Source: Escallonia rubra | Taxonomy: Eukaryota; Streptophyta; Magnoliopsida; Escalloniales; Escalloniaceae | DNA length: 64,000 nucleotides | Assembly (NCBI GenBank): GCA_033065855.1 | Contig: JAVXUO010000939.1 | Coordinates: 1 to 64,000 of the forward strand | Direction of reading: 5' to 3' | In this document: piece after piece, positions 1-64,000 of the stretch | Position numbering within the stretch: the stretch's first letter is position 1 | Layout: each line of letters opens with the position of its first letter | The notes under the pieces: model-generated | Database searches by the model: none | What the model saw: only the letters and a program-made list of their open reading frames with translations | What the model was told of the DNA's origin: nothing | Translations under genes and position numbers: made by a program

Positions 1-119
1 CGTTGCACCTGTCCACCAAGTTGCTCCTTCTGGGGGCTCGGAGCTCGCGGTATCCCGGCTAGTCACCACCCTTAACCGTCCATGACGACCCGTCTCGAAA
101 CTATGTCACTCGCTCAGAC

Positions 120-2182
120 TTGGAGACACTCATCCATCGCTTGTCACAAAACCCTACGCCTCATCCCTCTGCCCACCTGACAGGCCATGCCCCATATGTC
201 AATGATATTGCCACCATACCCTATCCCCCGAAGTACAAACAACCAGCCTTTGTGCTCTTCAACGGACGCGAGGGCAACGCCCGTGAGCATTTGACAAGAT
301 TTGCAGGCTTATTGGAGCAGTATGTTCCGGGAGACGCTTGAAGTTGAGAATTCCATAAGTCCCTAGGGCTTGGCCTACACTTGGTACCACCAGATCCCTG
401 CGGGAGACTGTCCACGCATGGAACGACATGGTCCAATTGTTCTTAGACAAGTTCCATTACGAGGCCGAACGTGTGAGTGTTGTTGATATTGCCGGCATTC
501 GCCAGAACCAAGGGGAAGACTTGAATGAGTACGTGCACCGCTTTCATCTCAAATGCCTTGAGTGCACGGACTTCAGCAAGGACGAGACATTGGTTCCCAT
601 ATGCATCAAAAACATGACTGATATCTACCGTGTGCATATCGAGAATCTACAGTTGAGGTCATGGGGACACCTCAAGGAAACAGCCCGCCGTACTTACGAG
701 ACGGTCGGTCATGTCAAGCCATAGAGGCCTCGCCCGCAGAATGCGCTACTGGCCTCAGCTGACACATTCAACAACCAGCGCAACAGCAACAGCACCAGCA
801 ACAACAACGTCAGTAATCACACTGGTTTTAAGCGTCAGTTCCCGGATGGGGACCAACGCTCCGACAAGCGGCGACAGCAGGAGACTCCGCCCGCCTTTCC
901 GTGTGATTTGAATACGGTAAAAGGGCTCCTGACAGAATGGGTTGCCAATGATAACAACTTCAAGCTGCCACCTGTGAGGATCCCCATCACAGACGAAGAA
1001 AGAACCAGGCCTAACTACTGCCCTTACCACCAAGCCCTTGGACATCCCCTCAAGAACTGCAATGCATTGCAAGCCATCTTCGCAAGAAAGGTCGCGACGG
1101 GCGACCTACAGCTGCGGAAGCATCACGACGTGCGGAAGAACCCGTACCCAAATCATGGCAACAACAACCGCGAGCATCAGGTGCTCATGGTTACTACCGA
1201 CCACGTCGAGCCGCACGTCCCCGAAGCTTCTACGGAAGTCTCCCCTATGGTCACAACTTGTGTACCTTCTACCCCCCAGCCAGCATCCTCAGCTGGACGA
1301 ATGACGAAGATCAAAGATTTCTTTGATGAAATGGGGTTTTCACCCGCAGCGCGAACATATCTCTCGGACTGTTTGATCGAGGTCACTACCGGCCTCGGGC
1401 CCGAATGCTTCGCCGCCCAGGCCGAGCTCAAACACATCCCTTCCACCGCATTCATTTTTTCGGGCGATGACTCACCGCCAATTGAGCATCATAACCGGCC
1501 GTTATACCTTGAGTGCACTGTTAACGGCACCCGCTTTCGTCGCGCCTTGGTAGACGGCGGCGCCTCGATCAACATCATCCCCTTAACCACTTTTCAGCAG
1601 GCCGGTATACCACCAAGGAGGATTATCCGTGACCCCGTCAAAATCACTGGCTTCGGGCAAGGCCACCAGTCCACCCTTGGCCACATCACTGTCGACCTCA
1701 TGGTCGGAACTGTCCGTCGTGACACTACTTTTCACGTGATAGACAGTGAATCTTCCTTCCACCTCCTGCTTGGGCGACCCTGGATTCATACCAACAAGGC
1801 TGTCCCCTCGACGTACCACCAGTGTGTGAAACTGGTGGCCGGTCCTACAGGACATGAGGTAGCGGTGACCATCCCCGCGACTAAGGCCCCTTTTGAATGT
1901 ACCGAGTCTTACTTCGCCGAGGCCTCCTTCTTCACTGAGATTGCTGCTGATGGTGAGAATGCTACTCACATTCATTCCACCAAACTACCGGGTTGGGACG
2001 AGCTGTGTGGGGACAAGCCCGCCAAGTCCAAAAGAGGGAATGGAAACAAGGCATCAACCTCGACGGTGCCATCTGCTGTCACGACCAATCCCTCGCCTTC
2101 ATCCCCCAAGTCCAAGAAACACAAGGTTGAAACCACCTTCCAACGCGTCATCAAAGATGGAAGGGTGATCTACCAATTATGA
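120..2182 (+). CDS. gag and protease region of the Tat-lineage element (interrupted)
   Basis: The first part matches Tat gag: a motif YPPKYKQPAFVLFNGREG followed by a gag-like stretch with LTRFAGLLEQYV, then a DLNEYVHRFHLKCLEC segment. The longest open stretch, 908-2182, carries a Cys/His cluster (CPYHQALGHPLKNC) typical of the end of Tat gag. It then carries an aspartic protease with active-site segment VDGGASINIIP, a flap-like region and HLLLGRPWIH near the protease end. The C-terminal tail is rich in Lys and Ser. The region is broken in a few places and is treated here as a fossil. It forms the virus-like particle shell and the processing enzyme in intact relatives. Confidence 0.8.
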
Positions 2183-2239
2183 CGGTGTTCGGGGGCTCCG
2201 GGGGGTTCGCCGCCTAACCCCCTCGACCCCGACCCACTA

Positions 2240-5200
2240 ATGGAAACAGAGTGGTGTTGTAAGGCCAAGCATTGCTTGCCGGACCCTGAGCTCACACCAG
2301 GTGCTGCCCCGCCCTGCTATGAAGACGGCCCTCGACCGCAGGCCGAAGATCTTGAAGAAATTAACCTGGCTGACCCGGACGAGGAACCTCGACTGACCTA
2401 CATCGGCACGAAACTCGCCCCGGGACGAAGAGAAGGACTGATTACTCTCCTCCGCGAATATCGCGACGTATTGGCATGGAGTTACAACGAAATGCCTGGA
2501 TTGGATCCTGCCTTGGTGACGCACCATCTCAACATTGCTAACGGGTTCAGCCCTGTTCGACAGCATCCGCGAACCTTCCGCCCCGAGCTCGAACTGAAGA
2601 TCAAGCAAGAAATTGAACGACTTTTACAAGCTGGTTTCATTGAACCTATCACTCATCCTATCTGGTTGGCTAATGTCGTTCCTGTGCAGAAGAAGAACGG
2701 CCAAGTCCGCATTTGTATTGATTTTCGGGATCTGAACAAGGCATGCCCCAAAGACGAGTTCCCGCTGCCCAACATCGACATGCTCACCGAGGCAGCTGCC
2801 GGACACGAAACCTTATCTTTCATGGATGGTTTCGCGGGCTACAACCAAATCCGGATGAACCCCGACGATTGTGCCAAGACAGCCTTCCGTACCCCTATGG
2901 GTAACTTCTGTTGGAAAGTCATGCCCTTCGGCCTTAAGAACGCGGGTGCAACATATCAAAGAGCAATGACAGCGATCTTCCATGACATGATACACCGCAC
3001 AGTAGAAGACTACGTCGACGATCTTATCATCAAATCTAAAAAGGAAAGTGAACATCTCACGGACCTTCGGGCAGTCTTCGATCGTTGTCGACAATACAAC
3101 ATGCGGATGAATCCGTTGAAATGTGCCTTTGGAGTCTCCTCCGGCAAATTCCTCGGCTTTTTGGTCAGTCGACAGGGCATTGACATTGACCCTTCTAAGG
3201 CCGCCTCTATCCAAGAGATGCCCCCTCCCAAGAGCACCAAACAATTGAAGAGCTTCCTTGGCAAGATCTCTTACCTTCGCCGATTCATCCCTGCCTTGGC
3301 CGAACTCATCACGCCCTTCCAGCACTTGACGCGTAAGAGCGCACCGTGGAGTTGGCGTGCGCCCCAACAGCAAGCATTCGAACAGATCAAGGCGGTTCTC
3401 ATGTCGCCGCAGACCATGGTCGTGCCACAACGAGGTATACCACTCTTGCTTTATTTGACCTCCACGCCCAGGTCCATAGGGGCATTGCTTGCCCAAGAGG
3501 TGGATGGGGGGGAGCGCCCGGTTTATTATCTCAGCCGATCAATCAGGGGCCCCGAAGCCAATTACTCTGAGCTCAAGAAGCACTGCTTAGCCTTGGTCTA
3601 CGCCTCGCAGAAATTCAGACACTACTTCTTGTCACACCAGATCACGCTTATCACCAAGGCCGATCCATTACGGTACATGCTCACGCGCCCTGCCCTGTCT
3701 GGCCGGCTTACTCGTTGGTTGTTGTTATTGGCCGAGTTCGGCCTGTCCATCAAAAACCCTACAGCTTTACGGAGTCAAGCACTCGCGGACCTCTTGGCCT
3801 TCTTCCCACGCCAACAATATGAACCGACCTCAGATCAATTGCCTGGGGAAGAGACGGCCCTGACCTCTGACATTGGTGAATTATGGACGCTTGAGTTCGA
3901 CGGCTCAGCCACTAGCAAAGGACCCCATGGAGCTCCCCTCCGGCAGGGGGGTGCCAGCATTGTCCTTCGAAATTCAGAGGGTGTTACCACATCCCTATCC
4001 TTCAAGCTTGCATTCCCGGTGTCTAACAATGAAGCTGAGTATGAGGCACTTGTCATCGGCCTCATGATGGCTGCCAGTATGGGGGCTAAGGCATTGTGCG
4101 TAAAAGGGGACTCGAACTTGATCGTGAAGCAGGCCGACGGGGAGTTCGCAGTCAAGGAGCCAGCCTTGGCGCCTTATCGTGCCTTGGTGCAATACTTGGA
4201 AGGAAGATTTGGCCATATCCAGTACGAACATCATAACAGGTGCCACAACCGACATGCAGACAGCTTGGCCACGATCACGTCAAAGATGGAGGTTGATGGT
4301 GAGCAGCGAATGCTAACCATCATCAAGAGGACGGAACCGTGCACATCATTGAACCTAGTCCCGAAGGACATTACTACAGACGATTGGAGGCAACCAATTG
4401 TCGACCAACTTAAGGCGCCATCTCTTGCTACCGCATCTACCCTTGCAGATTTCTTGATGTTGGGAGACGTCTTGTACAAGCGATGCCCCGGAGGCACTCT
4501 GGCCAGGTGCTTGGCACCGGAAGAAGCAAAGCACAAATTACAGTTCGGCCATCAGAAGTGTTGTGGCCTCGACGGTCCCCCTTTATACCGTCGCCTCCAG
4601 CGTATGGGTCTCTATTGGCCATCAATGGCCAAGGATGCCTCAGACATACAAGGAGACTGCCCCGAGTGTTCGTACGCACCGGACAATACTGAAGCTCTTG
4701 TCGTTAATGTCGAAGGTGACTGGCGCCAACCTTTCATCAGGTACTTATCCCACGGTGTTCTACCGCCTGACCGCAGCTCGGCACGATCTATCAAGCGCAA
4801 GTCGGTCAAGTATTTTGTGACGGAAGGAGAGTTGTTCCGCAAGGGATTTTCAGGACGCACCCTGCGATGCCTGCAGGGTGCCCAGACAGTCGAGGTGATT
4901 AACGAAGTGCATAACGGTGATTGTGGTGAGCATCAAGGCTCTCAGAAGTTGTATGCAGAGTTGCTAAGGATGGGATACTACTGGCCAACTATGGAATCTG
5001 ACGCGATCTCTCATGTCCGACACTGCCAACCCTATCAGAGACACGCCGACAGAATGCACACGCCGACGTCCGATCTCCGCATAATCTTAGCCCCTTGGCC
5101 ATTTCACTCCTGGGCTCTCGACCTCATAGGCCCCATCCACCCAACATCACGGGGTCACACTTGGATCATGGTTGCAACGGAACGTTTCACAAAGTGGGTC

Positions 5201-5956
5201 AAAGCCATACCTCTACAGCGAGCCACGGGAGGCGCCATCACCAACTTCTTGCGCGAACACATCGTCTGTCGCTTTGGTATCCCCCGGTGTATCATATCCG
5301 ACAACGGCACGCCATTCATCAACAGGGATGTCCGAGCTTTCATGGAAGGATACAACATCAACCACGCTACATCAACTCCTTACTACCCACAAGGGAATGG
5401 TCAAGCCGAAGCTTCTAACAAAACTCTACTGCGGGTATTATCACGAATGGTCCATGACGTAAGTGGTTCATGGTCCGAGAAGTTAAGCCTCGCACTTTGG
5501 GCCTACAAAACCTCCAAGCATACAGCGACAAAGACCACACCCTTTTCCCTTGTCTACGGGGACGAGTGTGTCATACCAGCCGAGATTACAGTCGCATCAG
5601 CCAGGCTCTCCCTAAGTAGTGGGCTTGGAGAGGAAGAAACCAGAATGACCGCCCTTGAAGGACTTGATGAAAGGAGAGCCAATGCCTTGCGCCGTATGAA
5701 GAAATACCACGAACAACTCACAAAGGCATATGGAAAGACTGTGAAGCAACGAACATTCGTCGAGGGCGACCTTGTTCTTCAAGCCGCCAAACATGTACGC
5801 GCCAACATGTCAGCCCCCAAGTTCACACCGAATTGGGAAGGACCATTTCAAGTGCATGAAGCCAGAGACAACGGCTCCTACCTCCTGCTCAACACGGAAG
5901 ACGGACAAATCACGGCACCTATCAACGGTCGCTATTTGAAGAAGTTTTATGCATGA
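2240..5956 (+). CDS. pol polyprotein: RT, RNase H, archaeal-type RNase H, integrase
   Basis: This is a single 1,238-residue open frame. Reverse transcriptase occupies about residues 120-330, with the FRDLNKACPKDEFPLP motif and the YVDD catalytic box. The classic RNase H domain follows (YYLSRSIRGPEANYSE). A second, archaeal-type RNase H begins at LEFDGSATSKG, which is diagnostic of Tat. There are two successive DWRQP...HQxx...YYWP modules before the integrase core, which carries ALDLIGP, ISDNGTPF and GQAEASNKT (the D, D, E positions). The frame ends in a short chromodomain-free tail (NWEGPFQVHEARDNGSYLL). It makes and integrates the element's cDNA. The frame looks whole, which argues for fairly recent insertion, but no LTR pair is available for dating. 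Confidence 0.92.
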   Translation: METEWCCKAKHCLPDPELTPGAAPPCYEDGPRPQAEDLEEINLADPDEEPRLTYIGTKLAPGRREGLITLLREYRDVLAWSYNEMPGLDPALVTHHLNIANGFSPVRQHPRTFRPELELKIKQEIERLLQAGFIEPITHPIWLANVVPVQKKNGQVRICIDFRDLNKACPKDEFPLPNIDMLTEAAAGHETLSFMDGFAGYNQIRMNPDDCAKTAFRTPMGNFCWKVMPFGLKNAGATYQRAMTAIFHDMIHRTVEDYVDDLIIKSKKESEHLTDLRAVFDRCRQYNMRMNPLKCAFGVSSGKFLGFLVSRQGIDIDPSKAASIQEMPPPKSTKQLKSFLGKISYLRRFIPALAELITPFQHLTRKSAPWSWRAPQQQAFEQIKAVLMSPQTMVVPQRGIPLLLYLTSTPRSIGALLAQEVDGGERPVYYLSRSIRGPEANYSELKKHCLALVYASQKFRHYFLSHQITLITKADPLRYMLTRPALSGRLTRWLLLLAEFGLSIKNPTALRSQALADLLAFFPRQQYEPTSDQLPGEETALTSDIGELWTLEFDGSATSKGPHGAPLRQGGASIVLRNSEGVTTSLSFKLAFPVSNNEAEYEALVIGLMMAASMGAKALCVKGDSNLIVKQADGEFAVKEPALAPYRALVQYLEGRFGHIQYEHHNRCHNRHADSLATITSKMEVDGEQRMLTIIKRTEPCTSLNLVPKDITTDDWRQPIVDQLKAPSLATASTLADFLMLGDVLYKRCPGGTLARCLAPEEAKHKLQFGHQKCCGLDGPPLYRRLQRMGLYWPSMAKDASDIQGDCPECSYAPDNTEALVVNVEGDWRQPFIRYLSHGVLPPDRSSARSIKRKSVKYFVTEGELFRKGFSGRTLRCLQGAQTVEVINEVHNGDCGEHQGSQKLYAELLRMGYYWPTMESDAISHVRHCQPYQRHADRMHTPTSDLRIILAPWPFHSWALDLIGPIHPTSRGHTWIMVATERFTKWVKAIPLQRATGGAITNFLREHIVCRFGIPRCIISDNGTPFINRDVRAFMEGYNINHATSTPYYPQGNGQAEASNKTLLRVLSRMVHDVSGSWSEKLSLALWAYKTSKHTATKTTPFSLVYGDECVIPAEITVASARLSLSSGLGEEETRMTALEGLDERRANALRRMKKYHEQLTKAYGKTVKQRTFVEGDLVLQAAKHVRANMSAPKFTPNWEGPFQVHEARDNGSYLLLNTEDGQITAPINGRYLKKFYA

Positions 5957-6540
5957 CCAACAGCGGAGTGTTCCCCCAGCCCTACCCGCCCAAAGCTTAG
6001 AACATTTACACAACATTTTTTTTGTATATGCACACATGTTCATGACTTGTAACTTTTGTTGTTTATTACAAGTTCTTGCTTTCTTCATGTAATGGCATTT
6101 TGGCCCAAATACTATCAATGCAAAGATCATTCACTCGCCTCAACTACTGTATGTAACGCACTCTTTCATTTACACATCGTTCACTAAGTCGCTTGCTATG
6201 GGCGGGGAAGGGGAAACCACAACAGGAGGACGCCACATGCAACACATACGAGCACATCAAGGCTAAGCATCACCTCACAACAAACACAGGTACAAAATAA
6301 CCATACAACTGCTATATCAGTATCAACAAAATGCATACAGGTCACAGGTTTGTAGGTCGCTACGGACCAATGACTACTAGCAAAGTGAAAAGTACATCAC
6401 ATCTAGCGTAAAGAAGTAAGCAGTGCACCAATAGTATCAGAAGTATACGACTCCAGAGTCTGTCGCTGCACCTGTAAGTCGGACCATCTCTGCTCCAACT
6501 CGGCCCGCTGTCTCTCTATCTCTGCCCGCCGAGCCTCCGC
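5957..6540. other. spacer between pol and the convergent antisense gene
   Basis: This is a convergent 3' region: pol ends at 5,956 on the plus strand and the PMD gene ends at 6,541 on the minus strand. It contains AT-rich stretches such as TTTTTTTTGTATATGC near 6,015, which could serve transcript ends. I see no open frame or repeat of note. Confidence 0.5.
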
Positions 6541-9500
6541 CTAGCTAAGCCGGGCCCGCATCTCAGAAACCTCTCGCGTCACATCTGTCAACGCCGCATC
6601 AAGCATACGCCTACGGCCCTGACACGCCACCTCCTGCGCTCCTACCACAGTCAGTCCAGCCATGGCCTCAACACTCGGCCCTCTACCTCGGACATAGTCG
6701 GACAACCACTCCAACTGGAAACCAAAAGCTACGAACGGCTCGAGCTCTGACATAAACTCTGACCTCATCTCTGAACTCCAAGTCGAGGTCGGCACCGTAC
6801 TAAGTGTCGCCAGCCAGTCCACAAGTGCGCCAAACATCGCCTTGGCAAATGCCATGCCCCGCATGGTAATAGAGCCCTCAAATGTCTGGGGTTGTCTCGC
6901 CCTAATCATCTCCAACCGCTGGACCACCGCATCAGACAACCCGAGGCCCTCCCAGGACATACCGTCTGCCTGCCCGACTGAAGACCCGCCACTAGCAGCA
7001 TCAACCCCTGTCGCCTTACCACCCACTGATCTCATGCCAACGGTGGCAGCATGCATCGCTAACAGAGCATCACCCGCATCCACGGCTGACCCCGACAATG
7101 TATCCGCTATCGGCTCCACAACAGACGAATCAGGTACACCGCGTCGTGGCAACGAATCTCTAACCACCGCATGTGTGGTCGACAACCCGGCATGTGCCCC
7201 CGCATGTGCCCACCAATCATCACCCTCAAACGTATGACCCATCGGGCCGCCGAATACCTCATCGACCAAGACAGGTGACGGGCTCGAATGACCAACTGGC
7301 ACGACCGGCTCCACAACATATGCTGCTGTCTGCTCCGGGTGACCGACTGGCTCCACAATGTAGGCCGCTGCCTGCTCTACCGCCGCGGCCTCCTCGAAGG
7401 CCTCACTATCCATCGGCTCCCCCTCATAGGCCGGCTCGGCCTCCATCTCCTCGACCTCATCGGCCGCATCTACATCTGCCTCCTCATCCTCCTCAGCTGC
7501 CTCAAGATCCATCCCCTCAGTATCATCAGTAATGGCCTCGGCATACTCTGTGGTATCGTCTGACTCCACGTCCATGGCACCACCATCATCATCGAACTCC
7601 TGTCAAAAAAAAAAAAAAGGGAACCGAGCATTAGAGAACGCTTAACATGATAATTGGCAACTGTACAACGAAAGTAAAGCATTACACTAACCTCGGAGTC
7701 ACACTCCTCCAGCACCTCTCGCGACCTCTTCGGCCTACGTCCACCACCCGTCGAAGGACCTGCGCCTGTCCGCTGTGCACCCACCATCATACCTACTCTC
7801 AATGACGAAATGGGACCCTTGCCAGCACCCGGCACCCTCGGACCACCTGCTGCTGCCGGCGCCCGTGACGCGCGTGCTGGCACCGGTTCATCTGATACGC
7901 CTGTAAGTAGTACCGACATGCCGTTCTGCCGCGCGACCTGCGCTGTAACCAGTCCCAGTCCTCTGTCCCCCGCAAAGACATCGACCTGCTGCCTGTCGGA
8001 TGGCTCCTGCGACAACCACTCCGACCATGTCGCCAGTACCCGATCCCACCATCGCGCATACTCAACCGTCGCTACTCCCGTCGATAGCGTCCCGGGCCTC
8101 CTCCACTCCTCTGTCGGTACCGGCCACTTTCGCGCCCACTTTAAGATCGTATACCCAAAAGCCTTCCTCACCTCCCACGCCCTCGTATAGCTGCATGGGG
8201 GCTCTAAATCATAACCAAAGCTCGAGGACAATCGATCGGGGCTGTATCTCGCCACGTAATATCTGTTCTCAGCCGGCTTCCCGCCATCATCAGTCAATAC
8301 GGGTAGCCACCCTGGAAAGTACGCCACTAGTAAGGCCACCGCCGTCTCCGTCAGCTCATCTTGACCGTGTAGTCGCACTATAGTGTCCTGCAGATCCATC
8401 CATGGAGGAGTACCGTACGAATAATGCATGCCGGTATACGCACGGGGAACGCACTCGTCGCGATCGTCAAAAATGTCCGCCAAATCACGCCCGGGCCTCT
8501 TCCCACCCGCCCAGGCATATACTCGGCCACCTGCGTACCAAGCCGAAACCTGACGTGACTTGCCCGGCCGAGTCACCGTAACCATCCGCGGCGACGGATG
8601 TGCTAAGGGAAGATCACGAGGCCGATAATCCATGTAGACCTCGAATAGATACCGCTGCAAGAACATCCAGTCTACGTACGTCGTCACCTGATAGCGTCCA
8701 TACGACCTCTGTACATCATTTGCAAACTGATCTAGACGAGAGTACTGTGTGCCTAAGTAAATGGGGGCCAGCCCGACGCGCCCCCCACCAGCCATACGTA
8801 CAGCCAACTTGAATACCCTCGGGGACACGCCATCCTCCGGCGTCCCCTCAAATACAAACCTACAGGCATAAGAGCATACAATGTCTATCATAACCTTGTC
8901 GCCCTATTCTGAACGTAAACTCTATTGCATGGCAATATGACTACACTATCTTTCCGACACGTTTTTTTCTTTTTCTCTAAGTATAAAATTCAGCATTCTA
9001 CGCATACAAGAACAATGGAAGTACAACATGCAACAATACTAAAGGGAAGACATTATAAGCACGTACCTCGACAAGAACATGGCAAGAAACCCCGCTAGCT
9101 CGTATCTCTTGTCCTTATAGCAAGAACCCGCGCGAAAATTGCTCACCGACGCAGACTTCTGACCGGGTAACGCAGTCGCCGTACCATAGAAGTATTTGAG
9201 CCACCCGATGTACGTACCCTTGCGATTGCTCCTTATCACCGAGGCAAACCCCTGCAGTTCCTTTACCGTCAACCGTTCTGCCGCCGTCAACTCCAGCTCA
9301 CAAGCATTCTCCGTACCGTGCATGGGCAACCCCGTCAACATCATCACGTCGAGAAGCGTTGGCCCAATCTCCCCAAACGCCGTGATGAACGTATGCGTCT
9401 GCGAGCTCCATCTCGAAAGCAACAACGCCAAGCCCTTAACGTCCCTCACCGGATCAATCACCTTGAACGTCGCCTCTATCGCGGACACCAATCCCAACGC

Positions 9501-10061
9501 CTCCAATCTCTCCCCCCAACCCGACTGCTCCAACATATACATACACCAAAAATTCCACCCCACCGGCATGGTATTATGGCCCTTGAACATCACTGGCGAC
9601 CACGGCACATCTAGTCGTTCCACCAACAAACCCGGCATGTACCTCGGCGACATCACCGGAGCGACCCCCCCGCTCGGCGCACGAACATACGGCGAAGGAA
9701 CCATCGGACTCTCTGCCATAGACGACGCACCGAAAGGACCCACAAACACATCCGCACCCACTCGCTGGCCAAGCTCCCTCCAAAGCTCCTTGGGTGGGCA
9801 TCCGGGCACCGCCCCCTTCGCCATCAACAAAATATTGCTGTGGCTTGGCGTTGCATCAAAGCTCCTCGCCCTACCAAGGAAGCTCAACGGCACCTCCGCT
9901 TCTTCAACCGGCGCGACGTCGTCATCATCAAACATGTCGCCCGGCGCTAACGTTGATCGCCCGCTAGCTCCGCCCCGCCGTCGCACACTTTGCTTCTTCC
10001 GTGTCTTTTTCGGCAATCCACCAACATTCCCCTTTGCGCCGTGAGAAACATCTCCGCGCAC
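6541..10061 (-). CDS. plant mobile domain (PMD) protein gene, antisense passenger in the Tat element
   Basis: Three long minus-strand open frames lie at 10,061-9,067, 8,859-7,692 and 7,599-6,541. Two gaps of about 207 and 92 bases separate them, and both are bounded by GT and AG in the right places. The reading phase carries across both, so this looks like a three-exon gene of about 1,070 residues. The first exon holds the PMD signature: WGERLEALGLVSAIEA, then ITAFGEIGPTLLDVMMLTGLP, like the phosphatase-7-long-form/MAIN family. The second exon continues with FVFEGTPEDGVSPRVFKLA and ends in basic, low-complexity sequence. The third exon is very acidic (about residues 720-850) and ends in a short helix. 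PMD proteins have roles in silencing and genome stability in MAIN/MAIL1, and PMD genes are also known as passengers of MULEs and Ty3 elements. The function here is unknown. It is transcribed, if at all, from within the element's 3' region. Confidence 0.8.
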
Positions 10062-10131
10062 GCCGTGCCCCAGGTCGGCCTCGGCCTCGGCGTCGATGGC
10101 CTCGGCCTCGGCCCGCGCGGCCTCGGCCCGC

Positions 10132-10359
10132 GCCTCTCTCTCTTTCCTCCTTTCTTCCCTCTCCCTCTTCCCTCCTCCTTCCTTCCCCCCCTCTTTCTCC
10201 TTCCCCTTCCCCCCTCTTTCCTTCCTCTCCTTTCCCCCTCCTCCTTCCTTCCTCTTATTTCCCCCTCCTCCTTCCTCCCTCTCCCTTCTCCTCTCCCTCT
10301 CCTCCTATCCCCTTCCCCTCTCCCCTTCTCCCTCTTCCCCTCCCCTTCCTCTCCCCCCT
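10132..10359. repeat. long polypyrimidine tract (polypurine on minus strand)
   Basis: About 230 bases are almost wholly C and T, with only a few interruptions. They are flanked by CGGCCTCGGCC repeats. On the minus strand this is a purine tract directly upstream of the PMD start codon, so it may be the 5' leader or promoter of that gene. Mirror-like polypurine/polypyrimidine tracts can form triplex DNA. Confidence 0.85.
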
Positions 10360-11544
10360 ACACCGCCCGCGCCGAGCCTCGGCCTCGGCCAAGCGGCCTT
10401 GGTCGGCCTCGGCCACTTGGTCGGCCGGCCCTTGTCGCCCTCCCCCATCTCCCCTTCCCTTCACCCCATAGCCACGCCCCCCTCTCCTTCCCCCACACTC
10501 GGCCTCGCCCCGGCGGTGTGCCTCGGCCGGCGCCGCGGTCGGCCCATGGCCACCCCCTCCCCCACTTGCCCCTCCTCTCTTACCTTGTTGCATCCTCTTG
10601 GCTTCTTGTGATGTTCTCACTCTCATGGGTCTTCAAGATCCAACTCCTCTTCTTCTTCTTCTTCTTCTTCCTCTCCTTTCTTTCTCTCCTTACTCTCTTT
10701 AGTTTGGCTAAGTCTTTCTTTCTCTCTCTCCCAAGTCTTGAAAGTCAAGACTTCCCACCTAATTTTCCCCCCCAAATCCATCACATCAATTCAAATTCCA
10801 ACTTTCCCCCCAAAATCCCCAACAACTCTTTTAGCGTTCCACTTCTTAACGCCAACTTTTTCCAACGCGTTGTTATTTTAGCAAAACAACATTATTATTT
10901 CACATTCCTAACCTAACGTCGTTATCAAAATTCTTCGCGCAACCCATCTTCCGCACAATGATTTGTTGTCGCGCTATTTCTTTCTTTCACGCTAACGCCA
11001 ACGGACACGCGTGTTACATTTTGTTTTCGCTATTTCTTTTTTTCTCGAGTTCACCGTTACGCTGAGATAGTTACCTTTTTCGCAAAAAAAAAAATCGAAA
11101 ATTTGCATATTCCAAGAGAATTTACGCTCCCCCGCGTTTCACGTTACTATAGCGCCCGTTCCTCCAAATTCAAGCCCGGCACTTTTTTTATCGATTAATG
11201 CTTATGCGTGCGGCGCCCGCTCGGGTTGCCCCTCCGCGCACACCGCACGCAGAGGGCTTATGTTCCCAACCCATCTTGGTCAGACCCAATGGCCCGCTAG
11301 GGGTCCCATTACGCGCGAACACGTCAACATTGTCAACGGTCAATTTTCCAGCGCATCAAACCGGTTAGTGCCCGCGCACCCAAGACACGTGTTTTTCTCG
11401 CTTCACGTGCTTCGTACGCGACTTAGACATTTTTATTTTGCATTGACGTCACTCACGCTAGCGCAATCGTCACACCAAGATCACCCAAACATCTTACCAA
11501 AAATGTCGACCGATGGCGCAACCGGAGCAGCAGGGTCAACGGAC
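10360..11544. other. non-coding 3' region of the Tat element
   Basis: This stretch holds GC-rich GGCCTCGG repeats to about 10,560, then a TTC-rich stretch near 10,650. A mixed sequence with many CG-containing words (CGCGCGAA, CACGCG) follows to 11,540. The open frames across 10,360-11,544 are low-complexity and lack any domain. The 3' LTR probably begins in or after this stretch, but no clean TG start next to a purine tract is visible. Confidence 0.5.
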
Positions 11545-12330
11545 AAAGGCCTTGGCCAACCCCATGGGGTCGGCCTCGGCCTCACCCAAGACCATGGGGT
11601 CGGCCTCGGCCTCACCCAAGGCCATGGGGTCGGCCTCGGCCTCCCATGGGGGTTTGGCCTTGGCCTTTCCCCCCGGTTCTTCACTCTTCGCGCAAAGTCC
11701 TTTTTGCACTTTTTCGCCTCGTACGTTTCGTACATGACTCTGGCACCTTGTTCATCATGTGGGTACGATTCTTGGTAGCATGCTCATCGTAACACAACTT
11801 TCGGATTCGTCATTACTTATCAAAACACCTACCGACGGTGCGCCCGAAGTTCGCAAAAGGAGAAATTGCCTTGGGCTCCGAAAATGGAAGTTGGCCATTT
11901 GGCCTTGGCCAACCCCAGGGGGTCGGCCTCGGCCTTCCCCAGGCCTAGGGGGTCGGCCTCGGCCTCCAGGAGGGGTTGGCCTCGGCCATTTTCCCCCGGT
12001 GGTTCACCCCTCCGCGCAAACCCCTTTTTTCGCACTCTTTTCGCTTCGTACGCTTTGCGCGTGACTTTGACACCTCGTTCGTCATATGGATACGATTCAC
12101 GTTGACACGCTTGTCATAATGCAACTTTTGGATTTGTCTTTGCTCATCAAACCACCTACCGTCGGCGCGCACGAAGTTCGCCAAGAGGGGGGAGTGGCCT
12201 TGGGCTCCTTCATAGGAGTTAGCCATTTGGCATTGGCCAACCCCAGGGGGTCGGCCTCGGCCTTCCCCATGCCTAGGGGGTCGGCCTCGGCCTCCACGAG
12301 GGGTTAGCCTTGGCCTTCCCCCCATTTTGG
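11545..12330. repeat. higher-order tandem repeat, period about 330-353 bp, with GGGGTCGGCCTCGGCC sub-repeats
   Basis: The phrase GGCCAACCCC recurs at 11,554, 11,907 and 12,235. Each time it is followed by two or three short units containing GGGGTCGGCCTCGGCC (unit near 30 bp in the first block). The spacers between blocks are also alike: each contains an ATCAAAACACCTACCG-like segment before the next block. Hypervariable tandem repeats in the 3' part of Tat elements are a known source of plant satellites. Confidence 0.85.
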
Positions 12331-12390
12331 CCAATGGTCTCCCCTCCCGCGCGCACTTGTTTTCTCGAGTCTTTGCACCTCCGCGATGTT

Positions 12391-12476
12391 TACGGACGTT
12401 CGTACATCAACCTCGCGACGTCCGTCGTGTATCACCTTACGGACGTTCGTACATCAACCTCGGGACGTCCGTTGTC
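12391..12476. repeat. two-copy 44-bp tandem repeat
   Basis: GGACGTTCGTACATCAACCT occurs twice, about 44 bases apart, each followed by a CGACGTCCGT-like end. It belongs to the same repeat-rich 3' region. Confidence 0.8.
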
Positions 12477-12655
12477 CATGACCGCACACCGCTTCCGCGA
12501 TGCCCATCGCCCAAAGTCGCGCGCTACTGCCGAATGACCCGTCGCCGACAACCGCATACCATCACTCACCAACTTTGTCACTACTACATGTTGCATTCAT
12601 TATCTTGTTATGACAGGTACACTTAGCTCATATCCTGTCTTCGAGACACCTAACC

Positions 12656-12835
12656 CGCGCCCTTGCGCCATTCTCATGACACGTGCCCCGGCACCAAATA
12701 TTGCTCCGCGACGTTCGTCGCCGCGCCCTTGCGCCATTCTCATGATACGTGCCCCGGCACCAAGTATTGCTCCGCGACGTTCGTCGCCGCACCACTTTCA
12801 CAACACGTGCCCCAGGCACCAGGTATTGTCTCGTG
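12656..12835. repeat. tandem repeat, period about 66 bp, 2.7 copies
   Basis: CCTTGCGCCATTCTCATGA occurs at 12,661 and 12,727. A third, diverged partial copy starts near 12,786 and shares ACACGTGCCCC and the CACCA(A/G)GTATTG core. Confidence 0.85.
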
Positions 12836-12878
12836 CTATAAGCATCGCGCTCATGCGCCACAATCATGTTGCATACTA

Positions 12879-13240
12879 CCGGGATGGGCTCACAACCTTA
12901 TAGCCATCGCCGTCTCAATCAAAAGGGGGGCTTCGGCCTCGTACCGGGATGGGCTCACAACCTTATAGCCATCGCCGTCTCAATAAAAAAGGGGCTTCGG
13001 CCTCGTACTGGGATGGGCTCATAACCTTATAGCCATCGCCGTCTCAATCAAAAGGGGGGCTTCGGCCTCGTACCGAGATGGGCTCACAACCTTATAGCCA
13101 TCGCCGTCTCAATCAAAAGGGGGGGGCTTCGGCCCCCATACCGGGATGGGCTCACAACCTTATAGCCATCGCCGTCTCAATCATACCGGGATGGGCTCAC
13201 AACCTCATAGCCATCGCCGTCACAGTCACAAGGGGCTCCG
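12879..13240. repeat. tandem repeat, period about 65 bp, six copies
   Basis: Units begin with CCGGGATGGGCTCACAACCT or a close variant at 12,879, 12,944, 13,008, 13,073, 13,141 and 13,186. Each contains TAGCCATCGCCGTC. Most end in AAAAGGGGGGCTTCGGCC, but the fifth unit is short (45 bp) and lacks that part. The array lies 0.5 kb upstream of the TATA box, inside what should be U3. Confidence 0.92.
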
Positions 13241-13685
13241 GTACGAGGACCCCTCGCCACGGACTCGGAGCGCTGAGCTACGACCATGTCCACTCACGTT
13301 ACCGTCGATCGTCGACATCACCTGGACAATGACCCCCGGGTCACTCCGGGACGGGAGCAGGTCCTCGGAGGGCATCGCGCCTAGTCCGCCTGGCAGTTGG
13401 CTACAGGGGTAACCCTCACCGCTGTCAGGTTCTCCGCGCGTCTCTTGACGCACCTCATGGGATTCAGTAAGGGCTTGGATTGGTGGCTGGGGCAACGGGC
13501 TTACTCTGATCATGCTACCGCTGTATGGTCAGTCTTCTCAGACAGGTAGAGCGACGCTGTGTGGGGCAAGCAACGCGAATTTAGGAACCGGCAGTCCAAC
13601 GGAGAACCGGCATTTTGGGCCCCCCTGGTGACGTGTCACTCCCAGGGAACGACATGTGGCACTTTATGACATAAGCACCATGTTT

Positions 13686-13700
13686 CCTATAAATAGTGAA
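13686..13700 (+). promoter_or_regulatory. TATA-type promoter of the Tat 3' LTR
   Basis: CCTATAAATAGTG is a textbook plant TATA box. The transcribed part that follows has the layout of an R/U5 region: CTTTCTCACTCTAG, then a run of GGACCGTAAC-like repeats to about 13,850. Its position 0.4 kb before the neighbouring gene means it could also drive read-through antisense to INTS9. Confidence 0.7.
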
Positions 13701-14119
13701 CTTTACAACTCAAAAAAGGACTTTTTGGCTCTTCTTACAAAAATCACTTTCTCACTCTAGAATTTGAGAGCTCTCGGATTCTAGTGAGAGAAACGTAACT
13801 TTGGACCGTAACTTCGGACCGTAGCATTGGACCCTGACTTGGACTATCGACTGCCGGCCCTTTTCGTCTTAGCTTTGCCTTCGCAGCACTGCCATTCCTC
13901 ACGGCCCGTCTGAGAAGCCTTGCCCTCAGCCCTTACTCCGTCTTTGATGTCTCCCACTTTGCATATTTGGAAGCTGATACGGACTGCAGCCTTTGTGGCA
14001 CCTCCACGTAAATAAGAACCCACTTTCCTTGGCATCATACACTGAGAGTGATTTTATAACGTCTTAACATAGAAGAAAATAAGATGTGCACAAAAATAAA
14101 GGACAAGATCTTATATTTG

Positions 14120-17100
14120 TCAAATGCTATTCAAGATGGTATTGACTGCTTCAGAAATGAGAGAGGCTAGACTCTCATCCGAAGTACTAATAACAGTAGT
14201 TGTTGCTTTGACTTCTATCAAGGCCTTGCTAGGCTCAAAAATATGCAAAACAGAAGCAATTTCCGATCCAGCATCGCTCATGCCTTGTTCTACAGATCCC
14301 TTGATTCCCATCTTCTGCAAAGCGGCCAGAAGATTTTCCAAATCCATTGCACCCCAATGCAGCAACGGTCTAGTGTCCGAAGAAATAGCTTGCTCGTTAC
14401 CCGGGTGTAAAAGATGTTTGCCGTGCTCCATAACAAGTTCTCCCTTCAGTCTTGCAATACTCGTGTCCTTGTGATCCAACTTTGTCCAACTGAGCTGTGT
14501 TGCCAAGTCCATCGAAATATACAGCTCGGGCAATTCCTTCCTGTTTGGTATCCGCAATGTCTGATTTTCAGAGTAACCAAGGAATGATGATGAACTGTTT
14601 GGAGGACCAATATGCCTCCTCAAATACTCGGGAAACTGCTTGCAGCGAAAAACAAAGAAACAACAGGAGATGCAAAACTAATTATATTTGTATAAGCATT
14701 AGAAGGGGGGTAGGAGTGGAGGTTAGTGAGGTCGAAGGTTATTACTACAACAAAGTCTGGCTGCAATATCTTCAGCAAAGGTTGAACCTTCTGCAACCTA
14801 CAGAACAAAAGATGAAACCATAAGACACCATTATTGAATAGTAAAAGAAATAAGTGGGCAGAAGAAAGCCTGAAAATATTATATAAAAGCTACTTCCTGT
14901 CAAAAGTCTAATAAGATTAAAGAATATCAAGAGAAGGGCAAGCCGTATATCTCAATACATGATTACGTACCTATAACCACACGAGTGAGTTATAGAGAGA
15001 TGGAAAGATGTTGTGTGTGTGTGTGTGTGTGTGTGTTGGGGGGCGGGGGGGAAGAGGTATTCCTTACTTTATTCCAGAAAGAAATGAACACTGTAGGGCC
15101 TTCATTGCCATTGGTTTGAACGGTAAAAGAGCTAATTCAGCATCCACGCCTTCCTGTTTAGTAGAAGATCCGAAGTCAGGCAAGCATATATAACAGGTCA
15201 AACAAAACAAGGATGATTGCAACAATGTAGTACATTTAGATAGTTGAACCAAACAAGAAGAAACCAAACCTCCATAACAAGTAATGAATTTTGATCCCTG
15301 CACCAACGCCGAAGCAAATGAACAACAGGTCCAAGCCGCAGACTCCAGTGAGGACAAAACACTATGCATGGTTCCTGCCAAATTTTTCTGTGCCCATTAT
15401 ATCAGCTCCCAAATTGAAGCAAAGAGCAAAGTGACTTTACCACAGAACATAGAACTCCAAGAAATACCACGTAGGAAAATTCTGCAGGCGCTTTTTTTTC
15501 TATTTAATGCTCTAACTAGTTATGTCTCCCTAAATAAGAAAACAATTCACTCTTCTCTGAAGACCTAATTACAAAACTACCGTAGCAGGAGATATTTGCA
15601 ATTCTGAAAGAAAGAAGTGTCTTACAATAATTCAAGTGAATGGACTGCAGGAAACGTATGAAGCCTTTTCTCCCTTGTGAGCACTACGTGGGCAAACAGT
15701 GGCTCACCAGAATACAGCTGCAAGCCCAATTTTTAGAAAAGTACATTAGCTGCTTAAACTTGTACCACTCCACTATATAAGCTGATTAATTTCTCCTGAT
15801 AACTCTAAGAATGTAAGTACCTTTTCTTGCCGAAGCTTGCATAACCATTCTGGTATGATATTTGTGAACGCCATTAGCTCTTCTGCTATGGTAGAAATTA
15901 CATATATGGGAACCTATATATGGAAGAAAATTTAGATTTTAAGGAAGCATGACTTTCTAAAAAATGTCTACTAAAAGCGCTAACCAACAACCCAATACAT
16001 ACACGCTCGCTCACAGGCATATATACTCAGGAGTAAATAGAACTCTATTTTCTCCTGCATACATGGATTAAGTGCTGGAGCTGGGTAATTACCTTTGAGT
16101 CGCGGTAAGCGCAAGGCGGTGGAATACAAATGGTGGTCATACGGATGGAAGGGGTGGCATTGAGAGAGAGAGAGAGAGAGAGAGAGGAGATTTCGTCTGT
16201 TCTCTTTTTAAGATAATATATGTGGCTAATAGAGATCCCTTGAGTGTGGGCTGGTCGATTAGGATTAAGATCAGACAATGTACAAAGCAGGTGAAATTAA
16301 AGTAGAAAAATGCACCTTTAAATTTGAAGATTTGAGAGAAAGAGAGAGCTGTTCCAAAAGCTGCAAAACAATTCCAAGTCTTCCAATAGGAACTAGGACT
16401 GAACCTCCAGCTTCAACAGAATCTACAGCACAGGAGATTATAAAAGCCAATTTCTCCATTTCCTCAGACCTCTCATCAGCATTAAGCAAGGCTTCGCCAA
16501 TAACTTCCCAGCTATTATCTGTGTCACTGCGACATGATTATGAAAATTTTACTATTGCGCTTCTCTGGGGGTTGGAAAGGATAATCTGGAGATCTCTAAT
16601 TCTTAAACTCAAAAATCAAGTAAAGAATCAAAATAGAGATACTGTCAGGAATGTGCAAAAGAAAGTACCTCTTAATTGATAGATCACTATTGACAGAAGC
16701 AAAATGACAATTTTCATCCTCCACGTTGCCTAGAATATTTCGCGCCGAGTTATCAGAATATAGAATCGCGTCACATCCCTGAAGAGCGTGGTAATTAAAA
16801 TCCATTGCAGTTTCAGATTGAAATATAGAGCTTGAAACATGTCCAATATTTGCTTTTGGACTGCTAATGGTCCAATTGCAACTTCCTATTTCCAAACCAG
16901 AGCTGAAGGCCTTTATGGTAATACTGCCATTGTAGCATGCTTCTTCAGCGTATTTAAGAACCTGAACTCTCTGCATGCAACTTTTCACATCAGCTGCACT
17001 GAAAAACATCTTTTGTTACATACACAAACACAAAAGTTCACTATCATGCATTGAAGTATGTAACCTGCAAATGAAAAATAAAAGCAGCTTTCTTATCAGT

Positions 17101-20100
17101 ATATGCTATATTATTTCCCATAGGTTGGAGATCCAGTTAAGGCCAGTTGTTTACTTGCATTGCAGAGCCAGAACCAATTGACGCGTTTCTATTTATGGTT
17201 CTTATGGAGCTACATTGCAACAAATCTTCTTTTTCTGCAGCATTGCTTCTATGATCTTACAACTACACTCAAGGGCGAGACAGGAAAGAGAGGAACTGCA
17301 CCAACTTCCTCTAACAAGGTTTTTGGCTCGCAATAAAGCTACTTTGACCATCTTCCGAAGTTCTAAATAATCTACTGATCAAAGCCCTTTATTATTATTA
17401 GTAAGATAGGGCGCTCTACATTCAGCCACACCACAGTGACCTCTGAAGCGATCCTCTTCTAGTTCCGAGACGAAATCCGACATTTCGGTAGCATCCCACC
17501 CTTACCTTACTCCTTCCTCCGTTATTTTAGCTGCAATGGCAACAGACGCATGAACAAGTGCCAAATCCATCCCCGCACCTTCCAATGAATTCCACACTCG
17601 CTCAGCACAGCAAAGAGGCCCGATTGAGCAAGCCTTATTTAGTTTAGCCATAGGCCTGAAGGAGGTCAGGTACTCACCTAAAACTTCTTCTCGCTGAGGC
17701 ACCGGCGTAGTCATTGAAGTTCCCAGCTGCAACTCAAGGCTGCTGTTTCAGATTGTCAGCCACAGAAGCAAGGTTTTCCCACAGGATCGGCCGTTTCCCC
17801 TGGAAGGGACAAAAGAAAGATCTTGTTGTTTCTTCAACAATTTCTGATCTCTAGTGGACCTCTCAGTAGGGAGCAAGAGCGGGATCATCAGCCTCACTGG
17901 AGTAGCCAAAAAATCGAGTTCTACTTTTTTTTCATTTTGCTTTGGAGGAATGTTGATAGGCTTCTTCAGGGTAACATAAATTTCCAGAGTTCAGAGAAGA
18001 CTCATTCGAAGCCATCTCTGCGCTCTGCTTTGTTTATGCTGCTAACTCTCAGTTTGGTCCTACTTCTAACTAATCACGTATACAATACTTGAATTCTCGG
18101 TGTAGATGCTACATAGTTGGTTCTCATCCTTCAGAGACTACGAGTGTAATAGGAGCATCCGTCGAGTGAGGATTGTCAGAGGAAAGAGGTGAGACAAGCC
18201 TTCTATGCCACGTCGCATGTTATAATTAATAAGGGCGGGTGCCATTTAACAGCAGATAGACACCAGTTAGGATAACCCTCACACGAGAGCCAAAAAGAAG
18301 GCTTCCATTAGTTGCTAATAGTCGAGGATAGACTTGGTGTGTGCGAAAAATACATTGGAATTGGATCATTCAGTAACAGTGCTTGTGGTGTAGGAGATCT
18401 TGGTCTTTCTAACCTTTGTGAGCCAAGCGAGTGCTGGATTAGCCTTACTGCTTGACCTCCTCTCTCTTAGCGAAATATGGGGTTATCGAGATAGTAGTTC
18501 CCTCTTTCCCGGATGGGACTCTACTAGAGTCCATAACTCAAAATAGGTGACCTAACGGCCACCACCGACTAAACATACCAATAGTCACCAGATTCATATG
18601 AGCTACTGGGGAGTAAGCAATGATCTTCTTAAGAAAGATCTGTCGTAAAGTGGTCGAGGAAGTATATGTTATAGCAATCACGCTTAAAGTATAAATGAAA
18701 GGAGCGGAACAAAGTGTCGCTTCGGGGAACATGGGTATTGAAAATCTTAAAAACCCATAGGTTCCCAGTATGATTTTTAGTCCATGATCCTCCGCTTTCT
18801 TTTTAGTTGAGTAAAAACACTAGATGTCGTGAAAGGAACAGGCTTGGCTGGATCAAAGCACTTCTTTCTGACACTCGCAACTAATTACTCCTCTGTACAT
18901 ATAGGGAAGACCACTACTGAGACTGAAACTCAAAGGCCTCCAACGGTAAATATTCATGAGATTAGGGTGGATGTTGTACTGCTCTGCCCCCTCCCCAAAA
19001 AAAGAGAGAGTATTGAGAATTTAATCTACTAAAACAATCGTAGCTGGCGCAAGAAGACGAGTAGAAAGAATTAGCTAGGGAGGGAGACAGGGCTAAGGCA
19101 GATGCCAGTCTAATCTTCCTTAGAATGGCTTGTGCAATTGAAGAAGAAAAGGAAGAAGGAGTGCAGACAAGACAGAAGGATGAAATCGAGGGAAGGTAAC
19201 TACTATAGGCATTACAGCGGATGGACTGACTACGATACTATAAGGCCTTTTGAGGAAGCTGAAGACAAAGAGGGTGTTTTTATGACGAATAAACCGAAAG
19301 GAGAAAAACAAGGACTGGACCATTCAGGCGACCGTCTGCAAGTTAAAAAAGGTGGATACTTGGTAAGCTTAGAATGTTCCATGATGGTCATTGAATGATA
19401 GAAAAGGACATTTCGCAAGCTTGAATCCCTATAAAAAGTCTGTCCCTTAAAGCTTTAGCCTTAAAATAAAATTAGGGTAACCTCCCCTCCAAACTATTCT
19501 AGGCCTGTTTCAGTCCCATGAGTGAGTCAGTCAATCCTGTTCGAAAGCTAGCGCCCACTCACTTTCAATATTGACTATGAGGAACTTACCTCTCTTGCTT
19601 AGGAACAGAAGAAAGAACTCTTACGTGTTAATACAAGAAAATACTTGACTTTTTTGAGACTGAAACAACTCGCGTAGCCTTCTTCCTTTTCCCAAGAGTA
19701 TAGAAGCGAAAGGTAATGTAATTAAGCCTATTATCAGAAGCAAAGGGGCGTAGCGATCTCTGAAAGCTCCAAATAGGGATCCCTTTTGTGATTTGGGTGT
19801 GGCTGCTACACTCTTAGGAGGGCGAAAGACATAAGTGGTGAACCGAGATTCGTAAGAAAGTATTAGATCAGAATAAGGTAAAGCTTGAAGATAAGTTTTG
19901 TACTCTATTAATTTCTCAGTCCCTCTAGTCACGCATATTCAGTCGTACCGGCATGGCCCCAACCCGGCAACCCCCTCCCAACCCAACTATTGGCGTAATT
20001 GCCTTCACCTTGCCTCAGTCCTTCCGCTCTTCATTCCTCACATCCTTCAATAACGAGATAAACTGCGCACACAATGGCTAAAGTAGTTTCTTTTGGGAAA

Positions 20101-21437
20101 AAAAAACTATTAACTTCGCAAGGAAAAAGATAAGTAGCGCGGTTCGCTTCCTGGCGAGACTGTTCCAAAAGTCTACTACTGTGAGTGAGCTTTCGCTTTA
20201 CTACAGAAAATGGCCCACCACACCTATCCTCTTATCCATATCTTTCAATGGGTCTAGGCCTTACCCTTAGAAGCTTTAAAAACTTGTTTACAACCGAAAG
20301 ATTTGGAAGCAAGTTAGCTTATAGAACTTCGACTCATTCAGGAAAACTATGAGAGGAAGGAAAAAAAAATTAAAAATCAAACTTTAACAAGATCACACCA
20401 GATCATGAAGAAGTCCACTGAAACTCCAAAACTAAATCAGTAACACAGGACGAGACGAGACTGTTTTTTTGCATAAAATCACTTCACATAATAGAGGAGT
20501 TCACCGCAATAGAATTTGCATGGAGCTCATAGAATTCTGAACTGAAATTTTATCTTTTGTAGGTGTACCTGTACCATTAAGAAGTAAATTGCACTTTGCC
20601 AACAGAATACTAGAACACAACGCCGAACTGTTTTGACGAAGAAGACATAAAGTGCATACATGCAATAATGAAGGAACAAAGGAAAGGAATCTACAAGTTT
20701 TGTTTAACGCAGTCATCATTAGTACCTGTACAAAGGCATCCAACCACCAAGCTCCGACCCAACTTTGCCTAGAACTCTCTCTCTCAATGCCAATGGAAGC
20801 ATTTCAAGCTCTTCCCACTTCATCCACTGGAGTAAAGCAGATTCCTCAGGCCCATAGAACTGCCTGAATTCCGTATGCATTGCAACAAGGTCGTCCATCA
20901 TAAGCTGCCCATGTCTTGCTGTTGCTTCAGTTGCATATATCTAATCCCATGAAACAATCAAATCATGCAAGGTATAAAATGTTTTTGTGAATGGTAAGTA
21001 GAACAAAAGCTTGAAATAAATAAATTAGCTACCTTCGCGGAGAAGCCTTTGGTGCGAGTAAGAAATGGCAACCCCAGCATACCCATTGGACTTGAGATCA
21101 AAACAATATCAATGAAAGAAACATCCAATAGATGCAAATTATTAACAGTTTTGTAACAAGGTTCTGCCTGTATCAGATTGTTTGCATCAAGAAGTTTCTC
21201 AATTTTCTGCCTCGCATCAGTAGGTATGGGAGAAAAGACTGTAAGAGCTGAAAGGTCCAAGGGACAATCAAATAGGACCCGAAAACCAGACACGCTGAGT
21301 AAGTGGCATGCTGGGAAATGAAAACCCCCACCTTCACTTAAACATGTCTGCAATTAAGAAAGAAAAGCATCTCAAACAAGATAACATTATTAAACAGGCA
21401 CAATGCAGACACACAAACAGAGACTTACAAACTTCAT
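14120..21437 (-). CDS. INTS9: Integrator complex subunit 9 (INTS9/RC-74 homologue), complete, 11 coding exons
   Basis: INTS9 is the catalytically silent partner of the INTS11 endonuclease in the nuclear Integrator complex, which cleaves snRNA 3' ends. Coding exons run 21437-21429, 21347-21033, 20940-20726, 16998-16669, 16526-16316, 15913-15821, 15717-15626, 15387-15270, 15153-15068, 14797-14746 and 14635-14120. All introns start GT and end AG, the phases agree, and the joined frame is 678 residues plus a stop. The start gives MKF then [12 protein letters not shown], and the next part gives [20 protein letters not shown], the N-terminus of plant INTS9. The metallo-beta-lactamase part is followed by the beta-CASP part ([49 protein letters not shown]) and a conserved C-terminus (MGIKGSVEQ). 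The first coding exon encodes only three residues, and intron 3 is swollen to 3.7 kb by mitochondrial DNA. The stop codon lies within about 270 bp of the Tat element. Confidence 0.93.
15011..15036. repeat. (GT)n microsatellite in an INTS9 intron
   Basis: About a dozen TG units are followed by a G-rich run. The repeat lies inside the intron between coding exons 9 and 10. Confidence 0.95.
16160..16186. repeat. (GA)n microsatellite in an INTS9 intron
   Basis: An uninterrupted run of GA units lies in the intron between coding exons 5 and 6. Confidence 0.95.
18538..18732 (-). pseudogene. nad4: nad4 exon fragment within the NUMT
   Basis: Translation gives [20 protein letters not shown] and later [20 protein letters not shown], which matches the NADH dehydrogenase subunit 4 segment around the end of plant nad4 exon 2. 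Several differences from the familiar protein (Ser for Phe, Thr for Ile, Ser for Leu, Pro for Ser) are the kind that C-to-U editing would correct. This suggests a copy of genomic, unedited mitochondrial DNA. Homology stops after GMFS, where the plant gene has an intron. Confidence 0.85.
19866..19926 (-). pseudogene. nad7: nad7 exon 2 fragment within the NUMT
   Basis: [18 protein letters not shown] is the short second exon of plant mitochondrial nad7. Homology ends soon after (SDLI in place of the usual FDRLD), consistent with exon-intron structure or decay. The following frame ([20 protein letters not shown]) was not recognised. Confidence 0.8.
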
Positions 21438-23808
21438 TGAGATGGATAGATTGATTGAATATCTAACTGCACAAGGTGAAAACAATTACAGCAGGGTCCT
21501 GGCCAACAAAAAAAATACAAAAATAGATATCATTTTGACGAGAAGTCAACTGTTGTGTACTTTGCAGATACCACACCTAAAGAAAAGGGCACAGGTCATT
21601 GCACCCATAAAAGACAGATAAATATACGAAAAGCGCATGGGTAAGAAAAAACATCATGGGAAAACAATGTAAAAGCATGAAGGGATATGTGCAATACAAA
21701 TCCAGGCAAACATACATAAAAGTAGCATCTTCTCTCTTCTACACATAAAACTATAAGGATTTATAGATCAACCATGACTTAATGCAGCTATTAAGGGAGT
21801 GGTTCGTAGTGAAACAGGTGAGGGATTGGTACTACTAGTGAGCGCTCTAGTATCTGCATCAAATTACAGAAAATCCACATAAACCTCAAGAAAGATTAGG
21901 ACTTGCTAGAAAGCCAGCACAAAATGCTGGAAAAATGTAAGTGCAAAGGCTTAACCTAAGGTGCTGGGTGCCAAATTAAAAATCTTACAGCTAATGCCTG
22001 CACGTTTTCTTGTAAGAGCTGCTGCTCTAGTTGGTTTATACGGATCTATCTGTAAGTAAAAATCAGTATGATATGCTAAGCATCTCTTTCGCCACAGACA
22101 AATCTAATCGTTGCTTTTCTTAATAACTACGCAAGTAGAATTAATCAAAAGCAAGAAGACTTAATCACCGCAAAGCTAGGGCCACTCCACCTAGGACACC
22201 ATGTAAACTGGCCAATAGCATGCAAATGGACAAGGACAAGATCAGAGTGTAGTAAAGGCTGAGCACTGTTTGACTGCATACAGTATCAAGTTCCTGAATT
22301 ACGATGCAGCACAGACTCAGAGTCTATATAACAATTGTAAGCACCTTGACAAGATATGAACTAGAGTCACAGAGTTTTCACCCTTCACTTATGTGCTTAT
22401 AAAACTTATAAAGCGAATTCTGAAAGGGTGAGACATGGCACAGAAAATGGCAGATGGACAGATGAAAGATAAAAGCAAGGAAATGTCTGCTTGCAGCATC
22501 AAATATCAATGAAAACGGCTAACTCTTCGCCATTTTCAAGCCTACATAATGAATATGTGACTGATGATGAATGACTACATTTCTCATACTCTAACCCAAA
22601 CCCCACGATAAAGATATTTCTAGCATAATACGCTTTAGCTCCATCACACCCCATTCCTCACCCCCAAAATCACATTACACACAACCAAAGTGTCTGCCAA
22701 AAAGAAAGGGGAATTGTCAAACAAATGTCCATAATTCTCTGTGAGTTCAACCTCGCTTCCATCACACAGAAGCCTTGAAATGAACAAGGCATGACCCACA
22801 CAATCAAAACTCTCTAGACATGATTCTATACCTAGTAAATTGCGAATTAGGTGCATCAACAGCTACCCACTGGGCACCAACCCTTCCAGCAAAGTAAACT
22901 TCTTCAAAATTAGTGAAGCGAAGTTTAGGACCAAAAAAAAAAATTTGGTCTGCGTTGCTTACTTGACTTTCTATCAAGAGATAATAGCAAAAGAAATACT
23001 GATCGTATGGCCCTGTTTGTTTCATGGAAGGTGCTTCAAGGAAAATGCTTTCCGGAATATGCTCTCTAGAAAATAGGAGTTCCTGAAAATTTCATTAATT
23101 AAAAGTACCTAAACAAAAAACAAAAGATTGAAAGAAAACAGTTAAAAATCATAAAAACCATCAACAACAATTCAATGACATTGTCCCATTTACATACATG
23201 TTTCTAGCAAAAAAATAAATGCAAAACAAATGTGCTTCTGCGTATACACATGTATGCATACACGTGTATATGCATATAGGAATTTCTCCAGAACTCAAAG
23301 ACGTTTTTCCAGCGAGTGGGAAACCAGTGGCACCACCATGGACACAAACGAGACAACAAATATAGTTTTGTAAAGGATCCAAGGCCTGGATTCCGAACAC
23401 GTATCCAAAATCATCGGTTGCATACTTATAAGACCAGCGCAAGAAGGAGATGATAAGGCTAGCCTTTGGACCGGAAGCCCTCTTGGTCTCCCTTATCAAC
23501 CAGAGGCCAAAGACTTACTTGCGACTTTTGTCGAACACCACATCTGCACTACCCTCAACACCGTCGAACCCCATAAGACCAAACCCGTTTCACCAATTTG
23601 CCCCAAGAATCATCTGACCAACAATGGGTTTCACCTAACCCCTGCATCCCCCTCCTCACCGCGGTCAGTTTCTGGGTTATCCGACCACCGTAGCAGCCCT
23701 AGTCGCCACATCCACTTTCCCCACGGCCGCTTCGTACACCGCCGTCGTCAACAGCGGCTCAGGTTCGGTTCCTGGTGATTTTCTTCGGCCCCAGCCCTTC
23801 ATTTTCGG
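21438..23808. other. INTS9 upstream region and intergenic DNA
   Basis: The INTS9 promoter must lie just above 21,438 on the minus strand. No clear TATA box was identified. Further up, two minus-strand stretches look faintly exon-like but match no family I recognise: about 22,920-22,810 (LRFTNFEEVYFAGRVGAQWV) and about 23,500-23,300 (WSYKYATDDFGYVFGIQA). They could be alternative 5' exons, remnants of an old gene or chance. The rest shows no repeats or RNA genes. Confidence 0.4.
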
Positions 23809-24052
23809 TGCGCTAAAGAGTTGTCAAAAGGGCCGGCGGCCCGCGGGCTGGCCCGACCCGGCCCGCTTCTGGCCCGACCCGGCCCGCTTCTGGCCCGGGT
23901 TGGTCCGGCCCTCTCGGTGAACAGTGACGGCCCTAAACAGTTGGGCTTTGGGCCTGGGCTTGGACCAGGCCAAGAAAATCTGGAAAAAAGCCCGGTTCTG
24001 GGCCGCCCCGAAAAAAACCCGGTTTGGCCCAGTTTGGGCCCGGTTCAACATC

Positions 24053-25639
24053 TATCTCTGGCTCGGCTTCACTGGGGAACAGAACTATGCCATGATAGTA
24101 ATGGTAGTAAGCGGAAAAGCAAGCACAAGACTGGACCCAGAGCGTGGCACTTGGGATTCCGAGTTCGTCGGCCACATCCGAAACCCATGGAATGAATGGG
24201 TTGTTGATGAGGCAGGAAACGGGTTGACCCGCGTCCTCGTGTACCTTGAGCATGCGAGGAAGCACCTCCTTGCCTACACGTTCAAGCTGTGCCACGTACG
24301 CGTCAAGATCTCCATGTCTAGAGTCATCCTCTCCCCAACCATCTTCAAAGAATTCGAACCTGATCATACCATCACCAACCGGTGTTGGTTCATCAGTGAT
24401 GTTGCTCTCTTTCCTCATCTGTTTGCCGACGGTTTCAGGGGTTGAGAAGGTAACAAGAAGGCCTTTGGAAGCAAGGAGCTTTCCAAGCCTGAGTAACGGG
24501 TTGACATGTCCTTGGCCTGGGAGGAGACTAGGAAGACATGGGAAAGAGCTTCACATCTTTGCTAGGGATGGCAATTAGATCCGCACCCGGCGGATCTCCG
24601 CCCCGCCCCGCCCCGTTAGGAGCGGGTTATTTTGACTTTGACCGGGTTAAGGGGCGGGTATGGTATTTTTTTTTAAATCTGCAGCGGGTTAGGGGCGGGT
24701 ATGGTATTCTGTCCAACCCGCCCCGGTATCCGACCCGCCCCTAACCCGTACCCGCCCCGTTATACTTATCATATGCACTAACCAATCTTAGCCGTCCATC
24801 CATAAATATAAATAGTCACAAACCCTAAAATTTTCTAATCTTCTCTTCTCTCCTCTCTGCCGATCTGCCGCCCCACCTCCTTGACTCCTTCTCTTCTTCC
24901 TCTTCCTCGCACCGTCGGCGTCTGCCTTTGCCTCCGCGACCACCGTCTGCAACATAGTGTATGTTCACCATGGGATCGGGGTGAATGCAAGATAGTTGCC
25001 TCCTTTCGTCAAAACAAACAAGCTTAAGGAATGGTTTGATTTCCCTTCGGCTTGCAGAGCTTTGTAGATTGGCATCGGCTATGGCTTTTACAGCTTAAAG
25101 AATGCTAGGTACATGTGTATTTATGGGGCCGAAGGAGTCAGCTCTGTGCAAGGACATGGAATCTTGGCCGGAGCTTCTTGTTTGAGATTTTGCTGTATGA
25201 TAGGAAACCATTGATTGCATTTTTTTTTTCTTTTGACAAATACCCTATTGCATTTTACAAGGATAGTTTTTTGTCTTTTCTGCTTGCATTGTTCCTGATG
25301 TTGCTTTAGAGCTTTTGCTCCTGGTAGGTTAGGTTGCAATGGAATTCTTTTACCGGTGAAAATGTATATGCTGTACAATAGAGAACAACTAGAAGAAGAT
25401 AGGGGCAAGAAATGCCAAAGTATAAACAGTACTGGGATAAACACCAAGGGCGGGGCGGATCGAGGTGGGGACGGTTTTTCTAAACTAACTTAGGATCGGT
25501 TATGGTATAATATTTTTTTGACCCGGTGGCGGGGCGGGGCGGGGCTGGTCGAGATTCTAGTGCTACCGGGGCGGGTACGGATTTTATGAGATCCGCATCC
25601 GACCCGCCCCATTGCCATCCCTAATCTTTGCGAGCCCAT
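24053..25639 (-). pseudogene. UGT84-type glucosyltransferase, N-terminal fragment, broken
   Basis: UGT84 enzymes are cytosolic UDP-glucosyltransferases that make glucose esters of phenolic acids such as gallic or cinnamic acids. The minus strand reads [16 protein letters not shown] from the start codon at 25,639-25,637. After a jump in frame it continues [20 protein letters not shown]. The stretch from there to about 24,053 is open and family-like ([44 protein letters not shown]). Only about the first 175 of some 480 residues are present, and the C-terminal sugar-binding PSPG box is absent. Three lesions are visible: a 1,061-bp hAT in the early codons, one missing T after the FLVS codons, and loss of everything past the EIDV segment where a GGGCCC-rich arm begins. 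It cannot make an enzyme. Confidence 0.88.
24563..25623. mobile_element. non-autonomous hAT transposon, 1,061 bp, inserted in the UGT84 fragment
   Basis: The perfect 13-bp terminal inverted repeats are TAGGGATGGCAAT and ATTGCCATCCCTA. The perfect 8-bp target duplication ATCTTTGC lies at 24,555-24,562 and 25,624-25,631. Subterminal GGCGGGGCGG/CCGCCCCGCC repeats are typical of plant hAT ends. The interior holds a leader-like stretch with TATAAATA near 24,806 followed by CT-rich sequence, but no transposase frame. The intact duplication means it is young relative to its host pseudogene. Confidence 0.93.
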
Positions 25640-26552
25640 TTTCTTTCTCAAGGTAGAAGATAGCTATGGGTGAGTAATGGAAGGGGATGGCTAGCACAGT
25701 GCAAATTTATAGCGCCACAAGAAATGTCATGCCATTGCTGGAACCAAATTTCTTTTTGGTAACCATATTCCTTTCCTTTCCTTTCCTTTTTTTTCCTCCT
25801 TTCATATCTTATCATAAGAGTTCTCAAAAGGATTCATACAAAATTTAAAGACGTATAGAAAATACTAGTAGTTTTCAAGCGAGAGAATGAAAATGATAAA
25901 GCCACAAAGCTTAAGTCAATACTTGGATCATGATCATAAATACTGTAAACGTGTGACTGTATGTGCTTAGCAACCAAAAAATATATCTTTATAGATTTTA
26001 ACAACGAAAATATATGTTTTTAACAATAGGAAACATGCTACGCCACGTTTGTTTATTTCAAATATTTCACCATGCATTTTCTCACAAAATTACCGTAATT
26101 CAAGCCTTTACTTTGAATAACAAGAAAATGCAACAACAAAAAAATTTAGGGCCCGGGCCCGGCCCAAGCCCGGCCCTAGATATTGGGCTTAGGGCCAGGG
26201 CTTGGACTGGGCCCAGATTTCCCCTTCATCTGGCCCAGCCCGGCCCCGACCCAGTTTCACGGCAGGCCCGATGGGCCCGGGCTGGGCCGGCTCATTGACA
26301 TCTCTATGCGCTTTTGCCCAGACGAAAAGTTCAATAACAGCGTTTTCTTTCCTTGACGATTCGACGCTAAATAACATGGACTTCATGAATCTCATAGTCA
26401 ACGTGAGTGGACGTAGTGATTCTTTCGTGATAAAGAGGGGAGGAAGAGGCGGCAGAGGTAAAGGTGGCGGAGGCAGTGTGGCAGAGGCAATGGAGTCAGG
26501 AAAGAATGAGACACGTGAGGAATGACGGGTTTTTTGGAAAAATGACTTCTCC

Positions 26553-28217
26553 AGTTATAGATGTCAAAAGGGTCGGGCTGGCCCGGCCCATTGGTGAACA
26601 GTGTAAGCCCAATAGTTTAGGGGTTTGGACCTGGGCTTGGACCAGGCCGAAGTTTTAGAGAAAAAAGCCAGGGCCCGGCTCGGCCCAAAAAAGCCCGGGT
26701 TTTGGCCCGGCCCGAAAAAAGCCCGAAATCGGCCCTTTTTTGGCCCGGGCTTTGGCCCTGATTTGGCCCAATTTGTGGCCCGATTTTTTGCCCTTTTCTG
26801 GCCCAAAAGTGGGCTGGCCTAATTTTGGCCCAGGCAAAGTTACCTATTTTGGTCAACTTTGGTTCTATCTTGTTATCAAACTAGCAATTGAAATTGAAGC
26901 ATGAGTTGTATCTGTTGAATGTTCATGGCGAGTACAAGCCAAATGTTATTTACGTACTATGTATTTCAGTTTTTGTTTCTGCTTTTTATATTTGATCATC
27001 TCAACAGATTTCTAAATTTTAATTGATGTCAAGCAAGTCATATGTAAACAATCGTATCTTCTGTTGTTGCCAAATTAATATAAAGCTTTTATATCTTTTG
27101 ATCTACAAGTTAATATCAAGAAAGGGTTTTACTTAAATTACATTCGAAGCACTCTTTCTTTCTATATTTGTTATTTTTTATTTTTTTTATTTTTCGTTTG
27201 TGGTTGATATTCTTTACTTTTTTTAGTATAAGAACTCTCATTCTTCTCAAGCCCTAAACGATGTCGACAAAGCCTAAGGCCTGCAAAAATAACTATTTGC
27301 TTCCTTTTTTTGTCTTATGATGGCACGATGTAAGATTTGGGGGAATCGGCATTGTAATATTCTGACCGATATTTATGAAAGCTTTATTATTGAAAATAGT
27401 GGTCTTTGGAAAGATTTCTTTTTGGTGACTTTGTTATTGCGTACACAGGTTTATAATAAAATTTCCTTCACGAAATTAAAATTTCCAACGGTAATAAAGT
27501 GAACGAGATTTTGCGACAAATATTCATCACTGCATTGAGATTTTGGACTCAAAAATTAAGGAACGAATTTCTCATGATTTTTAGTAACAAAGGATAATGT
27601 CTAAATATTTTTCATATATAGATAGTACCCTTAACCTTAACATTTAAGGATATGTTAATATCTAAAAGTTTCCAGTTGCAAGAGGTTAAAATAAATACTC
27701 GTTTGTAATTAAAGAGCCATAACTCATGTTTCTTTAAATGGCCAAAGAATTTGAATGTAACAAGAAAAGATGCTATTTTATCTTCATATATCTCATTATT
27801 GTTGTTGTTTGATCTACTCTATTTTTCTTTGACATTTACAGGTTTTACACCATATTACTAAAGATATTGAATTTTGCACTTAAAATCTGTGTGATGCGGG
27901 CTAGAACAACTAGTTTTTGCACTTAATCCGTGGTTAATGGTCAACCAACATCAATTTGCCTTTTTGAAAGAGGGTTAATTTATGAGAAAGTGATTGTATA
28001 CTCAGTGGTCCGTATACAGAAACTTTGCCCTTTGTTGAAGAATAAGTCTTTATAACAAGAAGTTAGGAAGAAAGGAAAAAAAATTGGATTGAGCTCGGGC
28101 TCGGCCCAAGCCCGGCCCTAGATATTGGGCCTAGGGCCAGGGCTTGGACTGGACTAAATATTGGAGGCCCGGTGGGCCTGGGCTGGGCCGGCCCAAGCCC
28201 GGCCCATTGACATATAT
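26553..28217. mobile_element. hAT-like non-autonomous element of the same arm family, 1,665 bp
   Basis: The flanking 8-mers ACTTCTCC (26,545-26,552 and 28,218-28,225) match perfectly. The left arm starts AGTTATAGATGTCAAAAGGG and carries CCTGGGCTTGGACCAGGCC, as in the arm at 23,817. The right arm (about 28,090-28,217) shares GGCCCAAGCCCGGCCCTAGA with the arm at 26,147 and ends CCCATTGACATATAT. The 1.2 kb interior is AT-rich and shows no transposase or recognisable gene. Confidence 0.65.
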
Positions 28218-28237
28218 ACTTCTCCTTTATATTTCAA

Positions 28238-28615
28238 GTTTTGCCCTTAACAATCTATTTTTAATATTTAATTATTTCTTTACCACATTTTGAACCTTAT
28301 TTACCTATCTACCCTACTTGTAGAAATTGTAGTTCTAAACAGACATTTCAAGTGAAGGAAACGTGGTTTGGAACCACGTTTTCAATATGTTTACTTTTAT
28401 TTGTCTAATTTAAACAAAATTGAAAGAAATATTGGTTTCTAACAGAGATTTCATAGTAAGGGTTGCTTGAAAACGTGGTTTGGAACCACGTTTTCTTCGA
28501 TTGAAATCTCTGTTTGGAACCACGATTTCCAAAAGTGGGGTAGATAGGTAAATAAGGTTCAAAATGGGGTAAAGAAGTAATAAAGTGTGAAAAATGGATT
28601 ATTAAAGGCAAAAAC
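28238..28615. mobile_element. fold-back MITE with about 85-bp terminal inverted repeats
   Basis: The left end GTTTTGCCCTTAACAATC pairs with the right end GATTATTAAAGGCAAAAAC. Further in, AACCTTATTTACCTATCTAC pairs with GTAGATAGGTAAATAAGGTT. The centre carries two copies of the short palindrome ACGTGGTTTGGAACCACG, near 28,362 and 28,472. No clear target duplication was found, so the superfamily is open (Mutator-like is possible). Confidence 0.8.
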
Positions 28616-29332
28616 TCTTTCTATTTTCGTCCATCGTTTTTATATTAAGAATCATTTGCACATAAAACTACTTTTAAGGACAATTGTGCATTTCGTCCCA
28701 TTATTCTAATTTTGGTACAATTTGACTGTCTCTTAATTTATGCATAATTCACCAATTGATGGATAAGTCTAATTTCTTGGACGATTGACAATCTTTGAGG
28801 GGTAAAATTGTCATGGATGCCTCCCAACTAGACCTGCCCAACTGATAAATCCTGCAGGTACGATAAAATGCGGTCGAATACTGGTAAAATGAGTCAGGAT
28901 AAAAATTACCCTAATTTTTTCGGGTACTCTTTTCTTAGACCGTACCTTAGCTGGGGGTTTGGGTAAACCCGCGGATAAACAGGCAACTTCCAGAATTTTG
29001 TTCCATTTTTTTCTAACCAATTCTCAATTATTCATCAATTATAGTTGTTAATTTTTTGTAACCATTTTCTAACTGGTTTTCACATATTTTTTAATTTATG
29101 CTTTTCCGGTTTCCTACTACCATATTCTAGTTATTACATGTACTTTTTACTCGAAAATAAATAAATAAAATAGTTTTAAGGCACTACCAAAACAACAACA
29201 GAATCACATAAAAATTAATAGATAACAAGTACCAAATGATTGAAATGCACAACAAAATCAAGCAAAAGACAAGAATAGAATCAACACTTTAAGTGTTCAA
29301 CGGTAGCATCAAAGCATAGCCATAGATTCGAC

Positions 29333-30556
29333 TAGACCTGGCAAAATGTTGACCGTACCCGTTACCCGGACCGTACCCGGTCCAAAATGCCGGGTACGGG
29401 TAGCTATTTTCACTACCCGTAGAAATTTGACCCGTACCCGAACCAACCCGTAATTTTCGGGTCGGCCCGGGTCGGGTGGCGGGTTACCCAGTTTACCCAA
29501 TTTTTGAAATATATATAAACAACAATATGTGTTGTGCCCTAACCTTCACTCTCATTTTTCTTCATTAGTTCTCATATCTCAAACCCTTCTTCTCACTTCT
29601 CACTTCTCACATATTCTTCCCCGCCGCCACCACCCTGTTCTTCCCCGCCGCCCCTCACTCGAGATCTACCGCCACGAGGCCACCTGTCACTCCGTCTTCC
29701 CCTTTATTCTCACGGATTTAACGCGACTCCACTTGTCGTCAATCTGTCACTGTCGCCACCGCCTGTTCTTCCCTGCCGCCGCCGCCTTGTTCTTCCCCGT
29801 CGCCCCTCACTCGAGATCTACCGCCACGAGGCCACATGTCACTCCGTCTTCCCCTTCATTCTCACGGATCTAACGCGACTCCACTTGTCGTCAATCTGTC
29901 ACTGCAGCCACCGATTGAGTAAGTGACCGGTCGTCGTCGATCGTCGCTTCATCCTCCATCGTCGATCTGTTGACCGTCGCTACCAGATTTGCATCGCCAC
30001 CAGATCTGTTGACCGTTGCCACCTGTTCTTGATTTTATGGTTGTTGTGTTGACCGTAAATCTACTGATCTCGATTTTTTTTTTGTTGTATTTTGTTTAAA
30101 GAAGCCTGATCTAGATATTATAGTGATCTTTGGTGAATGATTATTGTAATTGGGAATTTTGTGTTGATCGTCGAGCATATCTACTAATGTTGAAACTTTT
30201 TTGGCTTTATTTTGTTTATTCAAGAAGCCTAATCTTGATTATATGTATATGGATGTTGTGTGTAATAGATCTTTGGAGAGATTATTGTAATTGGGAATGT
30301 CCAAGTCCTGTTTGTGTTAGTGTAATAAAACAATAAAATAAGGAAGAAATGAGAAACAAACATTTAAGGAATATTAATTTTTTTTTGTAAAAATTAATGT
30401 ATTACCCACGGGTAATACCCTACCCGCCAGGGTATGGTACGGATTCCAGATAATTGTACCTGAAAAAACCCGGGTATAAATTACCCGACCCGTTTTTACC
30501 CGGATCCGATCGGGTATTACCCGTACTCGTGCGGGTCGAACCGTTTGCCAGGTCTA
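29333..30556. mobile_element. non-autonomous hAT transposon, 1,224 bp
   Basis: The terminal inverted repeats are TAGACCTGGCAAA and TTTGCCAGGTCTA. The perfect 8-bp target duplication GATTCGAC lies at 29,325-29,332 and 30,557-30,564. Subterminal repeats of ACCCGTACCCG type occur at both ends. The interior holds promoter-leader-like sequence, a tandem duplication and AT-rich DNA. No transposase frame was found. Confidence 0.93.
29606..29910. repeat. two-copy tandem duplication, period about 152 bp, inside the hAT element
   Basis: CTCACTCGAGATCTACCGCC occurs near 29,654 and again near 29,806. The following GCCACGAGGCCAC...TGTCACTCCGTCTTCC stretch is also repeated with few differences. The copies are nearly identical, so the duplication is recent. 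Confidence 0.88.
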
Positions 30557-33500
30557 GATTCGACGGTGACGGTGGAAGTGGAAGTCGACGGCAAAAACGG
30601 CGGTAGTTGCCATTTCCACCGGAGATGGATCTATGAGTGAGTGAGAGACCAACGGCAGAAACGGTAGTAGTTGCCACGATAATCGGCTGATCCATGGTGG
30701 TGGTGGATTTATGAGTGAGACAGAGAGAGGCGGAGAAGTATCGGCAGATCTATCATAGGCTATGAGTGAGTGAATCCACGGTGGAGTAGAATGGATCATT
30801 TTGGGGTGGAGTGGATATGTGAGTGAAAAAGAGAGAGAGAGAGGTTGTGGTGTGAAACTATGAGAGAGAGAGTGGGAGGAAGAGAGGAAGGATGGGGCGA
30901 GAGATGGCAGAGTCATCAAACCAAAACCTAAAATAAAAAGGGCTAGGCTAAACGAGGAGAATGGCTCATACATGTATTTATAAGTGAGATTTATGGGTAT
31001 ACCCAGCTAACCCGTTCCTGAATCAGACAAAATTGAAAATTATGGGTCGGCCCGGATACGGGTCTAATTTTAGGCGGCCTTATATATATGTACATGTACC
31101 TGGGTCAGATTTTCCTAAGTCTACTCCTAACCCCACCCCACCGCCACCAATTCCCCGATAACCCCATAAACCCATATCCCCACAATACCAACCCAACAAG
31201 AGTATCACCCACCGTCTGCATCCAACCACCCCATCACCCCTTTCTCTTATGTATGTTCACGCACTTAAAGAGCACCACCATCATACCTACTTCGCAGTCG
31301 CAACCAACACCGTGCCCATACATGATTATGCCAACCACCATAGTACCCACTTCGCCACTGCCACCACTAACCATAGCCAAGCATGAAAGCTAACCACCCC
31401 ACTGTTTACCGTAGCCAAGGAAGAAAACCCACCATCCACACCACGACCTAATCCGCACCACTACCACCGATCAAGTTCCTTAACCACATACCATAACTAT
31501 GCCTAAAACCCCACCAAGCATTAGCCACCATTGATGCCAGCTGAATTAAGAGAGAGAGAGGGGGGGGGGGGTTTGATGATGGTAATGGCGTTTGATGATA
31601 GCGGCGGTGGTGACGCTTGCTCCACGTGCCAAATCATAGTTTGCCTACTGACCATGTGTTCTCACCTCCACAACACCATGAGTCCGCCACAACCCCATTG
31701 AGCCCACTGTAACACCATCATGCTGAATTGGACCCAAATTCCCTTTTTCTCTCCACCCTCACTTTCTTCAGGCCAGATTTTCATGCCAAAATCAGATACG
31801 CAGTGGAGTGTTGGGCTTTACCATAAATTCTGCTACAACAGTATCATGCCAAAATCAGGGGTTCACGGTCCCAAAGCAGAGGGTACTGGACTTCAATGTT
31901 GGTGAAAATTTGTGCATTTGTCCCTGAGTATGTAACAGTGGCAACTGAAGTGGGTATGTAATAGTTGGTGGTGGTTGCGGCAGAAGTTGGAATGATGGTG
32001 TTGAGTGGTGGATCAATTGATCGTGCAGCGGAAGATAAAGGTGAGCAAGATATATAATGGGTTTTCACATGTCCATCCCTTTTTCTCTAACGACGCTGAC
32101 TTGGCTGCCATGGTCGGAAAATAGTGCAAAGTGACAATTTTACCCCTAAGAGGTTCGTAGGCGTCCAAGAAATTGGACTTCAGTCTTAAGTTAGATTGTG
32201 AAAACATGTTGTGTAAATTATTGGAAGGTTTCAAGATTTGAATAAGATAAAAATTAGAATGAGATGAAATTTATATGATTAGTTGAATGTCAAATGACAT
32301 AAAGAGAGACATGTCAAGTAAGAAAGAGAATGTATTCTCTCAGCTTTGACTTTCATATATATTTTATATATAATTAGATGGGTACATTTGCGTCCACAGC
32401 TTGGCTTCATTAACTGGCCGTAAATTTTTGCTTAACTTTTGTTGAATTGATGGACTTTCGTGGGGTGAACTAGCCAAAAGGCAAAAACCAACAAGTATCT
32501 CTCATCTGTATCTTGTTAATTCAAAATGCCTGACATATATAAGAGTGAACATTCAAACCATTGAAACTTATCCAAGCGGCGAAGCCAAATTGTTTAATCC
32601 AACCATTCATGTGAACTCAACAAACAAAACAATCATCTGATTATAATTTTGAGGAAAAAATAATCCGTTCGATCAGTTTGGTGTTAGGAAGCATTAAATA
32701 TTTACCTAAACCGGTAGACAAATTGATTGCTAATTTAAAAGCCATCAAGAGCCAATCGAAGGGTGAGAGATGCCCTATCTTTCTACACGATGGTCGGTAA
32801 CCAAGCAAGAAACACGTTAGGTAACGACTCTCATCTCTCTTGCCTTAGAGCAGAGCCAATCGACAAGATGGCGTGCCACAGACAAAACTGTTACCGTCCA
32901 ATCCAACCATTCATGAACCCATCAAACAAAAGAGCTGAATTAGTTCATTTTTTTGGAAAGTCACGTGATCCTTGGGTAGGTAAGGTTTGCTTCTAACTTT
33001 CTCGAACCAATTAAAATAAATTGAACTTAATCTGTATATAATAATTAAAAGCCATTTAAATTATAACACATCTCAACTTTAGTTATTGTCAACCATAATT
33101 CTCTATGCTCCAAAATATTAGTGGTCATAATAACAAATTTACAATATGCAGTTGAAAAGGCCGAAAAAAGTTCAAAAAAGACTACGAGCTGAGCTTAGAT
33201 AACTTAAACCATGTAATTTATCCGTCAGCTGAAGCTAAAGTTTAACTCAAGTTTTTTTTTTTTGTTTCTCCAATCGACTGGTTCAACATTCAACCTGCAA
33301 ATCGAATTGATTAACAATGTTCAGGATTCTAAAATACGCTCTATTTTATATGAAAATTATAGGAAGAGAGGACGCTCAATTTTGTATTAAAATGATAGAA
33401 AAATACGCTCTATTTTGTATGAAAATTACTCCTATTCCGTATCTCACATCCCGCCAAGTGACACTAAATCACTTTTTTGTCACTAAAAGTTCCTACAACA

Positions 33501-33619
33501 ATATATCTTAATTTTTTTAGTAACAAAAGAAGGTAAATTGAGTCACATGGGTTAAAACCTTAACTTACGGTGCAATTAACCTATTCCTTTTCTTTTTTCC
33601 TTTTTCCTTTTTCCTTTTC
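30557..33619. other. intergenic DNA with old transposon fragments
   Basis: Near 31,000-31,075 lie hAT-end-like phrases (GGGTCGGCCCGGATACGGG). From 31,100 to 31,700 the DNA is CCA-rich, with a GA and G run at 31,550-31,571. Farther on are AT-rich stretches and a short imperfect duplication near 33,325-33,425 (AATACGCTCTATTTT twice). No gene is supported. The P5A promoter should lie in the last few hundred bases. Confidence 0.4.
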
Positions 33620-33738
33620 TCTCTCCCATAAGAAAAGCTCCCAGCGGCCGCGACGGTTGCACTAGCCCTTCCATCGTCCTTTTTAGCCCGTCGATCTACT
33701 GTCGGAGCTCTCAATCAAACACCGCCACCGACGCCGTC

Positions 33739-33755
33739 AAACCCTAACCCTAACC
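33739..33755 (+). promoter_or_regulatory. telo-box (AAACCCTAACCCTAACC) in the P5A ATPase 5' leader
   Basis: AAACCCTAA telo-boxes sit in promoters or leaders of many plant housekeeping and translation genes. This one lies just before a leader intron that starts GTAAGC at 33,761 and ends GCAG at 34,131, with the start codon following at 34,178. Its role here is inferred from position only. Confidence 0.6.
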
Positions 33756-34177
33756 ACCACGGTAAGCTCCCCTCTACCGCTGATCTCCAATTTCTCAAAA
33801 TTTGCTTTCCAATTGCTTACTCCTCGTAACACTGCAATCTCAGCTGTTTTTTTAGTCTTTGTTCCCTTTAATGCAGTGATATAACCAATAAATTGCATAC
33901 TATTACTTATTTAGTGTCGTAAAGCGTTTAACCCATCGGTATTATCGTTCCTTTTTTTTTTTTTAAAAATTTTTGTTCGCTTTAATGCATTGATATATCC
34001 ATTTATTTGTTAATAGTTTAACTTTAAAGTGTAGATTTTGTTACCAAAATTGAAGACATTGATAAAACTTCCGAGTTAGTCAATATTGTAATTGCAAAGG
34101 TGATGTCTTTTTTACATGATTTGTGTTTGCAGAAGAGTTTGGGAACTGAATTTGGGACTGTTGAGTAGGAAGTCGAG

Positions 34178-37100
34178 ATGACTAGGTACCATGTTGGCGG
34201 TAAAGTAATGGACACTGTTGACTTGCTGAGGAAGCGGCACTGGCCGTGGCGGTTGGACCTGTGGCCGTTTGCGATTATTTATGCCGTTTGGCTTGTGACG
34301 GTCGTACCTAGCCTAGACATTGGTGATTCCATTATAGTGCTCGGTGGCTTTGCTGCTGTTCACGTCCTGGTGTTCCTATTCACGGCTTGGTCGGTGGATT
34401 TCAGATGTTTTGTCCAGTATGCTAAGGTCCATTTTACGCTTCTGCTCGCTAAAACGATATATTGCTTGTGCACTGATGCAATGTTTGAACTATGTATTGG
34501 AAGATCAGTAGTTTGTCAAGTTTGGAAGGCTTCCACAGAGTTACCCAAGAACGCACTAGTGCTAAGACTTAAATTCTTATTTTTTAAAGTGAACCAAGCT
34601 ACTTGAGCTTGGCTCGCGTGCATTTGGAGATTGGTTCGTCTGATAAACGAAGTAAGAACGTGGCTCTATGAGTAGACTTACCAGAGCTCAGGCTGTTTTA
34701 GAAATGCCTTGAGAGATGAACAGCCAAGCTTGATCACACTAAAAAGCTTGAATAGCAACATACATGTGTTTCCTTCTAATTTTAGTAAATCAAAAGCAAT
34801 ACCAAATGCAGTCAGACAGTAACTGCGACTGCTGCAATATTATCCCACACAGCCCCAAAATCTGAACCTTATTCAAACCCCACAAGTCTTAGTTTATCAG
34901 CGACCAATCCATTACGTTTAAAAACAACAGTTACATACTGTTCAAATCTTCTAGAAAGTAGATCTACTGTGGAACTTTAAAGCAGGTGAAACCCATTTAC
35001 ACACGAGGTATACACATAAAGAGACTGTATTAGTAAATCGATTACCATACTGTATATTGTATTTGGAAACCAGTTTATTATCTGGGGAATTGAAGCTTTC
35101 TATCGAAGTATTGACTAATGGGCAAGCAATCGCATGCACAATGTTCAAGTGTCATCTATTAAATTTTAAGATTGCTTTCACTAAAGGCCTCTCATATAGG
35201 CATTGACTTGGTTTCCAAGTACTACAAACTTGAACTCAATAAATTGCAATTTAAGCACAAAAATAACATGTTCAATTAAAGATTTTAAATAGACATCCTA
35301 AGTAAATTCTTGGCACTGCGACTGAATATTTCTGATGCCAAGTCCGCCAACAATGCCCATCCCAGACACCCATCCGAAGGAATCTTGACGAAGCTTTTAA
35401 GATGATCAGCCAGTGGTTTTGATAACAGTAGTTCACAATTCCGTAGAGCAGTAGAATCTGTAAATAAATGCATATTAAGCAAGATAGAGTAATACATATG
35501 GTTGTGGGCATTCTTACTTCTCAAATGTAATGTAGTCTTAGGGTTGACGTGGTCAGGTTGCTATGTGACTATGTGTGCTTTCACTCGGTACAAATAGTCT
35601 AACCCTCGTTACATGAACATTGATCTGGTAAATCATGTTAATCTTGTTGATCCACACTTTGTAACTTTGCATTGACTTGCTAGATTTTTTTCTTGTTCTT
35701 ATCACAAAGGGTTTTTACTTAACAACTTGCAGTGTGTAGCGACATTTTAAATGCTAAAACTAAATTCTACCTGTTACTTAATTGATCTCTAAGCTGCTGA
35801 ACTTTATTAGAACTATATCAATACAATAAGAAAAGTTCTCTTGTATACTTCCATTCCATAACCAAGGTAATCCATATGGAAGTCAAATACTCCCTCCATC
35901 CCAGTTTTATTGCTCAATTTTCCTTTTTGGGCTGTCCCAAAGAGATTGCTCACTTTCTGAATTAGGAAAGGTCTTGCAGGTTTTTTTTCTTTTTTTTTCT
36001 TTTCATTTTTACCATTTCTCCACTTTCTGTATTCTTCTTCTCACTCGCCAATTATTCACAGACCTGTTATTGTCTTTCTCCTTCTCCACTGACCAAACCT
36101 TTCTTTCTCTCCTCCCCTCTGATCTCTTTCTCCTTCATCACTCTCTCTTTCTCTCTTTCTTTCCTAGCCACCACTGTGATCGACCACCACGACCCTCCTT
36201 TTTCTCATTTTTTGTGTTTGTGTGACCCTTCGACCACCACTATAATCTCCTTTCAGCCACCATCGGCACAAATCGCTGCCCTATTCAATCACCACGCCCC
36301 TTGTCTGATCTGTCTCACTACTGCGGAACCCTCCGCAACCACCATTGCCGCCCCTTTTTCGACCACCACTGCCTCTTCCATCAGTATTATCTGGAATGAA
36401 AAAGCTTTGGATGTTTAGTCAAATCGACTAGGCGTTGGCCTAGATATCTTGGAAAACGATTGGGCGAGTAACTGGCTTTGAGGCGAGCGACTAGGCAAAT
36501 ATGAGGCGTCAGGTCTTTTTCTTTGACGGATTTTCAGGTTCTTATTTTTCATTTTAATCGTTTCTTTATGTCTAAATTTGATTTGGGATTTGGTTCAGCA
36601 AAGTATTCTTTTGTAAGAGTGGCGGTGTAACAGATTTTGATTTCATTTAAGTTTTAATCCTAGGCAAACAATGTAGATCTGGGTTTGATCAAAGTCGTTG
36701 AAAGTGCTTAACAGGAATAATGATGGCTGTTTGGTGGTGATTTGAGGTGGCCAGGATGAACTTTCGTGAGGATTTGCAAACCCAGTTTACTTACTATAAA
36801 CAGAAATCAGTGTTCATGAATGAAAACCATTTTTGCGTAGGAAAGAAGAATTGAAAATTAGAAGATGATGAAGAGAATAATACTGTGTGGCCGGAGAAGA
36901 AGATGAAGAGAATAGTAATGTGTGGCCGGAGAAGAAGGTGAAGAGAATAGTAATGTGTGGCCGGAGAAGAAGATGAAGAGAACTGACAACAGAAATTGAT
37001 CTTAAAGGCAAAAGGTAAAAATGGAAAATCAAGACAATTGACAAAATTCCTTAAACTTTGTTGAAGTCAAACGTGGTCGATTATTTTGGGACTGAGGGAG

Positions 37101-40100
37101 TAAATTGGCACTTATTCTATTCGTGTAGTCCTAAAACAGCGTATGTCATCATAAAGAATGAAGAGTATGTCACCAGCAAAATAAAAGGTGAAACAGAAAA
37201 GACTAGTGCACTCACCATTTACGTTTTCAGTTGATTATCTGATGTTCAGGTTACGCTGTGTGTGTTTCTGTTTTTTTCTTTTGCGTTCTTTTGTTGTCAA
37301 GAATCTTACCTTGGAAGATTGGATTTGGGAGTTGCTCTACATAGTAGCTTGTGGTATAACAGCGCTAGCTGAACTAAATTAGCTTGTTGACACTGAGAAT
37401 CGTGCATTTGTATCCACGGATTGCACCCCAGTTAGGCTCTTGTTTGATGTACTATTTTTCTTATCAGAGAAATAATAGAAATGCTTTTATTACAGATGGC
37501 ATGATGATGCATTCCTGTTGAGAGCTTTTGTCGAGTGTTTTTGCTCCCTGATACACTGATACTGCTCAGCCCTTCATTTGGCAGGTTAATGACGTTCACC
37601 ATGCAGATGCATGCAAAATTACTCCAACTAAATTTTCTGGTTCTAAAGAAGTTGTTCCACTTCATCGTCGGAAGGTAAGTCCAGATTTAATTTTAGATTC
37701 AAAATGTCTTAATCTTCAGCAACTTTCTTGTCTAACTGAATTATTGGTGCAAGGATTGTAGTAGTCATTGCCATGAGATACAGTATGACCTTTCAACTTC
37801 AACACCTTTTTTTCCCGTATAAATCGCTGAGGTGTTTCTGACGAGATTGTTGCTCCGACACGTAGAGAATATCTGTGCATTAGAGTACTTGGGGGTATAT
37901 TTTGGAAAATTTTAGGAGAAAGAAAACAGAGAAATGAACAGGGCTGCAGTAGTGTGCTGGATCTTGCATGCCCTCTGTTGGTTTTTTTGGTTTTAAATTT
38001 CTCCCTCCGTCTCCCTGTAATTTTCAATCCTCTATCCTTTTAAAAATTTACCTTGCTATCTATTTCTTTTCCTTTAAACTCGATCTTTGCTGATTGGCTT
38101 GGAATTACATTGACAACTTTGAATAGAGATAGATCCAGGGAGGCGGGATTGCTCAAAAATCAACAATGACAAGGACGATTAGTATATTTAATGTTGATTT
38201 TATTACGGTACAACAAAGAACGTAATCTTGGTAAGCCGCTGCAAAGGGTTACAAGTAGGATACATGTTTTACCGCTAGTGGTACCAAATAGACCACAATG
38301 TCCCATGGATTCGTCTTCAATGGTAGAAACTATGCTACTGACAATCTTGATTTTCCATGTGTGGTCTCACTTTTTATGATCGCAGTATTCCTCTTACTTT
38401 GAAAGGAAAATTTTATTGGGTGGCAGTGAGGTTGGGAGTGTTGTATGGTTCAGAAGGTTGGGCAACTGAGAAACATCACTCACAAGCTGAGTGTTGCAGA
38501 AATGCAGATGCTTAGGTAGATCAGTAGATGAGAGCCCGGTCCACACAAGGAGGGATAGAATAAGAATGAGGTTGGGTAGCACCAACTAAAGAAAAGATAA
38601 GGGAGCATCACTTGAGATGGTTATCTGCTATCGTACATAGGTCTTTACATGCACCAGTAAGTAAGGGTTTGTGCCAAGTTGATTGGCTAAGTCAAGGTAG
38701 GGGTAGACTGAAAAAAGACTTGGTTGCTTTGAGTTTATCAGAATACATGTGCTTAGATAGAAGAAAATGGAATAAACAGATTCATGTAGGCAGCACTTTG
38801 GGACAACAGCAGATGGTGATGACGACAATGATGATGCATCTTGCTTTTCTCGAGAAAGAGGAAGGGAAGGGGGGGGGGGGGGGGTGTGTTTCAGTTTGGT
38901 TGATCGAGGCTCTCAGATTTGTTATCCAAACTACCTTGTGCTGACTTCATCTTAGGTGTCACCTATTGCATATATCTAGTAGCTACGAGAATGACACAAG
39001 CCCCCTCGAAGCGTAAAGTTACTCGCTATTGCTCTCTTCTCTTGACAAACGGTTTATTTATACGCTACTGCATGTTTTTCTTTCAGTTCTTTTAACTGCT
39101 TCTTTGGCTACTGCAGTTAGCAGGTTCTTCGTCTCCATCAGGTTCGGAAGAGATATATTTTGATTTCAGAAAGCAATGCTTCATATATTCACATGAGAAG
39201 GAATCCTTCTGTAAACTTCCTTACCCTTCCAAGGAGACGTTTGGCTACTATCTCAAAAGCACAGGTTATGGAACTGAAGCTAAAATAGTTGCTGCCGCTG
39301 AAAAATGGGGTCGCAATGTGTGAGTTAGCGTACCGTTTACCTTTGTATTTTTATGTCTCATTAATAGTAATTGGAGCCTCTGCCATTCTAAATGGCTCTC
39401 GCACTGCACACACAAAGAGAGGAGGAAAAGAAGAAGGAAATGATAAAGAGAAGAATAAACTTGTTATTTGAAGCGATGAGAGCGTTATTTCAGATCCGTT
39501 CTGTTAAACTTGGAAACCTCCACAAAGCCGGCTTATGTATGTACTTATGCAAGTACTGGATGTTATATTCTTTGAGCATCAGCTCTACTATGCAAAAAAT
39601 ATTGGGAGTGATACTGCACATGCTTTCCATCCACTGGTGTATTTCTGAGCACCGCTTCTCCTCTTAGTTGATTCTGGTCACCTTCCATCAAAGTAATTTT
39701 TTTCATAAATCTTTTTGGTGAGGTTTGGAATGATTATCTGGTTGGTCTGGCTTATGGTTACAGTTCTCTTATGGTGAATACGCTCGTTAACTTTCACGTG
39801 CAATTTTTCCTTCTCCTTATGTGGATTATTCTGGGCATGTAGGTTTGAATATCCTCAACCCACATTCCAGAAGTTGATGAAGGAGCACTGCATGGAGCCC
39901 TTCTTTGTATTTCAGGTATGTTCTAATCCAATGCTTTGCATCAAAGAGAATTTTTATAGCCTTGGCCTTGTTTTGACAGTTGAAATCTTTATTTTATACA
40001 TTGCATTGCCTGATGTTGCTCAATACATGTAGGTGTTCTGCGTGGGACTCTGGTGCTTAGATGAATATTGGTATTATAGTCTGTTTACTCTGTTTATGCT

Positions 40101-43100
40101 GTTTATGTTCGAGTCAACAATGGCTAAAAGCCGGTTAAAGACCCTATCTGAGCTTAGACGTGTACGAGTGGACAGCCAGACTCTAATGGCGTACCGCTGT
40201 GGGAAGTATGTTACCTCAATGATGAGTACAACCCCATCCCTCTCCCCTCCCCCCATCCCCCTCACACGCACAAAAGAAAAGGAGGAGAAAGCAACCCCCA
40301 CTTTTTAAGTTTCAGCTGTCTGCAGATTAGATGTGCTCATGTTAAAATTGGGAACTATAGGTGGATTAAACTCGCTGGAACAGATATATTGCCCGGGGAT
40401 CTTGTGTCTATTGGACGGTCTTCTGGTCAGAATGGGGAGGATAAGTCTGTACCGGCAGACATGCTTATACTAGCTGGAAATGCTATTGTAAATGAAGCAA
40501 TTCTCACAGGCGAGTCCACTCCTCAATGGAAGGTGCTTCTCTTTTCCTTTCCAACTCAATTTTTGTCTGCCAACACTTTTCACTGGGGTAATTTGTACGA
40601 TATTTTTCGTCAGTCAGTGCTTGGCCGCTACCAAAGCACTCAAGTTCTCAGAATTAGGATGTGTTTATAGCAATTTGAGCTTGCAAGGTTTAGATTCATG
40701 ATTTTGAATGTTTCCATCGATTTTCTGTGTAGCTTTCTTTTAGTTAGTCAGGTTAGCGGTATAAAGTGTCAAAGCTGGGATGTTTAATAGAATCCCTGAG
40801 CGAACAAAAAGAAAGGGCAAAATTTTATGCTAGAATACGAGATTTGAGAAAATGCACAAAATTATATATGCATGCCGGCTAAGTAGCATATAAACATGAC
40901 AACAAAATTAACCCTTTCGAACGACCTGCTATTTCTTTCTTTGTAAATCAGCCAAAGCCATGTCTAAAGCTTTCGCCTTCATATCCGTATAACTTCTAGT
41001 AGGTTTGACAGTATATACAAGGTCTTAGTTGTGTCATTACTATCTCAGAAAAACTTTAACGTATGAAGATCGAAAAATGCATTAGGAGATTCCTTTGTTC
41101 CAAGGGTGTTGATTGCTACAGGAAAAGTGATTTTGTCCTTCTCTTCCTTCCACTACAATTGATGTTTGGAAAAAAACGAAGTGACCTCTTCCCCTTAATA
41201 GAAGTCCTTGATAAAAGTTTTGAAAGAGACTCAAAGAATGTGGCAAACTCTTTCAGAATGTGGTTGATCCCCAAGGAATAGAAGGTGAGCAAGTTGATCT
41301 ATCTTAACGCGAGAACAATCATAAACATGCTGAAAACATTTACAATCATAAACCTAATCTTAAATTCTTTTTGCCAGTATTGTCGATATCTTGGTAATGA
41401 ACTTTATAAAATACCTGTTCATTTTTTTTAAACAAACTTTGTATAATTTGAATAAGGACTTTGTTCTCCAATTAAAAGGATTGCAGGAAAGCGTGTTTTG
41501 GTAAAATTTGACCTCCTACAATAAGATGCTCCAAGCACACCATTCTAGCTGAGGTGACTCAAAGTTGATTTGATGAACTGTTAATGATTTGGACCTCGCT
41601 TGGCCAAGTATTTATAAAGAAACACAGCAGGAGCAGAATTGAACACTTTCCAGGAAGAACTTCAGCAGTCACCAGTACATCTATAAGAGAATGATCTGGA
41701 ACTTTGATTTATACTCAAAGTGGAGAACTTCTGTAGTATCTTTTCCACATTTTCTTTGCATAAACAATGTAGAAAATGAGCGCAACTACCTGAAAGAAAG
41801 TGGTTAATCAACTAATCAAATTGCAGCAAGTTACTAATTGCATTTGATTTTTCATTTAGCTGCTTTCATGACATTTTTTTTATTGCAACTCTGGATTGTC
41901 GCATTGTTTTTTCAGGTTTCAATCATGGGTGGAGGAACTGAGGAAACATTGTCAGCTAGACGACATAAAAGCCATATACTTTTTGGTGGCACAAAGATAT
42001 TGCAGCACACACCAGATAAGGTTGTTTGCAGTTGTTTATTATATCTAACGTTTATGTTTTTGATGTTGTAAACCTACCATTTATATCCTCATTTCTACTG
42101 GAGGCAGACATTTCTTATGAAAACCCCTGACGGCGGCTGTCTGGCTGTTGTTCTGCGCACGGGGTTTGAGACAACCCAAGGAAAACTGATGCGGACAATA
42201 TTGTTTTCTACTGAGAGGGTACATGACTTTTGGTAGTTTCTCGCGTCAGTCTTTTACCTGTTTGCATCTTTATCTTTTGTATCATGATTATCAAATCTAC
42301 GTGTTGCAGGTTACTGCTAACAGCTGGGAGAGTGGGCTCTTTATTTTGTTTTTAGTTGTTTTTGCAGTCATTGCTGCTGGTTATGTACTAAAAAAGGTAT
42401 GGGAGTTCCTCTCTAGCCACTGATGAAGTTCAATATTCATTTTATTCATCCGTTGTGGCATTTTCTCCTCCTCCCCTTTATGATAGTGACAATGGCTCTG
42501 ATGCAGGGGCTTGAGGACCCAACGAGGAGTAAATACAAGCTTATCCTAAGTTGTTCATTGATTATTACATCTGTGATTCCCCCTGAGCTGCCAATGGAGT
42601 TATCAATAGCTGTTAATACATCTTTGATTGCACTGGCGCGACTTGGGATATTCTGTACTGAACCTTTTCGAATTCCATTTGCTGGGAAGGTGAGCAGTCC
42701 AAGTCTGAGGAATATTCTTATTGATATTTAGTTGTTTAGGCTATTTTTCCTGCAGAATAGATCAAATCTCATACTGTCGATTGTCTTCTCTTTCATTTAG
42801 GATTGAATTCAACGATGATGTTTTAGTAGGTGGTCCTGAATTCTTTTGTTAATATTATTTAGGAAATAGTAAAGTTCTTTGTGGAATGTCCAGAATAATG
42901 TATCAGGAGTTGTATCATTAAGAAGCTGATAGCAGTAGGCCCTTCCACCAATGAATAATTCAAGGCTATTCCTGTTTGCCTTGAGCTCGTAGTAGAGCAG
43001 TTTTCAGGGTCTTTCCTTTTGGTTGTTTGGTTGAGTGCGGCACTATTTATGAGCTGTATTTTGCTTTTTATAAGTTCCCTACTTAGAGGATGTCCTTCGG

Positions 43101-46100
43101 ACCTAGCGTGGTCTGCCTGGAGCTCCAGTCATGTCCTTTTTGATGGTTTCCTCCGTATGGAGTGCCTTCGTTTATCATCTTCTAATTATGCTTGCCCTCG
43201 AGTTTAATTGATTTTGTTTTTCTTATCCCAATCGTCTCTTCTGTAGTCCAGCTAAAATTTTTTATACAATAGAGAAGACTTGATCCCACAACGTGCGAAC
43301 CTATCAGTATTAAGTGCATATACATGACATCTCTAGCTATTTCCTCACGTTTTACCTTGCACTTGTGTATTATCTGCAGGTTGATATATGCTGTTTTGAC
43401 AAGACCGGGACACTAACATCTGATGACATGGTATGAAAAGTAGAACTCTGGTTCTTTGACTGGCTTTTTGGAGGCTTTGTTTTTATTGTTTGCCTTATCA
43501 ATAACAGGAGTTCTCTGGAGTTGGCGGATTGACGGACAGTGTGGACTTAGAAACAGATATGACTAAAGTGACTGCCCGCACTCTCGAAATTCTTGCATCT
43601 TGCCATGCCTTGGTCTTTGTGGACAGCAAGTTGGTATGTCTTTTGTTGATATTATGAGAAACCACTTTTACGATCAAATCCACCTTATTATACGAAAATC
43701 TGTTCAGTTGAAGCAGAAAAACATGGCATCTTTTTTTATAAAACTCCTTTGGGTATACAAGGGAAGTCTATTTCGATGCTTCTCATAGTAGCAAAACCAT
43801 TGCATCGTATTAGTTATATCACCTGTACAAGCGGGTATTGCCAGGGATATATCCTCTAGAGGCTAAGAAGTTGTAATAAATTTAGAAGATTCAGATTCTT
43901 AAGAACCATTTTTATGAGCCTGTAAGACCACCTTGTGAAGAATCTTAACTCAAAAGTCTGCCCCAATCAGTCCCTTTTGAGATCGAAGCCTCAAAAAGCT
44001 AAAAAAGCATATTTCAATCTGAGCGAGTGTAAAGAATCCTTCTTCATTCATTTCTTTTTAAAGCCTTAAAAGGCTAAAGAAGCATATTTTAACGTGTCGC
44101 AATAAATTACCTCTCATCTGGGTGTTAATTATGAATAGAATTGTTTCACATCTGGATTATAAAAATCTCATAGGAATCAGACTGAAGAATGAAATAATAT
44201 TCTCTCTCTGCAAGTCATCAAAGTTCGCATAGCATTTATATGGAGTATGTTCATCTTGAAGAGCTGAATTCCCCACATCGTCCTAGTTTTATGCCAAAAC
44301 AAAGGCAACGTCCGTAATAGACAGCCTATACCAAACAGCGTCAGCTTGGCCAGAGCCTGAGTCGCCAGCTAAGAATTAAACTTCATGTGACGAGTATCTT
44401 ATAACATATGCTTACCAAAAAAAGTAAACATTTACAAGACATCCTAGTGCAGCGTTCTTTAATTCTAGTTCGTCACTTGTGCCATGAGAAAACAAGTCAT
44501 TTTCTTTAGTTACGATGTGTTAATTTCTTTTGATTGGTGCTTGCCATGTGCTTACAATTTTTTTTGTTAATTGCAGGTTGGTGATCCTCTTGAGAAGGCT
44601 GCAATCAAGGGAATTGAGTGGACTTACAAATCCGATGAGAAGGCCATGCCTAAAAAGTAAGTTAACTGTATTATTGTTAGGTGTTATGTTGTGTAATTTT
44701 TCATTATAATTCCTCTTTTAGTTGATTAAATGAACTATTAATCTTGGATGAGAAATGGAAAATATGAGGAAGTGTAAACTTGAGGCAAAACCCCGAATGT
44801 GGGATGAGAAAAGCACCATTTTACTCGTGATCATCCAAACCACTCTTTCATATGTAAATTGTTTTCAAAAGCTTCTCAGCTATTTCAGTAAAGCAATAAT
44901 ATGGGAGTGCAGCACTTGTACACAGTTGCAGGCGATATGCACTTTGAGCTAGTTAGAAGCTCTGAAAAATATTTAAAAAGTACTGTATAACTTCTAAATA
45001 AGAGTTCAACAAATAGATCAGTTAGACGATGAGAAAAATATCATCTAGTGCCCCTAGCTCTGCCTAATTATTAATGTAGCCGTGTGGCAAACACGTTTAA
45101 TGCATGAATGCAGAAATCTACGGTAGACTAACTACGATTTTTTTTTTATATATCAGTTCTGCGAACTATCTTTTCATTTACTCTTTGTATTAATTAAAAA
45201 GTGTTTTTATCTTGTACTAATTAAAAAAAATTCACGCTAATAAACTAATAACCCTAATGCTTGCACGGTTGAACGATACCTAATTATATTGCATGCTATC
45301 AAATTATATTTTCGTTAATAACTCCTTGAAACTTTTGGCATTTCCTTATTAGTAACTTTGAAGCTATGTTACGTGGACTCTTCAAAATGCGTGATGTCGG
45401 ACACTCGACACTTGGATATGGGTATGGGTAGGGCTGTATACGAACCGAACCGAGTTCGAGCCGAACAGAAGTATGTTCAAACTCGTTTGTTTAGTTTCAG
45501 GTCATGTTCGTGTTTGTTTAATCTTCAAAATTTTGTTTGAACTCGTTCGCGGTTCATTTAACAAAACTGGTGTTCGGCTCGAGTTCGTTCGTTTATTTTT
45601 ACGAACCGAACTCGAACTTGAAAACTCGTGTTCTCGTTCAAAATAATTATTCCAAACCAGAACTACACCTTACTTGATCCAATTGTCTAAGTGATTTTAG
45701 GGCTTTTAAGTTTAAACTAATTTATACTATAATTAAGTTATACAACTTTTGAGTTTTGAACATATTATAATTAAGTTATTATCCAGACGAGCTGTTCACG
45801 AACACATTTGTGAACGCTTTGAAATGTCCATGCTTGGCTCGTTTAATAAACGAGCTCTAATATTTTGTTCATGTTCAGTTCGTATATTATACAAACGAAT
45901 ATGAATGAGTTTTTTGGGGAACGAACCACGAGCAGTTCATGAACAACTCGGTTCATTTACAGCCCTAGGTATGGGATATGTGTCCGACACATCTCATGGG
46001 ATATGCCACCAAGGACATTGTCTTAAAGTGTTTCTTTTGATTCGTCATTGCTTTGAGATGAGTTTAGATTTCAATTAAAACAATGTGCGTCACAAAAAAA

Positions 46101-49100
46101 CACCATGTTACCTAGGGAGTAATAAAAAAAAAAAAGAGTAATAGACAGAATATTTTGCCATGTCCCTGTGTCTTGGGTTTTGAAAATTAGACGAATCCTA
46201 CACTTGGACACGTATCCGACTCGTAACTCGTTCCGAGTCCATGTAACATAGCTTTGAAGAGGGCACATACACCTTAGCTGGTAACAGCTGTCCTCCACAA
46301 TCACTAGGGATACTTAGGATGGAAATCATTTCGTATATACATGGCTTCCCATGCAGTGATACACAGCTAAGGGAGGTAAAAGCTACCTGTGCCCCTATCC
46401 ATGAAGAGCTGAACCAAACAAGAACCCTAATGTGGCATCCACATGGTAAGGCAACATGTGAAAGCCACTCGTGCACCATCTGGTTAACACATTAGAAATT
46501 ATCAGTGGACTCCAAATAAAGGGCTAGGATTTGCCAACAATACAATCCCAAAAGTTGCATCTTTTCTTCCCTAGAGAGTTACAGTTGTAACTTTGAAGTT
46601 ACAGCACCGAGACTGCTATTGAGAGTTGAGACCGGGACTGCTATTGTCGAAGCTTTGCGACGAAGATCAAAACATCGATTTCTCCTGTTAAACGAGATCA
46701 CATTGATTTGACCGTGTTGCCAACATTTTGGCGGTATCACCGAGATTTTGTCCCAGTAACACCTTGAAACGCGATAGAATCAAATCAGATCACTGATCCG
46801 GTTCGGCAGCTGCCCAAGCTGACTTGTTATGCTGAGATTTCAGCCATAATGGTCGAGACTTTGAACCATGCCTTCGCTTCCTCACACACCAAATGCCTTC
46901 TCAAAATTTTTGAGAGTAAGTACTTACATTGAAGCACATAAGTGGGGCAGAGAACTTTTGCAAACTCCAAAACACACCAAGCACAAGAAAATAGAAATGA
47001 ATGCCCAAGATGGAACCCGTATTAAGCTAACATTGGAAGGCTCTAGCAGTTGCTGGATGTGTTGCCCATATAAAGCCAGAAAAAGACAAACTGACATTTT
47101 TTTCCTCAAAATAAAGTTACAAGATCTTGGAAACACGGAGTCTAACTTCGAGCAGAAAAAAAATGGTTTTTCTCAATAGTAAGTCGCTGCCAAGATCTGT
47201 GAAATGGAAAGTCTAACTTCTTCAAGCTAGAAAAATTCCTAAGGCCAAACTGAAGTTTGGTTGAGGGAACTCAACAGCTACACCGATGCTTGAGCAATAA
47301 CCAGTGGGATAAACTTCTTCCTCCTTTCTTATTAGTTTGCTTTTACGGAATAAAACAGAAAGAAAGACCATAGGATTGCTTGAAATTGGATGCAATCACT
47401 TTCTGACCTTTTCCCCCTTTGCTCATCTTATTAGTTGTGGTGGTTTTTATGTGCTTGATTTTGTCCTGTTCTTCTTTTTCCTGCAATTGCAGGGGAGGGG
47501 GCAATGCTGTGCAGATTGTGCAGAGGCACCACTTTGCTTCTCATTTGAAAAGAATGGCAGTTGTTGTTCGTGTTCAGGAGCAGTTTTTTGCCTTTGTGAA
47601 GGTATTTTAGGCATATTTAGAAGCAATTTACGGGACCATATCATGATCCCAGTACATCCGAGATAGTACATGTTGAATATGCCACATTACTTAACTTGTG
47701 AAAAAGTAGAGAAGAAAAATTAGGCCAGTTATTTGCCTTCTTTCCTGACACTCATGGTACGCCCATCGTTTTTTTTAATGCTTGGCAGTATTTGAGAACA
47801 TGAGCTAGAGCAAAATTATTTAGATTGTAACCAACACGAGGTGGGTTTGAAGATGCCTGAAATTGAAATGAGCCGGGCCCGAGCGTAGCACAGACTTTGG
47901 ATGTGCTCGACACGAACACCAGACACTGCTTCCAAGATATCAAAATTTTGGACACCCAAGGACACTGCTAAAATACATATCTGAATCTATAAGTATATGT
48001 GAGAGCCTACCTACTTCCTTTTCACCCAATATCAACTAAGCCTAACCTAACTGGTCACAGTTCTTGTTCTTGTTTGACTTGACTCATTATGGCAAAAAAG
48101 GGAGCTGAATAAGCTCCATGACCAGTCAGCAGAAAACTGAGCTAGTTAGGAAAGCCTTCTCTTTTTTCTCAGCAATGGATTGTGATCTGGAAGCTTTATT
48201 GACTTTGTTAAACAAATAAAATATGAGCAAAATTTTGTACTCGAGTCTTATTGGCCGACCACTGTATGCTATATATCCGTGTTGAAAGTGTAAATGTTTG
48301 AAAAGACACCATTTCAATCATTAGCGACCAAGGAATGCACATTGCAATGAGTTAGAAAAGGAGAATAAGCAGCAAAATTGAAGAAGCATGAAAAGAAAGT
48401 AGCAGAGCAAAAAAAGTAGCAGCAGAAAGAAGAGAGGACAAGAAGCAGGAATAGAAAGAGGTACTAGAAAGAAGAAGAATAAAGTATAGGGCGGTATACT
48501 ACTAGTTTCCAGAATGACCACAGAAATTAGAAAGTATATGGCGGTTTTACCCCATATGTGGGCGACACCTTGTCCAAAAGTGTCACACCTTATGTAGAAG
48601 TGTCCGACACGTGACAGATTTTTAAAGGAAAGTATTGGACACTGCAGAGAGGTGCCCGGCACGTATCTGAGAGGTTCGGGTGTTTGTTAGTGTCCGAGCA
48701 ATACCTTGGTGATATGAAGTGTTCGTGCTTCATAGCTCAGCTCGCTTAAAACCCTAGCTGGTGTATGAATTTGAAGACATTGTAGTCGGATCATTGGATG
48801 GCCCCCTGAGGTATGCATCTTTATTGTTGCTGCTCGAGTCATTTTCAAACCTATGGCAGCATCTGTATTCTGTAGTTAAAATTGGTCTGATTACTAGTCA
48901 TCCGATATGAATATTCTGGCTCGTGCTTTGCGCTTTACAACAGTGTTTATCTTTCTTTCTAGTTTTTATCCCTGAAAGTGCAGTATTCGTTGCTATATCT
49001 TTTAAGTAACAAGCCCCCCCCCATTACAACTCTTTTATTTAGGGTGCACCAGAAACCATTCAAGAAAGACTCGTTGATGTGCCATCATCATATGCTAAGA

Positions 49101-52100
49101 CCTACAAGAGATACACACGTCAAGGATCTCGTGTTTTGGCCCTGGCTTTCAAGGCTCTTCCAGATATGACAGTAAGGATTCACTTCTTTGGCAATTTTGC
49201 TCCTTAATGAATTTTCCCCTTCTGTTAGCCTTAGAAGTAATCAATTTTTTTGGGCAATGAGAATCTCTCTTTTACAATATTGGACATAGGTTCCGTCGAC
49301 AAGTTGTTGCATTAAAATATTTGAGTTCAATGAGAGGTGTGGCTGATGTATATTGTTGACACTAGCTTACTTGCACTATTTAGTGGGGCAGCATTGTATC
49401 TAGAGGGTGCATGATGGAACCATGGGCGCTATGGTCCTGAATATTTCCAAACTTTGCCATTGATACTAATAAGTTGGCCCTCCCGTGCAATTTCAAAATG
49501 AAACTCTCGTAGAATTATGTATCTAGAGCTTACCTTTCCATATGCTTTGGAAAAGGAAGTTAAAAGAGTAGAAGTATGTAAAACGTTAAGAAGTTACAAG
49601 GACTTGTATTGATTATGTAAACTACAATATTGCCCTTGTTGGTTCATCTCAAAAAATAGAAAGTTACATGAACCCTGCTTTCCTTGATTGCAATTTGAAC
49701 CAATTGAGTTGAGTTTGATTTGTAATGCATTGATCCATTCCCCTCCAACTTAAATGAGTTGGAAGACATGACATAGCACCAATTTCTGTGCACACCTTTG
49801 CGAAGAATTTTGGCAAGTTAATCGATTAATATGGATAGGAAAGTTAAAAATGTAGTGTACAGTATTATGTTGATGCATCTTCCTACGTCAAAAACTACGA
49901 TTGTTATTATTACATTTGATTTGATTTGATTAGAGGGAGGGAACTCTGCAAGCTGAATAGGTTTGTAATGAACAGAATGGTACCGCTTCTAAGTATAAAT
50001 GATTGATCCGCGTTCTATGTTCTCTCAGACCAAACATATCACCTGTTTCTGTCTGCGAGTTCTTTTGCTATTGGTTTACTCATGTTGCCCCTTTTTACTG
50101 TAAGAATTGATATTTCTGCTCCAAGAATGGACAACCTACTCGTTCCTGTCTCATGTGGATAGTGTCAGTTTGGAGTACATAGTTCATCTATGGAGTAGGA
50201 TTACCATTTTTATGTGGTAATTACCTCACATATGTATGTATGAACTCTTAAGTTGTTGCTTTTGATTTGTCCAATTTCAAAGGTAAGTGAAGCTAGAAGC
50301 TTGGACAGAGATGCGGTGGAGACTGGGCTTACCTTTGCTGGTTTTGCGGTAAAAAGCTACTTTTCTTCTTGTGTGCATTCTTACCCTTATCGTGAGCTGT
50401 ATATTGTTTCTTGCAAGTCAGGGGCTTTTTGTCATAGTGATATACTTCATATTAACTTCAGGTATTCAATTGTCCTATAAGAGGAGATTCAGCCAAGGTG
50501 TTATCCGAGCTAAAAGGATCATCACATGACTTGGTGAGTTGCAGTTTATGGATCTGTGGTATTTATTGATAACAGAAATTTGGTTCAGGGTTCAGCAGCT
50601 GTAGAAGTAGTTTATTTCGTGTTAAAGAAATGCATATCAAGAAACTAAAAATAAGGTACTTGCTTTGCTCTGTACCTCCTTGTGGAGAAATTGCTCTTAA
50701 GCTTTTCAACAACGGCTCTTTTATTTCTTTGCTTATTGACTTCGGCAATTTCAGAAAGAGGTACTAAATTTTTAGTCTGCCTTTTTAATTCTTTTGATGT
50801 TGGAGGCTTTCTTCTGGAAATATCTCTTGCAACTTCTTAAATAATTCATAATCTATCGATCAAAATGTTTGCCATGTGCTTCATGCTGTTTGCCCATGAG
50901 GTGGAGTCTATTGATGTGCAGGTGTACGCTTTCTTTCTTTCATTGTGTAGATATGTTAGCATGATATTGATGAGAACAAGGTTTTCTTTCATTAGGTGAT
51001 GATTACTGGTGATCAAGCTTTGACAGCTTGTCATGTTGCTGCGCAAGTTAATATCATTTCCAAACCAGCACTAATTCTAGGCCCAGCAAAGAACAGCGAA
51101 GCGTATGAGTGGGTTTCACCGGACGAGACTGAAAAAATTAGTTACAGGTAGCGTTCGTTGATTGCAATTGTGCAGACCTCTTAAATGTGTTAACATTTGC
51201 TCACTTTTACCATGCTTTATTGATTTGTTGATTGTCGCGTCTTGTTCAAACCTGGTTTCACATATTCTAGTAATTTGCGTCTGAAAGGCCGCTTTTCTTG
51301 GAATTCGATGAATTTACATGTCCTTCCTGTCATCCATGAGAAGTTTACATATATGTTATTTTTCAACTGATGAGAACCTATTGAATGGTGGCCCTATCAC
51401 TCAGTTTTTAGGCTAATGGTACTCTTGTGCAGCTAATTCATGCACGAGGTACATTCACACGTATCGTCTGCCAATAGAGCTAGCTCTAGTCTTCATCTTT
51501 TCTTCATCTGCTTTGAGCTTTAATTGATTGTAATTGCAGAGAGACGGAGGTTGAGGCTTTATCAGAATCTCATGATCTCTGCATTGGAGGAGACTGCGTT
51601 GAAATGTTGCAGCAAACTGATGCGGTTCTTAAAGTCATTCCATATGTGAAGGTTGTATTTCACCTCTTATTTTTATGACCGACTATTGATGATGGCTTGA
51701 AACCTGAAAAAGAAATTCCGACTATCAGGTTTTCGCAAGGGTAGCTCCTGAACAAAAGGAACTCATCATGACCACTTTCAAGTTGGTGGGAAGGCTGACA
51801 TTGATGTGCGGTGATGGAACGAACGATGTTGGAGCTCTAAAGCAGGTGACTCACTACTGCTTGTTGGAGTTGACTCTTGCTTGTTATTTTTCCGAAATAC
51901 GTTTTTCTAAGCCACTTTCTCTAGTGATGTAGAAACCTTGGGCTGTTAGTCAAATTTAGAAACCTGACAGAAATTGATTTATCTAAAGAAAGTTCAATGT
52001 TGAAGTTGTAAGTCATACATATCGTCAATCGGCTGGGTAAATTTTATAAACCAGTCTAGAATAGCTGTAGGTTTTTGTCTTCGTTAATCCAGAAAGCATA

Positions 52101-54104
52101 ATCCTAATTTCTTGTACTCTCTTTCTGAGGCCTCACTAGGGATCATGCCCGATACATTCCACACTAGGCTTTCAGCTGCCCAAAGCAAGGCTTCCTCCTG
52201 GAATTGGGATGGCTAAATTTAAGAGAACTTTTTCTTCTCCCACCTGCCTGTCCTTTAGCTGGGGTTGCCTACCCAGTGGATTAGTCAAATAACTGAATGT
52301 ACGAGTACATATCATATTGACAAACAATGGAGTATATCTCAATATTGCAGTTGCAGTGAAGCATTGGAGGATATCTTAAAGAACTTACGATGTCTGTTGC
52401 AGTGCACTGAAGCTTGCGGCTGAATTATAGTTTTGACATGAAAGATATGGCCAAAATGTGTCAAATTTGTTGGTAGAAAAAGCAACATTACCTGGCTTCT
52501 AGTGAGTTTTGAAGGCTTTTTCCAGGTTTCTCCTAGTTTTCTGGCCCTTACCGCTGTCTTAGGGCAATCAGTATGCTACCCTTGGTTGCACCAACTGCCA
52601 GCAGTTTTGCTGGTGAAGTGAAGCCATGTTGTCTTAAGCGAGTCTAAGATTTACTTGGCATAAGCATCACTTTCTGTTGCATTTTGCATTTTGTTTTCTG
52701 AAATTAGAATGCTCGTTCTGGTTGATGCTTAGGGCATTCAGTATGCTGCCGTTGGTTGCACCAACTGCCAGCAGTTTTGCTGGTGAAGTGTGAAGCCATC
52801 TTGTCTTAAGCGAGTCTAAGATTTACTTGGCATAAGCATCACTGTCTGTTGCATTTTACATTTTGTTTTCTGAAATTCGAATGCTTCGTTCTGGTTGATG
52901 CAGCTTCTTTTGACTCAAGAAGAGGCATGTACATAACACAGATACCGTTTCTTTAACTTTTATTTCCTCTTGTTTTCAGGCGCATGTAGGAGTAGCATTA
53001 CTGAATGCGATACCTCCAACTCAAAATGGAAAATCTCCATCTGAGCCATCATCTAAATCTGAAGCCGTGAAATCTGCCAAATCAAAGAAACCGAAGTCTG
53101 CTTTGGAAGCAGCCAAATCTGTTAGTATTAATGAAGAAGGCCCTTCAAAGAGTAAAGCTGTTGCAAAGTCAGAATCTGCTAGCCATACAGCTGGTAACCG
53201 CCATCTGACGGCAGCAGAGATGCAACGTCAGAAGCTAAAGAAGCTCATGGATGAGATGAACGAGGATGGTGATGGCCGGTCAGCTCCTATCGTTAAGCTT
53301 GGGGATGCCTCAATGGCTTCACCGTTCACGGCTAAGCATGCATCAGTGGCACCTACCACTGACATAATTCGACAAGGACGTAGTACCCTAGTCACTACAC
53401 TCCAGATGTTCAAGATACTTGGACTTAATTGCCTTGCGACCGCGTACGTCCTGAGTGTTATGTACTTGGATGGTGTCAAATTGGGCGATGTTCAGGCTAC
53501 CATCAGCGGGGTTTTCACGGCTGCCTTCTTTCTGTTTATCTCACATGCTCGGCCCCTTCCTACCCTTTCGGCTGAGCGGCCCCATCCCAATATCTTCTGT
53601 GCCTATGTCTTACTCTCTCTCCTCGGGCAGTTTGCCCTCCACATTTTTTTCTTGATTTCTTCCGTTAAAGAGGCTGGGAAGTACATGCCAGATGAGTGTA
53701 TTGAGCCGGACTCTAGTTTCCATCCAAACCTGGTAAATACGGTATCATACATGGTGAACATGATGATCCAGGTGGCCACATTTGCGGTGAACTACATGGG
53801 CCATCCTTTCAACCAGAGCATCTCAGAAAACAAACCGTTTCTGTATGCCCTTTTGGCTGCCGTTGGTTTTTTCACCGTGATCACCTCCGATTTGTTCAGG
53901 GACCTAAATGACTGGTTGAAGTTGGTTCCGATGCCAAGTGCATTGAGGGACAAGCTGCTCCTCTGGGCATTTCTCATGTTCTTGTGTTGCTATGCGTGGG
54001 AAAGGTTGTTGAGGTGGGCATTCCCCGGTAAGATGCCAACTTTGAAGAAGCTCGACCGGTCTGCTGCTGCTGCTGCTAAGTCAGATAAAAAGAAGTTGCT
54101 ATGA
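34178..54104 (+). CDS. PDR2: P5A-type ATPase of the endoplasmic reticulum (PDR2/MIA orthologue), complete, 21 coding exons
   Basis: P5A ATPases sit in the ER membrane and remove mis-inserted transmembrane helices. The Arabidopsis gene (PDR2, also MIA) is needed for root phosphate response and pollen. Coding exons: 34178-34426, 37585-37674, 39117-39319, 39843-39915, 40033-40205, 40361-40532, 41916-42020, 42108-42218, 42310-42396, 42507-42689, 43380-43430, 43508-43633, 44577-44656, 47493-47601, 49043-49171, 50283-50348, 50462-50533, 50996-51147, 51540-51651, 51729-51845, 52980-54104. Phases agree, giving 1,194 residues. Visible motifs are TGES (312-315), the P5A mark PPELP (446-450), DKTGTLT with phosphorylated Asp 489, KGAPE (604-608), TGD (697-699) and GDGTND (809-814). 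A Lys/Ser-rich insert follows the GDGTND hinge, and the C-terminal membrane helices come last. The first donor is AAG|GTCCAT, which is unusual. Introns 1, 2 and 13 are inflated by transposons. Confidence 0.95.
34950..35525 (-). other. possible gene fragment in P5A intron 1
   Basis: A minus-strand stretch near 35,465-35,300 starts after an AG acceptor-like site. It reads as protein-like sequence ([37 protein letters not shown]). I do not recognise the family. It may be a captured or transposed exon, or chance. Confidence 0.35.
35890..37100. mobile_element. Stowaway-like (Tc1/mariner) element, 1,211 bp, in P5A intron 1
   Basis: The ends CTCCCTCCATCCCAG and CTGGGACTGAGGGAG-type (inverse CTCCCTCAGTCCCA) are the classic plant Stowaway/mariner termini. 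The element is flanked by TA on each side (35,888-35,889 and 37,101-37,102). It is longer than a usual MITE and carries internal CT-rich and repeat sequence without a transposase frame. Confidence 0.85.
36885..36990. repeat. 35-bp tandem repeat, three copies
   Basis: GTGTGGCCGGAGAAGAAG starts at 36,885, 36,920 and 36,955. The copies differ at one or two bases. The array lies inside the Stowaway-like element. Confidence 0.95.
38395..38870 (+). mobile_element. LINE (non-LTR) 3' fragment, RTE-like, in P5A intron 2
   Basis: The translated plus strand shows the common C-terminal tail of plant LINE reverse transcriptases: [11 protein letters not shown], then a cysteine-containing stretch, [19 protein letters not shown], and [19 protein letters not shown] followed by [13 protein letters not shown]. 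Several stops and a frame change lie before 38,612. A GATGACGACAATGATGATG tail follows, as in RTE-type elements. It is dead and 5'-truncated. Confidence 0.85.
45364..46251. mobile_element. MITE with CTATGTTAC ends, carrying a nested hAT, in P5A intron 13
   Basis: The ends CTATGTTACGTGGACTC and GAGTCCATGTAACATAG are inverted copies with one mismatch. The perfect 8-bp duplication CTTTGAAG flanks the element (45,356-45,363 and 46,252-46,259). Without the nested element it would be about 340 bp. GGACTC/CGGACAC phrases near the ends recall a repeat family widespread in dicots. Confidence 0.85.
45429..45967. mobile_element. non-autonomous hAT, 539 bp, nested in the MITE
   Basis: The ends TAGGGCTGTA and TACAGCCCTA are perfect inverted repeats. 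The flanks GGTATGGG (45,421-45,428 and 45,968-45,975) are a perfect 8-bp target duplication. Subterminal CGAACCGAACCGAG-type repeats occur at both ends. No transposase is present. Confidence 0.95.
52559..52901. repeat. tandem duplication, period 170 bp, in P5A intron 20
   Basis: TTAGGGCAATCAGTATGCT at 52,559 recurs as TTAGGGCATTCAGTATGCT at 52,729. The following GGTTGCACCAACTGCCAGCA and GTTTTCTGAAATT segments are also shared, with about 5% differences. It lies just before the last coding exon. Confidence 0.95.
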
Positions 54105-55640
54105 TTTTTGACTGAATCCAAGTTAGAAGATGCCTGGGCCAAGAAAAAAACTGATGATAGGAGAGCTGCAGCTAATGGCTTTTTTTCGTTTTTTATTTAT
54201 TTATGTATAACACATTTATCTATCATTCTGTTCAACTTTTGACATGGGAATTTTCCTTATGTATTCCCCTAATTTTTTCTCCCAAACAAGAAAAAGGGAA
54301 CACAAATGTAACTTTTCTCGCACTGAGTGCCCAGCAAAGGAAAATATTTTCATTTCATGTCAGTCTCTCTCAAGAGTATCTCTCATCTCTCCGCCAATCT
54401 CCACTTCCCGAATCCCACAATAACCAGAAGGAAAACAACATGGTTATAACCAACGAAAGAAGGTGGTGTTTTTTTCACTTACGGGTGCTTGTCGACAAAA
54501 GGAATAAACGATGGAAAGCTTTGATTCCAAAGTAAATATTACTTTTGCAAGTCTGCAATTACATCATAATGACACCGATGAATGTATGTCATGCCTTCTT
54601 TGGTAATAAATCTAGTAAATATTATTTTCTCCAACTCGGATAGTCGAGTTGGAGCAACTTCCTCTAGCCATTTGAATATTACAAATAAACACATTCAAAA
54701 CAAAATGAAATAAGGGAGCCAGGTCATTTAAAATTTGAGTTGGAAAGCACTAAACATTCACAAAGTTCACACTTTGAAGTACACGGGAGGGAGGTGTTAC
54801 AAAGGGTGCAGTTCAAGTTACATGCTAGCTAAGATTGTGTGCGACAGAGCAATAATAGGAATAAGGGAAGGAACCGAGGCGGAGCTTTCGGACTAGAAGT
54901 GCTACAAGGATGGAGGCACAGAGCAAGTACAAGGACGGCGATCCAAATGTGATGTCAATGTACAAGGCTAAAAGTTTCGAAGTCAAGGTTTATTGTGAAA
55001 CCACTAGCCGAGCAATATCTTGTTTCAAAAATTCTATAGGATAAGTTTAGCAATGATAAATGACATTCTTGTTAACACTTTTTAACGATAATTCTTAGCA
55101 GCACATTTTTAACGTGTCACTAAACAAATGCTACTAGAAGTATTTATCAGTATATGGGGGTTTAATGCATCATCCTAAAGGTACGGATAACTTGTCATCT
55201 TGTGACACATGATGACACTATATGGGAGTGCCACCTCACCGAGATTGGACCATTTGACGGTGTTCCATCTTATGCCATACTCATTTGCCGAGCCCCGAAC
55301 AACTTTCCTTTGTCTGTCTAAGAAGTCTAATTCACACAACACCAATGTGGCCAGAGTAAGTCCTCAATTCTGTCACATATCCGATATTCTCTGTAAGCCC
55401 TACAAAGGCGTCAATAAAAAATAGTACATGGCAGTGCTGGGAAGCCCACGCCCGACTCCTGACAAACTAAGGCAGTGCACTAAAAAAACCCAATGGTAAT
55501 GATTTTTAGAGGTGTTGGTCAGCAAGGTGATAAGGGTTTGAAAGATCAGGGCCTTGGCATGCCTTTAGTGTCATGCAAGTCACCTATGATCACGGAGGCA
55601 GTGTCTCTAAGAAAAGCCTATCCTGCGGATAAGAGTCCTC
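54105..55640. other. P5A 3' untranslated region and intergenic DNA
   Basis: The first few hundred bases should be the 3' untranslated region of the P5A gene. T-rich DNA and an AATAAA near 54,501 are visible. Beyond that I see no gene, RNA or repeat that I can support. Confidence 0.5.
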
Positions 55641-56442
55641 ATGCAGGAAAACTATGAAATTTATGGGAAACTTAAACTAAAATCATACCAATGAAGAATC
55701 TTAATCAATATGCTAACTACATAATCTCAAAGACTAATAGAGCAATAAGTAAAGAGATTGAGTTAGATATACTTGAGATGAAGATATCAATAGTTCGGCT
55801 CAAACTATCCTAAAACCTACGTTCACTTCTTCAATGAAGTCCCTTGTAACAGCACTAGAATCCACTGACAACAATTTTCTTTCGGGTCAAGCTCAATACC
55901 ACTATAATCACTTCACAATATCCTCACACCGAGCATAAGCCTTGAGTTCACAAGGTTCACTCAAAACTTGACAAAGCATTGATGGCAATCCGTTTACAAA
56001 TATCAATTGTGTATAAAGATACATCTTGAAGGTAATTAGTACAAATGGAGCTGTAGTACGATAAAGAGATAAGAGAAATGATGAATAATGCTCACTCAAA
56101 ACAATGGTTTACCCACAAAGATGCTCCCGTGATGATATGAAATCATGAGACCAAAGAAAGAAAACCACTAATGCTTGGGCTTTAACATTCTCTATGTGTG
56201 GAGGCTTGGAAAAGAATTTCCATGGTATACCATGAAACCCTAAAACAATTTTCCTGGGTAGATACGTGATATAGTCATTATATGAACTTAACATGAATTT
56301 TAGCAAAAGTAGCCGTCACTTCATGAGTGTGTATGCATATACAGACAAAGAATCCGCTTAATGCACACATTAGAGCATAAACAATGTGTTGTTATCATTA
56401 AAATAAGATGTAAGTTTAAGTCATCCAACTGCAAAGCTAACA
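55640..56442 (-). repeat. 3' LTR of the copia element (partial)
   Basis: On the minus strand it begins TGTTAGCTTTGCAGTTGGAT right after a purine-rich AAAAAAGATGGAGAT tract, as expected for a copia 3' LTR. It matches the solo LTR at 60,942 along much of its length. It is shorter because a central portion, including the CAGTCGACTG repeats, is absent. Confidence 0.8.
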
Positions 56443-57879
56443 ATCTCCATCTTTTTTAGAATGACAGACATAACTTCTATATAAGATAGTATGTATCAAA
56501 TTTTATTAAAATTAAGTCTAGCAACCCACTTAAATTATTCAATCATCTCTATTACTCAAGACATGCTAGTTTATCTCATGTAGTAATTAAGCTCATAGTT
56601 AGCGCTCCCTAGCTAAAATAAGACGTGTTCACTCTCTAATTTTCTTTCAACAACACATAAGTATATAACAAATGGAAACAAGTGTATGCATGTATATAAA
56701 GATAGTTATAAGCAAGATAATGACTTGTGACACAAATAACCCATGAAACCATATGAACAACATCAATAATTCTTACATTGTCCAAAGAAAGATACACAAT
56801 GTAACTCAATAATATCATGTACCTTAGGTATTTTTTAGGAGTAGTATGATAGGATGTGATTCAGGTGCGTAGGCTTTGCCTATCTAGTTACAATATGCAT
56901 GTACAATGTTAAAGTATACTTTCCGTCAATTAATTAGTACCAACTAACAAACGCAACCCAATTGATAGTTAAGCCACACTCCCTTTTTTGACATCACTAA
57001 CAGGCGTGTGTGCTTGCCCAATTGGCAATGTCAAGCATTAAGATGATATATGCACTCATTCAACATAGAATCCCAACAAAGCCAATAATAGCTATGAGCA
57101 ATCATTGCTTGTAATAAAAGTACAAGAAGGCTATCTATCTTCGCCTAAAGATCATAAGGTAGAAGTTTACAATCAAGGACATGACAATATAGGCCATAAT
57201 TTACATGAATTCTCAACAAGCAAGCTATATATATCATGAGGAATAAAAATGACCATCTAAACATTTTTCATGATGTATAAGTTTAACACATAACAATAGA
57301 TTGAATAAAGAGTTAAGTTTTACTTTCTTAGTGAACTATCAAGGAATTGAGCTTATGAAAAATCATTCTTGAAGTCTACTTTCTTTTACAATCTTTGAGA
57401 CTCTCTTATTTGAAGTACCACATCCAATCTTGGAATGCTTACGCGCCTTTAGAATTTAGCTTGCTTCTTATTTCTCCTCCTTTTCAGAATTTATTTGGAG
57501 CCTTTTCCTTCTTACTATTTACCCTTGCTTTACACAACTTACAAATAGAATTTAGGTCTATTTTTGGGTACCCATGTTTTCTTGAGTCTATGAGTGTTAG
57601 TTCTAGTAACATTAGGGAATTCTTTAACACTATATATTTTCTTTATTCCTCTAACATAAATAACTCTACAAGGACAATTTAGTTGTATGCTCTTTCCTAT
57701 TATACCAACTACAATGTGTAAAGAGTGTGCAATAGGTCTTTTATTGCCTTGTCAAAACATTCAAGCTAGTTTGTTGTTTAAATTGTTTTGGAGGCAAGGT
57801 GAAAGGATCAAGTCCTACACCACGCATGAGATCCAAATTGCTTTTGCTATTAACAAACCTATGAAGGCAATTCTTTAAT

Positions 57880-59560
57880 CACAAACCTCATCTACTGAAT
57901 CTTCATCTCGTTTTTCTGAACTCCGCATTTTATCTAAGGTTTCCCTCGTACTTAGAATGTTCACGACTAAATCAATCAAATCATTATCCACATTCTTTAT
58001 GAAGATATAGCTACATAGACATTCATTCTTGGCACGTAAGTTATGATGTTCACTTTGAAAATCATCTAGCTCCTTTAAAATCACATGCACTTGTTTTCTC
58101 AAAGCATAATTTCTCTTGGCTATTTTTATGGATTCTTTAAATAAAAGTGCATAAGCATGATATATATAATTATTAAAGCAATTGCTATCACTGTCACTAT
58201 ATGAAGAATTTAACTAATCCTTTTGAACCTTGAAGCATGCAATTGTCTCTTATCATAAAGTCACCATCTTCATTTTTAATTAGGTCATTGTCACTTCATA
58301 CATTGGCTTTAGTTGATGTTTATAGGGAGTGCTTCTTTCTTGACTCTTTTTTTCTTCTTATTCCCTTTTTAAGGTACTCTCCATACTTGAATCATTCTTA
58401 CTCTTATGTGAGTTTCCATCCTTTTTTTTTCATTTTGAGAAACTCATTGAACTTATTTGCAAGGATGTATGACCTATTAAGAAGAGAAGCACAGAAGAAA
58501 CCTCAGTTTCTTCGACAAATGATAGAGTGAGAAGACAAACTCACCCTCAGAATGATTGACACAGAGTGAATCAAATGGTACATTGACTCTGATGATATTG
58601 AATCTTTTATATGAGTTTCGTTTTCTCAAAAACTTGCCTGAGGTTTTGATCTGGGAGGGGGCAAGCCGAAGAATACCCTAAGAAGCCAGCAACCAACTCA
58701 AGAGGTTATCATCACTCCGGATAAAATTAGTGTGGTGCAAACACGGAAAAATGCACAGAGACAATAGAGCACCTGGAATCAACAAGCCATCTAGGGGGCC
58801 GGGCTTAAGGACCTGCTCTTTAAGTTATCCTCGATGCTTTTAAGTATATCATAATAGGTGAACTATTGCAGTGAAGCAAGCTACTTTGCTAGACCAAGGA
58901 AGGGAAGGGCCAAGGGCATCTCTTTATTGTTCAAGTCTTCCTCCTCTTCAATTAAAGATTGATCTACCATTGCCCAAGTTTTAAAAGCAATGCACTTCTC
59001 CTTCTTCTCTGGACCTTTTTACCTGAATGATTCAAAATTGCATCTCATAAGTAATCAAGGAGCAAATCAACTCATCCAACGGGAAGGTGTTGAGATCCTT
59101 TGATTCTTGAATTGCAATGATCTTTGCAGCCCATGCTCTAGGTAATGACCTAATTACTTCTCTCACAAGATCACTGTTAGAGAAGTATTTTCTTAGTTAT
59201 TTCAGAGTATTAACAAGTTTAGCGACACGAAAATTGATCTCCGGAATATATTCATCATAAAACATCCAAAATATTCATATTATTTATGACATAAATTCAT
59301 TCTCGAATCATTTTAAAGAGGAATTCATTCAATATTTAACTCTAGCATTCAAGTAGAGCACGAACTTGCCATGATCAATTAATTCAGATTTTTCCTTTAA
59401 TACAATCTTATTCCCAATCAACTTGGTGGGACTATCCTCAGTGATCTCCCATACTTTACAATCTACACATTTAAAAAAAATCTCAAGTTAATTTATCATA
59501 CTACTGCCTTCTTTTCTCTCGGTATAAAGATCTATTAAAAAATGGAGGTCTAGTGATAGA
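57880..59560 (-). CDS. degenerate copia gag region
   Basis: Minus-strand pieces match copia gag. One is a piece like RAWAAKIIAIQESKDLNTFP followed by LDELICSLITYE near 59,150-59,040. Another is a coiled stretch (LKELDDFQSEHHNLRAKNEC) at 58,102-57,875. A WVPK-type gag-protease junction follows near 57,570. The region is a fossil broken many times. Confidence 0.7.
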
Positions 59561-59627
59561 ACTCCCCTAAAAATTAGTAAACCCCTTTTTAACTCTCTAG
59601 GTGTTAACTAAAAAATCAAGAGCCAAA

Positions 59628-59639
59628 GCTCTGATACAA
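59628..59639 (-). other. primer-binding site of the copia element
   Basis: The minus strand reads TTGTATCAGAGC two bases after the LTR end TTTCA. This resembles the TGGTATCAGAGC site complementary to initiator methionine tRNA, which most plant copia elements use. Confidence 0.8.
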
Positions 59640-59641
59640 CT

Positions 59642-62310
59642 TGAAACTAATAAAACAACACTAGAGAGAAGAGGTGAAGGGTGGGTGGATAGAGTTTTTG
59701 ACAATTAATGGAAAGTTTAAATTAAACACAAGCATGTATCTTAATAAAAGTAATGGAAAATCTCAACCGGTTGGAACTACACAATCTTATTGAATAGTGG
59801 GGCAGTAAGTAAAGACATTGAGTTAGAGATGCTTGACACAAAAAATTAAACAGTTCGGCTCGAATTACGCTCTAGCCTACATCCACATATTCATGAAAGT
59901 TCCTTGTAAGAGCACTATAATTCATTAGTAACGATCTTCTTCCAACCCAAAATTAAAACCCTTATAATCACTTGATGATATCCTTATACCCAAGCACAAG
60001 CCTTGAATCCACAAAGCTCAAAGAAGATTTGACAAACCTAAGCCTTAATCACAAATTTTTTACAAAGACCAATTCTGTATAAAAAATGCTCTTAAAGGTA
60101 ATGAGTACAAATGAAACTCTAGTACAATAGAGACACAAGAGAATTAATGACTTGATAAATGTTCACTCTCAATAATGGTTTGCCCATAAAGATGCTATCT
60201 TAATGATATGAAATCATAAGACTGAAGTGATGCTTGAGCTTTAATGTTTCTCTAACATATGGATGCTTAGAAAATGATTTTCATGGTGTATGATAAAGCC
60301 TTATATCATTCATGCAGGGTGAATTTGAAACATAGTCATTATAAGAAGATTTAGCATGAATTTTAGCAAAATTAGCCGTTACTTTCAAATCTTGGAGCTT
60401 ACAGCTGACTGCAATATAATGCAGCCAACTACATTCCACTTTTGGAGGCACACTACCTTAATGCAGCCGACTGCATTGCCAATCCAGTCGGCTACATTGG
60501 TTTCTTCAAGAAAACCACCTCCCTTATTTAGGGCATAAATTTCTCTTCAAAAATCAGAGTAATGCCTTATTTTTTATGTTGGAAAGCTAATAAAAAGGTT
60601 TATCAAGATATAAAAAGCTGGCTCCAAAAATATTTTTGTGAAAATATGAGTAAGATCTAATTTCACCTATTATTAAGAAATACACTTGTTTGAAAAATTA
60701 TGGAAATCATATGCAATGCACAAAGTATCCCAATAAGGTCATCCTAGGCCATATGCATCAATCTAAGCATCAAACAAGGACTAGCACACAATTGAAAAGA
60801 TCAATGACAATTGATAATAACTCAGCATATTCATTTTTCTTAGTCTTGAATATTGAGCTTGATGTAATTTTCTTAGCATCTCTAATATAGCTTTGAGCTC
60901 CTTTGATATCAATTCTCATATCCAATTTTTTTTAATGCGTATGTTAGCCCTAGGGTTGGATAACATAGGCTTACATCTTGTTTTGATGATAACTACACAT
61001 TGATTATGTTCTAATGTGTTCTTTGAGTGTATTCTTGGTTTGATGCTTGGATTGATGACTATGACCTAAAAATATCTTAGGACACCTTGTGTATTGCATG
61101 TGAGTTCATAATCATTCACACAAGCGTGATTTTTGAACTTTGGATCTTACTCAGATTTTCTCAAAAATGTTTCTGGTGCTAATATTTTCATATCTTGATA
61201 AAACTTTTCATTATCTTTTCCAGCGCAAAAAATGGCATCTCAATCCGATTTTTCTAGAGAAAGTTATGCCCAAAATAGGAAAGGGGGTTCCGTGAGGCAG
61301 CCGATAGGCAGTAGGGTAATATAGTCGACTGTATTTGAATTCAATCGACTGCATTGGTCAAAATTCAGCTCCAACGGCTATTTTTGAGGACAAGACTCCA
61401 ACGGCTATTTTAGAGGGAATCCAGTCGACTGTATTGGGAATACCGTCGACTGCAATGACAGTTTTGGCCATATTATGCCTATAATGGCTATATTTCATTT
61501 GCTCCCTATATAAATGATTTAGGGCTTCATTATACACCATGGAAATCACATTCTAAACCTCCATTCATTAGAGAAACATCAAGGCTCATAGATTAAACTT
61601 ATCTCTCTTCATCTTCATGATTTTACATCATTAAAGAGAGCATCTTTGTGAGCAATTCTTTGATTGAGAGTGAGCATCCTTCAAGTCATCAATTCTCTCA
61701 TCTCTCTATTACACTAGAGCTTCATTTGTACTCATTTCCTTTCAAGAGGATTTTTTTGTACACATTTGATCTTTGTAAAAGGATTGTGATCAAGGCTTGA
61801 GTTTGTCAAGTCTTGGGTTATCTTTGTGGATTCAAGGCTTGTGCTTGGTGTGAGGATATCATCAAGTGTTGTAAGGGTTTTGATCTTGACCCGGAAGAAG
61901 ATTGTTGCTAGTGGATTCTAGTGCTCTTGCAAGGGACTTCCTTGAAGAGGTAGATGTAGGCTTGAGGGTAGTTCAAGCCGAACCATTTAAATCTCCTTGT
62001 CAAGTATCTCTAACTCAATCTCTTTACTTATTGCTTTTTAATTGTTTGAGATTGTTTAGTTAACATCTTCATTGAAGTATTACTTGGTTTGATTGAGATT
62101 CGTGAGAGTGCTTAGTTTAATTTTCCCATTAATTTTTCAAAAATCCTATTCACCCCCCTCTAGGGTTGTTTTATTGGTTTCAGTGTATTATGAGTGTATG
62201 CATATACCGAATAAGAATCCACTCAAAGAATACATTAGAAAATAATCAATGTATTGTTATCATCAAAATAAGATGTAACCTTAGGCTATCCAATTATAAA
62301 ACTTATAGGA
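59642..62310 (-). repeat. 5' LTR of the copia element, split by a solo LTR
   Basis: It consists of two blocks, 59,642-60,941 and 62,188 to about 62,310. The second block continues the homology exactly where the first stops, as alignment with the 3' LTR and the solo LTR shows. Four short copies of a CAGCCGACTGCATT-like unit lie at 60,405-60,505. Confidence 0.75.
60942..62182 (+). repeat. solo LTR of the same copia family, inserted in inverted orientation
   Basis: It begins TGTTAGCCCTAGGG and ends TTATTGGTTTCA, with flanks GCGTA (60,937-60,941) and GTGTA (62,183-62,187). That is a 5-bp duplication with one mismatch. TATATAAATG near 61,507 may be its promoter. No internal region remains, so it arose by recombination between its own LTRs. 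U3 holds four CAGTCGACTG-type units. Confidence 0.85.
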
Positions 62311-63312
62311 TTAAATTAATTACAAGAGTCAACGAAGTAGGCTAAAATTTGGAGTTATTGATGAAAGCAAGTTTGGAATAGCATTAGTCAATGATTAAAC
62401 CTATGAAATCAATAATGGAAATAAACCCAGATTACGATTGAACATAACTTATTTGGAAAAGCGGGAGATGAGTAACAAGAGAGAAAGATCTCATATGCAA
62501 TTTGATTCCACACTTCGTGAAAGATTCCAGTGATAAATAGCCCCATCTGCAGTTTACTTCCACCTGTTTTTGACAAATGCTACTGATAAATGGCCAGGGA
62601 AGGTGGACAGTCACTTGGAATTCGTCTACTCTTCAAAATACCTTAAAGGAGGAAAAAAAATTGAGCAACAAAAGGTGAGAATGCACCCCCTTATTCTCCC
62701 TAGTGCCTTTGTCTCTGCCACCCACATAGCGAAGAGTCCTCGTGTTGGAGCTTTACAAGCATAGCCTCCTTCCTTCAGATGCCACGCAAAGAGAGGTTAA
62801 AGCATGTTCCCCGACCAGACAAATCGTGTATAGTGTGGCGTAAGAATGTGAGATGGACACATCCATGGGCGTAAAGGAGGGATGCAGTTCACGAGCACAA
62901 CACATAGGTGCGGTAGCACATTATTGTGATGACACATTGGCGTGATACCGCATGTCTGATATCACATGGCGTCCAAGGCCGTTGTTAGGGCGAATGATGG
63001 TTGTAAACAGTTTACCAAGAGGAAGATGTTCACGAAGAAGGTAGAGAGCATACTACTTCTCTATGTTTGTCCGACGAAGAAGGTAGAGAGCATACAACTT
63101 CTCTATTTTTGTCCGGAAAGCTCACAAGTACCTGCGTCTCGTAAACAATTACTAGTAGGAAAAAAATCTCACTTGAGCAATCCCTTGCGGTTACAGAAAC
63201 ATAAACGACGCCGTAGCCTCAGTCCTACTATTCCACTTTCCCACTCTACCTTAAGGCTTAAACCCTATAATGCACTGACCCAGATCTCACACCGTACCGA
63301 TCCGCGGCACCA
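62311..63312. other. intergenic DNA and 5' region of the PDI gene
   Basis: No gene is supported before 63,313. A 38-bp unit with GAAGAAGGTAGAGAGCATAC occurs twice near 63,032 and 63,075. The PDI gene's promoter and leader should lie in the last few hundred bases. No clear ER-stress element was identified. Confidence 0.5.
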
Positions 63313-63905
63313 ATGGCGAGTCGACTCGTCATCGCCCTCTCTCTCTCATCTCTCCTCCTCTTTTCTCTCCTCACCACCCAATCTAGTTCCATCAACGACG
63401 ACGATGACGAAGACCTCAGCTACCTTGAAGCCGACGACGACGACGACATTCCGTCCCCCGCTCACCGCCATCCCGATCCGGACCAATTCGACTTCGAAAG
63501 CGACGATGTGGACGACGAAAACGACGACGATTTCGGCGCCTTTGACGACTTCGATTCGCCCTCCGGCGAGAAATTCGATCACGAGGAGGAAGAGGAGCAC
63601 TCGAATCCGCAGATCGACGAGAAGGACGTCGTTGTTTTGAAGGAGGGGAATTTCAGTGAGTTTATCGAGGGAAAGAAGTACGTGATGGTGGAGTTCTACG
63701 CGCCGTGGTGCGGTCACTGCAAGGCGATGGCGCCGGAGTACGCGGCGGCGGCCACGGAGCTGAGGGGGGACAAGGACGTGGCGCTGGCGAAGGTGGACGC
63801 AACGGAGGAGGGCGAGCTGGCGGAGAAGTACGAGGTGCAGGGCTTTCCCACTGTGTACTTCTTTGTTGACGGTGTTCACAAGCCTTATCCTGGCCAAAGG
63901 ACCAA
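63313..63905 (+). CDS. PDIL1-4: protein disulfide isomerase-like, PDIL1-3/1-4 type, first exon only
   Basis: PDIs form and shuffle disulfide bonds of secretory proteins in the ER lumen. The start codon at 63,313 opens a frame with a signal peptide of about 28 residues (LVIALSLSLSSLLLFSLL). A very acidic stretch with runs of Asp and Glu follows (about 29-95), as in PDIL1-3 and PDIL1-4. The first thioredoxin domain follows, with VEFYAPWCGHCKAMAPEYA, the active-site CGHC being residues 133-136, and GFPTVYFF. The exon ends within GQRTK at a GT donor (GTTAGT), phase 2. The b, b', a' domains and the KDEL-type tail lie beyond the window. Which of the two paralogues it is cannot be decided from this exon. 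A 224-residue frame overlapping it in another phase is a shadow. Confidence 0.93.
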
Positions 63906-64000
63906 GTTAGTTTTACACTGTTACATTCCTCTCAAAATTTGCATTTTCTCGTTATGTCTGCATGTAGTCGTTTACATGGCTGATGTTTTTATGGTGGAAA

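Follow-up and report, generated by a model that had tools for sequence, protein, structure and literature searches.

A probable Pack-type hAT element carrying the 5′ end of a glycosyltransferase gene in Escallonia rubra

A 2,491-bp element of Escallonia rubra (element 1, positions 23816..26306 of the window, the whole 64,000-nucleotide stretch of DNA analysed) is very probably a Pack-type hAT transposon, in which a piece of a UDP-glycosyltransferase (UGT) gene was copied into an emptied family member and moved in trans, before a cargo swap in its C1226 relative and a nested hit. Under this reading, a transposase-bearing family member would have lost its internal sequence, and about 1.04 kb of a UGT gene (a TATA-box promoter region and the first ~175 codons) would have been copied into the gap by the repair machinery. 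As the chimera retained both arms, the transposase of other members could have carried it in trans to two or more sites. A derivative at C1226 afterwards swapped most of the UGT cargo for a piece of a DOG1-domain gene, and the window copy was struck by another, nested element. The case bears on the debate about how cut-and-paste transposons pick up genes, by break-repair copying or by mobilisation of neighbouring pairs. A single genome here shows the donors, junctions, empty site, transposase-bearing relatives and a cargo-swapped derivative; copying is favoured.

The transposon family and its members in the window

The window holds two elements in direct orientation, separated by 246 bp. As the first-pass annotation had proposed, both arms are common to the two elements in the same orientation, with 76% identity over 67 nt on the left and 95% over 60 nt on the right. 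In element 1, the GGCCC-rich left arm (23816..24046, forward strand) matches the left arms of transposase-bearing relatives at 78–88% in the main matched pieces, and the right arm (26068..26306, forward strand) matches at 39 other scored places. Element 2 (26553..28217) is non-autonomous, with an AT-rich interior and at least 20 further copies at 88–94%.

The family has a short terminal inverted repeat (TAGAGWTGTCAA / TTGACATCTCTA), the outermost bases of which are mutated in both window copies. We found 386 exact left ends in the 566-Mb genome (TAGAGWTGTCAAAAGGGCC, 191 + 195 exact matches), against 0 for the reversed-pattern control. The 8-bp target-site duplication of the hAT superfamily was scored at fixed ends in 23 family elements and averaged 5.83/8, compared with a mean of 2.26 and a maximum of 3.27 in 2000 shuffles; 15 of the 23 reached at least 7/8, so that the arms do occur as pairs with 8-bp duplications. 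hAT elements prefer targets of the form nTnnnnAn. A chance likeness of GGCCC-rich sequence is ruled out by the termini, set against their control, and by the duplications.

The 23 elements are those with both termini located by pattern, the ends of L055 and L060 being adjusted by hand to diverged letters, and both members of the related pairs L009/L010 and L013/L014 were retained. Left out were L015, L018, L023, L025 and L026 (whose ends the pattern did not locate), L056, L057, L059, L061, L063 and L064–L071 (one end absent, beyond the fetched sequence or unmatched by the pattern) and the C1226 cargo-swap element (right end unrecognisable, duplication absent). Outside this count, L071 has CTTACACC on both sides by eye. 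The relatives were drawn from the head of lists with 40 candidates scored out of 5,304, 1,785 and 1,450, making copy numbers lower bounds; those fetched are a non-random sample, with interiors sampled at 10 of the 39 other right-arm places and 8 of the 39 other left-arm places.

Since transposase-bearing relatives have the same arms, the family belongs to hAT. A 3.9-kb element with family arms and a 7/8 duplication contains, between those arms, a transposase region (L048:985-2892) in which a domain search detected the hAT dimerisation domain PF05699 (8.2e-23) and PF14372 (2.6e-10); a separate 115-aa ORF lies upstream. Six of the eight left-arm relatives fetched lead into the sequence of this element, five of them into its transposase ORF, and two of the ten right-arm relatives fetched (L057 and L063) carry most of the transposase ORF region. 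We assign both window elements to one hAT family, and suggest that the family transposase does the moving.

The ends of element 1 were set by the family terminus, although on the left it reads AAGAG where the family has TAGAG. This places its start at 23816 rather than at 23,817 as annotated earlier, while the start of element 2 at 26,553 stands, being set by the duplication of that element. The left duplication of element 1 (TGCGCTAA, 23809..23816) includes the element's canonical first base and agrees at 6 of 8 positions with the right copy (TGCGCTTT, 26307..26314); element 2 is flanked by ACTTCTCC at 26545..26552 and 28218..28225. The 6/8 and 8/8 reported previously were thus reproduced, but only with slack: the 8/8 of element 2 requires shifts of 3 bases at its left end and 1 at its right, and strict canonical ends give 1/8 for element 1 and 3/8 for element 2. 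With such slack, 47 of 502 mismatched left/right flank pairs score at least 6 and none scores 8, so the 6/8 of element 1 is weak by itself.

The empty site settles this weak score and makes element 1 a genuine insertion. Four of seven flank paralogues, all in the same genome, continue unbroken past the insertion point, with a single TGCCCTTT or TGCTCTTT and neither arms nor UGT sequence; they are the nearest stand-in here for the orthologous locus in relatives that the earlier reader had named as a comparison. The identification of element 1 draws on this site together with its termini, its arms and its C1855 and C519 relatives. That a diverged tandem UGT copy was resident here and elements inserted on either side of it is hardly credible: the piece is gene-like and each arm might conceivably stem from an insertion of its own, but the same arm–cargo junctions recur at an unlinked site, and the four uninterrupted paralogues lack the UGT piece.

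The captured UGT piece and its donor

Between the arms, the captured coding sequence lies on the reverse strand in two parts, codons ~3 to ~175 (24047..24562, frameshifted, 96% to C2058:128932-129445) and the start (25632..25639, native ATG at 25637-25639). Upstream DNA, with the promoter region, follows at 25640..26067 on the same strand, with a TATAAA at 25706-25711. This motif stands 72 bp before the ATG in the window copy as in the donor, and is kept at −72 in the donor and all three element copies. The first-pass annotation saw nothing here beyond a UGT84 gene's N-terminal third and upstream sequence. Its view of the cargo as the 5′ end of a UGT gene with upstream DNA holds, the upstream part aligning with an intact donor gene on C2058 (428 bp in the window vs 517 bp in the donor, with ~77 bp lost from the window promoter piece). 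Its "only" does not, as a separate element of 1,061 bp (TAGGGATGGCAA...TTGCCATCCCTA, 24563..25623), unrelated to the family, occupies 43% of element 1. This nested element sits in UGT codon 6, has 10 further copies at 89–97% and is flanked by an 8/8 duplication (ATCTTTGC) at 24555..24562, which corresponds to UGT codons 3–6, and at 25624..25631; going by the 8-bp duplication, it may be of hAT type. The UGT piece and the nested element account for the interior of element 1, which has no transposase of its own.

The cargo matches the UDP-glycosyltransferase profile PF00201 (3.5e-23), and the solved structures that it matches best are those of glycosyltransferases (8inh, 745 bits). Sequence tools reach this level; the subfamily may be UGT84. 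The coding piece matches at seven places: the three element copies, a 52-base match in C1226 and three places in one UGT cluster on C2058. We regard C2058:127987-129453, a UDP-glycosyltransferase gene with an uninterrupted reading frame, as the donor, because it alone in the cluster also matches most of the upstream half. Paralogue B (C2058:112122-113573) was rejected, as its match ends ~70 bp upstream of the ATG and the copies differ from it at 37–43 of 524 sites, compared with 21–30 of 523–524 for the donor.

Neither arms nor termini were found in 36 kb at the UGT donor or in the 1.9 kb around the DOG1-gene donor, which favours copying over cutting. No clear microhomology was seen at the left UGT junction. 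In a published tandem-insertion model (PMC8903248), two elements flanking the UGT piece would instead have been mobilised as one composite with the intervening DNA. The two same-orientation members in the window have the precursor layout that this model predicts, and 12 of 15 local maize hAT pairs described there lie in one orientation. We nevertheless consider it rather unlikely here, given the missing element ends beside the donors, the intact donor frame, a left arm that runs straight into the cargo, and an inverted 14-nt snippet in the C1226 relative that copying repair explains better. That the copying took place during break repair with template switching is our inference, resting on that one snippet.

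Movement of the cargo and its later exchange

A copy of the captured piece, bounded on both sides by identical junctions, is present at an unrelated site (C1855/C519) with its own duplication, GTTGGATG, which scores 8/8 at L010 and 6/8 at L009. Because L009 and L010 share a 2.5-kb flank at 95%, they count as one insertion. The recurrence of piece and junctions at a site with its own duplication shows that the cargo was mobilised, and this bears out the proposal that the family had moved a UGT promoter region and coding start; together with the empty site in flank paralogues of the window copy, it shows movement of the element and its cargo as a unit.

When paralogue B serves as the outgroup, all three copies share a derived state at 8 sites; a single copy is grouped with the donor at none, and two copies are grouped with it at one. 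The identical junctions and shared derived sites rule out several independent captures, and the copies descend from one.

The coding part is broken in all three copies, with stops at codons 52, 159 and 79 (for the window copy, after removal of the nested element). Comprising the first third only, and broken by stops or a frameshift, no copy can encode the enzyme. Synonymous/non-synonymous differences from the donor are 8/13, 17/13 and 13/14, counts too small for any claim of selection. It is improbable that selection kept the captured promoter, be it as a regulatory module that moves or for small RNAs directed at UGT genes. The TATAAA retained in every copy speaks for it, but the coding is broken throughout, the window promoter piece is shortened, and only 18–19 of 523 sites separate the window copy from each of the others, so that retention needs no selection. 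An upstream region with a TATA box has here travelled with the start of a metabolic gene, and could be a source of new expression patterns.

The C1226 relative shares the left junction and retains 55 bp of UGT cargo, followed by the 14-nt inverted UGT snippet and ~948 bp of C2212 DNA (96%) from a DOG1-domain gene. The chance expectation of the snippet is ~9e-7, for a 130-bp neighbourhood and equal bases. Such an arrangement suggests that template-switching repair replaced the cargo. This element departs from the family terminus over its last ~8 bases and lacks a duplication, and it may not have moved since the swap. Tentatively, the family could exchange its cargo serially: after an internal break, an end would snap back on its own cargo, copy a few bases and jump to another gene, leaving the old edge as a fossil. 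If so, the family would be a running record of captures, some of which spread core promoters genome-wide. The interior of L060 was examined as a further capture and has 39 matches besides itself, one full-length (92%), eight to the right third (94–96%) and 30 short, among which no arm-free donor was identified.

Comparison with known gene-carrying transposons

Plant hAT elements that capture genes have been reported before, and the present case is a further example; among the literature matches listed, no report of UGT84 cargo in a hAT or Pack-TYPE element was found, which is not proof of absence. As described in PMC8903248, the maize and rice Pack-hATs likewise enclose a host gene fragment between hAT ends and occur in several copies and in local pairs of one orientation. 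In contrast to that description, donor, empty site, transposase-bearing relatives and cargo replacement are seen here within a single plant genome, and the search near the donor loci revealed no element ends. Maize Ds2 and Ds-l4 similarly keep hAT ends around interior filler, with gene pieces carried by two Ds2 and nine Ds-l4 elements in the account of PMC3260210. Unlike the elements of that account, the present family has TAGAGWTGTCAA termini and GGCCC-rich arms (a distinction drawn without Ac/Ds alignment), and its cargo includes the upstream region and start codon. Grapevine Hatvine-6, likened here by its description in PMC2528002, is a hAT family with common ends and variable, often gene-matching interiors; its members are described as sharing transposase sequence, whereas element 1 has none. 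The Pack-TIRs attributed to gap filling and fork switching in PMC8277862 resemble our case in template-switching capture and multicopy movement after capture; those described there are animal elements, and in the present case an inverted snippet of the former cargo remained after the switch.

The hAT family and the insertion site of element 1

The two elements at 23816-26306 (element 1, a Pack-type hAT) and 26553-28217 (element 2) proved in a pairwise comparison to have GGCCC-rich arms and inverted termini in common and lie in one orientation, 246 bp apart, which bears out the shared arms and direct orientation proposed in the first-pass annotation. The left-end pattern TAGAGWTGTCAAAAGGGCC has 386 exact matches in the 566 Mb plant assembly, in which the window is C1864:1-64000, while the backwards-read control pattern has none. 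Target duplications were counted in the 23 elements with both ends located. At fixed ends, the flanking 8-mers agreed at a mean of 5.83 of 8 positions, with at least 7/8 in 15 of the 23, against a mean of 2.26 and a maximum of 3.27 in 2,000 rounds of shuffled right flanks. The window copies are among the worse-preserved duplications: the agreement of 6/8 and 8/8 previously claimed for elements 1 and 2, respectively, was recovered with end slack (up to 3 bases left, 2 right), but strict ends gave 1/8 and 3/8. In the slack control, 47 of 502 mismatched flank pairs scored at least 6/8 and none 8/8. Elsewhere, two members (L013 on contig C778 and L014 on C1126) carry versions of one duplication swapped in similar flanks, CCAATAAG/CCAAGAAG versus the reverse, which looks like an exchange of ends between related copies of one locus.

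The flank of element 1 (23240-23816 and 26307-26552) is repeated, gene-like sequence, present at 15 other places in the genome. Four of the seven flank paralogues compared (contigs C2520, C1002, C1389 and C3144) are uninterrupted at the insertion point and carry a single TGCCCTTT or TGCTCTTT there; the window reads TGCGCTAA-element-TGCGCTTT at the same point. The remaining three all match on the left side; in two of them the match picks up again about 130 bp further right, and in one it does not continue.

The captured UGT cargo and its mobilisation

Element 1 contains, on the minus strand, a 516 bp UDP-glycosyltransferase (UGT) coding piece (24047-24562) and the UGT start with upstream DNA (25632-26067). 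In a genome search, the coding piece was 96% identical to C2058:128932-129445, the 5′ portion of a gene whose uninterrupted reading frame (C2058:127987-129453) encodes a 488-aa UDP-glycosyltransferase; the protein matches PF00201, and its nearest solved structures are glycosyltransferases. Cargo and donor may belong to subfamily UGT84. The captured stretch corresponds to C2058:128929-129970, unbroken across coding and upstream DNA, confirming that element 1 carries the N-terminal third of a UGT gene plus its upstream DNA. That this was its sole interior proved wrong, as an unrelated nested element of 1,061 bp (24563-25623, termini TAGGGATGGCAA/TTGCCATCCCTA) had been overlooked in codon 6 of the captured UGT. 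The nested element is flanked by a perfect duplication, ATCTTTGC, and has at least 10 further copies in the genome (89-97% match). The same C2058 cluster holds two more UGT sequences: C2058:112122-113573, rejected as the donor, has an upstream match of only about 70 bp, and the match of the other is confined to the coding piece.

The same cargo, with the same arms and the same two junctions, occurs at C1855:54329-55809 and C519:109821-111274, and both copies lack the nested element. The left flanks of these two are 95% alike over 2.5 kb, so they are a single insertion, either duplicated or present as two haplotypes; the window flanks match neither. The C519 copy has GTTGGATG on either side (8/8) and the C1855 copy scores 6/8. 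The shared junctions, the C519 duplication and the unmatched window flanks uphold the proposal that the hAT family mobilised the cargo. With the paralogue C2058:112122-113573 as outgroup, eight derived sites fall in all three copies, six in the donor only and seven in the C1855/C519 pair; no site unites the donor with exactly one copy, a single site unites it with two copies, and another pairs the window copy with that of C1855. A single capture with later movement accounts for this pattern.

TATAAA is present at -72 from the ATG in the donor and in all three cargo copies. No copy is able to make the enzyme, since the final two thirds of the gene are missing and the reading frames end early: from the native ATG, a stop falls at codon 52 in the window (nested element removed), 159 in C1855 and 79 in C519. 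Gene capture by plant hATs has already been published for Ds2 and Ds-l4 in maize, termed rare for the superfamily (PMC3260210), Hatvine-6 in grapevine (PMC2528002) and Pack-hATs (PMC8903248). Element 1 is therefore a well-documented further example of a known phenomenon.

Cargo replacement and mode of capture

A family member on contig C1226, in the stretch L048 (L048:4486 to about 5980), agrees with these copies in its left arm and arm-UGT junction but has a swapped cargo. It retains 55 bp of UGT sequence (L048:4691-4745), followed by the 14-nt ATTACTATCATGGC (L048:4746-4759), the reverse complement of the UGT sequence at the break; the chance expectation of such an inverted snippet within a 130-bp neighbourhood is about 9e-7. 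Starting with the final three bases of the snippet (GGC), about 948 bp align to C2212:62374-63334 (926 of 961 columns, 96%), and this piece has a DOG1-domain reading frame (PF14144, 1.2e-11). The right arm follows; by eye, it has an inner stretch common to the UGT-bearing copies and not to the right-arm relatives L054, L058 and L062. The simplest order of cargoes is UGT first and DOG1 second. A broken end that folded back, briefly copied itself and switched template would have left such an inverted snippet. The swapped element has no duplication and its last ~8 bases depart from the family terminus, so it may have stayed in place since the swap. This apparent replacement with its inverted snippet, seen in one element, is the most unusual part of the find.

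Copying of donor DNA is favoured over cutting, because no arm or terminus lies near either donor (none in 36 kb for UGT, none in 1.9 kb for DOG1). The same bare surroundings speak against a tandem-insertion model (PMC8903248), which we consider improbable here even though elements 1 and 2 are exactly such a same-orientation neighbour pair. For animal elements of similar kind, gap filling and fork switching with microhomology were inferred (PMC8277862).

Transposase-bearing relatives and other features

A 3.9 kb family member on the minus strand at L048:235-4155 has the same arms and a 7/8 duplication. Its 635-aa ORF, with hAT dimerisation and RNase-H-like domains, is a predicted transposase, and a separate 115-aa ORF lies upstream, so this copy may not be intact. 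The element is oriented opposite to the cargo-swapped copy, with only ~330 bp between the two. Interiors were sampled in eight left-arm and ten right-arm relatives of element 1. In six left-arm relatives, the arm is followed by L048:235-4155 sequence at about 84% (split in L068 into pieces of 89% and 79%), which in five of the six extends to the transposase ORF; the other two (L066, L071) lead into another interior. Among the ten right-arm relatives, the transposase ORF region is largely present in L057 and L063. In L061, the match is limited to 259 positions directly after that region, and in L059 and L060 to stretches of 37-50 bp. One AT-rich interior is common to L054, L055, L058 and L062, and L056 showed no left end. 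The left arm of element 1 diverges from the transposase-element arms directly after GGCCCGGTTC, at the point from which UGT sequence follows. The distinct interior of L060 (C531:77600-80480), with one full-length relative at C2886 and eight relatives of its right third, is a possible further capture.

Directly right of element 2, 28239-28385 and 28467-28613 form an inverted repeat whose 147-nt arms are separated by 81 nt and are 85% complementary, a putative foldback element or hairpin locus. The window also holds a retrotransposon reading frame with reverse transcriptase, RNase H and integrase domains (2240-5956), preceded by one with an aspartic protease domain (908-2182), and minus-strand fragments encoding parts of a plant mobile domain protein (PF10536) at 7470-8891, below the curated cut-off, and 9039-10061.
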